Shown here one piece after another: positions 1-64,000 of a DNA stretch of 64,000 bases; positions within the stretch are counted from its first letter, which is position 1; every line of letters starts with the position of its first letter. Position numbers and translations under genes: made by a program. Under the pieces are notes generated by a model, which was given only the letters and a program-made list of their open reading frames with translations, was not told the origin of the DNA and did no database searches. The stretch lies in NCBI GenBank assembly GCA_014706385.1, contig JACGZH010000002.1:1922001-1986000 (forward strand), read 5' to 3'. The stretch comes from Phaffia rhodozyma. Its lineage: Eukaryota; Basidiomycota; Tremellomycetes; Cystofilobasidiales; Mrakiaceae.

Positions 1-2793
1 GAAATCATCGGTGTACAAGTACTGAACCAACAAAAGAATTGAGTAATGATCCACTTTGGGAAGATGAATCCGGGTTCTTCCGTCCTCTATTACTTCCGCC
101 CAAACGCCCCTGTTTCCTCCAGACGGCGTCTTTTTGACAGCGACAAGCTCGGAAAGCAGTCGCCGGATGACCGGACTCCTTGCTGCTATGATCGTTCGAT
201 GAACAGGGGTATCCCTTCCGGCCGTACGGAGTACACAATCGCTTCCTGCAATGCCGATCAACGGAGGATATGCCGAAGCTGGCTGCCACTCTTCGCATAT
301 TTCAGTCAACCGACATGCTACCTTGATGTCTGATTGAATCACATATGGTTCCAAGTCCCCATCTAGGTCGTCTCTTGAAATTGTATGTTCCTCTGCCTTA
401 GGCAGGAATGTCTCCTTCTGTCTGCTCTCCTGCCATCGACGAACATGAGGGATCAGAAGCATCAGGTCCTCTCCCACCGAGTTTCCAGTGATATCGACAG
501 GTTTAGGGGATGCATCTACACGAACGGCGGCGAAGGCGCCAGATTCGTTGGCGGCAACTTTGATGACTCGTTGGAGATAAGGGATTCGCTGAAATTTATA
601 CGTTTTGGAGCCAGAAGCAAATCCGGTGGGATTGCTGGAAACGTTGCCTTTATTGTTCCGAGTTCGGACAAACACATGCCCAGACTGGGTGCACACAATG
701 ATCATTCCGTCAGACCCTAGGGCCACATCCCGAACAGCCTAAGTTTGGAAAGAAAGAACATGAAAAGGCGGTGAGCAGAAGCGGACATACGTGGATGGAC
801 AAATCACAAATCGGGGGAACAAAGAAGGATCGAACTCACCGTAAATCGTTTTCGAAGAGCCCATGCCCTCTGTGGCTTCACCATTTTCTGTGCTGTACTT
901 CCTACCGCCACAGCCTCCCGCTCAGCCACCAAGGGGTTCGGTAAACTAAACGTGTACACATCCCCCAGCGAGGTCAAACACGCAAATGTGATTCCACAGC
1001 TCGTGATCTTAACCACCTGCAGTTTCTTCTGGGATCCTGGTGGTCGATAAGTCGCTGACTCTGCAAACCGCCGGTGATTGGGAAATTGAATCTTGAAAGA
1101 TGTTCCGTGATAAAAGACAAGGACTTCATGAGTGGAGAGGAGACAGGCAAGCGCGTAATCGGTGATTGCAAGACCGATCACAGTCTGATGGGCACCGGCC
1201 ACTTTTCGGGGATATATCTGAGCAGAATTTGGGCCACTGTCGTATCCCAGGTGACCGTTGTTGTATCCCCCTAAGAACGAAGACACAAATTGTATTCACC
1301 AAACAGATCAGACGACTAGTTGAGAAAAGAAACAATTCTGAGAAAGAGCAATCAGGACTAACATGTCCACACAGAGTCTTCCGTCCAACATGCACTCGAA
1401 CATCGACTGGCTACCACGCCCAACACCTTTTCTTTTTTGAAACCACCAACAATCCTTCTAGGCGTCGTCTGGATTGCTTCCTCTGGCGCGGTCTGGAATT
1501 TCGATCCTAGAGCAGGAGCCTCTACCGGGTATCCAAGAACACTGAACTTATTGAGTCCCCAGGAGTATATATGTCCATGGGCATTAAGCGCGAGAGTATG
1601 ATCTTGTCCGAGAGCAATCGACACGATCTGTTGAGGGAAAGAAGGTATCGGAGCCATGTCGTACTGGGTGTGTATAGAACGGCCTAACCTTCCACCAGAT
1701 CCGAATCCGCAGAGGTTGAGATTGCTTGATGATTCCGTTGTGATAACAGCTGTTGTAGAGTTTGAGAATAGATGTTTTTTTGTCAGATTGAGCACTTTGA
1801 GACAGTACAGCCCAAAGCGAAGAAAACAGACACACCTGTGTGAAGCTTGGCCATCACGACGTCCTTCACGCCCACCGGATCAAACCTTCGAATATCGGAT
1901 TTAATCTCAATGGTCTCCTCTTTTGTGTCTTCTTCACTAGACTCATCTTCCTCATCTGTATTACTATCGCTCTCGGTTTCCTCTTGATTCGTAAACTGCG
2001 CGGCTTTTGGATGAATCTTCTTCTCTGCGCGTACAAGGTGAACCTTTTCGGGCAAAATGCGGTCACCTCCGTCCCCGGATCCGAGGACACAGTTTCTGTT
2101 AGTGCCCCAAGTGAAAAGAATCTGCTTCGTAGAGGTTGATTCCGCCGGGTTTGTCTAAATACGATGCGCGACCAAAGAAGAAAACAGCATCAGCAGTCTG
2201 ATCCCGATCACGCACGACGCGACAGAGAAGGAATCGGCGGAGAGAGACAAAATGCTCACCCCTTCTACAGTACTGTTGTAGAGATCGTAGCATGTCAAGC
2301 CTTCTCCATCCTTAACCTTGGGATCGATCCGGTCATCTAACAATAGAATCCTAGCGACTTCGAGGTTTCCAGCATACAATGCTCGATGAAGCGCCGTCCA
2401 ACCAGATTCAATATCCTGTAGATTGACATTCAGCCCATTCTTTGGACTGAGATCAAGTAAAAGTTTGAGATAATCGACTGCTGTTGACTCTTGTGGTGAG
2501 GACGCAACGAGATGAAGGATCGTCCGCCCGTATCGATCTCGAGAGTTGATGTCAACTCGACCGGACGAGCTCGAGAGAGCGCCGTGGATGACTGAGGCTG
2601 GCTGCCAGCTTTTAGGACCGGAGGAGGGACCGGTCCAATTTAGGGTTGAGGACGATGAACCTCCGAGATTACCATTAGGGTTAAAGGACGAGTTACTCCC
2701 ATTGGGACCTCCATTCGGAGAGGTTCGTTCGAGAAGCCGTTTAAATTCCTTCTTTGCAAGTAAGAGGAACGCATTATGGAGGGGACAACCCAT
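1..2793 (-). CDS. IBTK-like ankyrin / RCC1 / BTB protein (3' end off window)
   Basis: Starts at the ATG at 2793. The first exon (2793-2260) encodes ankyrin repeats (YGRTILHLVASSP, GWTALHRALYAGN). After an intron come RCC1-type repeats (ILFTWGTNRNCVLGSG, CGFGSGGRLGR, HIYSWGLNKFSVLG), then a region ending in a BTB/POZ start (DCVLRTAGRDTPVHRTII) and cut by the window edge. Ankyrin, RCC1 and BTB in this order match the IBTK family, whose members act as Cullin-3 ubiquitin ligase adaptors in animals; that role here is inference. Introns are visible at about 2259, 1800, 1357, 839 and 740. An acidic Glu/Asp/Ser-rich stretch (about 1900-2000) lies inside the RCC1 region. It is head-to-head with the oxidoreductase gene at 3377. 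Family assignment is good; some exon borders are approximate. Confidence 0.82.
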
Positions 2794-3376
2794 GAAAGTT
2801 GTAGGAAGGTTGAAAACGGTTCAAGCTGAAAGAGAGAAGAAGACTCTTTTTCTGCTTGTACTGTTTTCTGGCAAAGAGACCGGCGAGAAGGTCGATGTGT
2901 GCCTATTTGAAAAGTGGAGATCAATATTATGTCTACCGGTGGAATCTATAGAAACAGAGGCAAGACTTGAGCGAAAGATGATTGGTCGATGACGCTGAGA
3001 TGGCTAGAAGCAGCTTTCTCTGAGACCCACTTGACGAAAGATTCTTTGCGTGCGCTGAAGCAGGACACCCAGATTGGTCCTGGACAGAAAGAGCAAGAGA
3101 TGGGAGATGGAAAGAGAACGGAGAGCCTGTCGAGCGAACGAGAGTTGAAGGTGTTGATCGAAGGAACGTTTGTGGCGAGTGTAGAAGGAGCAGGGAAGGA
3201 AGAGGGAGGGTAACGGGGGGTGTTAATTAAGTATACTCAAGTATATTCAAATAATTCAAATACTAACAACCCGTTTGCCCGTCTGCCCGTTGATATCACT
3301 CACAGAAGAACTCACGAGAGCGTATTCGTTCGCTTGTAGATATCAGTTCGACTCCCAATCTGTTCTCTAATCCAGT
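2794..3376. promoter_or_regulatory. Divergent intergenic region, IBTK-like / oxidoreductase
   Basis: Non-coding 583 bp between two divergent starts. It holds an A/T-rich patch near 3230-3262 made of near-repeats of AAGTATACTC / AAGTATATTC / AAATAATTC. No clear TATA box position or known binding site could be fixed. Confidence 0.4.
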
Positions 3377-5549
3377 ATGAAGTCGTCTCGGGATCCTTCA
3401 GATGCGGATGCAAGATACTCTTCCAGAAAGCGGGCCATTAAGGTTGCCGTTGTTGGCTCGGGCTTGGCAGGATTGACGACCGTCTGGTTGTTGATGCGAA
3501 AGCTTGAAGAAGAAAGGAAGCAAGGGAGGATAGTCGAAGTCCATCTGTTTGAAAAGGTTCGTCTTCATCCGCTTGTCTGACCATGATTGACCGTCTGTGT
3601 CGATCTGTTTTTCTCCCTCTTCAGAAGAAAGAACAATAGATGAAGAGAGAATCGCTTGTTCGACAAACAGGAGCGCAAGCTGATCTGTCGTCACTTCGAC
3701 CCCATTCTTAGGCTCCCTCAATAGGATTCTTCTCGAATTCCCTTGATGTGCCATTATCATCACCAAAACCTGGAGGAAAGCAGACGTGGGCCGTAGATGT
3801 CCCCATGCGCTCTTTCCAAGGAGGTAGGTCTCGGCTTTTGTATTTAACTTACTCCTCTTCTTTCGATGATGCTGATGCCAATGTGAACAATGAATGACTA
3901 TCTCTCGGAACAAGGTTATTACCCTCGGCTGATTGCTATGTACCGCTCACTTGGAATTTCTATATCACCAACATCCTTCAGTTATTCCTTCTCACACCAC
4001 ATCCCGTTAACAACACACTTCATTCACTCTGGAGCTTCCGGGCTGTCCATACCTGCCCTTCCAACCACGTCCTCCCCTTTCAGCTTTACACGCGCGCTTC
4101 TCAGGCTTCTAGGTTACGCCTTGGGATACGTGTATCTCCTCATATTGACCATTTGGTACTCCTGGACTGGGATGGGTGGAGGAGAGGTTGGTGATTGGAT
4201 GCGCAGAACAGGGAAGCACACGTGGGGTAGCCTGATTGGGAGTGCCTGGGAGGGGTTCATCAAGGAGATAGTCTTCAGCTTGTTTGGAGCTGTTGCGACT
4301 TGCTCGGATGCAGAGATAGAACGAATGGACGTCGGATTGATCTTCGGTGAGAGACGATCAAACTTTTTGAGTGCTACCGTACTTCTATGATAACCAAGTT
4401 AAACCTCGTTGCTTCGTGACGAACTTTCAACTCAGATTACATATATCTCACCCTCTTCACTTCTCATTATACCGTTCCTTCCAACTCGAGCTCCATCTCT
4501 CAAGCTCTCCTCTCCGCCCTTCCTCGATCGCACATCCATCTTAATACCACCATCACCGGTCTTCATCGGTCGTTTTCTCAAAATTCTACGACGCTCGTGG
4601 TCAAAGATTCAACCGACTCGGGTTCGGAGCGTGTTCTGGAAGATTTTACTGATGTCGTATTTGCGACTCAGGCCAACCAAGCGAAAGTTCTGCTCAAGGG
4701 CTTCCTAGACGAGTTGACCGAAGCAGACAGAGAGACCGATAAGAAGGGAGAAATCGAGATGTTGCGAGAGGTAGAGCAATCGTTGGGCGAATTCAAATAT
4801 GTTGTGAGGAAAAAATCTTTTTTTTTTCCTTTTTCTTCTCTCGCCTTTGTTGATTCTATCGAGTGCGTGTACTGATCTGATCCGAGTGTTCACCTCACGT
4901 AGCCTGCGATTGTCGTCAACCATCGATCACCCATCGTTCTTCCCGCCCACCCGGCCGATATTAAAGATATCAATCTCGTCCGGCCATCTCCCGACTTTCA
5001 CCCTGATTCATACTCGCCTTCGTCCCCAAGTGCTGGCCGAGACGGCAAAGACTGGAAAAGTAACACAGACGTACCATTCTTTGATCCAGCAGATGGAAAG
5101 ATCTACACAATGGCGACACACGTCGTTCAGTCGCCTGTCAAAGATGAAAGCCCGGTATTTCAGACGACAAACCCGATCGTTCCGATTCCAAAGGAGATGG
5201 TTCTTTCGGTCTCGCAGTTAGAAAGGTCAGTACCGCCCTTTCTTCTTTTACTTCAATCTCCACCATAAGGCTACGCTTCAGTATCATAATTGTTTGAGCT
5301 AATCCTGCCTTGAGTGAATGGATTCCACTTTCCCACTGCAATCACAAAAAAAACAGAGCACTCCCAACTCGAGAATCGGCTGCAATCGTCTCCCGGTTTA
5401 GGCCGTCTCACCCTCTTTCCTTCCAAGGGTTCGCCGGCGTCTGGTTCACCGGCGCCTATGCATTCAAAGGGATCCCCTTGTTGGAGGGCTGTGTGGCCTC
5501 GGCGATGGGCATCGTTGACGGAAAGAATGGGATCTTGGATAGAGATTGA
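3377..5549 (+). CDS. FAD/NAD(P)-binding amine-oxidase-like oxidoreductase
   Basis: The N-terminus after the ATG carries a Rossmann dinucleotide-binding motif (VAVVGSGLAGLTTVWLL) followed by the usual acidic strand end (VEVHLFEK). The next exon joins in frame as APSIGFFSNSLDVPL and then VDVPMRSFQG; the C-terminal exon has FAGVWFTGAYAFKGIPLLEG, which fits the FAD-contacting C-terminal segment of flavin amine oxidases, closest in my recollection to the COG2907-type predicted FAD-binding proteins. Substrate unknown. A hydrophobic stretch (LGYALGYVYLLILTIWY, near 4110-4160) may be a membrane contact. At least five introns (for example from 3557, 3868, 4352, 4800, 5225). It ends at TGA 5547-5549. 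Family call is solid, specific function is not. Confidence 0.75.
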
Positions 5550-6278
5550 TTGCTAGACACTTCCGTCACCTCGCCTTTTTCGCTCTCTTGATTCTGTGTG
5601 CGCGAAAAGGAGAGAGACAGAAAATTGATGATCAATCTGACTGCTCATGTTTCAGCACTCGATGAACGATAGGAACGAAAGAAGCACAAGTTTGATCCAA
5701 GCCGACGTGTGGAATTAATTTTCTCATCGTGAGGCCCGACGGCCATACAAAGATAGATAGAAAGACATCGTATTGGTGGATCGTCCTATAGATACATCAT
5801 GAACAAGACTGTACGTGAGTTGATGAGCTGATACAGTTTCAGAGCGAGGATAGAAGTACACTTGAGGTCGGTCTGAAACTCCATCCATTCAATTGACTCT
5901 CTTAGAGCTCACAGTCGATTAATAGAGCACAAGACGAACGGGTGGCGCTTGGTTCCTCTTTCATTGTCATCTGCATCATCATCACAGGACCAACCAAGTC
6001 AGCCAGAATGAAAGCGACCGAAGATCTACTTAGGTTGACCGATAGATTTCAAAATCACTTGGCATCATTGAATGTCATATCTTGCGGGGATCATGGATTC
6101 ACAAATAAAACATCGACATAAAACCAGAAAGGAAACGGAACACCGTGAACAACCCAGAAAAAAAAGAGAGCAGTCTGTTGAAATCATTGCAAGAATATTA
6201 GCAAGACACAGCATGACGAGTTTACCGAGGAGTATATGGAGGTCATATATTTACCTAATGGCCGGCTTTCTTGAGAGC
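5550..6278. other. Convergent 3' intergenic region
   Basis: 729 bp between the ends of the oxidoreductase (+) and the secreted repeat protein (-). Expected to hold both 3' UTRs. I see no coding signal, RNA gene or repeat. Confidence 0.4.
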
Positions 6279-7610
6279 TCAAGCACTTAGCAACCCAGAG
6301 CCTAGGCTAGAAGATCCACCCTGTTGAAAAAACAAATCGGATCGTCAATCGTACTCTAAACTAGATCGACTCGAGAAGAAAGGGTATTGGAACTCAAGTA
6401 CTCACTTTGCCGTTGGTCAGCTTGGCGATCACTCCTTCAGTGATATCCGCAGGGGACTTTTCGGCAGCCTTGGACTTTTGGACACCGGAGGCTTCAGTAT
6501 CCTTGTGGTCATCATTTTCATCTTCCTCGTTGGCCTATAACATCACAAGTGAGTCTTTCAATCAGAGAAGAAGTAACCAAAAGAAGAGCGGAAAACAGAC
6601 GTACATGCGATCGAGCATCGACATGAACACCAGTCTTCACACCAACACCAGCGTGTACGCCAGTCTCAGCATCAATGTCGGCACCAAGCAGGGAGTCGAC
6701 GGAAGCTTCTAAGTCATGTTCAGCGTCTACGTCGACGCCAACGTCGATGTTTCGGCCAGCAAAGGCATGAGCATCGACCTTAGCGCCAATATCAGCGTGT
6801 ACACCAGTCTCAGCGTGTACGCCAGTCTCAGCATCAATGTCGGCACCAAGCAGGGAGTCGATAGAGGCTTCGAATTCAGGTTCGGCGTCTAAATCGACAT
6901 CGGCGCCGATATTGGCGTCGACATCTCGGAGACTGAGGTGCTCGCCGACCGAAACCTTCACAACAGGAAAACCCATCTACTTAATAATTTGTATCTTTGT
7001 GCTTCAATCTAGCTGGATGAAAAAAGTGTTGATACGAACGTTGGCATCGAGATCGTCACCAGCTGAAACAGCGACCCCAGTCGAAGAGTCCAGAATATGT
7101 CCCAAACCCAAGGAGGTGCTATCGGACAAATCGAGCTGCAAAGAGAAGGAATGATCAACCGAAAAGTGTCTCGTGATGAGCGAGAGAAGCCGCTGATGAA
7201 GCAGTGAGTACAGACTAGAGGACTTACAAGAGATCTAGTAGCAACCTTGCTTCCAAAGAGCTGTTGAAGTCAGTATGGTCAGTTAATGATAGAAGAGATG
7301 AAGACAAACACGGAAACAAATAGCCCAGAGAGGAACATACTCCAAGGGCACCGTGGGTGTCGGTGGAGATCAGTCCATCGAGGATGTTGGCTGAAACATC
7401 GGTCTTTGCTCCGACACCTTGACCATCAGCAGCAACCATAGCTCCGACCGTAGCTTCAGTCATCTGAAAGAGAAAAAATGAGGGGAGAGATCGATGTAAG
7501 TCTGCGGGAACACAGTCGTTATCATTAGTACAAGATCTCACAGGAGTAGGAACAGCAGAAACAGAGGTGAGGATGGCGAATCCCATGGTAACGGCAGAGA
7601 AGGAAAGCAT
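6279..7610 (-). CDS. Secreted, cysteine-free, Asp/Ala/Gly-rich repeat protein
   Basis: Starts at ATG 7610 with a signal peptide (MLSFSAVTMGFAILTSVSA, then VPTP). Seven exons join in frame; one is only 33 nt (LFGSKVATRSL). The mature part alternates short hydrophobic and Asp-rich segments (DVSANILDGLIST, DDLDANMGFPVVKVSVGE) and contains an internal duplication of the unit SLLGADIDAETGVHA, whose DNA is a perfect 51-nt direct repeat (6649-6699 and 6811-6861). No cysteine is visible in the predicted mature chain, and there is no C-terminal hydrophobic tail for a GPI anchor. It ends SSSLGSGLLSA then TGA. The last exon is reached over a donor just after LTNGK. I do not recognise a family; a secreted or cell-wall structural protein is inference. 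Confidence 0.7.
6649..6861. repeat. Perfect 51-nt direct repeat pair inside the secreted protein gene
   Basis: Bases 6649-6699 are repeated exactly at 6811-6861; the offset of 162 nt keeps the reading frame (54 codons). Flanking codons have diverged (for example EASVDSLL against EASIDSLL), so the exact core suggests recent duplication or gene conversion. Confidence 0.85.
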
Positions 7611-8028
7611 GTTTGGTTTGATGGAAAGGGATGGGTTGATGAGTTTGACGTGGAAAAAAAAAGTGTAGAAGAGGTACGGTAGGACTGTGATATAAACAGG
7701 TAGGATGGAGGTAAAGGAGGATGAAGAGAAAGAAAAGGGAGGAATGAGGAAAGAATTCTCTGCCTTCTTATACAAATCAAGACATAGTCAGGGTCCAAAC
7801 AACGAACAGGGCAGAGACTGAGTCAGATTGAACAAGTTGAGGGCCAGGGTTAGCGTATGGACCTGGTGAATGACGACGGTGACGATGATAACAACAACAG
7901 ATCCTAACGTTTGCCTAGGGGAGACATCACATTTCTGTGCCTCGATTGTATCTTTCACATGTGAAGCACATAGAAGAACTGGACAATATGCTCTTTTAGA
8001 AGCGTCCTAGGAACGTACATCACAAGAT
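7611..8028. promoter_or_regulatory. Promoter of the secreted repeat protein
   Basis: 418 bp upstream of ATG 7610, also carrying the 3' UTR of the hydrolase-like gene. On the coding (minus) strand the 100-150 bp before the ATG are strongly pyrimidine-rich (7630-7760), typical of a CT-rich fungal core promoter or leader. Nothing else recognised. Confidence 0.4.
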
Positions 8029-9009
8029 TTAGATTCCCACTCTGTCCATCCACTTTTCAACCTCCAATCTGCCGCTTTCACTATCCGATCCATCAATGTT
8101 TCCTCTAAACCGAAGATGCTCAACCCATCCTCCTTGATCTTGAGCGAGCCGATGTTCTTCTTCAAAGTCGGACATAGGGATTCCAGCCGCAGGGTACATG
8201 ACTCCGATTGGGAACCTGGCCTCGTAGTTGAACTCAGGTAGGGCGGTGGGAAGGATGCCTTCTCGAGGTTCATATGCGGCAGGGGAAGTTGTGTCTGAGA
8301 CAGAAGGCGTCGGAGGTGCGAGGAGGAACATAGCAGACACTGGATGGGATGAGATATAGTTTTGGGCAATGAGAGAGGAGAACGCTCGGGCGAACAGAAC
8401 TGGTGGGAATGGATTGGCAGCGAGCCGGATTTGCTGGTTGAGCTCTGTTTGGGGGGAGAAGACGATATTGAGGGTAGAGATGCAGTCAGTGAACTCATCT
8501 GCGTACGATAGCCGACCGGATTTGGTAAACTGACCGGATGTAAAGTGCTCCATAAGTTCTTCTGATGTTCCTGGTAGGACATCGGGAGGATTGAGATCAA
8601 TCTCGATGCCTTGAGTTCGGTTGGACGAAAGTATTTGGCTTTGAATCAGTACTTGCATCAAAAGTCAACGACGGTACAGATACTCACAGGTGTAACCTCT
8701 GGAGGCGTACATTGCGGACCAATCAGTCCACCCGCCAGCTCCGTCGGCTGTGGGAGCAGTCTTATCCCATGTAGTGGCGCTCAGAAATACAAGAGGAGTG
8801 GGTACTTCTCTAGAGGCGAGCGGAGAGGGCTGCCTGATGAGAAACCTGCCGGTTCCCGGCTTTGTGGACGAAGCGCGTGAAAACAGAGCAAAGCCAGAGA
8901 GAGAGGCTAAATGAGATGATGTCAGCATACTCAAACGAGAATTGAGAGCCAAGCTGAGGTTCAACTTACCTATGGGCTTTGCTGAAGCTCTGATCTGGTT
9001 GAAAAACAT
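8029..9009 (-). CDS. Alpha/beta-hydrolase-like protein, probably mitochondrial, no nucleophile Ser seen
   Basis: Starts at ATG 9009; the N-terminus (MFFNQIRASAKPI, then FSRASSTKPGTGR) is basic and Ser-rich, like a mitochondrial targeting peptide. Exon 2 has PLVFLSATTW...GGWTDWSAMYASRGYTC and exon 3 joins in frame as IEIDLNPPDVLP, the usual start of a lipase-like alpha/beta-hydrolase fold. The elbow region reads PPVLFARAFSSLIAQNYISS followed by HPVSAMFLLAPP; active family members carry GxSxG there (typically GHSxG), but here the aligned residues are ARAFS. The last segment ends WMDRVGI then TAA at 8029. Two introns of about 70-80 nt. It could be a pseudo-enzyme or belong to a family with a different active site. 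Shares its upstream region with the zinc-cluster gene. Confidence 0.6.
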
Positions 9010-9382
9010 CTTGAACAGAGAACAAGGTATGGGTGAGTGAGTGAGGGAGTGTGTATGCTGATGTGAGTGTTCGGCTTGTCTGACCGGCGATTGAGCGCGT
9101 CATCATCATGGGTGACCCCAAATGAAACCCCATATGGGGCCCCACTTAACTCCATTTCACCCCATATTTCCCCAAACACCCCATGTCGTGTCCAAATATG
9201 CCCACACCGACACTTGCTTATACACCCTCCCTTAGTCAACTGTGGAAAAAATCATCTATTCTATCATTTACCTCTTCCCCCCTAGGCGATGACTCTTTTA
9301 CTGTTTCTCCCTTTCCGTCTGTTTTTGGCAGGACATCAAGCATACTCTCTCCGTTGAACCATCCACCTTCTCTCTGCTCGAC
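9010..9382. promoter_or_regulatory. Divergent promoter with a CCCCA array
   Basis: 373 bp between the hydrolase-like gene and the zinc-cluster factor. It contains six CCCCA elements at 9116, 9128, 9140, 9160, 9170 and 9179, including the 12-bp palindrome CCCCATATGGGG at 9128-9139. One element (CCCCAC at 9140) also fits the reverse of the CreA/Mig1 consensus SYGGRG. The spacing of roughly one or two helical turns suggests a cluster of protein-binding sites. Confidence 0.55.
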
Positions 9383-12300
9383 ATGCAGACAGCATCTAAC
9401 TTGATCCCATCGCTTGCGTCGAAACCGTCATCATCATCGTTATCATCGTTGTCGCCTTCGATCCCTTCAGCGTCAGTACAAGCGTCATCAGCATCGGTTA
9501 AACAGGAACCACAGTCGCAATCTATCGCCCTCATACATGATACCGAGGATGACCACGAGTCGTCATTCGACGAAGGTGATGACAATAAGCGACCACGTCT
9601 CAGATTAGGTCAGTCATATCTATCAGTATGCACTTTCTTCTCATACTCACAGATGTATCAATTTCGATGTCCAGCGAGAGCGTGTGACAGGTGCAAGTGA
9701 GTTTCGCTCTCGGCACGTTTCTTCACTCCGGGCTCATCCGAGTAGCGACTAATCGTCTTTTTTTTTTTCCTATCTTCCTGCTTTCTGTATCTCTTCCTTT
9801 TCCCTTTCCTTCCTAATTTAATTCCATCGCTGTGGATTAGACGACGAAAGATCAAAGTGAGTGATTAGGTCACGTCTGCTGCACCACTTGTTTCGACGAC
9901 TTGGCGTTGACCGATAAGCCGTTCTGTTTGGGCCTACAGTGCGATACCAACTCTCCTTGCTCACCTTGTATAGCCGCAAAGCAAGCTTGTAAGCCCGTCT
10001 TTTTTTAATTGTTCTTATTAACTTCTCACTAGTAGCCTGGCTGTTTCTTTCTTCTGTATGTGCACATACTTACTCAGCCAACTTTTTGCTTTCGAATAAA
10101 AGGTACTTTCAATACCCCTTTACGCCGAAGCTCAAAGCCAAGAACGTGAGCAATTTATCAGTTTTTTCTTCTTCGTTACGTGTTAGGTCGCAAGAAGTCT
10201 TGATTTCGTTACTGATGTTTGATTGATCTTCTATGTGTTAAACCCGCCTGTTTATGATCGGAAACAGTCCGTCTGACAAGCCTCGAAAGAACGTGAAAGA
10301 CCTGGAGGCCAGGATGGCCTTTCTGGAGCAGCAGCTTCGCCGTTAGTCTACAGGGTTTTCTCTCTTCCTAATCATGATGGTTAAAAAAACCAAGAGCACT
10401 CGAGAGTTTGACTTTGCTAACTGAAATTTAACGGTCGCACTTCAAACATTCTTTAGAGGTCCCACCGCATATTCACAATGCAGCTCTTTCTCAACTTGAT
10501 GCTTCGCTTATCAATCCTTCGATGAAAACTCCCGACGCGGCCACTTCACCAAATGCTCAGAAACTATTCGTCACCCCCTCATCCACCTTGCTGGGTAAAG
10601 CCGGCCCGACAAACATGTCGCGGCCTGGCCTCCAAACGCCCTTTGAAGGTGTCTCTCCTGGAGCTTACGGTTTCACCTTCACGCCTCCTTCGGGTGGACC
10701 GAGTGTGGGCAAAGTCCAGAATGGATGGACCGCGTCGGTGGGGAAAAGCGATTCGGACGGAGGGATTACTAGTTTGATAGGATCCAGTAAGGCTGCTCAG
10801 AATGGAATGGACAGACTGGAGAAGGAGATGAACGCGATGGACCTCAGTCCTGGATTTATCTACTTGGACGAGGTTGGCATGACGTGCGTGAGATATCTGT
10901 CTGTCGTCTATTACTTGCAATTCTTAATACTTACCAACGATCACTTCTTGTTTTCTTTCTTCTTGTTTCCCTTATTACATCCACAGAAAATGGCAGGGTG
11001 CTACATCTGGGTTTCCTCTGCTGGAAAGACTTGCTGAAGCAGAACTTCATCCACATCATACAAAACGACAGCATTCCCATTGTTCCTCTGCCTCACCAGA
11101 GTGCACAACGGCCTGGTCTGGCACGCCAGTCGATACTGAACACCCTCCTTCCAGCGGTGAGAAGCCGAAAGCTCTCCGACAAGCAGTATCTTCCCCTAAC
11201 ACTTTCAACACCTCCCCTCTATCGGGGGGACCATTTCTGTCATCCTCCGTACCGACACCCTCAGGGTCGATCGAGCACGGAGCGGAATACCACTCGTTTA
11301 CGACCTCTCATTCAGAAGATCCTTCAGCGTTCATCCTTCGAGGTCGACCACCGAACAGGCAACATCAATCCTCCCCGCCGACCGTCAATTCGGCGAGCAG
11401 TAAATCTAACCGATCCGAGTCCGTAGGCGCAATTGGAGGTCTGGGAGGTTTGGAAGAGACGGGCGTTGGTGCAGGCGAAGAATTTTTCCCCGGAAGGAAA
11501 CCAAGACAGGCGAGAAGGTTAAACCCAGAAGCCAGTTGGAAAGTCATCACCGCCGTCATTGAGCCTTCTCTGATGGATACCCTTATCAGGAGCTATGTCA
11601 GTTTGGAGGCTTTTTATAGACCGTCGCGCCGATGCGGGACCCCAAACTTACGCGCCTTTTTTTCTTGATTCCCATTCTTGATGTGACAGTTGTCGACGAC
11701 TCATCTCTTATGGCCTTTCCTTCATGTGCCAAGTTTCCTAGCAGTCAGTGTCGAATTCTCTTCTCTATCTCGCATGGATGCAGCTCCATACGGGCTTAAT
11801 GAACATATAAGAGTTCTGATTTTCGGCTCTTCTTCTAACTTTTAGGACTATGCCAATCCATCCAGGTGGGGGGAACCTGGATTCTCCAGATTCATCGTGG
11901 CTGTATGTACCCTATCGTCGCGACGTACGTCTCCTATTCTCTCTCTTTTCCTTGTCCCTTCCCTGTTCTTCTTCAGGCTAGGCTGAGAGAAGATTTTCTT
12001 TCTGGGCATATCGCGTCGGTTGAGTAGATGTGGATGATCCGAGAGTGAGAACGAACCCAGACGACCCAGGTAGCGCCGGTCAATCCTACCTTGAACTTTT
12101 CAAAAAGATGCAGGATTTGCCCAGTGCGGACCGACCGACATTATATTCTATTCAAGCCAATTTCTTAGCCGTAAGTCTTGCTTTATTTGTTCTGCTTTTC
12201 TCGCCAAGTGTGTTACAAATTCGTGACGTGTTTTGGAGGGATGTCTTGATGGCATCAGGCTATCTACTGCATGGGTTTAGGAACATTATCAAAAGCTTTC

Positions 12301-14616
12301 ATGTTGTTTGCTGAAAGGTCCGTCTCTATCAGTCTTTCGCATGGAGATATTTTCGTATGTTAACTTACTGCCGGTGCTATCTCTATACTCTGTAGTATCA
12401 CGATGGCTATCGATGGAGGACTCCATCGAGACGTAGGAGGCTACGACATATTCAATCCAATTGAGAGAGAAGTTCGAAAGGCATGTCCATAAGTTCCTTC
12501 GCTTATTCGACGGATAATTTTCCTAACAAAGACGAGTTTTCTCCGCGTATATTTGTAGCGAACGTTCTGGTCTATATATTGTTGGGATAAACAATCAGGG
12601 GCATGTTTCGGTCGACCTGCCATGATCCAGTACGTTGTTTCTCTTCCTTCGCTCTTACATTGATTGTCGAGTAACATTAAAGATTTCAACATTTAACCTT
12701 GAACACCTCTTTCTCAGTTTGCGGGACTGTGATGTGACCGAGCCTGTAATTCTAGATGACGAGTACATCCGAAGTGATGGTCTAGGGGACCAGCCGGAGA
12801 ACAGCAAGAGTCGGATATGTGCCTTCGTCGCTGCCATCAGAGCTCACGTCGTTCTGGAGGGTGTTGTGAGTATCATATTTCTTTTTCTTTTTCTTTTTTT
12901 CTTTTTTTTTTGTTTTTGGGGGGAGGGGGGGGGGGTCGTTTTGTTGTCAACATCCACTTCTCTCAAGCTCTGTTCATGTACCGATAACCATACAATTAAA
13001 TTTGACAATGTCACCCCTAGCTCGACGGATCCGTTCGACCATCTACTTTCTCTGGCTCTCCGTTCCTCTCCCGAGCGGCTCAACTGATTGCGAAACGGCA
13101 ACCAAAGAGCGAGGATTTAGAGGAGGAGGAAGCTCTGCTGAATGAATGGTCAGGGTTATTAGAACCATATTGGGCATATAACCCAGAGACGATCGCTAGC
13201 AAAGACCCTATTCGAATCACTCAGGCGGAGAGACTTCACTGTCTGGAAAATTTGATCAAGATGCGTGAGTTATTTGATCATCATCTTCTTTCTAATCTGT
13301 AACGATCATCTAGCTACCGGGAGGCGACAAACTGAGCTTTGAAAAAAAATCTCTGTCCGTTCTTTCTCGTAGTCATCTATCGACATCGGTTCAGCGGGAA
13401 CGTCTTATCGGCAGGTGAAAGTCCGGAAGAACACACTCGGAACCTGGAGTATTGTCGAACAGCCATGTCATGCGCCTTAGCGATCGTGGCGGACCATCTT
13501 CATATCTCGCAACGCGGGTTCATGACGTATTACGGGGTCCATGTAGTCCACCAGCTTGCTCAGGCTGGTCGAACGTTATTAGCGGTCATTCTGAACTGCA
13601 AGAGTCCAGAATCTAGATCGATTAGCTCGGCTAGTCTGGAAGGATTCAAGTCGTGTGTCGGGTTGCTCCGACGATTTTCTGGGAGGTATCTCTGTGGCTT
13701 GAGATCAGCCGATATCTTGGAGGAATTCTGTCGAATTTGCAAGGTTCCTATAGACCTTCCGCAAGTACCTGATCCCTCGAAGCCTTCTCCGGCCTGGCTT
13801 CGCCCTGTTAGGAGACACCGATCAGCTTCGCCTTCCCGATCATCATCCACGCCCGGAAATACTTCTCTCTCACCAGGCTCGATATCCAACAATGTCCCTC
13901 CTGGTTCAAATACCAACAAAGCGCCTTCTTCGAACCTACAGCAAACAATGACGACGACGACGACGACGACGACGACAACGACGGCGATGGATATACCTAC
14001 ACCTGATATATTTGAAACTGTCGATTTCTTATCTCCCCCCATGGACGAAACTTTCAATTCTGCTTCCACAACCAACAACGTGTCACCTTCCCCACAGCCG
14101 CCTTCAACTCAGATGGCACAGGCACCGATACCAGCATCATCGTCTTCAAACCTCCCCTTAGATCGAGACGATGAATCAATGCTCTACAATAATGAGGAAT
14201 TCTTTGATCTCACAGCCGCTGCGTCTCCTCCGTCCCCTTCGAATGAAGAAACAAACGGAAGCTTGCTTGGCCCGGGAACGAACGTGAATGGATTCAACGC
14301 ATTCGGTGATCCGGTTGCATCCATGATTTTCGACGATTTTGATTCTCCGATGCAAGGTGTGACAGGTCCGGATTTGAGTGACCTAGGTTTACCTAGTGCC
14401 GGGATGGACTCACTCATCGGAGGAGGGATCACTCAGGATAATTTGTGGGTGCTTTTCCATCTTTTTTTATATATTTTGTGGTGCAGGGTGATCCTGATCT
14501 TCTTTATCTTTCTTTCCTTTGATGTGTGTAGATCTGCCTCGGAGATCTTACAACTGCTTGAACAAGGGGTGTTTGATTACTCGGCTATCTTCCCTGATCA
14601 AAGTTTCTCTTCTTGA
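9383..14616 (+). CDS. Zn2Cys6 transcription factor with fungal-specific regulatory domain
   Basis: Starts at ATG 9383. The zinc cluster ACDRCKRRKIKC...[11 protein letters not shown] has all six cysteines in the Cys-x2-Cys-x6-Cys-x5-Cys-x2-Cys-x6-Cys pattern and is assembled from exons 9383-9608, 9675-9696, 9841-9856 and 9940-9988. Exon 10103-10145 and the next add a linker and a short coiled coil ([15 protein letters not shown]). The middle region has [35 protein letters not shown] and [13 protein letters not shown]...QSYLELF, then [12 protein letters not shown] and [16 protein letters not shown], the signature of the fungal-specific transcription factor domain; it resembles XlnR-type regulators, but I would not fix a pathway. 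The C-terminal part is low-complexity (poly-Thr at 13951, Ser/Pro/Asn-rich) and acidic, a likely activation domain. Last exon ends at TGA 14614-14616. Confidence 0.85.
12888..12940 (+). repeat. T-run followed by G-run in a transcription factor intron
   Basis: A long T-rich run is followed by a G-rich run with only single interruptions. It lies inside an intron of the zinc-cluster gene. A possible slippage or sequencing-error spot. Confidence 0.6.
13951..13980 (+). repeat. (ACG)n trinucleotide repeat encoding poly-Thr
   Basis: An uninterrupted ACG run with one ACA at the end, encoding about eleven threonines in the C-terminal low-complexity region of the zinc-cluster factor. Confidence 0.85.
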
Positions 14617-15294
14617 TCCTTTTTTACTTTCCTTTTTTCTTATCTTCTTTTTTCTTCTTCATCTTTTGGTCACTTCCTTTTCTTTTCTTCTTTTTCACTA
14701 TCTCTTGTTTTGGTCTTTTTTTCTATGCTTTTTTTTTAACCCCAGATCGTCTTGTTATACTTTTTAGAACTGTAATTGATCTTCTTTCTACTCTAAAATC
14801 GGCGCTTTTTTTTTCGACTTTTGTTCAAATTTATGCACAGAGAAACACTTATCGTATTCGTCACCAAGCAAATTGATTGTGTCAGGATCCAAATACACCC
14901 GCACATCAGACTGCTGGGAGAGCCTCCATTTGACAGGATATGAAGGAGAAACAATAAACCCAATGTGAAGCAAGAGAAGTAAAGAGAGAAATGAGAAAGC
15001 CAAAGGGCTCGTGCGCGCGCGCGTGTGTGGATGTGTGAGAACAAACGAGGTGAAAGAGTGTAGAGATGAAATGAGGGTATCAATACGACAGCTGATAAAT
15101 AGACCCCAAAGAATCCGGAAAGAATAATGTCTTTTTCGAGTGTATGTAGGGTGGTAAGAGCAAGGGACTTGTATGTGTGAAGGAAACAAAGGAAACGTTT
15201 ACCTCGGAGCGAGTTTGTGTATGAATGCTGGAATAAATGAGAAAGGACGTGGTAAGACTAAAAGGAGAGTTTGGAAATGAAAGTGTTGAACCGA
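14617..15294. other. Convergent 3' intergenic region
   Basis: 678 bp between the ends of the zinc-cluster gene and the next membrane protein gene. T-rich just after the stop codon (14617-14760), with a short alternating GC/GT run at 15013-15030 that could adopt Z-DNA. No gene seen. Confidence 0.4.
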
Positions 15295-17339
15295 TTAATC
15301 GGTGAAAGGGTTTGACCCATCCAACGTGAACCCTGAGTTCTGCCGACTATCAGTCGTAAGAGACATCTGAGTTTTGAGAGCCGGTGTGAGTCGATAAAGA
15401 GACTTGGGCGGCTTAGGAGGAGGAGCAAGAAGAGAAGTAGCAGGAGTTGTCCATTGGTTGGGGTGATCGTTCAAGGGTTCTGCTTGGTAATGGTCCAGAA
15501 CTGGCTGTGAAGTAGAAGAAGATTTAGTTCCAGTGTCGAAAGAATGCGACGATGATGAAGGTTCACAGAACTCTGAAGTGGACTGATGAGGTGCTCGAAG
15601 CGACCGAGAGTAGTATCCTAGCACGCTACTGCTTGTCGAACCAGTGGATGACTTCTCTACGCTCTTTCTATTAAACCCTTCTTCTTCTCCAACTTCTCTC
15701 TGCGCTACATCTTCATTCCCTTTGTCCTCCTCCTCCGCTTCTTCTTCCGGATTAATTTCCTGTTCTGCTTCGGTTTCGCCTTCTGAAGGTCTATGGATGA
15801 TGATAGGTGCGATTTCTATTGCTCGACCAGTCGGCCTGTTGAGCATCGGGTCACTATACCCTCTCTGTAAATTCCAAGGTCTCGCTCCGTGACCGCTTCC
15901 ATTATCCCCCAGCAGACCGTCTCGACTGACGATTTCGAAACGAGGAGTAAGTTGTCGTTCATGAGAACCCACAGTCATCAGCGAGGCAGAATCTGGAAAC
16001 GTTGGTAGAGGTCCCCAGCTAGGAGTCAGAGGTCTCTTTGGGGGATCTTGCCAAAGTCGTTTGGATATACTGGAAAACCGACGAGGTCGAACGACAGGTT
16101 CATCCGTTATTGAGCCTTGGTATCTTTCAGGTTTCTCTGAAAGATCTCTCCGACCGACTGAGTCGGGTTGGAAATCATCCTCCGGACGGTCGTGGAAACG
16201 ATATCGTCGACGACGACGAAGGATCACAAACAGCAGAAGAAGAAGAAAGATACAACCGGCGACGACCGAAAGCACGATGATCAAGATTCTGGACCTCTTG
16301 AAGCGAGCAGAAGGTCTGATCACTCCTTCCTGGAGCGCAGAAACAGAAGAACTCGAATATGACGCCGGGCTAGAAGTCAAGAAGATGGCAGTTGGAGTGG
16401 GTGAATCTGAAGATGAGGAGGGGGTCGATGATGAAGATGAAGAGGGGATCGATGATGAAGTTGCGAGTGAAAGCATCGTCGATGATGATTTCAAGACAGA
16501 TAGACTCGACGAAGGTGCCGTTGACGAGGATGTTCTTGGCGAAGGTCTTAGTGATGAAGATGTTAGTGATGAAGTTGGCCTGACGAGCGAACATGAATTA
16601 GTGTGCGTGTATTTCCATTCTGTTTAGCGTCATAATTCGACTTGGGTTCCATTCTTCCACTCGACGATGAAATTAGATATCTCACCTAGCAACTGAGCTA
16701 GCACTTCTTGTCAGGCTAGCTGATGAGATTGTAGAGGTCACTCTGAGGACTACTGAAGAAGCGCTAACGGAGGAGGTAGCTTTCCTAGTGGACTCAACAG
16801 AGCTCAGAACGGCCGATAAGAGCGAGTTGATAACCCCGCCTACAGTCCCTAGGTCGAGATCTTGTTCTATAGACAAGTCCGCCATCCGGCAAGAAATCAG
16901 TTTGTAAGTATGCGGTCAATGATAATAACCAGGCAGCTTGGAAGAAGGAAGAGGAAGAGGGAGGAGAAGAAGAAGAAGGCAAGGGCAGGAACAAGAACAA
17001 GATTGGAAAGGTTGAGAAGAGCACAGAGAAGGAGGAGAGTGGTAGTTAAGAACCCGAGAGGAGATGGAGCAAACGAGCATTGATATACAATGAAAGAGGC
17101 GATGACCAGAGTGGCAATCTCGGGATCTGGTATGATAGCATGTCTTTCAAGGTAAGCGTTGTGGCGTTTAGTTCAGCTTGCAGGCATGAATACAAATCCC
17201 GACGGTTAGGCATGTAGACACATCTGGCCGCTCCATCTTGAGTGTCATCGATTGAGGATGCACCAGGATCGGTCAGTTTTCTCACCTGAGAGCTAGCCCA
17301 GCATGCTTCAGATGTGACCCTCGTACGTTTGTCATTAGC
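15295..17339 (-). CDS. Ser/Thr-rich single-pass membrane protein, sensor-like (start unresolved)
   Basis: The 3' exon (16579-15295) encodes a long Ser/Thr-rich stretch, then a basic-flanked membrane segment (ILIIVLSVVAGCIFLLLLLF, then VILRRRRR) and a cytoplasmic tail with acidic and Ser-rich stretches ending GFTLDGSNPFTD. It joins in frame over an intron (16580-16685) to exon 16868-16686 (EQDLDLGTVGGVINSLLS). Upstream, a likely exon to about 17339 carries a Cys-containing ectodomain start (EACWASSQ, CVYMPNRRDLYSC, LNATTLTLK); joining it uses a less usual GTTCTT donor. I could not find the signal-peptide exon, so the start is open. Topology (ectodomain, Ser/Thr stalk, one membrane span, basic stop-transfer) resembles fungal wall-stress sensors; function unproven. 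Confidence 0.55.
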
Positions 17340-17881
17340 TCGTCAGCGATTCGACCGAGAGATCAGTGATGATGGTGATGGACGAATGAGATCTAGAGCT
17401 AGATCCATTAGACACTTCAAAAATCTCCGAGCCGAACCGGACCGGGCCGGATATCGCCGATAGTAACAGTCGTGAGTACATCTTGGGAGCCAAGGTCGAG
17501 CATTGTCTTGCACTCTAGATGCAAGGGTAGGACGTATGCAGCGGTCTCGTTGCGTAGAAATTGCATGCCAGAACATAACCAAAATGTACTTTAGAAGTAC
17601 ATGGACATGACTCGCCGGGGATAGAGACTGCAACGGAAAGGACGTAAGGTACATAACAACTGAACAGAAATGGGTATACACGCAAGGGTGATGAAATGTC
17701 GAGGGTATCGTGAAGACTACAGAAAAGATGTGAAACAGAAGAAGATGAAAGGGATGAGGAAGATGTGTTTTTACAAGATACAGAGAAATAGAGCGCCGAC
17801 TAACGAACAAGACAGAGAGAAGGAAGTATAGATTGAAAATGAACTAAATGATGAGAAAAAAGCCCTGCAGTTCCATGAATC
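17340..17881. other. Stretch upstream of the sensor-like gene
   Basis: About 540 bp between the sensor-like gene and the next gene in the same direction. It should hold the promoter and perhaps the missing first exon of the sensor-like gene. No exon could be supported. Confidence 0.3.
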
Positions 17882-19514
17882 TCAGCCTCTCCCCCTTACG
17901 AATCTCCTCCAGAGGACCTCCCAAGTGACGATGCCGACTCCAATAGAGACCAAGAATAGATATCCAGGAACGCTCCCAGCTAATACTGATCTATTTCGTT
18001 TCCCGTCAGATCGCTCTCTGGTTGAAGATGCGGCTCGAGATGGTGTAGATGAACCTGGGATCGACGATACAACGTGTCCTGCGGCACTGAATGGAGGAAG
18101 CTCAGAGTCAAGGCTTCCTAAAGGTACCATAGACTTGCGCTCTAGATCAAACAGCTTTACTTCTAGAGCCTCTATCCTAGCTGTCAAACTCTGAATGATA
18201 TACCTATACTCGGTCTCTCTTCCCGGCGCGTTCGAATGTTGCACCATCCAATCTGCTTCATCCTTCTTTGATTCGATCGAACCGGTTATATGCGATGTGA
18301 CGAGAATTTTTGAAGGTCGAGCGGTCACATTTCGCCTGAACGTCCTTGACCGACTATCCTCTTCGTCTGAATCACCATCTGAATCAGCACATGGTCTGTC
18401 GACGAAAGACTCAGAGGGTCGTTTGGGGCGCGTTCGGTTGGTCGATCGACTAAGGGTCGAATATTTACTCGGTTGAGAGTAGTTGATTAAAGCGGGAGGG
18501 GTGGGAACCAATGGAGGACTACCGAAATCAGATGAGCTGGAAATTGAGACCGGAGGAGAAGGAGGTAGTAAACTATATGCTTCGTTTTCGGACGTTGGGC
18601 TCCCATTGAGATCGAAAATTCGATTGGGTTGATTTGGGGGAACGATGTGCTCATTCAAAGATCGAGGTTCTCTGTTGCTCTGCGAGTGATCTGACACTCT
18701 AGTTTCTTCGGTTTCGCTCTGTTCGACCGAGCTGGCTTCACTCGAGTTACTTCCTCTCTCCTCCCACTTTCGAGCGAGATTTCGGACGCCTCGTTTTTCT
18801 ACCTGATCAGATGGGCAAGGAGACAACTGAGGGTGTACACCCGTAGTGGATGAAGGAGATAGAGTAGCATGGGGTGGAGTGGGAAGCGGTCGAGGCCGGT
18901 ATGATGGATCTGAAGGCATAGAGGAGAGCGATCTGTTTTCAAACCAGATAAAGAATCAGACCATATATTCAGACTTTAACAAGATTAACAAAACTGCTCT
19001 GAGAGTCAAAATGAAGGGCTGACTTGGATGATCTATGGGTCGGAACCCAGCTCTTCTTCGTAGGTGTTGGATTGCCTCTGCTCAAGACAGCAGAGGAAGA
19101 ACTGACGATCTGGTATGGATGGGCTGAGAGCAAGATGTTGATCAAGCATGGTACAAATGAGACAACCGTCAACTTTGGTCTTGGGCATGAGGATGCACAG
19201 TATAAAGAGACATATGTTGATAAGCTGGGAAACAAGCACAAACCATTGTTCGACATCTGGAAGCCTTCACGTTTGGGCGTCCCGATAGGATGAGTGGACT
19301 CTTCTGAGTCGGACTTGACTGAATCCATAGACCAAGTTCTCTTTAGACCAGAGTGGCCGTCCTTCTTCTTTTCTAAAGGAGCCTCCGATGGCTGAGTCTG
19401 AAAGGATTGTCGACGGACAGACACAGAGGGAGACGATGGAATCTCTCTCGATGAGAACGAGGGAAGGGACGACCTCTTAGAGGAGAAATGCTGTATCTGG
19501 GATGCTTCATCCAT
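17882..19514 (-). CDS. Ser/Pro-rich protein with C-terminal coiled coil and membrane anchor
   Basis: A 345-residue open frame (18919-17882) starts with ATG and is Ser/Pro-rich. A short coiled coil lies near residues 235-260 (IIQSLTARIEALEVKLFDLE). It ends with one hydrophobic span and a basic tip (GYLFLVSIGVGIVTWEVLW, then RRFVRGRG), like a tail-anchored protein. Upstream, exon 19514-19244 (MDEASQIQHFSSKRSS) joins in frame over a 120-nt intron to exon 19123 downward (AHPYQIVSSSSAVLSRG); I could not find a frame-preserving splice from there into the 18919 frame. Either this is one gene with an unresolved junction or two neighbouring genes. No family recognised. Confidence 0.5.
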
Positions 19515-20035
19515 TGCTTGTTATGGACAAAGTGTTCTTGGGTTCCAAACAGCGAAAACTTCCCAGAAAGAATGGACAAGAACGAATTGAGCTGGGGGTG
19601 TTGCCTGCTCGACTGCCTCCGAGAAGATGGCAGGCGGATCAAACGGACGCGTCACTCAACCTTATGACGCGTTCTTGCGCGCGTCTGTAACCCAAACTTA
19701 TTCGACCTCATTCTCCGTTCTATTTTCCTTTCTTGAAGAATACGCGCTCGGAAGATCAACTCTATATCTTGAAATCTTAAATCACATCCTTCTAGGGTCA
19801 GACTGTTGGCTTGTACTGGGGTTTGACTAACAATGTTGTATGTATTTAGAACACTGGTCTTGCTCATGAATGCATTGATGATCGAAATCTATTTCAGATC
19901 TGATGGTATCGTAGATATATATTTCGGCAAGGATGTTATACAAAGAAAAGAAGAGAAGGAAAAAAGGGACGTAAAGATACAGTGCTTGTGTTTTCTCTGG
20001 ATCTTTTGTCTTAAACATCGTCGTTATTCTCTTGC
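19515..20035. other. Intergenic region between two minus-strand genes
   Basis: 521 bp holding the promoter of the anchored protein and the 3' UTR of the lipase. Contains paired MluI-like ACGCGT sites (near 19648 and 19667) shortly before the ATG at 19514; ACGCGT is the MBF cell-cycle box in ascomycete yeasts, so a cell-cycle link is possible but speculative. Confidence 0.35.
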
Positions 20036-23000
20036 TCATAATTCAGCGTCCAATTGAGCCTCCTCGTGTTCCGCCGCCTCTTCCTCAACAGCTCGGCGTG
20101 AGAGCCCACCGCTATAAGCGCCTCTAGATGTCGCGGCCTCTACTACTCTCAACTCGTCTTCATCCTCTGACGAACTCGAATCATTTGGTTTGATCAACGG
20201 ACTTTCGGTCCCTCGAGAACGAGCTCGACTTCCGCTCCTTGATGGCTTTCTATTTCGAACCACCGTCGACTTTAGAGGCGAACTCGACCATGGGATCGCA
20301 GGAAATGACTGGGTTCGCAGCCGGCGGAACGATGAGCCAAGTTTGCTGATATTCTGAAATCCAGGGAACCTGGTCTCTGATCCGGAACTCTCTCTATCAG
20401 TCGAATGAGCGTCAGATTCTGACCGATCGTCGTCATCGTCGTAGTCTTCCATGATGTCTTCTCGTGCTACTACTGTTGCAGACGAAGGGTTTTCCAGCCG
20501 ACCAAGAGATGCAGAGCGGCTACTATTAGAGGTTGCATTCCGTTTCCGATGAATTCTCGACCCGTCTTCCCTACTACCAAGCCCAAGTGAGACCTCGGAC
20601 CGATATCTCGTCCTTGAAGGTGAGTTTTGAGTGGATGCTCGATTGTAACCAGACTCTGCATCCGAGTCGACTGGGATCGAATCTTGTCGACGGGCAGGTC
20701 GGGAAGGAGAAGCATGTTTGGAATCACCATCGTCTGATATCCGATCTCTTCGAGAAGGGTTGGCTAAAACCGTTCGGACGAATTGACGGCCGCGAAGGAT
20801 CTCACGTTCGATTTTATCTCGATTCGAGATCATGTGCAACTGTATTCAGAACAAGGAAGGATAAAAAAGATAGATAATTTAGTTCGCAGATCTGATTTCG
20901 TTGAGGACAGGAAGAAGAAGAACTTACCTTTGGCCAAGCACAAGCCTGTCCAACATTGATCATCCGCTCTAGCTCCTGCCGATCCGGATCAGTGCTATAT
21001 ATTGACGCGAATATTTCAGTCAGTGAGATCAAATCAGGACTGAGTATTTTCAGACAGACGACACGAACAGAAGTCTGAGCCAATCCTGTGAGAAGCGAAA
21101 GTGTAAATCCAACGCGGTCAGTTTCCTCCTATTTTTCTTGCTTAGATACGTGTTCAGATATAGAGACTGGTTGTCAAACGCACCCAGGCACGTGTTTTTG
21201 GCCAGATGGTGATAGATCCCTCAAATTTCTACAGCAGAAGAACGAACAAAAGAAACCACATGGTTAACAGCGAGATCAGCCCCATTTGGGCATATACGCG
21301 CGAGACAAGCTTACCTGAAGGAACACAGAGCTCCAATCCTGACCGAGCATGGTAGGCATGAGTTCACTGTGAAGCAAGAGAACACATCATCAGGACATAT
21401 TCGTCGATTTCTGTGTGGTCGAGACAAATCGACAGGAAACCTTTGCACGCACAGATCCCGGATAACTTTAAAGTTTTTGTTGAGTTCTAGCTTGAGGTAC
21501 TGTTCCATGGCAGACAGAAGGAAACCACCTCTCCAGCCTACCTCCAAACCAAGAGAAAGAGAGCATTAGAGTTTAAGCCGATCCATAAGTCTGAGCCTAA
21601 AAGTAAAGTCACCGGTGGAAACTGACCTTTTCCTTTCCGATGTGCGACTGGCCGACCAGCGGTACCTTGGGGCGCAAAGAAAAACAAATGGACATGAGGG
21701 TTGACCTGTGAAAGTGGTTGAACGAGAACCGTGAGATCAGATGAGATAGATTGAATACATGCAAGTATAATTGTGCCACCCACTTGAGAAACGATCGAGT
21801 GGTTGACATTAAATAAAAGATGCAATGATTGCAGTGGAATATCAACTCTGTTTACAAATCACAGAAAGAGGAGGACGTAACCTCGATTGGTCAGTACGGA
21901 GATACTGACTCAACACAGACAGAGAAAGTAGAACTGTACGCACCTAAGACTTCCGTCTTTAAACCGGGTACCCCAATTCCACGGCATGATCTTCCCAGTC
22001 TCCATATCCTTCTTCATCAGCACGACCGGATTCAAGATTCCCTACAAACAGAAAGAAGTCCAAATTCATAATAGTGAAGAAAGTGAGAAGATTTAATGAA
22101 TTGCATCTTCTTCGAGGTATCCGGCATGTAGATCCCAAGACACATACAGGCACGGCCGCGGAAGCGACTACGGACAGAAGAAGAGATAACAGACTCAGAT
22201 GAACATCAATATCTGGCTAGTTGGGTAGGAACGATGAACAGATCGAGGATACAGCTTCGACTTACTGATAGCAGACCAGATCACACAGTCCGGACTCGTT
22301 AGGTACTGTTAGAAAGATCAAGACATGATGAGGAAACATCAAGGGTAGGCAATCGTATTGATCGTTTAAATCACTTACATTTAAGAGCTTGGTAGGCGAA
22401 TGTCTATCGTGAGGAATCACAGAGACGTTCAGGACTCGACCCGTCCGTTCATATGCCTCTCTAAATGTCAAGGATCCATGGGTGAAGAATGAAGCCTAGG
22501 TACAAACCGGATAAGGTGACACTCCGTTTAGACTTGGCTTTCATGACAACATAAAAAGATTGATGTCCATAAGACATACTTTCTCTGCCCAGGTGACTGT
22601 ATCAAATCGAGCACCCGTCTTCCAAAATCTCTTGAGCCACACTCGGATCCTGACGAGCACAACCATTCTTTGATTAATCCTTTTCAAACGAGAGGGATGA
22701 TATCATCAAACAACTTACGAATCTTCGCAAGCAGTGATCCGATCTGCCAATTGAGGTGTTAGCAGTACTTTCAACTCATCATCTGTCCGGGTAGTGACCA
22801 AGCTTAACGACAAGAGGAAAGAAGAGGCAAAGATGGCTCCGCCATTTTAGTGCGCTGTGGTTTGTAATCTTCGAGTATGGTCTCAAGAATCCGCTGTAGA
22901 GAGAATGGCTTACGCGGCAATAAGTGCTCCGGCAGAGGTTCCGGTGATCACTCTCGGTAATAAGTCCGCGTCCAAAAAGGCTAAGCCGTGGATTTAACGA

Positions 23001-24997
23001 AAACAACACGAGGATCAAACGAATTAACTCTACTGAAAATCTTTCCTTTTTTCCCAAAGGAAATCACAAAACCAGATGAGACAACCCGAAGCATACCTCG
23101 GACAACACCAATATGGTAGTACCCAAACGAAGCTCCACCACTCAAACATAAAGCCGAAGATCCAAAATTCTGTGAGGGAGCGATGTCAGTCGTCAATCTA
23201 GAAACAAATTGGGCAGCCGTACGAATCGGATGAGGAATGCAGGAAACGAATGAAGAATGGAGCAAACCTTATTACAACTTTTGAAGAACCGTTTCTTTTC
23301 CTCCACCCCTAGTTCCTCACTCTCTCTAACGAACTTGAGGGCTAAACTGACTTCGTCGATGTATGCTATGCGCGCCACATACCAAACAAGGCTTGGATGT
23401 AAATAACTAGCAAAAGATACTTTCTTAGATCGGTTGTGAGACTGGAACGACTCACATTCAATGATATGTTTTGTACCGTAGAACGCTTCGCTGTAGAGTC
23501 TCACACGCTCTATACCAGCAAATGACGGTCGGAGACAAACGTCTAGTACACCGACTAGCCCACGAACATCGTTCTGTGCTCTCAAGGTCGCTAACGATCT
23601 TTTGACTTTGCGCACACTGTTCTCGGTGGGGAGAGGTGAGGGGAAGAAAGGATGAGAAGGATTTCTCCCGAGTCAAGCATCGAGAAGTCTCAGGAGCACG
23701 AGATACGCACAGCGACCAATCGTACTGAGCATCTTCGTCTTCCTAGAACAAGACACCCGAGAGCGTAGAAAAGAGAAGGAGAAACAAGGAAGTGTCAGCA
23801 CTGGCGCATGCATCTTACTGACTAGCAGGAAATATCCACAGACCATTTTCCAAGCATTAAAACCGAGAAACTCGTCCATCTCGAGCGCGGCTTCCTTCCA
23901 CTCTTCGAATGTCTTGGCATACCGTAACTTATGCCGTAAATTTCGTCTTTGTCGATCCGACGGAAATGAGTGAGCAGACTTTCGTCAATATAAAACCGCA
24001 AATGAAACCCTCAAGACAAGACATCTCTGGAGAGAAGGGGAAATTCCTGGAAAAAAATCGGATATGAGGGAAGATACACATACTTTTGCCCGAACAACCC
24101 GATGAAAAACTCGAAAACGTTTACGATCTGCCTTGTGGCAACGTAGAAGCCAAACTCGAAGAAGATCATCCCGAGGATGAGAAACTATAAGGTATTCAGG
24201 TCAGGAAAATGGAGTTAGCGTGTGGACGACTCTGTCGATATACAGCCGATGTGCCAGAAGATTGATGGACCAACCAAAAGGGGATACCTAGCGACCTGTC
24301 GGGGTTCGACTCAATGTCTAGTGTTAGACCGAAAGGAGAACAAGACAAGATAAGACGAGAGAGAAGACACACGCGGTATGAAAATCCGGCCTTTGCGCCA
24401 CTCGTCTTCTTCTTACTTCGTCTGTATCAAGAGAAGAGACGACACTATGTAGATCAATGATCGAATCCAGCCATATATGCACGGAAAGAAGGAGAAAGGT
24501 GACGTACTTTCGAATCCTAGTGTTTATTGGTGCAAAATCACTGACCGACTTTAACTTTTCTACTCCTTCATGTCCGTTTGCTCCGTTCCCATTTAACATG
24601 CCACCCCCACTTTTAGCGGCCAGGTCGAGATCCAAGAGATCATTTCCAGATCTGGCCGGGTCCTCGCCCGGTTCTTTGTCTGTCAAGACCGAAGATGATT
24701 CTGTGGCTAGGTCTGGTGCCGATAATGCTTTCGCAAACGCTCGTATATGTCTTTTTAGGTTGCGTGGAGATAGGTTCAAATGAGGGAAAAAATCCACATG
24801 TTGGAGGAACAAGCCAGACCAGAAGGAGAGTTAAACAGAATTCATCCGAAAAGTACAAGGTGAAGTTTGGTTGAGCTCAAGCGTGCTAGACAATCTCTAG
24901 AACGCGAGACGAAGGAAGAAGAGAGTAAGAGATCAAAGGCTTACGATTCGTCGACAAACTGTTGCGTGAATAATTCCTCTGATAAACTCGCCGGCAT
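20036..24997 (-). CDS. Triacylglycerol lipase, patatin type with DUF3336 (Tgl4/Tgl5 family)
   Basis: Likely starts at ATG 24997 (MPASLSEELFTQQFVDES); the next splice is uncertain. The DUF3336 signature is present (DEFLGFNAWKMV, then VKRSLATLRAQNDVRGLVG). The patatin core has SSALCLSGGASFGYYHIGVV, where GASFG is the GxSxG nucleophile elbow, and FKDGSL, the DG of the Ser-Asp dyad. Other family blocks are GSLTFREAYERTGRVLNVSV, PHDRHSPTKLLN, VNPHVHLFFFAPQG and SAMEQYLKLELNKNFKVI. The C-terminal exon (20839-20036) is Ser/Arg-rich and low-complexity. Family members hydrolyse lipid-droplet triacylglycerol in yeast. About fifteen introns are visible. The family call is strong; I give no symbol because Tgl4 and Tgl5 cannot be told apart here. 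Confidence 0.85.
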
Positions 24998-25623
24998 AAG
25001 AGATGAGAACGACTGAGTTTCCGGTTTGCTTGTGGTTTGCACGATATGTATGTGGAGGAGATGGAGGAGATTGACTTTCGAAAAGAAAGTAGTTGGGGAA
25101 GGGACACAGAGGCTGAGAAAGCGAGAGATGGCGGTCAGGCACGAAAAATCAGTGCAATAGTCGCGGGATATTTAGTTGATATGTATCCTCTTTCTTTTTA
25201 CTCTTCACTCTGGGAAACGTTTCGATGAAAAACAAATTGATCACATATGTGTCCAGCCTCCAGGCCGGTTTTGTGTTTTTAAAAGTATGTAAAAGGTTAA
25301 GCAAGGCACCAAAAGCAGAGCAAAAGAAGGAAGGCAGCAACCGGCACTACAAACACATGAGAAAAAGGCAAGAAACCCCAAAAAGCCCAAGAGGAACATC
25401 AAGTTCACAAAAAAGAAGAGAAGAAAATCGAAATGAAGTAAGGATAAGGCGACCTAGAGCGCCGAAGTAGATTCGTCAACGAGGAGTAAAAGAAAGCGGA
25501 CGGAGGACCGGGGGCATTTTTAGGGAGGGTAAATATATTTTTAAAAAGAGGGAATATTGAAGACTGGGAGAAGTCTATATCAAATAGAGGTAAAAGAAGA
25601 AGGAAGCCACTAGGACTATTGAT
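24998..25623. promoter_or_regulatory. Lipase promoter region
   Basis: 626 bp between the lipase start and the stop of the expansin-like gene. On the minus strand the region just before ATG 24997 is rich in TC tracts (CTCCTCCATCTCC). No known motif was identified. Confidence 0.35.
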
Positions 25624-26560
25624 TTAGACCACAACCTTGAACTCGTCAACAAGGGCGGTCAAGTTGGCGGCACCGGTGTACTTGGAGATGGCCGAGTTGA
25701 GGCAGAATCGCTTGGTCTCGTTGGAAGAAAGTACGGAATCGAGGAGGGAAGAGTTGACGGTATGCCAGGTAGAGTTGTAGGTGACATCGGTCACGTTCCA
25801 GAGGACCAATCGAGCGTCAGGGCAGGTGGCCGAGGCGTTAACACCAGTCCAGGGTCGGACGATCTTCTGTTGTCCGTAAGCGGAGGTAGCGGCAGCGGCG
25901 GCAGCGGACTCGGTAGTAGAAACGATGGCCTCGGCAGCCCAAGTGGTGGGCTCAGCGGCAGCGCTGGAGGTGGAGGTGGTAGTGGGCTCGGGGGTCCAGG
26001 TGGTAGTGGGCTCGGGGGTCCAGGTGGTAGTGGGCTCGGGGGTCCAGGTGGTGGTAGGCTCAGCGGCCTTGGTGGTGGTAGCGGCGGCGGCTCCGGAGGA
26101 AGAGTAGCCCCAGGATCCGTAGATGACACCGAGATCCATGGAAGCAAGAGCTCCGAAGAGACCCTCGGAAAGGTCGAGCTCGCCGGAGGAGCAGGTTGGG
26201 CACTCGTCCTGGATCGTAGCGGACACAGTGTTTCCACCGTAAGAGACCCAGATTTGCTGGCCACAGGCAGCAGAGGGGTATCCTCCTCCCCAGGCGGCAT
26301 AGTCGGCAGAGTTCAAAGCAACGGTGTAAGCGCTGTTGGCGTTCCAGTTTCCACAGGCTCCGAGTCCAACGGAGGTATCGCTGAGAGAGAGCAAGTGCGA
26401 GGGAGTTGCTGTAGTCAGCATTTGTTCTGCTACCCGAGTAGAGAACGAAGAGAAGAGACACTCACTAGTAGGTGAATCGGGAACCACCTCGCTTCTCGAC
26501 GTCCACAGGAGCGGCGAGAGCAAGAAGAGGAAGGGAGAGAGCAGCAATAGTAGCGAACAT
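25624..26560 (-). CDS. Expansin-like (double-psi beta-barrel) secreted protein
   Basis: Two exons, 26560-26466 and 26380-25624, give 283 residues. Exon 1 encodes a signal peptide (MFATIAALSLPLLALA) and a Kex2-type site (VEKR). The junction reads FTYYDTSVGLGACGNW, the hallmark of barwin/expansin-like barrels. The barrel continues with AACGQQIWV and DECPTCSSGELDLSEGLF, which holds the conserved CxxC and LDLS. Then comes a Thr/Pro linker with three copies of TTTWTPEP and an Ala/Thr-rich spacer. The C-terminal ~80 residues form a separate domain with two cysteines and six N-glycosylation sequons (NAS, NVT, NST, NSS, NET, NLT). Expansin-like proteins of fungi loosen or bind polysaccharides; the C-terminal domain is not one I recognise. 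Confidence 0.88.
25982..26054 (-). repeat. Three tandem 24-bp units encoding TTTWTPEP
   Basis: Three nearly identical 24-bp units inside the expansin-like gene. The period is a multiple of three, so copy-number change would lengthen or shorten the linker without a frameshift. Confidence 0.85.
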
Positions 26561-29500
26561 TTTGTAAGGAATGAAGGATTGAAGGAGGAAGGACAGTGAA
26601 GGGGAGGAAGTCAGTGAGAAAAGAATGGATGTGAGATCTGAGAGAGAAGAGCAAGACGGAACAGAACAAGGCTTTATCTGATGGATTCCTTTCTTATTTA
26701 TGCTCTTTCCATCGTCCTTGGGTAGAAATAAGAAAAAGGAGAAGTCTCGGAGGGAAGACCCTAAAAAATAAAAAGAGGTTTTCTCTGTCGTTTAGCCATC
26801 TGGTCGTTGTGTCGTTTAGTCAATCAGAATCAAAACCGACACGCGCACTCATTGATTCAACAAAAAAACAAAAAAACAAAAAAGAGGGTTGACCTGATTA
26901 AACAAAAAGAAAAGAGAAAAAATCCCGGGGTAATAGAGAAGAGAGAAGGAAGGAGAGAAGGAGAGAAGAAGGTCAAAGTAGACAACTCTCAAGAGAATGA
27001 AAAAAAGGGGAGTGGGCTTAAAGAAAGGTCTGGACTTTTCTCCATCCGATGGGCCCAACCGTCTCTTAATTTTTTGACCGGGTCCGAACGATTATCGTCT
27101 TTTTAGGGTTCCGTTCCCTCAACAAACACCGTCGATTGTCCGGATCCTAGGTATGGGATTTATTTCAAGCAGTGCGGAGACTAGCCATGCCTAATTATTT
27201 TTCCTTCATCAGACACGTGATCGGAGGTTAGCAGGCGAATAGAAAGAAGACCTCAAAGGTGTTTCCCTTGTTCATTCCGGCATGTTCAGTGCCAATCAGA
27301 TTGGAGTAGACCACAAGAGATTCATCAAATTTGACCGTAGCGTGTCAAAGTACAGACAGACACAAAAGAGGGTGTTCGTCATCTAGTTGCTCCCCGCACA
27401 TGTACATACTCATACATTGACACACACACACAGACAACGAATCCCGCGCGGGTTCTTTCAATGTATCTCTCTGCTGTCCTGGTCATAAGAGGAATGTCTA
27501 TAGAGACCCTGCTATCGGGAAACAACTGATGCTGAAGCACATGATCAAGATAGTTGACAACCATATGGGTTCGCTTTTACTTCCGACAGCAGGCTGGCCA
27601 TGTCTGATAAGAAATTCATAGAGTAGGCATTCTATCCGGTTGGAAAACGCCTTATGAAGGGATCAATATGTTTAGAATAGCCGGGAGGAAGAACGCCTTG
27701 TACCCAATCAGCACACCATTTCCTATTCCTCCCCCCTTCTTTCCTCTATACATCTCTTGATCGTGATCGTCTGGACATATATGTTGATCCGAACCCTCAT
27801 AGATATCGCCGATCCAATCGTCGATTTAGTTTACATCGGGCATCATATGTTCAGCCCACCCTCTTTTATCGTTTCTGTTCTTTCGCACCTTTTTCTTAGG
27901 TTTCTCTTCTGCTTGTACTCTCACTTTTTTTCTTTTTTTCTTTTTTTCCAAAGTGTTTTTCTACATTATCCCGTGACGCTCAAGATTGCCGATAGGTGCA
28001 CCCCCAATGATGGAAAGACGATGGATATTGTAGATCATTGGGCCGTTGACAATATGTTCTCACCGGCCTTTGTTTCTTTCCCTTCTTGCCCTCTCTTAGT
28101 ATCGTCCAAATTTATGTCCTTAAAACGCATTCTAAACAGTAACATCATGTTATGTCATAGCATAGCATGGCACAGACTCGAAAACTACGAGTCCGTAAAA
28201 ACAAGGGTACAACAGGGAACGAAAGGTAACCCCCCAAAAAAGAGAGGAAAGACAAGAAGAAATGCTTCTTTACTGATTCAGGTAGTTTGTATACTTTGGA
28301 ATTTGAATAAAATGCAAAAAGGACGCATTGGGAAGAGAAAGTGACACAAAAGAAAAGAAAAGAAAAAAACAAAAAAGGAAAAGAAAGAGGGTTTGACAAC
28401 ATTCACTGAAAGATGTCTCAAAAGAAGCTGAACTTCAATTCTCAACAAATCAGACAACCCTTTACAGAATCCGGTTTGGCTGCGAAAGAACGAACCGCAA
28501 GAAAAATGTGTTGCATTCTTTCTTTTGGTTTCATCGTTGTTTACTCTAATAAAATTCATCTATCGCTCAGGCGTCTCAACTCCTTGTTTAACCCTAACCT
28601 GAAGTAAAGACGCAACAATGCTAAAAACGATAGAAATAAGAAGAATAAACAAAATTACAAGAGATTACATACAAAATGTAACCAATGAGACAATAAACGC
28701 GGGCAGACATGTCCGAGACAGGGTCCACTCGTGTTTTGAAGATCCCTTTTCGGCCGATGGTAACGTAACTTGGCAGTAACCAGATCAGCGAACCGATCAG
28801 CATCTTCCGCAGCAATATGTGCTGCGCGCCGAACCTATGCCGGTTCAAATTCATCAGCCGGACCGGACCAAAGAAGGTTACTCCGACAGCCGCCTTCGCC
28901 GCCGCCTCGTTTTCGTTACATGTCGGGCCAGCAGAGCCATATTTGATTATCTCTCGACTATCTTGTCAAACCCACTACGCTCTGAGAGTGTTGATGTGAC
29001 ATGAGACTTCCATCGTGTACGTTCAAGCTCACAAGGGATAGACTGAAGAGGGAAAGGAAGCCAAGAAGGAAGAAACAAATGAATGAAGGAAACCTAAGCC
29101 TCCAGCTGAGAGTGAGAAGGTAGGAATCGGATCCAACAGCCAATTCAAAAGAAAGGGGTATGTGCCGGGCACAGGAAAAAGAGGGTGTGCCGAACAGAAA
29201 ACCCAAAAGAGAACGCGACGACCGACAGAGTGAATCTCATGAGTGCGAGCCGACTGGACGCGGAGAAGCAAGCAGCAAAGGAAAGCAAGAGAAAGCTCAT
29301 CGGGAAGAGCGACCATACTCTTCTATAACAGAAAGACGATAGACGACCCGGTTGAGATGAAACCGCGGTCGTTTCTCCTCTCTATCTCATACCCTTGTTT
29401 TTTTCGGCAGCCATCGCGTGGGTTCTTCCAAGATCTTCGTTACAATCGGACAGACAAGACAAACCTTCTTTCCTTACCAAGTTTCTGTAGACCCTCTCAC

Positions 29501-29576
29501 TCTTGATTCTTAATTCTTGACTCTTAACTCTCACTTCCTCTCCTCGCTCTCACATATTCGTCCCATTCTTTACGCC
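26561..29576. other. Gene-poor 3 kb between expansin-like gene and Ser-rich orphan
   Basis: Divergent promoters for the genes at 26560 and 29577 must lie here. A TATA-like CATAAATAAG is found on the minus strand about 135 bp before ATG 26560. TTAGGGTT motifs occur at 27103-27110 and, in reverse, near 28590-28597. A short CA run is near 27420. Purine-rich stretches (26850-27000, 28340-28400) and a T-rich one (27920-27950) are visible. Open frames here are short, lack family signatures and have low-complexity composition; I support none as a gene. A non-coding RNA cannot be excluded. Confidence 0.4.
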
Positions 29577-30811
29577 ATGTCCTATCCCTCTTCACTCTAC
29601 TACTCGTCCTGCTCCGATTCCTCATCATCCGAGTGCTCTCTACCCGGTCTGTCACCTACAATTCAGAGTAGAAAATCATCCACAGCCTCCTCTACAGGTC
29701 TTGTTTCTCCTTTCGTCGGCCTGGAAACAATCTCGCGCTTGTCCCGTCCATCCAAGCAACCAATCTCTTCTGAGCTGGATGAACGATCAGGCAAAGACTA
29801 CTTTGCATCCACAGCTCGCGATCTCCGTCTTGTCCTTCCTCAGACAGCACATGTCGGGTCTGAACCCGATCATCATGTCAGTGCATCTGGCGAGCCGTTA
29901 GGGCCGGTACTGGAAACCGAAGCCGAAGCTTCTAGTAAAGAAAGTGAGTCTCTTCTTTTTCTTTTTAGTCCCATCAATCGTGTTAAAACTAACAGGAGAA
30001 GCTTGTTTGTCATGCGTGTGCGTGCTATTTTACAATAGCCATGCCGTCGCCTCCGCCTCAGCGCCAGCACCAGTCACTTTCTGCCGCTCAGCCTTCTGCG
30101 CCATATGATCCTATCTCCAATCCGCTGCCTCCACTTCATCTGCTTCCCCGACCGGCGTTATCATCCGCTCAAAGGAAGTACTCTCTCTCTGTGTGCACAT
30201 CAACAATCCAGCTCCTCAATATCTCACTCACCTCTCCAGCCAACACGACCGCCGGAACAGAATTCCCGTTCGACTTATCTTCACTTTCACCGTCTCGTCC
30301 AGACCCTTCTCGTTCAACAGCATTCTCGGAGGGGCCGGATAAGGAATTCTTTGCATCCCCAGAAACATACTCTCCTCCGAACCGAGCATCGATTGAGGGT
30401 CCTTCATGTTCGACCTCTGCCTCCGTCGCTCGTTCAGGCTCGGACTCGAACGAGAACGATCAATTCGATCCCACTACAGATAGACGACCTTCCATGGCTT
30501 CTTCCATCCCAACCTCAATATCCCCCGGCCGATACGCTCATCTGAAACGACAGGCGCTCGCCCGGACGGAAGCTCTCCAGGCGCTCAGGAAGGAAAGCAT
30601 GGAACGGAAGGCAGGAGGAAATGAGAATGAGTTGGGAAGCGTCTGGAGTAGCGAATATGGGAGTAGTAGTAGTGGAGAAGAGAGTGAAAGTGAGAGCGAG
30701 AACGAATGCCACCCTGGTCTCAGTGACTCTTCGAGAGCCGGGTGGGAATCGGATGACAACGATGGTGTTGACGGGCAGCAACATCTCGAGTTTCATTCAC
30801 CTCGGTTCTAG
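29577..30811 (+). CDS. Ser/Pro-rich orphan protein
   Basis: Exon 29577-29943 starts with ATG (MSYPSSLYYSSCSDSSSSE). A canonical GTGAGT donor and TAG acceptor join it in frame to exon 30039-30811, giving 379 residues. The protein is rich in Ser and Pro with many SP and RS pairs, a basic helix-prone patch (RYAHLKRQALARTEALQALR) and a very acidic Ser/Glu stretch (SSSGEESESESENECH) near the C-terminus. No transmembrane span or known domain is seen. It looks like a disordered regulatory protein; function unknown. The 5' leader (29500-29576) is rich in TTCTTGACTCTTAACTC-type near-repeats. Confidence 0.65.
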
Positions 30812-31975
30812 AAAGCTATTCTTTTCACTCCTTGTACATATCTTTCCTTTCGTTATTCCTTTGTACATAGCCATATAGAATTTATCAGTCTCTTCTTTTC
30901 CCCTTTTCGACTACTTTCCTCTTTCGTTCGGTTGATTCGATACCCTTCATCTTTTTTTGTAAGAAGCCACCCCTTTTAGTTATACATTTTATTTCATACC
31001 ATCATCCTTCGTTCGTTCTCCGCTGCATATTCCAACCTCCTTTGCATTTTTTTTAAAAAATCTTCTCTTCACATAAATTTCCTTCTCATCAGTAACTTGC
31101 CTCTCTCTCTCTCTCTCTCTCTTTCTCTCCTCGTTTGCACACTCTCCTTCGTCTTCCTCTGTTTCCCCTGCTCCTCCTCCTGTTTCACTAGAGACAAATC
31201 ATACCGAAGCTGAAGTCAAAACACTCAGCTCGAATATCAATTCTTTGACATCCAATCTCGTTTCTCCTTCTTCTCTCTTTCCCACAGAAAACAAAAGGTT
31301 CCTTGAACAGCAAAGGAAGAGTCAACCGCAATTCTGCCTAATAGGAAAAAAAAACATAGCGATCATGATGGTGATGCATACCATTGACGACGTTCGAGAA
31401 AGATTTATCTATATTTCCAAAAGAGAAAAAACGAAAAGATTAAACCCAAAAGTGAGTGATCTAAGAGATATTCTAGACGAAGAAGACTGAAGGGCAATAT
31501 CCGCCCGATTTGAAAAGAAGAAGGGACTCTGAGTAGGTAGATGAGTTTTACAACCGTATTCTTCTTTCTTTCCCGAATAGATAAGAAAAAGGAAAGAGAG
31601 AGAAAGAGGGGTAATGGAGAAAGTATGGATAGACGTAGGCGCGAGAGAAGAAGGAATGTCGGGGGAATGTATAGGATGGAGGGGCGATATATAACATGAG
31701 AGAACACAAAGTGATTAGACAGTGAGAACAAGATAACAAAACGATACCGAATGACCCAGAAAGGAGAAAAAAGAAAAGAAAAAAGACGGAGGTGAGATAT
31801 AGAGGGATAGAAGAAATATATATGAATGCAAGTTGTTGAGAACGCACACAAAGAGATCAGCAGGCGGACAAAGTGGTCTATACATATAAAGACAAAACTT
31901 GATAGAAGAAGGAGTAACAGATGTAACTCGACACAAGAACAACAACAACACCAGAAGAAAGATCAGGCCTCTGAT
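30812..31975. other. Convergent 3' intergenic region
   Basis: About 1.16 kb between the Ser-rich orphan (+) and the mitochondrial carrier (-). T-rich after the stop at 30811, a (TC)n run at 31100-31122, then A/G-rich DNA. No supported gene; small open frames are low-complexity. Confidence 0.4.
31100..31122 (+). repeat. (TC)n dinucleotide repeat
   Basis: An uninterrupted TC run in the 3' intergenic region, followed by further pyrimidine-rich DNA. Confidence 0.8.
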
Positions 31976-33538
31976 CTAAGCCAATGCTCGATCATCAGGC
32001 CCGGCTCGCTTCAGAGCTTCCCTTCTAAAGAGCCAGCTCAAATTCTCATAAGCCACAAAGAATGCACACGTCCCTGGCAGAATCCTGATCGCGTTCGTTC
32101 CTAAGCCGTTATAGAACCCACGAAGACCAGAACTTGCGTACGTCAGGCGGATCGTCGTCGGAATATTTGGGTATAATGTTGGATTAGACGACTAATGAAT
32201 TGACAGAAATCATCGGTTAGAATGGACATGAATCGGACAGACATGAATGTTGAAAAAAAAAAGCAATGAAACACAGATGCTTATAGACGTACCTGAATCC
32301 GAGCTCGGACGACCTGATAGGGATACGTGAGCGCAATAGCTACGAATTTCGAGACCCCGGAAGCAAGAATATATTCAGTGTTGGACTGCAAAAGGTCAAG
32401 AGTGACGGAAGAACAACGAATTCCATTGTTTGTCAGTTCGTTTCAAGGGGTTGATCGAGTTTTTCTTGAAAACAGACACACCAGCATTTCGTTCTCTTGC
32501 TTCCAGACACCACCATGGGATTCTAGTCTCCGTCGTTTTAGATCAGTCCGTCTCCGTTTGATCTCTTCATAAGCGGCAAACTGAATGGACCCATTTGTGA
32601 CGCCAACGAGAGCTAAGAGGGATCCTTTGTAGAGCCCTCGGATGCCTTCTGTACGGTAAACTGACTTGAGACCATCTGTGGTCGTTCAAACGGATGTAGC
32701 GCAGAGGTGGCGGGGTGCAGCGGAGGAGTTTTTTTAATTTAAAAAAGGTAAAATAAAGGTGAGCAAGTGAAAGAGAAGAGATACGAAAAGAAAGATAACA
32801 TAGTACGAACCCCATAACCCGTGATAAGATTTTGGATCCGATTTCGAAGACGAAAACATTCGGGTTTTGACAACCCAAAGTGGGTTTGTCATCATTGCTG
32901 TGATGGCGCCTGAAGGTTGTTACATTAGGAGAGGGTTGTCGTTGGGCAATGATAAACACGGCAAGATATGCGCGGTTAGTAAGAGAGGATGAGAAACAGA
33001 ACACAGCCAAAAGAGGTAGAATAAAAGGAAGCTCAAAAAGGAGGACTGACTAGCTTCGGCAGCTGCCAGAAGGTGTGAAGTGGGTGAGAGTCGAACGGTA
33101 TGATCTCCATCCTGTTTCCGGCTCTTTATCGAGGTGTACCTGTTGGAGGATCAAATCATAAACTTATGATTAGTTCTGTTCAGACTCCATAAACTTTTAC
33201 TCACATCCGTACTCAAGACCGATCATGAAAAGGACGAACCAGAGGAAGTACAATCCCCAACTGCTTGCATTTCCTGCTACATTCGGACTTAACCCTCTGT
33301 AAAGCCCTTTCCAGCCGTCTTTTGACACAGCATCTCTCAAAGCGGACCAGACCTCTTTTCCAAAGCCAGCTCTCTTGACCCCACTAGAACGACTGGGAGC
33401 ATCGGCAATCTGAAATCTAACTTTGACCAGGTCGAGAGGATGCATAATCATCGTTGTGATTGTGCCTGCTGTGAGACCTGCGATCGCGTGATCGAGCGAC
33501 GGACCGAATAAAACGGGTGCTGGCTTTGAGGAGGACAT
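31976..33538 (-). CDS. FLX1: Mitochondrial carrier, Flx1 / SLC25A32 type (FAD or folate)
   Basis: Starts at ATG 33538 with DHAIAGLTAGTITTMIMH. All three carrier signatures are present: PLDLVKVRF (repeat 1), PLWVVKTRM (repeat 2) and PYQVVRARIQ (repeat 3). Other blocks are GLYRGLSPNVAGNASSWGLY and, at the C-terminus, GLGTNAIRILPGTC and FFVAYENLSWLFRR, ending before TAG at 31976. The combination of an SSWGLYF block and a Trp in the second signature fits the FAD/folate branch; yeast Flx1 moves FAD across the inner mitochondrial membrane, while the human relative moves folate or FAD. Introns are short (for example from about 33210, 33050, 32680, 32380, 32190). It is head-to-head with PEX3. Symbol by family resemblance. 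Confidence 0.82.
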
Positions 33539-33854
33539 GGATAGTGTCGATTCAGATGCCCAAGGAGTGTACGGATATGAATGGGAGTGTATATGTGTGT
33601 GGTGTGTGAGAGGTTTCTTTGCTGTTCTCTCTTCGTCTTCTTTGGTCTTTCTGTTCTGATACTTTTTCTTTGGTATGAACTAATGATAGTCACTCATCCG
33701 GGATGGTTACACAGCAACATCCGCGGAGGTCCGTGTGATATCATGTATGGTCACGTGATCGTAACCAATCGCATGAACCTCCTCCCCGGCTATTCCGGCT
33801 ACCCTGCCCTTGGCTTGCAACTATCAACCATCAACCATCGATCACATCATAGGC
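33539..33854. promoter_or_regulatory. Shared FLX1-PEX3 divergent promoter with TCACGTGA box
   Basis: 316 bp between the two start codons. A palindromic TCACGTGA E-box lies at 33751-33758, followed at once by a CCAAT element (GTAACCAATCG, 33761-33771). A CCGCGG palindrome is at 33721. A bHLH-type factor and a CCAAT-binding complex are plausible regulators; the latter controls respiratory genes in yeasts. Confidence 0.5.
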
Positions 33855-36154
33855 ATGCTCACTTCAATCAAACAGAGAGCACGTAGACACTCAAAGGCGA
33901 TCGCCGTCTCGGCAGGTGTCATAGGAGGGGTATATCTTGCCGGTGCTTATGCTCTCGATAGACTTCGAGAGATTCAGGAGAGAGCATTGGACGAGCGTCG
34001 GGCGAAGGAGAAGTAGGTTTTCCAAATGGATTCGTATTCGTCCATCAGTACAGTTACTCATAGATATCTACATACACGCACCAGTCTCAAGCGGAGGTTT
34101 CTGCAAAACCAAGAAGATGCCACTTTCACCCTGGCCGCCCTACTTCCTACTCTGTCACCTCAGATCCTCGAAGCGATGGAGGTTGAAGATCTTCATAGAC
34201 AGCTCGCCCAGCTCACCAAACCCTCTCCGACCTCTACCCACACTTCTACCTCCTCGCCCAAGTCGATCAAAGCATCTAAACAGAAAGAAAGAATTCAAGT
34301 TCAACTTGGTGATATGGGAGACTCGGTTGTCTCACTTTCGGCTAGTTCTGTAGCTTCCTCAGAGGAAGCTAAATCAATCGAAGGAGGAGAGGAAGCAAGC
34401 TCAAAGACAAAGGATGAAGGGTCGTCCGAGAGTCGATCGGAAGACAGACAAGTGGCCTCAGGGCTAATGGGCGAGAGCTGGGCAAGCGAGTTCAAAGCTG
34501 CTTCTCAAGCAGGTTCTATGCATGCAGTTCGTCTTCTACCCATCTTTCCTTCTTTTAAATGTCCTCAGAAGACACATTCACACTGCGCTCCGCTAACTAC
34601 CAAACTCTGATAGATGGACGCGTCTGTGTCGTCTTTCTCGACCGATGTCTCTGAGTCTGTAATTTCTGATTCAACATTGGCTTCGTCTCATGGATCTGGC
34701 TCGCCACATGTAGGGAGCTCGTATCCTCCTCTACCACCAAGTGCGCCAGCGTCCCCACCTCCGGAACCAGAACCTCCAGTACCTTCAAAGACAAAGACTC
34801 AGATCTGGAACGAGCTCAAGTTGCTGAGTAAGTGTTTCGGGATGAACATTATCACGATCTCTTGGGAAAAGCTAACTGAATTCATAACTTGCTGTTCCTT
34901 CCTTCACTCTGCTCCAACCCTTGGCGCGAATGGCGTCTTCATTCAGCATTCACCCGAACGATCACCACAATCTATACCCTTGTCCTTTTATCTCTGCAAA
35001 CCCGAGTTCAACTCAACATCCTTGGCCGACACGCTTATCTTCGCTCTGTTCGAGAACCAGATTCTGGTCCTTCCGATGCGTCGCATACCCCAGAATCTTC
35101 CTGGTGGAATCTGTTTATTGGAGCGCCTGACATACATGAGCAGAAGGTTGACCAAGAAATTGAGATTAGTGAGGATGATGAGTTGGTTTACTTGAGCTTT
35201 GGGTGGTGGTTAGTTCACGTAGGATGGAAGGAGGTTGGACAGAGAGTGAAATTAGCGGTCGAAGAAGTGTTTACCCCGTTCGTCATATTCTCGCTTCTAT
35301 CCCTCTTTCTCAGCGACCTTGCCGTTGAAATCATGCTCAGAATATTGACGAGATCTTTCTTTTCTTAACCTTTGACAATGCAGAATAAGTCTCAAGAAGA
35401 TGATTGATCGAACAGACGTAGAAATTCTCCTCTCTGAAGTCCGTCGGAAGGTCGAATGGGATCTAGGCGGAGATGGAATTCCTCGTCCTCATTCGTTTGT
35501 CTAGTTTTCCTTCATGTTATCTCATCATGTTCTATTTCCCGAAGAAAGCAAGGAAGAAAAGTCTAACCGTGCTATTTTCTCATTGCCCGGCCGATTCGTC
35601 TTCCAGCTTCGTGCCGCACCTTCTTCCTCAAACACCTACCCAAGAAGCCCATCTTCTTTCGACATCATCTCTCTCTCCTTCCCCCTCTTTCCCTGTTCCT
35701 CAAATAGACCCAGCGTCCCCACTCCGGGCACTGCTCGTCGAGACGTCTCAAGTGCTCAGATCTAGTAATTTCGGAAAAGTTCTAGATGAATGTCTAGCCG
35801 TATCGTTCGAAGCGCTCGTCAGCGGACTCGAAGCAGAAGGTGGACTGGGGCTGAGTGTAAACAGAAGATTGGTCGATTTGGAAGAGAGAGAATCCAGAGG
35901 GAAAAGGCTAGCAGAGGTTCTGGGAGGGGTCGCAAAATGGGGAAGGAAGGCTCTGGATGTGGCGGTCGGAAACATCGTTGTCGATGTGCGTCTCTTTCCT
36001 TTGTTGTCTATCTTTCCTTCTTCCACCAGTTCTCAAGACAAACGTCTGACGCATTCCCACTGTTTGCTATCAGACCATCGCGGAACTACCGTCTCTAATG
36101 GCTTTCTCAGCAACGATTTACTCGAACTACGATATCGGTAACGAAGAAGAATGA
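33855..36154 (+). CDS. PEX3: Peroxisomal biogenesis factor 3 (peroxin-3)
   Basis: Starts at ATG 33855. The N-terminus has a basic head (RARRHSKAI) and a membrane anchor (VSAGVIGGVYLAGAYAL). Exon joins give TSLKRRFLQNQEDATFTLAA then LLPTLSPQIL, and LLTFTRTITTIYTLVLLSLQ then TRVQLNILGR, both highly typical of Pex3. The C-terminal exon reads TIAELPSLMAFSATIYSNYD and ends at TGA 36152-36154. Pex3 sits in the peroxisomal membrane and docks Pex19 for insertion of membrane proteins. A Ser/Glu-rich insert (SSEEAKSIEGGEEASS) and a Pro-rich stretch (PPPEPEPPVP) lie between the conserved blocks and look disordered. About six introns. Confidence 0.9.
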
Positions 36155-36744
36155 CCCCCTAGCATGTCAGAGACTCGCATATGATTCAAAATCTTACTCT
36201 CTAGTCTATCTCATTCTATTTTAACGTTCTCATTAAAGAGGAATGATCAGTCAAGCGTTGTATAGCCATCGGCCCTGTACTTTTCCTTGGGAAGGCAGAT
36301 AACACGTGCTTGTGTACGTACGTGAGTGTATATGTGTGTTTCTGTTTTGGATGAACATAACGTTACGACAAATGTCCGTTCATTTGCACAGAAGGGAAAA
36401 AAAATTAAAAAGGAATGGCGAAGACAACAAGTACAAGAGCAATTAGGAAGAATGAAAAAGGAGGAAAAAGAAGAGTGAAAGAGGAAATTATTGTGATATA
36501 TAGAAGCGTTCTACAAAGGTATAATGAAAAATGAAAAACCGGGAAGAGGAAATATGGATGAGATGCATACAAGCGGAGAGTGAAGATGGAGTTTCTAGTT
36601 CCAAACTTTTCCACAAGAAACCGAGGACATACAAGAGAAGAAAGAGGAAACGACAACATGAAAGTGAAAAGAGAAGGAGGAAACGAAGAGGCCTAATCTA
36701 CGGCCGATAACGCTGCGCTCGTCCTCATGGACCCCTCCCTTACT
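36155..36744. other. Convergent 3' intergenic region
   Basis: 590 bp between PEX3 and the MADS gene. Contains a GT-rich patch (36300-36345) with ACGTACGTGAG-type sequence and then A/G-rich DNA. No gene seen. Confidence 0.4.
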
Positions 36745-38725
36745 CTACGTACCCCATGCTCCAATATCCTGTCCATCCCGCTCAATCGTGTATCCATATC
36801 CGTCTGTCTGTGCAGCCATTGCCGGCGGAGCTTCCTCCACTGTGTTTGCCGGTGAGGTGTGGTTCGAGTAGGAGTTTGACCGATCTGGATGGTAGTAAGG
36901 GTGAATTTGTTGCGAATGGGAATGTGATTGGTGAGGATTATGTTGATGAGAATTTGGAGGCGGTATGTTTGGTTGGTTCCGAAGCTGAGCTTGTTGCTGC
37001 TGCTGAGAAGGAGCTTGGTCAGGAGGTAAATGGAATCCAGCTGAAGGCTGAAGATGCTGATCATAGAGCTGTTGGTGTTGCTGATGAGTCAGAAAGGCTG
37101 GAGAAGAAGGATATAGGTTATGACCTGGCTCTGGAGGAGGATATGGTATAGGAGCATATTGTCGCTGCTGCTGCTGCTGCTGCTGAGAATGTTCCAGAGG
37201 TGAGCTGTAATTCGGTCGATCTATCGACGGAGGAACAGGTTGAAGATACGATGAGTGAGGAGGGAGTGGTCGGTATTCGCCCGGTTGACCTGGCCCTTCT
37301 TCTTTCATCTGTCGCATCTTGGCCTGCTCGACAGCATGCAGCATGTCCTCCGTAATAGGAGGCGTCTTCCTTCCATCCTCGGAGAACTCTGATCCTATAA
37401 GATGATTAATTGGTTCTGGGAGACTCGTATGTGTTGAGGTAGGAGATGGACTCCGTTGAGCGTTCTTTTTTGGTCGACGGGTCGAAGAAGACGAGGACGG
37501 AGGCTTTCGAGCCGAACTAGGCTTAGCCTTGGGCTTCAATGGGGTAGACTGTTTAGGGAGATGGCTTAGAGGCTTATCGGATACGTTGAGGGTGGCAGAA
37601 TTAGGATCAACAAAGTTTTGTGGAGAAGAAATGGTCGGTCGAGGAGGGACAACTAATTCGTCTTTGTGTCTGATGGCAGCTCCTTGATTGCTTGACCTCA
37701 ACTTGGCTTTGGATCTGGCGCCAGTAGTCATTCCACCCGACTATGTCCAACCAGAGAAAATCAGGTGATACGCGAGCATAGTAAGCGATCTGCGATTCGT
37801 ACAAGTCAAGTTTTGAGGATGAGAAGAGAAGAGAAGAAAAAGGATACTGACTCCTAGGGGTTCTCCTCCGGGAGCGACACCCTCGGGCGCGTTGAGACAT
37901 GCCTGGATCAGGTTCTTGCCTTCCGTTTGAGTGACCAAGGGCTCAAGTTTAGGAGTCGTATAGGTATATACCAATCCAGTCTCTGAAACGACCAGCAACA
38001 ACACCTGCGTCCCAGTCAAAACTGACAACTCATAGGCCTTGAAGATAGTAGCCAGGCCACAACAGAAAATTATCAGCCATGCTCTTCTTCCCATCCATCT
38101 TGTGACGCGAATGGTCAAGACAACTCAATCTCACTTTTTTCATAATCCCTGCTCGTCGTTTTGAGAAAGTTATATGTCTTCGAGCCTTGTTCTCAATGTA
38201 TTCGATATGAATAGATCTTCGGCCTCCTTGGGAATCACCCGAGTTCGTACGCGTCTTTTTCCGAGGCCCGTCTCCATCTGAAAAAAGCCATAAGGAAACC
38301 GCGAGCACAGAATCCGATATACAGTAAGATCAGCAGTGAAAAAGGAGGCAAGAAAGGAGAGGAAACTTACCATCCTCATCATCCTCATCCCCGCTCAAGC
38401 CAGTCTCGAACGTGACGCCCTCATCAAGAGAGATCATCGGCTTGTCTACTGTTGACGATGTAGCTGACGATTCTGCTCGTCGTTCGTACACATCATCCTC
38501 CATATCCTCCTCCATCTCTTCTTCTTCTTCTTCCTCCTCTTCTTCTGCCTCTGGATCGGATTGTTCCATAGGCCCAGATAGTGTTACGTTTCTATCGGTC
38601 TCATTCGTTGTTGTTCGCTTTCGCTTATTTGGGGTTGGATCTAATCGGGTAGGCATTCCTGAGAACGAAACTTCGGGTGAAGGATGTCCACAGATAGAGC
38701 TTCCGGACCGAGAGTAGTTTGACAT
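36745..38725 (-). CDS. MCM1: SRF-type MADS-box transcription factor, Mcm1 homologue
   Basis: Starts at ATG 38725. Exon 1 is acidic, with a run of Glu near 38515-38545 (poly-E coded by GAA/GAG). Exon 2 begins the MADS box: RRSIHIEYIENKARRHITFS then KRRAGIMKK; exon 3 continues AYELSVLTGTQVLLLVVSET then GLVYTYTTPKLEPLV and NLIQACLNAPEG. This is nearly the whole conserved DNA-binding and dimerisation (SAM) block of Mcm1/SRF. The C-terminal exon is Gln/Pro/His-rich with a poly-Gln run (coded near 37164-37186), a likely activation region, and ends at TAG 36745. Mcm1-type factors act with partners in mating, cell-cycle and arginine regulation. A TTAGGGTT motif lies about 105 bp before the ATG. Confidence 0.9.
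37164..37186 (-). repeat. (CTG)n / (CAG)n repeat encoding poly-Gln
   Basis: An uninterrupted trinucleotide run in the last exon of the MADS gene, giving seven or eight glutamines on the minus strand. Confidence 0.85.
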
Positions 38726-39321
38726 CGTCAAGTCCGAGATAGAGGCGAGAGGGAGACAGAAGGTGAAGGGAGGGAACTTGTTCGAATAGAGAGGAGGGTG
38801 ACCAAAGTAGAGCGGGTGTTATCGGTTGAGTTAGGGTTCTAAGATATTGTTGAAGTAGAAACCTACATCGCGTCGTTTGGTGAGTCACGGTGAGTCTAAG
38901 GAATAAATTTAGTAGGTTTGCTTTCATTCAAACAGACGATAAAACTAACGCCTAAGTCTTAATAAGGAGAAGAAACCCGATACCGAATCTCTTACTATAA
39001 GGATACAGGATGGTAGGAAAGGAAAGAGGGTGTGTAAGATCTGAGAACTTGCTGATGGGTTGTGCGCATGGAAGATTTTCTTCGGATTTATTCTAAGCCC
39101 GTGGCTCTTTCATAGGCGCATCCGGACGCGTTTCCTGCTCTCCTTCTTCATGTCGTACACGTACATCTTTGTTGTCGAGACCCATACATTCAAGAGTGGA
39201 AGTTTATGCAAACTGAGACAGATATACCTCTGGCAATACAAGAGAACATCTCTTCTTTCATGAAAGGAAGGAAGAGAGGCATGGCGGCCAGAACACAATC
39301 AAGAACAAATATGCCAGCCAA
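38726..39321. promoter_or_regulatory. MADS gene promoter and kinase 3' region
   Basis: 596 bp. TTAGGGTT lies at 38831-38838. The segment also holds the 3' UTR of the Env7-type kinase. No gene was seen in it. Confidence 0.4.
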
Positions 39322-41605
39322 CTATTGGGCCTCTTCCAATAGTCGTTTTGTCCTCTCCAGAACCTACACAAAGGTGAAGAGAATAAAAGCAGCCGGAACT
39401 GAATCAACAAGAGAAGAATAGGACGATGGGCTGATAAGATGGCCAGCTGAACAGAAGGAAACAAACCTGATCGATTCTTGCTCGCTTCTCGACCTTGACA
39501 ACCAGCATCGAGTCTATCAAATCTTTGAATTCCTGAGAGTAGGGCGAGTCCCTCGGGTGTCGATAAGAGCCCGAAGCAACAGCCATTGAAATCGACCCTC
39601 CAGCCTGAGCAGGATCCTCAAAGGGAGAATAATTCTGAAATAAACAAATGATGGAATATCTAGTCAGGCACCGTTCCTAGGATGATATTGTTATAGAAAC
39701 GGGAGATAGAGAAAAATGACATACATAGGCTAGTGCAAACAGAGTGCAACCCAAACTCTGGAAGGTTGAGAAGAGATTACAAACACAATGAGAAGGGCAA
39801 AGGTAAGCGATGTAATCATCCACTCCCCTCTTACGATATTGGAGATAACATGCGTTCAAAACTTACCCATATATCGACCTTTTCATCCAGAGTCTGACCC
39901 GTCTTCGGCTCAAACAGTTCTGGTGCCCTGTAAGGCATGGATGAGTGTTCAGCAGCAACATCCTGTTCGTATGATCGTTCGCACAGAAGGGCAGTTTGCA
40001 TAAGACAGACTGATCATAGGTCTACTCGTTCGAGCTAAAACAGGAAAAAGCATGTCTGAAAGCTAAAAATACGGTCAACCGACCTGTTGAATCAATGCTT
40101 CCTGCCTGGTTCGAAGGTGAATTCGTGCTTTAACACACGATCCTAGGTCCATCAAGATGGGCGTCTTGCCATCGTCAGCTATCATGATGTTACTACATCA
40201 TCCAACACAGGTTTCATATACAAAGATACCAGAGGAAGAAACACATAAGCGATCATAGAGTACATCGTAATCAAGCACGGAGAAAGATGACTTACGCAGC
40301 TATATAGAGTAGATAGTTAGGGGAACATCATGTCAGTTGGATGGTACATCCAAATCTATTCTTGCTTTCTGGTTCTTGTTTTATAATTACTCACGCTTGA
40401 TATCTCTATGCGCATATGGAACCTCTTCATCATCTTCCGCATCATTCTCCTCAACAACTACCTCTCTGCCTTTTCCCTTCAGGTCGACCTTCTGAATGAG
40501 ATCCTGTTCTTCCTCTTCATCGCCCAAATCAAACACGATATCGTCCTTTCCCCCCCGTCCTTCGAGCAACATCCCTCCTTCCTCGTCGAACTCTAGCTCA
40601 GCCTGTGAGTCGGACACGAACTTAGCGGCAGGTGGATAGACCGAACCGTCCGAGCCAGACGCGGTTGGGGCATGCGCATGGGAAGGCTTGTAGTGGTGCA
40701 TGGATTGAACGGCGAGACAGGTTCCGTAGAAGAGACTCAGAAGCTGGCGTTCTGGTGGATGAGTCGGGGGGTTTGTGAGAAGAGAACGAGAGATCATATC
40801 TTGTAGGTTGCCTCGCTGATAGAGAAAAAAGGGAATGAAAGAATGATGCCACGCCAAGCGTTCAGTACCTCATTAGACTATGGCCTAATCTTCTTTACAC
40901 CCCAAGAATGAGAGCAGAGTAAAAAGCTAACAAACCTCATAGTATGGGAGAAAGACCCAGATGATTTTACCCTCTCCACTTTCATCTTGGACGACAGCCG
41001 AGTCAAGCACTGAATATGTTAAGAACATAAGATAACAAATGATACGAACCAACGGAAACATCAATGAAGGAGACCGTCAGTTTCCCTCGTTCCAGCCCCA
41101 GTCGGTGCTTTCCCGTCTGTTTATATCGAACTCAAAGTTAGGACGAACCAGTAATTATGTTGTTGCTTCTGAATCGTTTGTAAGCTTCAATCTCGGCCAA
41201 GGCAATCTTGACGACATCCCCACTCGGACATCTGATCTTTTTCAGAGCAAACGTCCGGCCTGTCGATTGGTCGTGAGCGAGATACACGAATGAGAAGCCG
41301 CCTTCACCGAGGAGTTTGACGATCTGAAACGTCCGACCATTGATCTTGAGTTCTGAGGATGGCTTGCATAGTACAGAGCATAGCGAAGTCGCAAAGTCTG
41401 TAGCATAGAACTAGGTGTGTATATGTGTGTTGTGAGAATGAGATGTCTGTTAGGGTTCGTATGGCGTTTAAGTCAGGAGAATGGGTCACGGAGCATTACC
41501 TTTGCCCGGTCCAGAAAGATTGCTCTGGAAGGGGACAGATGTGAGACTAAAGCTAGATACGATGATGAAAGATCGATCAAACAAAGCTTACAAGTTTTCA
41601 GACAT
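39322..41605 (-). CDS. ENV7: Ser/Thr kinase of the Env7 / STK16 (NAK) family
   Basis: Starts at ATG 41605 with a 14-nt coding exon (MSENL). Exon 3 gives a Cys pair (LCSVLCKPSSE) that could be palmitoylated as in this family, then the glycine loop LLGEGGFSFVYLAHD and FALKKIRCPSGD. The catalytic loop is HRDIKPANIMI; its P-A codons depend on a 4-nt exon at 40296-40299. Then come LMDLGS (DLG in place of DFG), ARIHLRTRQEAL, PYRAPELFE and SLGCTLFALAY. It ends LERTKRLLEEAQ at TAG 39322. An acidic insert (DIVFDLGDEEEEQDL) lies just before the HRD motif. Yeast Env7 is a vacuolar kinase; here location is inference. Head-to-head with GCN3. Confidence 0.85.
40296..40299 (-). other. Predicted 4-nt micro-exon (CTGC) in the Env7-type kinase
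   Basis: On the minus strand a CTAAC branch-like site and TATAG acceptor precede CTGC, which is followed directly by a GTAAGT donor. The exon before ends AAG C at a GTGAGT donor (40394) and the exon after begins T AAC (40192). Only with these four bases does the frame hold, giving K-P-A-N, the invariant HRDIKPAN of protein kinases. Flanking introns would be 40300-40394 and 40193-40295. Confidence 0.75.
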
Positions 41606-41934
41606 TGTGCTTGCGTTGTTTATTTATGGATGGATGAGATTGAAGCGTGTTGATGAACGAGTCTAAGGGAGATGGTGATGGTGGTCTCGTCGGTCTAGGT
41701 GAGTTTCGGCCCGCCGGGAGGATTTCACTGATTAGAGGAATTTTGTATTCTCTCCGGAAGAATCCCTATTGTACTTTTCTAATCAATTTTCTCGAGTCTT
41801 TTTCTTCTCTTTCTCCTCATTCGCCTTCTCCTTCTTCCTCTTCATCCGCCAATATTCTAACGGACGATCGATAGCCAACAATCAAACGAAACTCTACCCA
41901 TATATATTAGACACCCTGTCGGCAAATCTATCAA
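41606..41934. promoter_or_regulatory. Divergent promoter, ENV7 / GCN3
   Basis: 329 bp between the two start codons. The GCN3 side is pyrimidine-rich (41790-41850, TTCTTCTCTTTCTCC) and ends with a TATATAT-like stretch at 41901-41908. Nothing else recognised. Confidence 0.4.
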
Positions 41935-43825
41935 ATGCCTAACGGATCCCAGTCTCCAGCTCCTCGAGATGTCGCCCAGTTGTACGCTCAGGCTATCGAA
42001 GAAGATGTACGTTCTCCTATACGCCATGAAGCCCTCTCACAACTGAGCCCAACTCTGACCACACTATTCTGCCGTCCCCTGATCGACATATGACAGATCA
42101 CTCCTCCGTTAGCAGCTATCTCTGCATTGACCGAGATGATTGATTCTCAGTCAGGTTAGTCTGATATTCTCCTGTTTGGAAGGATAAGAGCAGCAGGTAT
42201 CGGACTGACAGTGCCTCTTTTTGTTTCATAGCGTCCACTACGTCTCATCTGTTGATGACGCTTCATCGAAATTCGACGCTCATCCTCGAGTCTCCCTTGG
42301 CGACATACGGAACCCAGGCAGGAGTCCGATTGTTTGAGCGATGGGTGAGGGATTCTGTCGGGACGGCAGGCAGGGGTGCTACATTAGACGAAATGAGAGC
42401 TGGGATTGTTGAGGAAGGTCGAAAGTGAGTTGACTCTTTATTTCGTTGAGGTGGTAAGGATTTGGTTCAGAAGCTTACTTTACTCTCTTTTCTCCTCTGG
42501 ATATAGATTCGCCAAGAATGGCGCTTCGGAATGTATTGAGAAGATTGCCCGGGAGGTTCAAGGTTTCTTGAAAGATGACTGCACAGTGAGTCTTGCTCGA
42601 TCGCGTTCTCATCTTTCTTGCTCTTTGTCAACTGTTGGCTACGGTACTCACTCTGTGGCGAGTGTGTCTCTTTTGTTGCACGTTCATTAGATTCTGACGC
42701 ACTCGTTCTCCAGAGTTGTCCTTCTGACTCTGAAGAAGGCAATGGAGCAAAACAAGCGGGTGAACGTTTACGTGACTGAGGCCCGTCCGAACTGTGGAGG
42801 GTTGGTAGACGTGTTTTTCTCTGTTCTTCACAGACAAGTCCAATAAGGAATATAGCTCTTTGTGTTCTGACATTATCTGCTCTCTTCTGGTACCCGAATA
42901 TACAAATATGGTTAGGCTAAAGACACACGCCGCGTTGACGGCGTTGGGAATTCCGTGTACGGTCGTGTTGGACTCTGCCGTTGGTTACGTGATGGATCGA
43001 GTGGATCTTGTGTTGGTTGGAAGTGAGGTTGTGGTTGAGTCTGGAGGGTTGGTCGCCGGAGTAGGTTCTTTTTTCTATTCTTTGCTGCGTAGCTACAGTC
43101 CACTCCCCTAACAAGTCTTGCTCTTGTGTTTAATCGCATTCTTCTAGGTTGGAACGTACCAAATGGCACTGCTATCCCGGGCGTTGAACAAGCCGTTCTA
43201 CTGCCTGGCAGAGTCCTACAAGTTTCTCCGACTCTTTCCTCTCTCTCAACAGGATCTCCCGCTCCTTCCTTTCAGTTCGTCCGGCTCTGGATCGTCGTCA
43301 AAGACGAGCTCGACTCTGCCGTTATGTTTCAAAAAGAGTCTTGGATTGACCACTCCGTTGTTGTCGCCGCCGTCGTCTAACATGGGGGAGAGTGCTGAGG
43401 AGACAAGCTCAGGACTGGACAAGGACGAGAGGCAGATTGAGCAAGTGTTGCTGGAAGGGATGAGCCAGGCGATGAAGGATCACCAGCCGAAGTATGATTA
43501 CACACCGAGAGAGTACATTGGGCTTGTGATGAGTGATGTTGGGATCCTGACACCGGAGAGTGTGAGTCGTTATTGTGGAATCTTTACAGAGTAGAAAGAG
43601 AAAAATGATGAAATGGCCTGAGTACGTCTTGGTTTCTTCTGTCCTTATCAGAAAAGACAGCAGAAGGGAACAGGAAAAGAGGCAAACAGATTGAGAAATC
43701 TATTGACCGCTAGTTCTCGTTTGTCAGATTGTGAGAGTATAGGCCTGGTTGTGCTAGCTAACATAGTGACTGTTGTCTAGTCCGCTTTCTATGTTGCCAA
43801 CCCAGCGGCCGATGCTGACGCTTGA
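41935..43825 (+). CDS. GCN3: Translation initiation factor eIF2B, alpha subunit
   Basis: Starts at ATG 41935. Conserved blocks in order: ITPPLAAISALTEMI, THSFSRVVLLTLKKAMEQNK, VYVTEARPNCGG, LKTHAALTALGIPCTVVLDS, DLVLVGSEVVVESGGLV, VGTYQMALLSRALNKPFY, ESYKFLRLFPLSQQDLP and DYTPREYIGLVMSDVGILTP. The last exon gives SAFYVANPAADADA and TGA 43823-43825. This is the regulatory alpha subunit of the eIF2 guanine-nucleotide exchange factor that senses phosphorylated eIF2. An extra Ser-rich stretch of about 70 residues lies between PLSQQDLP and DYTP, where related proteins have a short link. About eight introns; the last is long (43564-43780) by local standards. Confidence 0.88.
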
Positions 43826-44968
43826 CTAAGCCAGAGCTATGAACATTTCCACGAAGACTCTTCCCACATTCTAACCGATATTTCTGTTCAATTCCCTTCC
43901 CTCGCGGATTCATGCCCCAACGAGGGCCACGCAACCAAGGAACGAAACGTGGTCTGCCTCCTTGCCTGTCTGGTGGAAACCTTCCTGGTCTGCCGCGCGG
44001 ATTGCGCCTCGGTTTGACGTTCGACCTGCTGTCCTGTTGAGATGTCACATAAATCCGTCTTCACTCTCCAGAGGCACATTTCTCCTCGGGGATCGACAAT
44101 TCGGCTTCAAGTCTGTAAGCCATACAATCTACCCTGTTGATTTCTCACCCTTTTCTCTCTACACTCTATTGACCGGTAAGCATATGCACCGCGTTGGATT
44201 GTGCTGAACCGTGTCTATCGGTCGTCTGTCGGGCGTAAGATCTATCCTGATAGAGCCATACCAATTTTCTCTCATGCACCTGACCTACTCAAGATATGTA
44301 CATTATCCGTCCCAGCGGCTTCTCTTATTCTATGAACGGTTTTCCCAGGCTCAGCCTCCATTTAGGAGTTGACCGAGGAACAGTACTAAAGCTCGTTCTA
44401 TATTTAGACACGAGAATTCCCTATCATGTCCTTAAAATGACCGATCGGCTCGAAAATCAGACTTGCTTCGATGGAGGACAGTCTTCAAACGGCTTAAACC
44501 GGCTGATCGGGCCGAATGATGAGTTCCATTACCCTAGAGAACCTGGCTTTTTCCTCGGAACTGTTGCATGCTCCTCTCCAAAAATGAAGGAACAGGAAAA
44601 TGTGCCTGTGGGCGTGTACGTGTGCCTGTGCCTGTGTCGGCATCGGCGCCCGAGACCCCTGACTCTGCTCCCTCACCACCTTCAGCCTCGCGTTCATCGG
44701 TCCCTGAGTTCTTCCCAAAAAAGAAGAAAAGTCCCGTACGTACAAACACGTATTTCATCTGGATCTTCTCGGCCCTTTGGGCGAGTGTGGCCGTCGCGAA
44801 TTTATAAAAGCTTCGTTCTTGTTCGTCCATCTTGAGGGTGTCTCGAATTTTCTTTGTCTCCCTTCATCCCATCTTTCAACCTCTGCGTTCGGTCGATCAT
44901 AGGTGCCCCGCACACATCCCTTCATCAGAGGATATATACCAAAAGAACTACTCGCCATCACAACCAAC
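43826..44968. promoter_or_regulatory. Upstream region of the transporter
   Basis: About 1.1 kb between GCN3 and the transporter, both on the plus strand. A GTGCCTGT-type GT-rich patch is at 44600-44640. A GATATATACC TATA-like element lies near 44931, about 35 bp before the ATG. No supported gene; open frames on both strands here lack family features. Confidence 0.4.
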
Positions 44969-47332
44969 ATGAGTAAAGAAGCTGCTCAGATTCGAGACGA
45001 CAGTTTCGACGACGAAAAAGCTCGGACCAACCATATCGAGGAGGCCTTCACTACCGCGCCTGTCATCGAACTGACTGAGGAGGAGAAAGCAGTAGAGCGG
45101 AAGCTTGTCCGGAAGTTGGACAGGGTCATCATTCCATTGACCGCGCTTCTCTATGTGAGTCCGGTGACATGTGTACCTTGTCACTTGTCAGGCCCTGCTC
45201 CACAGCAAAGACAACGTACTGACTCGGTCACCTTTATGCATCCTCTTTCAGCTCTCTGGTTACCTCGACAGAGGAAACATCGGAAATGCCAAACTTCAAG
45301 GGCTGTTTGTATGTGTATTTACTTCCAGCGCCTGTGGTGTCTCCCGTGATCTCGACTAATTCTTTCATTTGCGCTCTCATCATCTCTTTTGGAAAAACAG
45401 ACCCTATTGGATGACGATGATACCAAATACTCGATCGTCCTTATGTCATTCTTCATCACCTATGTGAGTGTTGCCTTGTTCTTTACACTTGACCGCGGCA
45501 ATGGGCCTATCGAATTTACCCAGGGTTATACACTTTGTCTGCATAGATCATATTTTCTATTCCTGGAACCCTCCTCGCGAAGGCGACCTCGCCCGCGCTC
45601 ACCATCGCTACCGGTTGCTTAATCTGGGCTGTTGCCGCGAGTTGTATGGCTGGTGTTCAAGGCTTTGCTTCCATGATTGTCTGCCGATTGTTCATCGGTC
45701 TCGGAGAGTCCATGTGAGTGATATTTCTTCCTTGTTCACCCCCTCGAAGCTTCTTCATATTCATCCTCGATCCACTATGAATCTCAGGTTCGGACAAGCC
45801 GTCGCATTTCACTACTCCCTTTGGTACACGCCCAATGAGATCGTGAGCATCTTCTCTGTTTCAGCTCCGATGCCTCGGCACTCATCGTACTGACAACATC
45901 CTAACTGTCATCAATACTCACAGGCTAAGCGGCTCTCTATCTTCATCGGATGCGGAGTGTTGGCTGGTGCATTCGGTGGATTGATCGCCTACGTACGTAT
46001 CTTCTGATCTGGTGAACCGTTAGGATCTTCTCAACGTTGCTGACTTGAGTATTTTGTAATTGAATCTTCTTTTATTAGGGTGTTTCTCATATCAAGTCGT
46101 CAATCGCTACTTTCAGAATTCTCTTCCTCATCGAGGGAGTCCCATCTTTTGTCCTCGGTCTCTTCGTCCTCTTCTTCCTCCCCTCCCGACCAGAAACTTC
46201 TCGATATCTTAACGAGAAGGAGAGATCCGTCCAGTTCCTTCGAAGTATGTACTTCTTTGTTTCTCCTTCTTCAGATGTGGCTTGGGACTGATCGATCGAC
46301 TCTACTTCTTCATCTCTTCAGTGGATCGATTAAATTTGGTCGAGAAAAAGAAGGGCATCGATTGGGTCGCTATCAAGTATGCATTGACCGATTGGAAAAC
46401 CTACGTGATTTCTATCACCTATTCAGTAAGCGAAGTTCTCCAATTCACTATGTGGAACTAGCTTGGAATCCTTCTGTTGATAATGAATATTGATCTGTGT
46501 TTTCACTTCTAGTGCATGAACTTTGGTCTCGGATCTGTCAGCGGTTTCCTTCCCACGATTATCAAGACCATGGGATACACCAACTCAGAAGCTCAGCTCT
46601 ACACCGTCCCTCCTTACGCCGTTGCCTTGGTCTTTACTCTTACCGTCTGCTACTTTAGTGATAGGCAGAAGAGGCGAGGACTTTACGTCTCTCTTGTGTT
46701 TGCTCTTGCTAGTGTCGGTACGTTCCTCGTTTCTTCTCCCTCCGTGTCTGTGTCTCGAAACAAGTACTGAAAGGGAGTCTCTTGTTCTGTGCATATTTTA
46801 ACTCTCTATTAACTCACAGGCTGGCTCATTCTATTGATCGTGCACAAGAACCAGAAGGTCCGATACTTTGCCACCTTCTTGGTCGTCATTGGATCCTACG
46901 GAGCTATTCCTTTGATCATGAGTTGGGTTGCCAACAACGTGAGGTACTCTGAGAGTGCTCGAGCGGTCTCTCTCGGAATGCTCAACACTGTCGGACAGTG
47001 CTTGGCAATCGCCGCGTCCTTCCTCTTTGTCTCCAAGGACGGACCAAAGTGGACCAAGGGATTTTCTTGCAACTTGGCCATGAGTGGTCTCGCCGTCATT
47101 CTCTCTCTCTTCATGACAGCCTACTACCACAGAGAGAATGCAAAGCGAGACGAAGCTGAGGGTGGGCCTCCTGCAAAGGCAGTCACTCTCGACACTACTG
47201 TCCTTTATGACAAGACCATTGGTAAGCTTCCAGAGGGTTTCTTTCGTTTCATGTTTCAAGGCCGAGAGTATTCCTTGCTGACTGTTGATTGTCCTTTCTT
47301 CTCTTCTTCCAGGCTACCGATACGTCGTTTAG
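44969..47332 (+). CDS. MFS transporter, allantoate permease / anion:cation symporter family
   Basis: Starts at ATG 44969 with a hydrophilic acidic head. The first span follows RKLDRVIIPLTALLY and continues LSGYLDRGNIGNAKLQGL, the DRGNIGNA block typical of the Dal5/Tna1 family. Later parts: FGQAVAFHYSLWYTPNEI, ATFRILFLIEGVPSFVLGL, FLPSRPETSRYLNEKE, then YTNSEAQLYTVPPYAVALVF and a C-terminal half with several more spans. It ends YRYVV and TAG 47330-47332. Relatives carry allantoate, nicotinate, pantothenate or other carboxylates with protons; the substrate here is not readable. About ten introns; twelve spans are expected for the family. Confidence 0.87.
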
Positions 47333-47569
47333 TTCTTTTCTTTTCTCGAGGTCTGCTGTATTTTGGTATTGTGTCCGGTTGTACTTGTAAAATCGTTGTA
47401 TAAACTTGTATTATGTGTTCGTGTTGGGTAATTGCCACGTGCAATGCCGCCACATATGCTATGCTCTTCACCTCGCGACCTCTCACCTATACATCATTTC
47501 GGAAACCCATTTGGTTCAACTCACACTTCCCTCCACAAGCAAAGAGCAAACCTTGAGGTCAAAAAGCCA

Positions 47570-48881
47570 ATGAGTCTCGGACGAATCTCTCCGCTGTGCT
47601 CCCGTTTGGCGAGCACATCTCAAACATCTCTCATTCGGCGTTCTCAGGTCATTCGTTTATATTCTACCCCTTGCTCATCCTCGTCCTCGTCGTCTTCTTC
47701 GGTTGGTGAAGCCACACCTACCGGGAAGAAACCCAGGAAAGCATCCTGGTCGAGAACGAGACATGCCGAAAGAGACTACCGAGCGCTCGGTCTCCCACCG
47801 TCTAAGATTGAGTCTTACGAGCGTGTGCTCAAGAAGCCAAAGGCCGTTCAGTTCGCTGTCGATCCGACGAGAGAATCCGTCGGGCCGGAACGGAAACAGA
47901 GAAAGTCGGCGAAAGCCATCAGGAAGGAACGGCTGAGAGGACAGGAGGTCGAGGTGAGGGATTATCTGAAAGAGAAGGAAAAGGAAGAAAGAACAAAGAG
48001 GTTGAACACGTTGGAGGACACGTCGTTCGCGAGGAGGAGGAATGGTTGGTGTTGGGAGTGGTTCCAGGAGGGAAAAGACTTGGGCGATATAGGAAACATG
48101 GTCTCGTAGGTTTTCTTTCCTTGCTCTTCTTCTCCTTTATGTTTGTCGCTATTTGTAGCTCCTTGTTCTTACTGGAGAAACGCTCTCCCCTTGACTCGTG
48201 GTCATCGGGCGGGTTTGCTCTCTTATCATTTGGTTCTCGATTACTATATTCAGAACTCTACCGGATTACGAAAGGGAAACGCCTTACCCAGCTCATAAAG
48301 TCTGCGAATGGATCCTCGCCCACCTCTCGCTCCCTCCTCGGTCTGATCCGTCCTCGCCAACAGAACCAGGCAGGGAATCGATCCAAGAGCCGACCGACTC
48401 GTTCCACCTGCTGACGCCCGAGTCATGGGCCCGTCTGTCCGCCCCGCACGCGTTCTACTCATCCCAGTCGTATCCCGATCTGATCAACTCCCGCATCAAC
48501 CGGATCCGCTCGACGGACAGTCATATCTATGACCTGCTCTACTCCAGAGGATGGAGGGGCGAGGGTCTGGGCGAGCCGTTGGGTGCGTCCGACGGGATCG
48601 AGAGCAAAGACGTCGTCGACAGCGTTCGCACAAAGGACGAAGTCGGGCTTGGGATCCGAGGGATCGACCGGGTGCCCATCCCGATGAACGTCCTGAGGAA
48701 ATTCATCGACCGGGCCGATCAAGATAAGCTCACGTTCGAGGACGAGATCGCGAGGAGGAGGGACGAGAGCGCTGTCGAACCGGAGACCAGTAGGATCATC
48801 AGAGTCCTCGACGCTCTCAGGCGGAAAGAGTTCAAGGACGAGGCGATGAGACAGAAGAAGGAGAGGTCGTCGATAGAATGA
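47570..48881 (+). CDS. Orphan protein with mitochondrial targeting peptide
   Basis: Chosen start is the ATG at 47570 because the peptide that follows (MSLGRISPLCSRLASTSQ, then LIRRSQVIRLYST) is a clear mitochondrial presequence; an upstream in-frame ATG at 47444 is possible. Exons 47570-48105 and 48254-48881 join in frame. The first part is basic and helical (KSAKAIRKERLRGQ, DYLKEKEKEERTKR); the second has LTPESWARLSAPHAFYSSQS, then YPDLINSRINRIRSTD and a basic helical end. I know no named domain for it; basic helices suggest RNA or ribosome contact, for example a mitoribosome-linked factor, but this is a guess. CACGTG occurs at 47436-47441 upstream. Confidence 0.65.
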
Positions 48882-49280
48882 AGGGGTTTTTTCTTCCTTA
48901 TCTATCATTGCCTAAGAGTGCTATGCTTTGTTTCTCCTTTTTTTGTCTTTGGCATGAACACGAGAAGAGGATTTTATCGGTTGCGGGTCATCGATATCAA
49001 CTTTACATCCATATGAACAACGGGTAGGAGAAGGGTGAAGGAATGAAATCAAGATGAAGCAACGAAAGCCAACATCCTCGAGCTGAAGGAGAGAACAAAA
49101 CCCAAAAAGCGGAGAGGAGAACAAACAGAGGAGAGAAAAAAAGCGAAAAGATGGGTCGAGCACTAGTGATACATCGAGAGATATTTCCCAAAGGAGGGCG
49201 AGGAGAGAGCAGACATGGCAACGAAGAATGTAAGGAAACCCCAACGGAAGGAAAGGCGTTCAACAGAAATATGTTGTCTT
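48882..49280. other. Convergent 3' intergenic region
   Basis: 399 bp between the mitochondrial orphan and acetyl-CoA synthetase. Nothing recognised. Confidence 0.4.
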
Positions 49281-52200
49281 TTATCGGGGTCCAACCTTGG
49301 AGATGACTAAAAAAAGGGAGAGTAGGTTGAAGAAAAATCATTTCAAGAGTGAGACCTTTTGTCAGATACCTTTGACGGACGGTTCGAAGAGACTTACTGG
49401 ACTCCACGACGGAAGGGTCAGCCAAGGTCGAGAGATCTCCGAGGCCGTCGGCCTCACCGGCGACGATCTTTCGTAGGATTCCTGATTATAATAGAGAGGA
49501 TGACAAATGTGATGAATAACCAGTTTCGAGGAAATTTATATAAATCCTCTGCTAAGGATTATCTCGTCGAGAAGACAAGACGGGGAAGGAGAACTCACGT
49601 CGCATGATCTTTCCGGATCGGGTCTTGGGAAGATCCGGGACGAGGAAGATTCCCTTCGGGGCGGCGAACGGACCGATAACCTTTCGGACCTGCAACGTCA
49701 ATTCTTTGAGGAGGTCGGCCTCGGTGTGAGCCTTGAAGTCAAACTGAACAAACAAGAGACGTAAAGAGTTGCGTCGGAGATGAGATCGGTCAGCATGGAA
49801 GATCCGACGGAAGAGAACCTGGAGCGATGGTTCTTACCTCAGGCTTCATGCAGACGAATGCGTAGACGGCCTGTCCGGTCAATTCGTCAGCCGTTCCCAC
49901 AACGGCGGTCTCGGCCACACCGGCGTGGACGATCAAGGCCGACTCGATCTCGGCGGTCGAGAGTCGGTGACCGGAGACGTTGATGACATCTGTGGTATGA
50001 AAAGAGAACTCCGGGTCAACGGAGAGGATACAAGGCGTGGTGTGTTTGTTGTTGTTGTTGTTGTTGTTGTTGTTTGTAAATCACAAGAAAGGACTCACCA
50101 TCGACTCGTCCTTTGATCCAGATGTAACCATCGTGATCCCGGCCGGCACCGTCACCGGTGAAGTAGTAACCGGGGTAGGGCTTGAGGTAAGTCTCCAAGA
50201 ACCTGGCGTGATCCTTGTAGACCGTTCGGGCGATACTAGGCCAGGGAGCACCGATGCAGAGGACACCTTCGACGTCGTTGCCCTCGAGGATGGCACCGGT
50301 GGTAGGATCGAGGATCTTTGGCTCGATTCCCCAGAAGGGGAACGTGGCTGATCCGGGCTTGGTCGGAACCGCACCGGGTATAGGAGTGATGACGATCGAA
50401 CCGGTCTCTGTCTGCCAGTAAGTGTCCACGACGGCACACTGTCCTCGACCGACGTGGTCGTTGTACCAGTGCCAGGCCTCCGGGTTGATGGGCTCACCGA
50501 CGGAACCGATGACCCTGAGGGAAGACAGGTCGTGGTGCTTGACGTAATCCTCTCCTAGCCGTCGGAGCAGTCGAATCGCGGTGGGCGCAGTGTAGATGTG
50601 AGTGATCTTGTGCTTGTCGACACAGTCCCAGTACCGGGAAGGAGTCGGGTACACCGGGGTGGACTCGAAGATGGTGGTGGTGACGCCGCTGATGGGTGAC
50701 AAGAAACAAGGGGGGAAACCAAAGTCAGATTTGTACGTAAGATGGAGAGGGAGAAGATTGCATGGAAATACAAGGTGCGAGAGACGTACTTGAGTAGAGG
50801 ACCGTAGATGATGTAAGTATGACCAGTGATCCATCCCACGTCAGCCATGCATGCGAACTGTGAACCAAAAACAGGATGGGTGAGAAATGACGATCAGTAA
50901 GGGGTTCACAAACCGAAAGACGCGTCTGGCCTGGCCTGGCCACATAGGGAGAGAGTTAGGAGAAAGAGAAAAGCTTGGAGACGAACCTTGTCGTCGGGGT
51001 GGACATCAAAGACGTATTTCACAGTCAAAGCAGCACCTAGCAAGTAACCACCGGTGGTATGAACCACGCCCTTGGGCTTTCCGGTTGAACCTGACGTCTG
51101 TAGAGGAAAGAAGGAGAGCATTTGTAAGGAAAGCGGTAAGCGAGTTCAGTAAATGAGCAATTGCTATTAACCGGGAACGCGTCGAACGGAGGCAAGTAGA
51201 GGAAAGGAGAGAGCTAAAGACTGACGTATAGGATAAACAGGGGGTCCTCGGCGTTCATGACCTCGACCGGGCAGACGGAAGGAACCTTTGCGGTCTCCTC
51301 GTGCCACCAGGCATCTCTGCCCTCAGTCCATGCGATCTTTCCTCCTGTTCGCTTGAGGACCAAGACGTGTTCGACCAACGGGCACTGTTTGAGGGCAGAG
51401 TCAACGATGGCCTTTGTGGCAATCGTCTTTCCTCCTCGTTTGCCTTCATCAGAAGTGATGACGACCTTGCACTCGCAATCATTGCACCTGTCTCGGAGAC
51501 TTTCTGCCGAGAATCCGGCAAAGACGACAGAGTGGACGGCACCAATACGAGCACAGGCGAGGAAGGCGGCAGCCGCTTGCCAGGTCATCGGGAGGTAGAT
51601 CGAGACCTGTAAGATGAATTGGGAGGAGGTGAGGCAGAGTTCTGAAGAAAGCCCGAAAGCAAGAAGAAGAAGAAGAAGAAGACAACAGGACTCACGGTAT
51701 CTCCCTTCTTGACGCCCCAAGACTTGAGGACGTTGGCGACTCGGGAGACCTCTCTGAGAAGCTCTCCGTAGGAGATCTCGACGTGCTGTCCGGGCTCGTC
51801 GGCTTCGTATAGGATAGCGGTCTGGAAGACGAGAGGGACGCGCAATGGCGAACAAGGCATCAGACCCAGGAGCGTACGAAACCAGACAAAACAGCCGGAC
51901 AGACCTTTTCGGGGTTCTTGAAAGCCCATCGGTCGACACAGTTGTAGGAAGCGTTCAATCCACCCTCTGCAAACCACTGGAGATCGCCGTGCTCGAACGA
52001 GCCGGACCGGACGGTCTCGAACGGTCGGTGCCAGTAGAGAGTATCCTTGGCCATCTAATCTCGGCGACATGGGGATTTAAAGTTTGATCGAGATGAGAGG
52101 AGACCATGAAGGAAATAACGAGAAGAGCGTGGAGAGGCGAAGAGAGGGAATGCAAAGAAGAAGAAGAAAGAAAAACAAGGAAGGAAAAAGGAAGAAGAAA

Positions 52201-52785
52201 AAAGGAGAAGAAGGATGTAAGCATCAACCGGAATATGCTATCAATTTGGGGAAGAAAGGAGACTAACCTTCCTCCACCACTCGTCCGAGCCCTGCTTACC
52301 ACCAACGGTCTGTGCGTGAAAATCATGATAGTGTTGCAGAGTAGGTCCGACGTGAGGAACAGGATGATCAGGATGGGTACCGGACACACGCTCTAGTTGC
52401 GCGAGGAAGAGAGGTTGAAGGATCCCATAGGTATTCGAAGGTTTCGGATTGGATGATTTTTTTTGTTTGGGTTAGAGAAGGCAATTTAGAATTTTAAAAA
52501 GGCGTGTTTTTTTTTTGGTTGATGTATCAGAAGATTGTATTATGGATGATGTGCCAGTGAGGTTAGTGTTTCGTTCCACGGTGCATAGCGGAATGACGGA
52601 GAGTTTGAAGAAGAAGAAAGAATGGAGGGAGCGCATCAGCTGATGTATCGGACGATCAAGCGTGTGATCTTGTGTGTTGTGTATTTCTTGGGGGAGAAAG
52701 CGGGAAAAAAAAAGAAGCGAGTCAAGAAACAATCACACTCACTGGCTACGGGAAAGGTAGGTGCGATCTCGGCTTGTTCAGACAT
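49281..52785 (-). CDS. ACS: Acetyl-CoA synthetase
   Basis: Starts at ATG 52785 ([15 protein letters not shown]). It makes acetyl-CoA from acetate, ATP and CoA. Blocks in order: [79 protein letters not shown], then the AMP-binding loop [51 protein letters not shown] then [14 protein letters not shown], and [11 protein letters not shown] with the catalytic lysine. The last small exon gives IISKVGPR and TAA 49281. Ten or more introns; one has a (GTT)n run, another an (AAG)n run. Length and motifs fit the family fully. The cytosolic form is likely as no presequence is seen. Confidence 0.93.
50045..50076 (+). repeat. (GTT)n repeat in an acetyl-CoA synthetase intron
   Basis: An almost perfect trinucleotide run within the intron that follows GRVD in the coding order. 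On the coding strand it is a CAA/ACA run. Confidence 0.85.
51661..51682 (+). repeat. (AAG)n repeat in an acetyl-CoA synthetase intron
   Basis: Trinucleotide run close to the donor of the intron between KKGDT and SIYLPMT; on the coding strand it is a CTT run, which forms part of a pyrimidine tract. Confidence 0.8.
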
Positions 52786-53409
52786 GGTGAACTGTGTGTG
52801 TGTATGTGAGTATAGATGTTGATAAACAAAGGAAAGAGACCAGATGGAGATGGGAGAACAAGAGAGAGAGAGAAGATCTGATCCTTATAGGCAAGTCTCT
52901 GGGAAGGTCGAAAGAGGAAGCGGGATGAAAGGAGATCACACAGGTGTTATATACCCAGAGTGCAGAGGCCGAGGGAAGATGGAGAAAGCCGGGGAAGCGC
53001 GGGATGGGCTCAATTAGGAGTTTTTATTGGGAAAGTGTATTAGGGATTGTGATCTGGATCGTAGTTCGCTCTCTGTTGGAATCGCCATCGGAACTTTACG
53101 GACACCCACACTCGCTCCCCCCACGTTTCCCCGGTCATCTCCCGGGCAGTTCGTTTCGATCTCTTCTGTACTCTCCCACGGCAACTCTCGGTTATCTGTT
53201 TGTGTTCTTGCTGTTGCCTGTGTTGGTGGAGGTGATGCTGCTGCTGCTGCTGCTCTCGCTCTGGCGCTTGCGTTGCTCGCCTGTGTTCTTTGTTCTCGTC
53301 GTGACTAGCACACACATATACACCAGACGTCTCGTCACATGTCATTGCCGTTGCTATTGCCATTGTCATTCTCATCACCATCACCACCCAGGCCTCGAGC
53401 ATATACAAC
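52786..53409. promoter_or_regulatory. Acetyl-CoA synthetase promoter
   Basis: 624 bp upstream of ATG 52785. It holds a (TGC)n run at 53235-53254, several CCCC/GGGG-containing patches (CGCTCCCCCCACG near 53111) that could bind zinc-finger regulators, and the 3' UTR of the acylpyruvase gene. No gene seen. Confidence 0.4.
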
Positions 53410-54751
53410 CTATGAAGAAAACGCGTAACCACCATCCCGGTCCTTGACGTTCACCTCGAGCTGGGCAATCTCCTTGCCCGCAGAGTCCTTCATCACACAG
53501 CTGATCTTGTCGGAAGCCTTGATCGGTCCAACGCCGGAAGGAGTGCCTGTGTAGAAAAGAAGCCAGAGAGACAGGGAGAGAAACAACAGCGTTCGAGTGA
53601 GCATTCAGCCATCCGGTCAACACCATATCAGAGCAAAGGACAGACCGGTCAAGATAAGATCTCCTTTCTCAAGAGTCATCACACTGCTGACGTGCTCGAT
53701 CAACCTTGGGATCTGGAACATCATGTCCGACGTCGTCCCATCCTGCTTTGTCTGTCCGTTGATCTACAGACATATAGACAAACGCGAAGAGTAAGCACCG
53801 GCACGGCTTGTTCTCACTCACTTCTTTGCCTACACGCACACACTTCTAAAGGAAGTATAACGGCAGAGGCAGAGGCAGAGGCAGAGGCAGAGGCAAAGGC
53901 AAAGGCAAAACCGAGAGACGCGACGAACAGATAGCGAGAGTTTCAAGTCGTGAGGGTTCTCGATCAAATCCTTTGGAATAAACCCAGAGATAGGGTTGAA
54001 CGCTTGAAGTCCCAGTGTATCCAGATACATTTTTTGCCTCAGTAACAACGCCAGCCAGGCTCTGGAAACCTCAGCGAACTAAAGCGAAACGTGCTACTGA
54101 CTGTCAAACCCCTTGGCGGTACTCCACGGGAGTCCCTTTGCCTTCACATGATCCTGAATGTTTCGAGCGGTCATGTCGATGGCCAGAGCTGAGACAACCC
54201 GATAGAGATCTGGTCAGGACGGATGTATCGAACAGGGCAGATGCTCTCGAGGTTTATACAAACGACCTTACTGTACCCGGCGACGTGCTTCATCGCGTCC
54301 GTCAAAGAGATATCTCGGCCCCCTGTCCCGATCACCACCCCTAGCTCGACTGTACATTTGGGAAGAAACAAAGAGAAATCCATCTCGTTCCACGTCAACA
54401 AAATCGATAACGACGCGATCTAGTCTCCGAAACGACAGAGAGAATTGGTTTCTTCCTACCTTCGTGATGAACCTCGGTCCCCTTGGGGATCTCGACAGTC
54501 CCGCCGTGTGTGATATAAGACGACGTCGGCTTGAGGAAAAAGAAAGGCTCCTTTGGGATCGCATTCTTGAGCTCCAAGGCGTGAGCCTTGTAGTTTCTGA
54601 TATGTCGGTCGTGTGAAATATTCTCTCGTTCAGTATTCTTTCCTTTTCTATTCTGTCTATTTCTTTTTCTCTTGCGCCTCGAGAGACAAAAAAGGGAGAC
54701 ATACCGGCCGATGGCAACGATTTTCTTACCGTGAGTGATAAAGTTGGACAT
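53410..54751 (-). CDS. Fumarylacetoacetate-hydrolase family protein, FAHD1 type (acylpyruvase)
   Basis: Starts at ATG 54751 ([16 protein letters not shown]). Joined exons give [20 protein letters not shown] then [14 protein letters not shown], the FAHD1 opening, then [40 protein letters not shown] then [11 protein letters not shown], and [18 protein letters not shown]. It ends DGGYAFSS and TAG 53410. The E-x-E pair (EVE) and the later Asp form the family's divalent-metal site. Human FAHD1 splits acylpyruvates and decarboxylates oxaloacetate in mitochondria; no presequence is obvious here. About seven introns; one contains a hexanucleotide run (53862-53908). Head-to-head with SSB. Confidence 0.88.
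53862..53908 (+). repeat. (GGCAGA)n hexanucleotide repeat
   Basis: Five GGCAGA units followed by GGCAAA units, inside an intron of the FAHD1-type gene. Confidence 0.85.
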
Positions 54752-55953
54752 TCTCAGGAACGACTTAGGATGATAACGAGCACGGAAAACAGAAGGATGT
54801 TCAAGAAGTGAGTCTGGGTGATTGATAGTATGAATTCTTCATCTCTTTCATTTCCTCTTTCTTGTTTCTTGTTTCCCTTTTTTTTCTCTTGATGGGCTAA
54901 TGGAGATGGCCGAAGATAGACTAAGGCATCTGTTAGGGTTAAATGGCAGTGTCCGTCTCTCCCGGACCAATCATCCCCAGACCGATTGAAGAGAGTGAGA
55001 GGCGCACAGAGAGATGGAGGATGAGGTGGACGCAGATGGAGAATGAGGTGCATACTGATGGAGAGACAGACATGTATAGGTCAGAGATACACATGGCACA
55101 TCTTGAACTCATTCATTTGGTTCAGATGAGATCGGTATGTCTGTCTGATTGAATCCCTACTCATATGCCCACTCCATCGTCCTCTTCAACTTTGCTTTCC
55201 GTCTACCTCTCTTGTTCACACGCACACGTACACATCTACATACCTACATATGTACACACCTATATACCTACGTACCTACACGCATTCACACCTTCACACT
55301 CTCGCACATCCTCCAAGCAATTGTTTGTCCTCAAAACACCCAGTCCGCTCTCTTTCCCTCCGTTCACTCCTCCCCTCGAAAACATCTGCCAGTCTACGAG
55401 TGACGTTTTTAGACCGGAAAGTATCATACGTTTTAACCTCAAGTTCTACTTGCCAAAACTCTACGTGTCTTCCCTCCAACTCATATACACACACCCCTCA
55501 TGAGCATACATCGTTCTCTCCAGGACCTGTGTAGGTTCTGTACGCGCTCTAGGCAGCCTATACGTGAAATAACCCTAACCAGGGCAAAGTGCGTTACATT
55601 CAAACTCCGTACGCACAGACCGCCCCCCCGGGTGTGCAACTTTTTTTTTTGATCTTTTTTTTTTGCTTTTTTTTTCTTCTTTTTCCTTCGTCGTCCAAAC
55701 CACCCACTCTCTAACCCCCCTCCTTTTACGTATGTGTCGTTTTGCTCGTGCTTCTGTTTGTCCAGCAGGATGGTGTCCAGGTTGACCCGGACTTGATGCT
55801 CAAGAGAATTCAGAAAACTGATCTGGATGAATTTGTCTGGCCTTTTTTTTTTCTCTCCTTTTTCTTCCCTTCCAAATCAAAAACTTTTCTCTCGACCCCA
55901 CCCTCACTTGCGCATATTCAGCCCTCCCACCCCCCTCTCTTTAAAAGGTCATC
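54752..55953. promoter_or_regulatory. Divergent region between FAHD1-type gene and SSB
   Basis: 1.2 kb. TTAGGGTTAA at 54933-54942 lies 182 bp before the FAHD1 start, and its reverse AACCCTAACC at 55571-55580 lies 375 bp before the SSB start. A CACA/TACA-rich patch is at 55215-55300. From 55640 to 55690 there are long T runs broken by GATC, GC and CTTC, then a CT-rich leader (55840-55950) down to the SSB ATG, which looks like the core promoter of a strongly transcribed gene. No heat-shock element of the perfect GAAnnTTCnnGAA type was found. Confidence 0.5.
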
Positions 55954-56728
55954 ATGTCTGCTGAGGATGTCTACGAAGGTGCCATGTAAGTTGGTTCAAC
56001 ATAAAACTATGTCCAAGACTACGGTGGCGAAGAAGACGGATGGAGTACTTTTTTTCTTCCCCTTTCCCGGCATAGGGAAAAATTGAAGAATCAAAGATCG
56101 AATAGACAAGGAAAAAAATTGCAGCTGTGTCTGACTCTAGTAAACCCATTCTATCCTACAGCGGTATCGATCTCGGTACCACCTACTCCTGTGTCGGAGT
56201 CTGGCAGAACGACCGAGTCGAGATCATCGGTCAGTAATCTATCTTGCTCCTGCCCTTCACACCACATCCAATCAACTCACCAAGTTTGACCCCTTCTTTC
56301 TCCTTGCTTCTTCTCTTCTTAGCCAACGACCAGGGAAACCGAACCACCCCTTCCTACGTCGCTTTCGCCGATGCTGAGCGATTGATCGGAGACGCCGCCA
56401 AGAACCAGTCGGCCATGAACCCCACCAACACCGTTTTCGACGCTAAGGTTTGTAGACTTTCAAATAATCTGAAAAACCTTGTGATAAATTTTTTCGATCG
56501 TCTCATCCCTCTGGTTATTTCTCCCTAACTCTTTATAGCGACTTATCGGACGAAGATTCGACGACCCTGACGTCAAGAAGGACATGAAGCACTGGCCTTT
56601 CACCGTCATTGACAAGGACGGATCTCCTTTCATCCAGGCCCAGTACCTCGGTGAGACCAAGACTTTCTCCCCCCAGGAGATCTCTTCCATGGTCCTCATC
56701 AAGATGAAGGAGATTGCCGAGGCCAAGC

Positions 56729-56761
<33 letters not shown>

Positions 56762-57052
56762 TCGTTCTTTTCGCTTTTGCCTCCCAACTTTGACGCTCGC
56801 TGACGTTGTTCTCACTTTGTCTGCCTATTCAGCGTCCCCGCCTACTTCAACGACTCCCAGCGACTTGCCACCAAGGACGCCGGAGCCATCGCCGGACTTG
56901 ACGTCCTCCGAATCATCAACGAGCCCACCGCTGCCGCCATCGCCTACGGTCTTGACCAGAAGACCAAGGAGGAGAAGAACGTCCTCATCTTCGATCTCGG
57001 AGGAGGAACCTTCGATGTCTCCCTTCTCTCCATCACCGGTGGTGTCTTTGCC

Positions 57053-57099
<47 letters not shown>

Positions 57100-57581
57100 C
57101 AACACCCTTTTGGAGCACTTCCAGGCCGAGTTCAAGCGAAAGCACAAGCTCGATATCTCTGAGGACCCCCGAGCTATCCGACGACTCCGATCCGCCTGTG
57201 AGCGAGCTAAGCGAACTCTTTCTTCCGTCACCCAGACCACCGTCGAGGTCGACTCCCTCTTCCAGGGAACCGATTTCTCCGCCAACATCACCCGAGCCCG
57301 ATTCGAGGAGATCGTATGTTGTTTTCTTTGGTTTTTGTCCTGCAGTCCTCTTGGGGTACAATTTGTTCATCTTGCCGTCATTTTTTTTCCTTTACTCTCC
57401 CCTCTTTTAGAACTCCGCTTCCTTCAAGTCCACCATCGACCCTGTCGACAAGGTCCTCAAGGACGCCAAGATGGCCCGAGACAAGGTTGACGACATTGTC
57501 CTTGTTGGAGGATCTACCCGAATCCCTAAGGTTCAGTCCCTCGTCTCCGAGTTCTTCGGTGGACGACAGCTCAACAAGTCC

Positions 57582-57614
<33 letters not shown>

Positions 57615-58428
57615 GCCGTCCAGGCCGCCGTGCTCACCGGTCAGACCTCTGACAAGACCGCCGACTTGTTGCTCCTCGATGTCGCTCCTCTCTCCCTCGG
57701 AGTCGCCATGCAGGGTGACATCTTCGGAGTCGTCGTTCCCCGAAACACTCCTATCCCCACCAACAAGTCCCGAACTTTCACCACCGTTGAGGATAACCAG
57801 ACCCAGGTGACCTTCCCCGTCTACGAGGGAGAGCGAACCCAGTGCAAGGACAACCGATTGTTGGGAGAGTTCGAGCTTTCCGGCATTGCCCCCATGCCCC
57901 GAGGACAGGCCGAGCTCGTCTGCACCTTTGAGATCGACGCCAACGGTTTGTTGAAGGTCTCTGCTCTTGACCGAGCTTCCGGCCGAAACGCCCAGATCTC
58001 GATCAACAACTCCGTCGGCCGACTTTCTTCCGCCGAGATCGATCAGATGATCAAGGATGCCGAGCAGTTCAAGGCCGCCGACAAGGACTTCCAGGCCCGA
58101 CACGAGGCCAAGGTAAGCTTTTTGCTATGCTCCGAATGATTCCTTCACTCGTTTTTCTTAGCGTTGTCTGACTTGGTCTTTCTTTCTTATCAACACTTTC
58201 CAGTCCGATTTGGAGGCTTACATTCACTCTGTTGAGTCTACCATCTCTGGCCCTGAGCTTTCGCTCAAGATGAAGAGGGGAGCTAAGTCCGCCGTCGAGG
58301 CTGAGCTTGCCAAGGCTTTGGAGAAGCTCGAGATTGAGGATACCAGCTCTGATGAGCTCCGACGAGCTCACCTGCACATCAAGCGAGCCGTCCAGAAGGC
58401 CATGGCTTCTGCTTCCTCCTCCCGATAA
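55954..58428 (+). CDS. SSB1: Ribosome-associated Hsp70 chaperone, Ssb type
   Basis: Exons 55954-55985, 56162-56229, 56323-56447, 56539-56759, 56833-57313, 57411-58112 and 58204-58428 join with all phases consistent and give 617 residues, close to the usual Ssb length. The ATPase domain has [49 protein letters not shown] and [15 protein letters not shown]; the substrate domain has [20 protein letters not shown]. It ends [13 protein letters not shown] without the EEVD of cytosolic Ssa forms or an ER retention signal, and its blocks ([20 protein letters not shown]) fit Ssb. Ssb binds nascent chains at the ribosome with the RAC complex. Arginine codons are nearly all CGA, fitting high expression. 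The first intron is 176 nt, the longest of six. Confidence 0.95.
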
Positions 58429-59627
58429 AAAAACACAAAACTCCATCGCCCTCCCCCTCATCCCCCCATTCATCTACACTCCCTCAATCCTTCCCCTCCC
58501 TGTTTGACTTTTTGAAATTGAGATGCGCTTTTCTTCCTCTGTTTTCTTGCGTTCTACAAGTCTTCTCATGGGAAACAGTGCCGGCTTTTGACAAAGATTT
58601 CTCTCGCCTTTTTTTTCTTGCCTCTGTCTGGCTTTCACTTTTGACTTCCTTTTTTCTTTTCTTTTCTTGTATGTCTTCCAACCCCCCTTCCCCTTCGACC
58701 TGCCGTCTCACCGAAAAAGAACAAAGAAAGAAAGTCAGACAAGAACTGAAAAGAAATGAAAGAAAAGAAGAAGAAACCGCAAGGATAGAGTCTTTATGGA
58801 TGTTAGAAACAAACGAGCCGACAGCAAGCCAGAACTGACCAAACAGATGGTTTGCTTATTTATCTCCTTCCTTGTTTGTCTGTCTGTCCATCTGTGTCCA
58901 CCCCGGGTTCTTTATGCTCTTCCCTAATCTATCTATCTCTTTCCCCGACCATCGGACAAATCGGGCAGATCGGGCAAAACAGACAGATCTGTCAGATAAG
59001 CGCGAGGAGAGAAGCGACCGTTCCGTCTGTCTAGGTCTGAATCGAACTTGGTCAAGCAGATCGAACGGAAAACCAAAGAACGGGCGAGTGAGCCAGTGAG
59101 TTGAGCAGGTCTTGAGAAAGACCGCAAAGACGGGATGCCCTGAACAAATCCCGTTCTTTCAAGTGAGTGTGCCAGAAACGCTGCGTAACTTTCAAACGAA
59201 AATAAGAAAGAAAGAAAACAACAACATCTGAGACTCGCACGTGGGATCTTTTCTTATTCTCCAATTAGATACAGTCGACGAGCGCATATCCAGTTGGAGA
59301 AAGATGGTGACAGACAAGGGGGAAAAAGGAAAAGGGGAAGAACAAAGCAAGGAAAGAAGCAGAGGACGTATGTCTCGAGCGATAGAAACAGCTAGAAAGG
59401 GACCGTAGGCAATCAACATACCCAACGTACATCCTAGTTCAAATCGACTAGGTAGTTTAGTTCAAACACTCTTCTTGCGCTCGAGGTATCGATGCGGGTC
59501 TGACCTGACCGACCTGTACTGAAACACGACATGTGAAAATCTCAACGACAGACAAAGTAAAGAGAGAGAACGAATGAAGACATGTATGGATGAGAAGGCA
59601 AATCATCAGCAGACATGAGATGTGTAA

Positions 59628-59632
<5 letters not shown>

Positions 59633-59662
<30 letters not shown>
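59633..59662 (+). repeat. (TG)n dinucleotide repeat
   Basis: A 30-nt TG run. It is complementary to the CA run at 59960-59992 on the same strand. Confidence 0.9.
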
Positions 59663-59666
<4 letters not shown>

Positions 59667-59959
59667 CTAGAATCTGGATGGTTTCTTGCATCGATAGATG
59701 TACACACGCATAAACTCTGTGCCTGCACAATTTCGCGACATCACACACCCCGTCCTTCATCTCCTTCATACCTTCCCTTCGCCCTCACACACACCTATCG
59801 GTGGTCCAGAGTTAAGGAAGAAAGACCGGGCCCATCTGATCCTGCTCTCGTCTCGAGAGAATCTTCGTTTCTTCTTCTTCTTCTCTTTACATCTTTATTC
59901 GACCAGCTAAATCAGGTGAGTTGTTTCGTGCCTGAGCGACCATCGTTCCGTCCTGTTTG

Positions 59960-59992
59960 CACACACACACACACACACATACACACACACAC
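59960..59992 (+). repeat. (CA)n dinucleotide repeat
   Basis: A CA run with a single T interruption, about 300 bp downstream of the TG run at 59633. Confidence 0.9.
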
Positions 59993-61011
59993 CCCAAACA
60001 AGTTTGACCTGGATTCTTTGTTTTTTAAAAAACATCAAAAACATACATCTTTCGTGTTGGATAGAACAGACACCTCGTTCTCTTCTCGTATCCTGACCCT
60101 GACCCAGACACCGACTCTTGAATTCCGACCTCCTGTCTGCCCGACGCCGCATTACTCCCACACTCTTGGTGACAAACCCGGCTAGGTGTCTCTCCGATCA
60201 TCACCTCCGCTACCCTTGTTGTCCCCGTTTGGCTGTAAGTCCTTATCTTTGGCGTTCGCTCGTGTTCGATTCATTCATCTGTTCGTCCGTCAGTCCGTTA
60301 GCTTGTCAGTTCGTTCGGGGTTCTAACCGGTTTGTCTATCCACTTTCTTGCCTCGGGTTCGCGTAAACCGATCGCGATCTCTGGTTTGCGTGTATTCCTA
60401 TAGCCTTTCCCTTCGTTCTCTCCTCAACGCCGACCGATTAGGGTGTCTTCCTCTTTCCTTCTCTCTCTTGTGGTCCCTTGCCCGTCTTGTCACCTGTTGC
60501 GCCTCTCGTCTTTCCTTCGTCTCCGTCATTCCCGACGCTCGCTCTCTGTCTCTGTCTTTCTTTTTGGCTATCGTACGTCACAACTTGAGCCTCTCAACCT
60601 TAACACGTTCTTGGCGGCCCTGTCAGAAATCTTCAGAATGAAGCCATTGATCATTCTTTCTTTTTCCGTCTTATCGTCCACCACCACCACTACCCTATCG
60701 TCTATTTTCATCTGGCATGACGTCCGGCATTAGTACAGATCTAGTGTTAGACCTTGATTTCTCCCCCTTTCCCTGTCCTCTTCTCGTTCAACTTCTGGTC
60801 TCGAGCAGAGACAACACGCCGGGTGAATCGCGCAAACCTCGGAGTTTGTTTGTGAGTCCTATTCTGTCTGCCAAGAAGCGAACTCATTACGTCCACCTGT
60901 TCCTCTCAACCGATCTGACCACACCCCGATCGGTCATCCTTATTTGACTTTCGCCACCTATCCTATTTCCTTTGGCGTCCACTCTCCTCCTCTAGAGATA
61001 ATCTGGCAAGA

Positions 61012-64000
61012 ATGCCCTCGACAGCAACTCTCTCGTATATCCCGGTACACATGCCTGATCTTCAGACCTCTTCGGCAACAACAAAGTTTCATTCGCATAC
61101 CTCGCTTTCCAACTCGGCCACTCTTTATCCTCCCCTTCAGTCCACCAGTCCATCAACGTCCCCTACGGACAGAACGGATACAGGACACATCAGGTGGACG
61201 ACTGACCATCAGTTAGAAGACGGCGAGAGATACGGCCGATTCACTCTCAAACAAAACGCATCCGGCCTGGCCAATCCGGCGTCGGAGAGGAGCGGATCAT
61301 GCGACAGCGGTCGAACAGAGGTTTGTCTAATTCTCGGCGTCATCCGATTCTTCTGTGTTTCATATCAGCTTGGTTCCACATAGGTTGAGAGATAAATCTA
61401 AGAGAAAAAGGAGAGACAGAGAGAGGGAGGAGGAGATAGAGAGAGAGAAAGAAAGAGAGAAAGAAAGTGTGCGTGTATGAGTGTGTGCAAACACTCGTAC
61501 ACATGCGTGCACAGAGAGGATTGCGTGCATAGCGTGCGACAAAACTCTAAACCCTTCTCGTGCTAACACTCGGGATTGTCTGTTGGTGTATCCGTCGTCA
61601 ATTTATATCTCCGCCATACTGACTATCGTCGTTTCGGTTTCTTCTATTGGTTCCGTTCTATAAAGCTCTCGAGTACAACAGGATCATCCAACTCGTCGGA
61701 CACGTCGATCACTTCGACAACGTCAACCGCGCCATCGTTGGCTAGTCCGGCTTCTTCGATCGTCCAGCTCAAAACGACGATCTCGCCAAACCTGACAAAC
61801 GGGCAAGAGCCTCTGTCGCCTTCAGGGAAGGACAAAGATCTAAAGACACTGAGGAGATCGTCCTCAGGGTTCGGTATGTTTAAAGGTTGGTTCTCCGGCT
61901 CGAGCGCCGGCCCAAAGAAGGTAAAGGAGAAAGGTAAACCATCCGGCGGAAAGACATCTTTGCAGGAAGGATGTCTCGTCATGCAAACCTCGGGCGCCAC
62001 TGGTGCTTCTCAGTCCTCTGAGTTCCCGCCGCCGTCTTCGTCCTCGGTCCTTCCCGAGCTTGTTTTTCCTTCTCCGGCATTCATGGGTCAAGCCGGTCGA
62101 CGGTTCCTTTCTGATTCACCGTCCCCCGGTGGCTCTCCGACAGGCTCTCCGTCCTTTCCGCCAATCTCTCTTCCTTCGATTCCCAACATTCCTTCTTCGT
62201 CTCCTTCCCAATCTTGCCCGGTCCGTCAGGATTTTGGATCGTCCCAATCTTCGATTCAACAGCAGCAACAGCAACCTCCTACGCTAACGCCTCTTCAGTC
62301 GCTTCATCTATTATCTTCCCAAAAACTCAGTCTTCTTCTCCGACCGCCATCGCCCCATCCGTTTTTCATGTCAAGACTCAACCCGGCCTCTGGCAAGGAT
62401 GGCGAGACAAGAAGATATCCTGCCAGTACCAACCCGGTCACTGCACAGTCCACACCGAGACGTAGAGTCGTCGGGCTTACCGCAGAGGTTGGTGTAAGAG
62501 GACTGATGCATCGATTAGAGACTGACGCGCGTCTCAGTGCGGATGAGATGGAGGCGTTGATTCGGTTCGTCCTTTCTCCTCTTTTCCTTCTTGCTTCCAA
62601 AGGACATTATTCTCTCGGTCAGCCAGTCAGCTTGTTCACCGTAGACCTCCTACCTTTTTTAAAAACCCATTTTCAGACTGTCCCAAGCTCGTCCGGTCTC
62701 CCTGCAGCGCGACAAGTCTGGTCGGCTGATCGCCTCAATCTCACCCACATCGGATGCTTCGGTCTCAACAGCCGAATTTGCAGCTACCTCGGCCGTCCCC
62801 CGGGCTAATCTTCCTCTCGCCGGCTCTGGCATTCTTGCATTTATTTCTCGACCGACTCTTGAGGTCAGAAGCATCGTTCTTGTCCCGGCAGCTAATGATC
62901 CGGACAGGATCATTGTCGAACCAATCCTTCCTGCCAGAGGTCTCGCCGTGATGGAGCTCGAGTTTTCAGAGGGCATGGAGGCCTACGCTCGAGAGGTTAT
63001 CAAAAAGTCTTCGGCCTCGTTCGAAGTTAATGTTCCTGGGACGAGACATTCGACATCCGGAACGACGTTACCCTCGCTCGTCAACTCACTGGTAGGCAGA
63101 CGGTCTCCGACAGATCCTAGTCCGGCAGATGGGCTCAAGGTGGTCATTGATCGAGTTCCAACAGTCAGAGAAACGGTCCTACCAGGGATCAAGCTTAGAA
63201 GATCAAGTAGCACGCCGTCGTCTCCAATCAAGGCAAACGCCTCGTCGGAGCCTGTCAACGAGTTTCTCTCTCCGACGATGAACAACGTCCCGCACGCTTC
63301 AAAGCTCAAGTCGTCGTTATCATCGTCGTCCTTGGGGTTACAAAAGCAGCAGCAGCAGCAGCAGCTTGCTATCCCTCGATCGGCGCTTTCGAAACCGAGA
63401 CGGTCGATGAGCTCAATGAACTTGGTCACTAGGCGATCGTTTCCGCCACCAGTAGGTTCTCAATTCGCCGAGTCTGCATTGGAAGACGATGACAAGGAGG
63501 ACGAGACCCCGCTGAGCGAGATCCAACGGAGACACTCCACGATCGCCCTCACGCCGGTGCCCTCACAATCGACGAGAGCGCGGGATCGAGTTAGGTTTGC
63601 CCAGGTTGACGTGATGGAAGACGATAGATCATGTAAGGAGGATCTCGGAAAAGATTTAGATAGACAAGGCGAGGCTCCCTGGATGGACAGCCAGGCAGAG
63701 ATCAGGGCGAGAGAAGACGCAGAGTGGGAGGCACTCGAGCGAGATCGTCTTCGGGCTGATGAGGAAGAGCGGAGACGACAGGAAAGGTACCGAGCCGAGG
63801 TCGCTGCTGCTCGAGAGCGAAGAGATCTCGCCAAGCTCGGGAGCAAGAAGGGCAACAACGGCAACTACGAAGAATGGGGCGCGCTCAGTGCCAGGGTCGC
63901 AACATCCTCTCGGACAACCAGGAGCGAGAGCTTACGGACGTTGGGTGAGAATAGCGCTAGCCCTATGGATACCAACCAGCCGGCAGCCAGGCGAGGAGAC
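61012..64000 (+). CDS. Ser/Pro-rich orphan protein with charged coiled coil (3' end off window)
   Basis: Starts at ATG 61012 (MPSTATLSYIPVHMPDLQ). Exon 61012-61320 joins in frame over a 345-nt intron to 61666-62564, which joins over an intron to 62677 onward. The first 400 residues are Ser/Pro-rich with a Gln run, then a short conserved-looking segment (VGVRGLMHRLETDARLSADE then MEALIR). Further on lie a poly-Gln run (coded near 63350-63366) and a strongly charged helical segment (ALERDRLRADEEERRRQERY). The frame is open to the end of the window. No kinase, GAP or DNA-binding domain is visible in this part; a large regulatory or scaffold protein is inference. Confidence 0.65.
61400..61480 (+). 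repeat. GA-rich low-complexity tract in intron 1 of the last gene
   Basis: Purine-rich DNA made mostly of GAGA/GAAA units, followed by a GTGTGC-rich patch. Confidence 0.75.
63350..63366 (+). repeat. (CAG)n repeat encoding poly-Gln
   Basis: Trinucleotide run in the last gene giving about six glutamines. Confidence 0.8.

What the first reader, a model, noticed from the sequence alone, without database searches (positions are those of the whole stretch)
40192..40395. A 4-nt micro-exon rebuilds the catalytic loop of the Env7-type kinase
Splicing directly from the HRDIK exon (ends AAG C) to the IMIADDG exon (starts T AAC) breaks the frame and destroys the kinase. A stand-alone CTGC at 40296-40299 with AG before and GTAAGT after restores the frame and gives K-P-A-N, the residues nearly every active kinase has here. 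Exons this short are extremely rare and hard for the spliceosome to define; skipping would yield a dead kinase, so it could act as a switch.
Basis: partly seen in the sequence, partly recalled or inferred. Interest (0 to 1): 0.75.

Follow-up and report, generated by a model that had tools for sequence, protein, structure and literature searches.

The report
Four-base exon missed in yeast kinase
In the astaxanthin-making yeast Phaffia rhodozyma a kinase gene very probably carries an exon of only four bases that supplies two residues of its active site; such tiny exons are already known in this yeast, but the public protein appears to have replaced this one by a wrong splice junction.

Summary
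On the minus strand, CTGC (40299-40296) lies between AG and GTAAGT. Joining exon 5, CTGC and exon 7 gives HRDIK-PA-NIM and a 415-aa Env7/STK16-type kinase; skipping CTGC gives KLTS-stop.

The window matches Phaffia rhodozyma. That model uses a GTAATT donor at 40390, four bases downstream of GTGAGT, keeps the length and reads KRDN. I judge it an annotation artefact. In 118 of 120 listed homologues the site is KPGN or KPAN; the two exceptions are the Phaffia and Mrakia models. GTAATT scores below all 137 GT donors of P450 introns with published lengths in this genome, while both sites flanking CTGC are ordinary. A read containing CTGC fits the public junction with only two mismatches.

Extreme rarity fails here: a 4-bp exon is published for CYP5490A1 of this species and was located in this genome. 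No evidence supports a switch. Verdict: very likely a real constitutive micro-exon, a new member of a known kind, not RNA-verified here.

The parts
39322..41605 (-). Env7/STK16-type kinase gene, 11 coding exons, 415 aa
40395..40815 (-). Exon 5, ends HRDIK + first base of the Pro codon (phase 1)
40300..40394 (-). Intron A, 95 nt, GTGAGT...TATATAG; 57 of 137 training donors score as low or lower than its donor, 96 of 138 training acceptors as low or lower than its acceptor
40316..40320 (-). Branch-site-like CTAAC, 17 nt follow the branch A
   Evidence: consensus match only
40296..40299 (-). 4-nt exon 6, CTGC: completes Pro (C|CT) and starts Ala (GC|T)
40193..40295 (-). Intron B, 103 nt, GTAAGT...GATGTAG; 77 of 137 training donors as low or lower than its donor; weak acceptor (10 of 138 as low or lower)
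40084..40192 (-). Exon 7, starts with the last base of the Ala codon, then NIMIADDG
40385..40390 (-). Alternative donor GTAATT that yields the public protein P0001 (HRDIKRDN); 0 of 137 training GT donors score as low

Best explanation
Two ordinary introns (95 and 103 nt) lie 4 bases apart in the catalytic-loop coding sequence of the Env7/STK16 orthologue of Phaffia rhodozyma, leaving a constitutive 4-nt exon, CTGC. Shown: the sequence, the frame, site strength measured against introns of the same genome, and agreement of the product with the family. Inferred: because four bases cannot hold both splice-site complexes at once, the introns are recognised as introns (intron definition) and removed one after the other, giving AAG-CCTGCT-AAC = K-P-A-N. 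Skipping, or retention of either intron, gives a stop at once (KLTS*, KRE*, KPA*), so correct double splicing is the only route found to the family's KPxN. The public KRDN model is an annotation artefact: software that could not place a 4-nt exon used the only GT-AG single junction that fits a true read, with two mismatches.
For: HRD-IK is followed by KPGN in 113 and KPAN in 5 of the 120 listed homologues; the only others are the Phaffia (KRDN) and Mrakia (KRESAN) models (2827 passed the threshold, the 120 listed were examined). Training set: in stretches chosen by Pfam P450 matches, 12 of 13 P450 genes of PMC5516332 were fitted by their published exon and intron lengths, 148 introns, 139 of exactly the published length. 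On the 139 exact introns (137 GT donors, 138 AG acceptors): donor 40394, 57 of 137 as low or lower; donor 40295, 77 of 137; acceptor 40299, 96 of 138; GTAATT 40390, 0 of 137; 6 of 139 donors lack G at +5. Of the 14 GT dinucleotides in 40394-40200 only 40394 and 40295 score above the 4th percentile, and of the 7 AG acceptors in 40370-40192 only 40299 above the 8th. Intron lengths 95 and 103 fit a training median of 90; introns of 198 nt or more are 4 of 165 in the published table. Precedent in the species: 4-bp exon in CYP5490A1 and 6-bp exon in CYP5494A1, both genes located here. The rebuilt CYP5490A1 differs from the deposited protein P0121 at 4 of 542 residues, none at the tiny exon. Artefact route: a CTGC-containing read fits the 40390 junction with 2 mismatches, the only GT-AG placement among the 44 single-junction placements or so tested around the border. 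Mrakia's KRES-AN can be read as a shared exon-5 donor GTGAGT translated as R-E-S, followed by an exon starting CNGCNAAC (inference from protein letters).
Against: No RNA read was examined. The published CBS 6938 annotation, which I take to be the source of P0001 (one search does not say so), used RNA-Seq (TopHat2, Cufflinks, PASA) and gave high weight to transcript-mapped models (PMC4393869, passages), so KRDN may have read support. This same gene appears to use another donor without G at +5 (exon 2, GTAATG, 0 of 137 training donors as low), so a poor donor is not excluded. The exon 7 acceptor is weak (10 of 138 as low or lower), though both models use it. Intron B has no close branch-site match (CTTAT with 53 nt after its branch A), but such a match (CTNAY in -45..-8) is present in only 87 of 148 training introns. 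Training covers one gene family only, and 2 of the 148 fits (CYP51F1 introns 5 and 6) look misplaced. No DNA of a related fungus was at hand.
Confidence: 0.91

Rival explanations
1. The public model is right: exon 5 runs four bases further and joins 40391 to 40192 through a GTAATT donor and one 198-nt intron, giving HRDIKRDN; CTGC is intron sequence.
For: It reproduces P0001 exactly; the published annotation used RNA-Seq; K-x-x-N with other residues occurs in active kinases (GAK HRDLKVEN, alignment); the gene uses one other donor without +5 G.
Against: 0 of 137 training GT donors score as low, none is GTAATT; only 4 of 165 published P450 introns are that long; KRDN in none of the other 119 listed homologues; leaves an ordinary-strength acceptor-donor pair that would restore KPAN unexplained.
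Confidence: 0.05
2. Both junctions are used: a choice between two 4-base inserts of equal length (exon CTGC or exon extension GTGA) makes two kinase isoforms, KPAN and KRDN.
For: Both keep frame and length; carbon-source-dependent ratios of alternative and mature crtYB and crtI transcripts are reported in this yeast (PMC3184065, passages).
Against: The GTAATT donor lies four bases from a far stronger GTGAGT; no RNA evidence; the simple artefact explains P0001.
Confidence: 0.03
3. CTGC is skipped on purpose under some condition as an on/off switch for the kinase. This is compatible with the micro-exon being real, so its odds overlap those of the best explanation.
For: Skipping would abolish the kinase C-lobe (268 aa ending KLTS).
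Against: Both sites of the micro-exon are of ordinary strength; the skipped mRNA has a stop with four junctions downstream, 395 nt before the last, which predicts RNA decay rather than a stable isoform; nothing seen indicates regulation.
Confidence: 0.05
4. An assembly error or pseudogene produces the gap and CTGC is chance.
For: Only one assembly of this locus was read.
Against: The public protein agrees at the other 413 of 415 residues; the reading frame is intact; chance is low (0 of 20,202 random stretches per source).
Confidence: 0.01

Closest known systems
4-bp exon 10 of CYP5490A1, Phaffia rhodozyma (PMC5516332, passages and section 9 with Table 1 read)
   Same: Same species, same size, internal, coding, between short introns (74 and 60 nt in the table); located here as CAAT in L030:4064-4067, a few residues after the AGHET motif
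   Different: Published from cDNA against genomic sequence; another gene family
1-nt exon of CYP621A in Fusarium (PMC12940212, abstract and outline seen)
   Same: Ultra-short exon that completes a conserved protein motif (PKG) and is missed by annotation
   Different: 1 nt, ascomycete, confirmed by SRA reads and 20 orthologues
1-nt exon of APC11 in Arabidopsis (PMC4674806, abstract and outline seen) and misannotated plant micro-exons (PMC8831610, passages)
   Same: Micro-exons missed by annotation, with wrong protein models as the result
   Different: Plants; backed by RNA-seq and RT-PCR
Exons as small as 1 bp in Cryptococcus neoformans (PMC3990503, passage)
   Same: Same class (Tremellomycetes; placement of Cryptococcus recalled), intron-dense genome
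   Different: Genome-wide statement, other order
Xlr2 micro-exon switch in Trichoderma virens (PMC11121469, abstract and passages)
   Same: Fungal micro-exon that decides whether a key domain is made
   Different: Two isoforms and sugar-dependent inclusion are reported there; no such evidence here

Membership tests
Env7/STK16 branch of NAK kinases | Sequence closest to STK16 among solved kinases | tested here: met
   2buj E 5.3e-44, next GAK 2.5e-29 (run with the 410-aa draft)
Env7/STK16 branch of NAK kinases | HRDxKPxN catalytic loop | tested here: met
   HRDIKPAN with the micro-exon; not met in the public KRDN model
Env7/STK16 branch of NAK kinases | N-terminal cysteines for palmitoylation | tested here: inconclusive
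   Cysteines at 24 and 28 (SLCSVLCKP) before the kinase domain; acylation not testable
Constitutive micro-exon | Flanked by canonical splice sites of ordinary strength | tested here: met
   Acceptor: 96 of 138, donor: 77 of 137 training sites as low or lower
Constitutive micro-exon | Needed for frame and conserved product | tested here: met
   KLTS* without, KPAN with; the KRDN route also keeps the frame
Constitutive micro-exon | Present in mature RNA | not testable with these tools
   No reads held
Constitutive micro-exon | Same exon in related species | not testable with these tools
   The genome has no relatives in the genome search and no fungal DNA collection is offered; only Mrakia protein letters
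Regulated micro-exon switch | Condition-dependent inclusion with two functional products | not testable with these tools
   Skipped product would be truncated before the C-lobe

The most novel reading that the evidence does not exclude
The gene uses two mutually exclusive 4-base inserts of equal length, the exon CTGC and the exon extension GTGA, to make two full-length kinases that differ only in two catalytic-loop residues (KPAN or KRDN).
Probability: 0.03. Interest if true: 0.7.

Novelty: new member of a known kind. Interest (0 to 1): 0.32.

Why it matters
If confirmed, it is a clear case of a public gene model writing two wrong residues into a catalytic loop without any sign of trouble: the wrong model has the right length and frame. 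In this intron-dense order (7.5 introns per gene reported for P. rhodozyma, PMC5103461, passage) exons under 10 bp may number in the hundreds (my extrapolation from 2 of 152 internal exons of one gene family), so many protein models may carry similar silent errors. It also offers a compact test of how fungal spliceosomes handle two splice sites four bases apart.

Tried and rejected
Rejected: exon 7 starting earlier, since of the 7 AG acceptors listed in 40370-40192 only 40299 scores above the 8th percentile. Rejected: my first N-terminus (FNLSGPGK), replaced by LAIFLDRAKFYATDF after comparison with P0001 and P0002; some searches were run with the first version (410 aa). Corrected: one search used rounded thresholds and so left out the CTGC cassette itself; one search repeats the count with exact ones. 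Corrected: my first motif pattern matched only 53 of 120; the widened one matched 120 of 120. Corrected: the first splice-site scoring used 148 fitted introns, 9 of them not of the published length; two (CYP51F1 introns 5 and 6, off by 27 and 15 nt, one with an unpublished GC donor) look misplaced. One search repeats it on the 139 exact ones with the same outcome; the decoy count and the branch-site count still include the 9. Not fitted: CYP5139P1; the fit stopped after 10 of 18 exons in L027 and 9 of 18 in L028, and the gene was left out. Led nowhere: tRNA scan and composition profile. Literature searches for 'microexon' or 'micro-exon' with 'Phaffia' and for 'micro-exon' with 'Xanthophyllomyces' gave 0 papers (one open-access library, not proof of absence from print). 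The kinase family search served to learn genome size and contig; its rows were not analysed. Not done: structure prediction, the third protein search, any collection scan.

Full report
What the sequence shows. The gene lies on the minus strand, 41605-39322, in a 19.77-Mb genome of 15 contigs. The eleven coding exons are 41605-41592, 41524-41500, 41410-41149, 41009-40936, 40815-40395, 40299-40296, 40192-40084, 39962-39867, 39757-39725, 39634-39467 and 39363-39322; joined, they give 1248 nt and 415 aa without an internal stop. Exon 5 ends AAG C, exon 6 is CTGC, exon 7 starts T AAC; the product reads HRDIKPANIMIADDG. Without exon 6 the frame breaks and the protein ends KLTS after 268 residues, with four exon junctions downstream of the stop. 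Retaining intron A gives KRE-stop and retaining intron B gives KPA-stop.

What it is. The best database match is a Phaffia rhodozyma protein, 99% identical over 97% of the first-draft query (P0001); the species belongs to Cystofilobasidiales, Tremellomycetes. Homologues are named ENV7, NAK kinase or serine/threonine kinase 16; human STK16 is the best solved relative (2buj). Searches used a 410-aa draft whose N-terminus was wrong; the corrected model differs from P0001 at 2 of 415 residues.

The rival junction. P0001 reads HRDIKRDN, not KPAN. Extending exon 5 by four bases to the GTAATT donor at 40390 and joining to 40192 reproduces P0001 letter for letter. The Mrakia frigida model reads HRDIKRESAN.

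Which is right. (a) Family: of the 120 listed homologues 113 read KPGN, 5 KPAN, 1 KRDN (Phaffia) and 1 KRESAN (Mrakia) (2827 proteins passed the threshold, the best 120 were listed and examined). (b) Splice sites: PMC5516332 gives exon and intron sizes of 13 P450 genes of this species, determined from genomic and cDNA sequences (section 9 read). In stretches chosen by Pfam P450 matches 12 of the 13 genes could be fitted by these sizes with open frames; 139 of 148 introns have exactly the published length. On those 139 (137 GT donors, 138 AG acceptors) 57 of 137 donors score as low as or lower than GTGAGT at 40394, 77 of 137 for GTAAGT at 40295, 96 of 138 acceptors for the AG before CTGC, and 0 of 137 for GTAATT at 40390. 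None of the 148 donors is GTAATT, and 7 of 148 (6 of the exact 139) lack G at +5. (c) Length: 95 and 103 nt are typical (median 90); 198 nt or more occurs in 4 of 165 published P450 introns. (d) Chance: 0 of 20,202 random stretches for each of two Markov sources gave a 4-base KP[AG]N cassette with sites this good, and the 148 fitted introns (14,571 nt) contain no cassette of 1-30 bases of that quality. In the window, both strands, there are 6 such cassettes, CTGC being the only 4-base one.

Why an RNA-Seq-aided annotation could be wrong. The published CBS 6938 annotation used GeneMark-ES, Augustus, TopHat2, Cufflinks, PASA, GMAP and EVM (PMC4393869, passages). That P0001 comes from it is my assumption; one search names no study. 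A true read contains AAGC-CTGC-TAAC. Forced onto a single GT-AG junction it fits donor 40390 with two mismatches (CTGC against GTGA), the only GT-AG placement among those tested. That this happened is inference; it predicts two fixed mismatches in the reads.

Results against this reading. No RNA was seen. Exon 2 of this same gene ends at GTAATG, as low as none of the 137 training donors, so poor donors seem to be used. The exon 7 acceptor is weak (10 of 138 as low or lower), though both models need it. Intron B has no close branch-site match, but neither do 61 of 148 training introns (87 have one). Training rests on one gene family and includes two fits that look misplaced in the 148 set. Other residues at the two positions are compatible with kinase activity in general: GAK (NAK family, recalled) has HRDLKVEN in the alignment.

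Rarity and novelty. Of 152 internal exons in the 13 published genes two are under 10 bp, 4 and 6. The 4-bp exon of CYP5490A1 was located as CAAT in L030:4064-4067, a few residues after the AGHET motif; its rebuilt protein differs from the deposited one (P0121) at 4 of 542 residues, none at the tiny exon. P. rhodozyma averages 7.5 introns per gene, 111-nt introns and 199-nt exons (PMC5103461, passage). Exons down to 1 bp are stated for C. neoformans (PMC3990503, passage), and 1-nt exons are reported in Fusarium (PMC12940212, abstract) and Arabidopsis (PMC4674806, abstract). So the kind is known. This instance, in the catalytic loop of an Env7 kinase and hidden by an equal-length other model, I did not find described in the searches I ran (one open-access library, listings and passages only).

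Mechanism. Two splice sites four bases apart cannot both be occupied at once (general knowledge), so the introns are most likely removed one after the other under intron definition. Nothing here says which goes first. The Mrakia letters R-E-S suggest that the exon 5 donor GTGAGT is shared and that the next exon there begins CNGCNAAC, so intron A may be the older and intron B a later gain that cut CTGC off; this rests on protein letters only.

Switch. Skipping would yield a truncated, probably decayed product. This yeast does show carbon-source-dependent ratios of alternative transcripts for crtYB and crtI (PMC3184065, passages), so regulation is not excluded, but nothing seen at this locus points to it.

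Changes at the fact check. Site scores now rest on the 139 exact introns, the cysteine positions are corrected to 24 and 28, the source of P0001 is marked as assumed, and confidence in the best explanation went from 0.92 to 0.91 because two training fits proved doubtful and P0001's source is not shown.

Noticed in passing
L027:1792-5764 and L028:2894-6999 (contig C1 near 1,533,000 and 1,442,000): Two copies, in opposite orientation about 90 kb apart, of a roughly 4-kb stretch with a CYP5139P1-like P450 gene (three blocks, 95.2 to 99.5% identical); the published P450 table lists one such gene. Duplication, strain difference or assembly effect.
   Followed up: partly
window 41499-41411 (minus strand): The donor of exon 2 is GTAATG, without G at +5 and below all 137 training donors, yet the junction AK|FY agrees with P0001 and with the Mrakia protein.
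   Followed up: partly
window 41148-41010 (minus strand): Intron 3, the longest of the gene (139 nt), contains an open stretch in one frame (QTGKHRLGLERGKLTVSFIDVSVG) and a second TGGTTCGT donor-like copy; the public protein leaves it out whole.
   Followed up: no
P0002 (Mrakia frigida protein): The model reads HRDIKRESAN; possibly the same kind of annotation error, with the intron start GTGAGT translated as part of R-E-S.
   Followed up: partly
L030:4064-4067: The published 4-bp exon of CYP5490A1, CAAT, located in this genome a few residues after the AGHET motif of the P450.
   Followed up: yes
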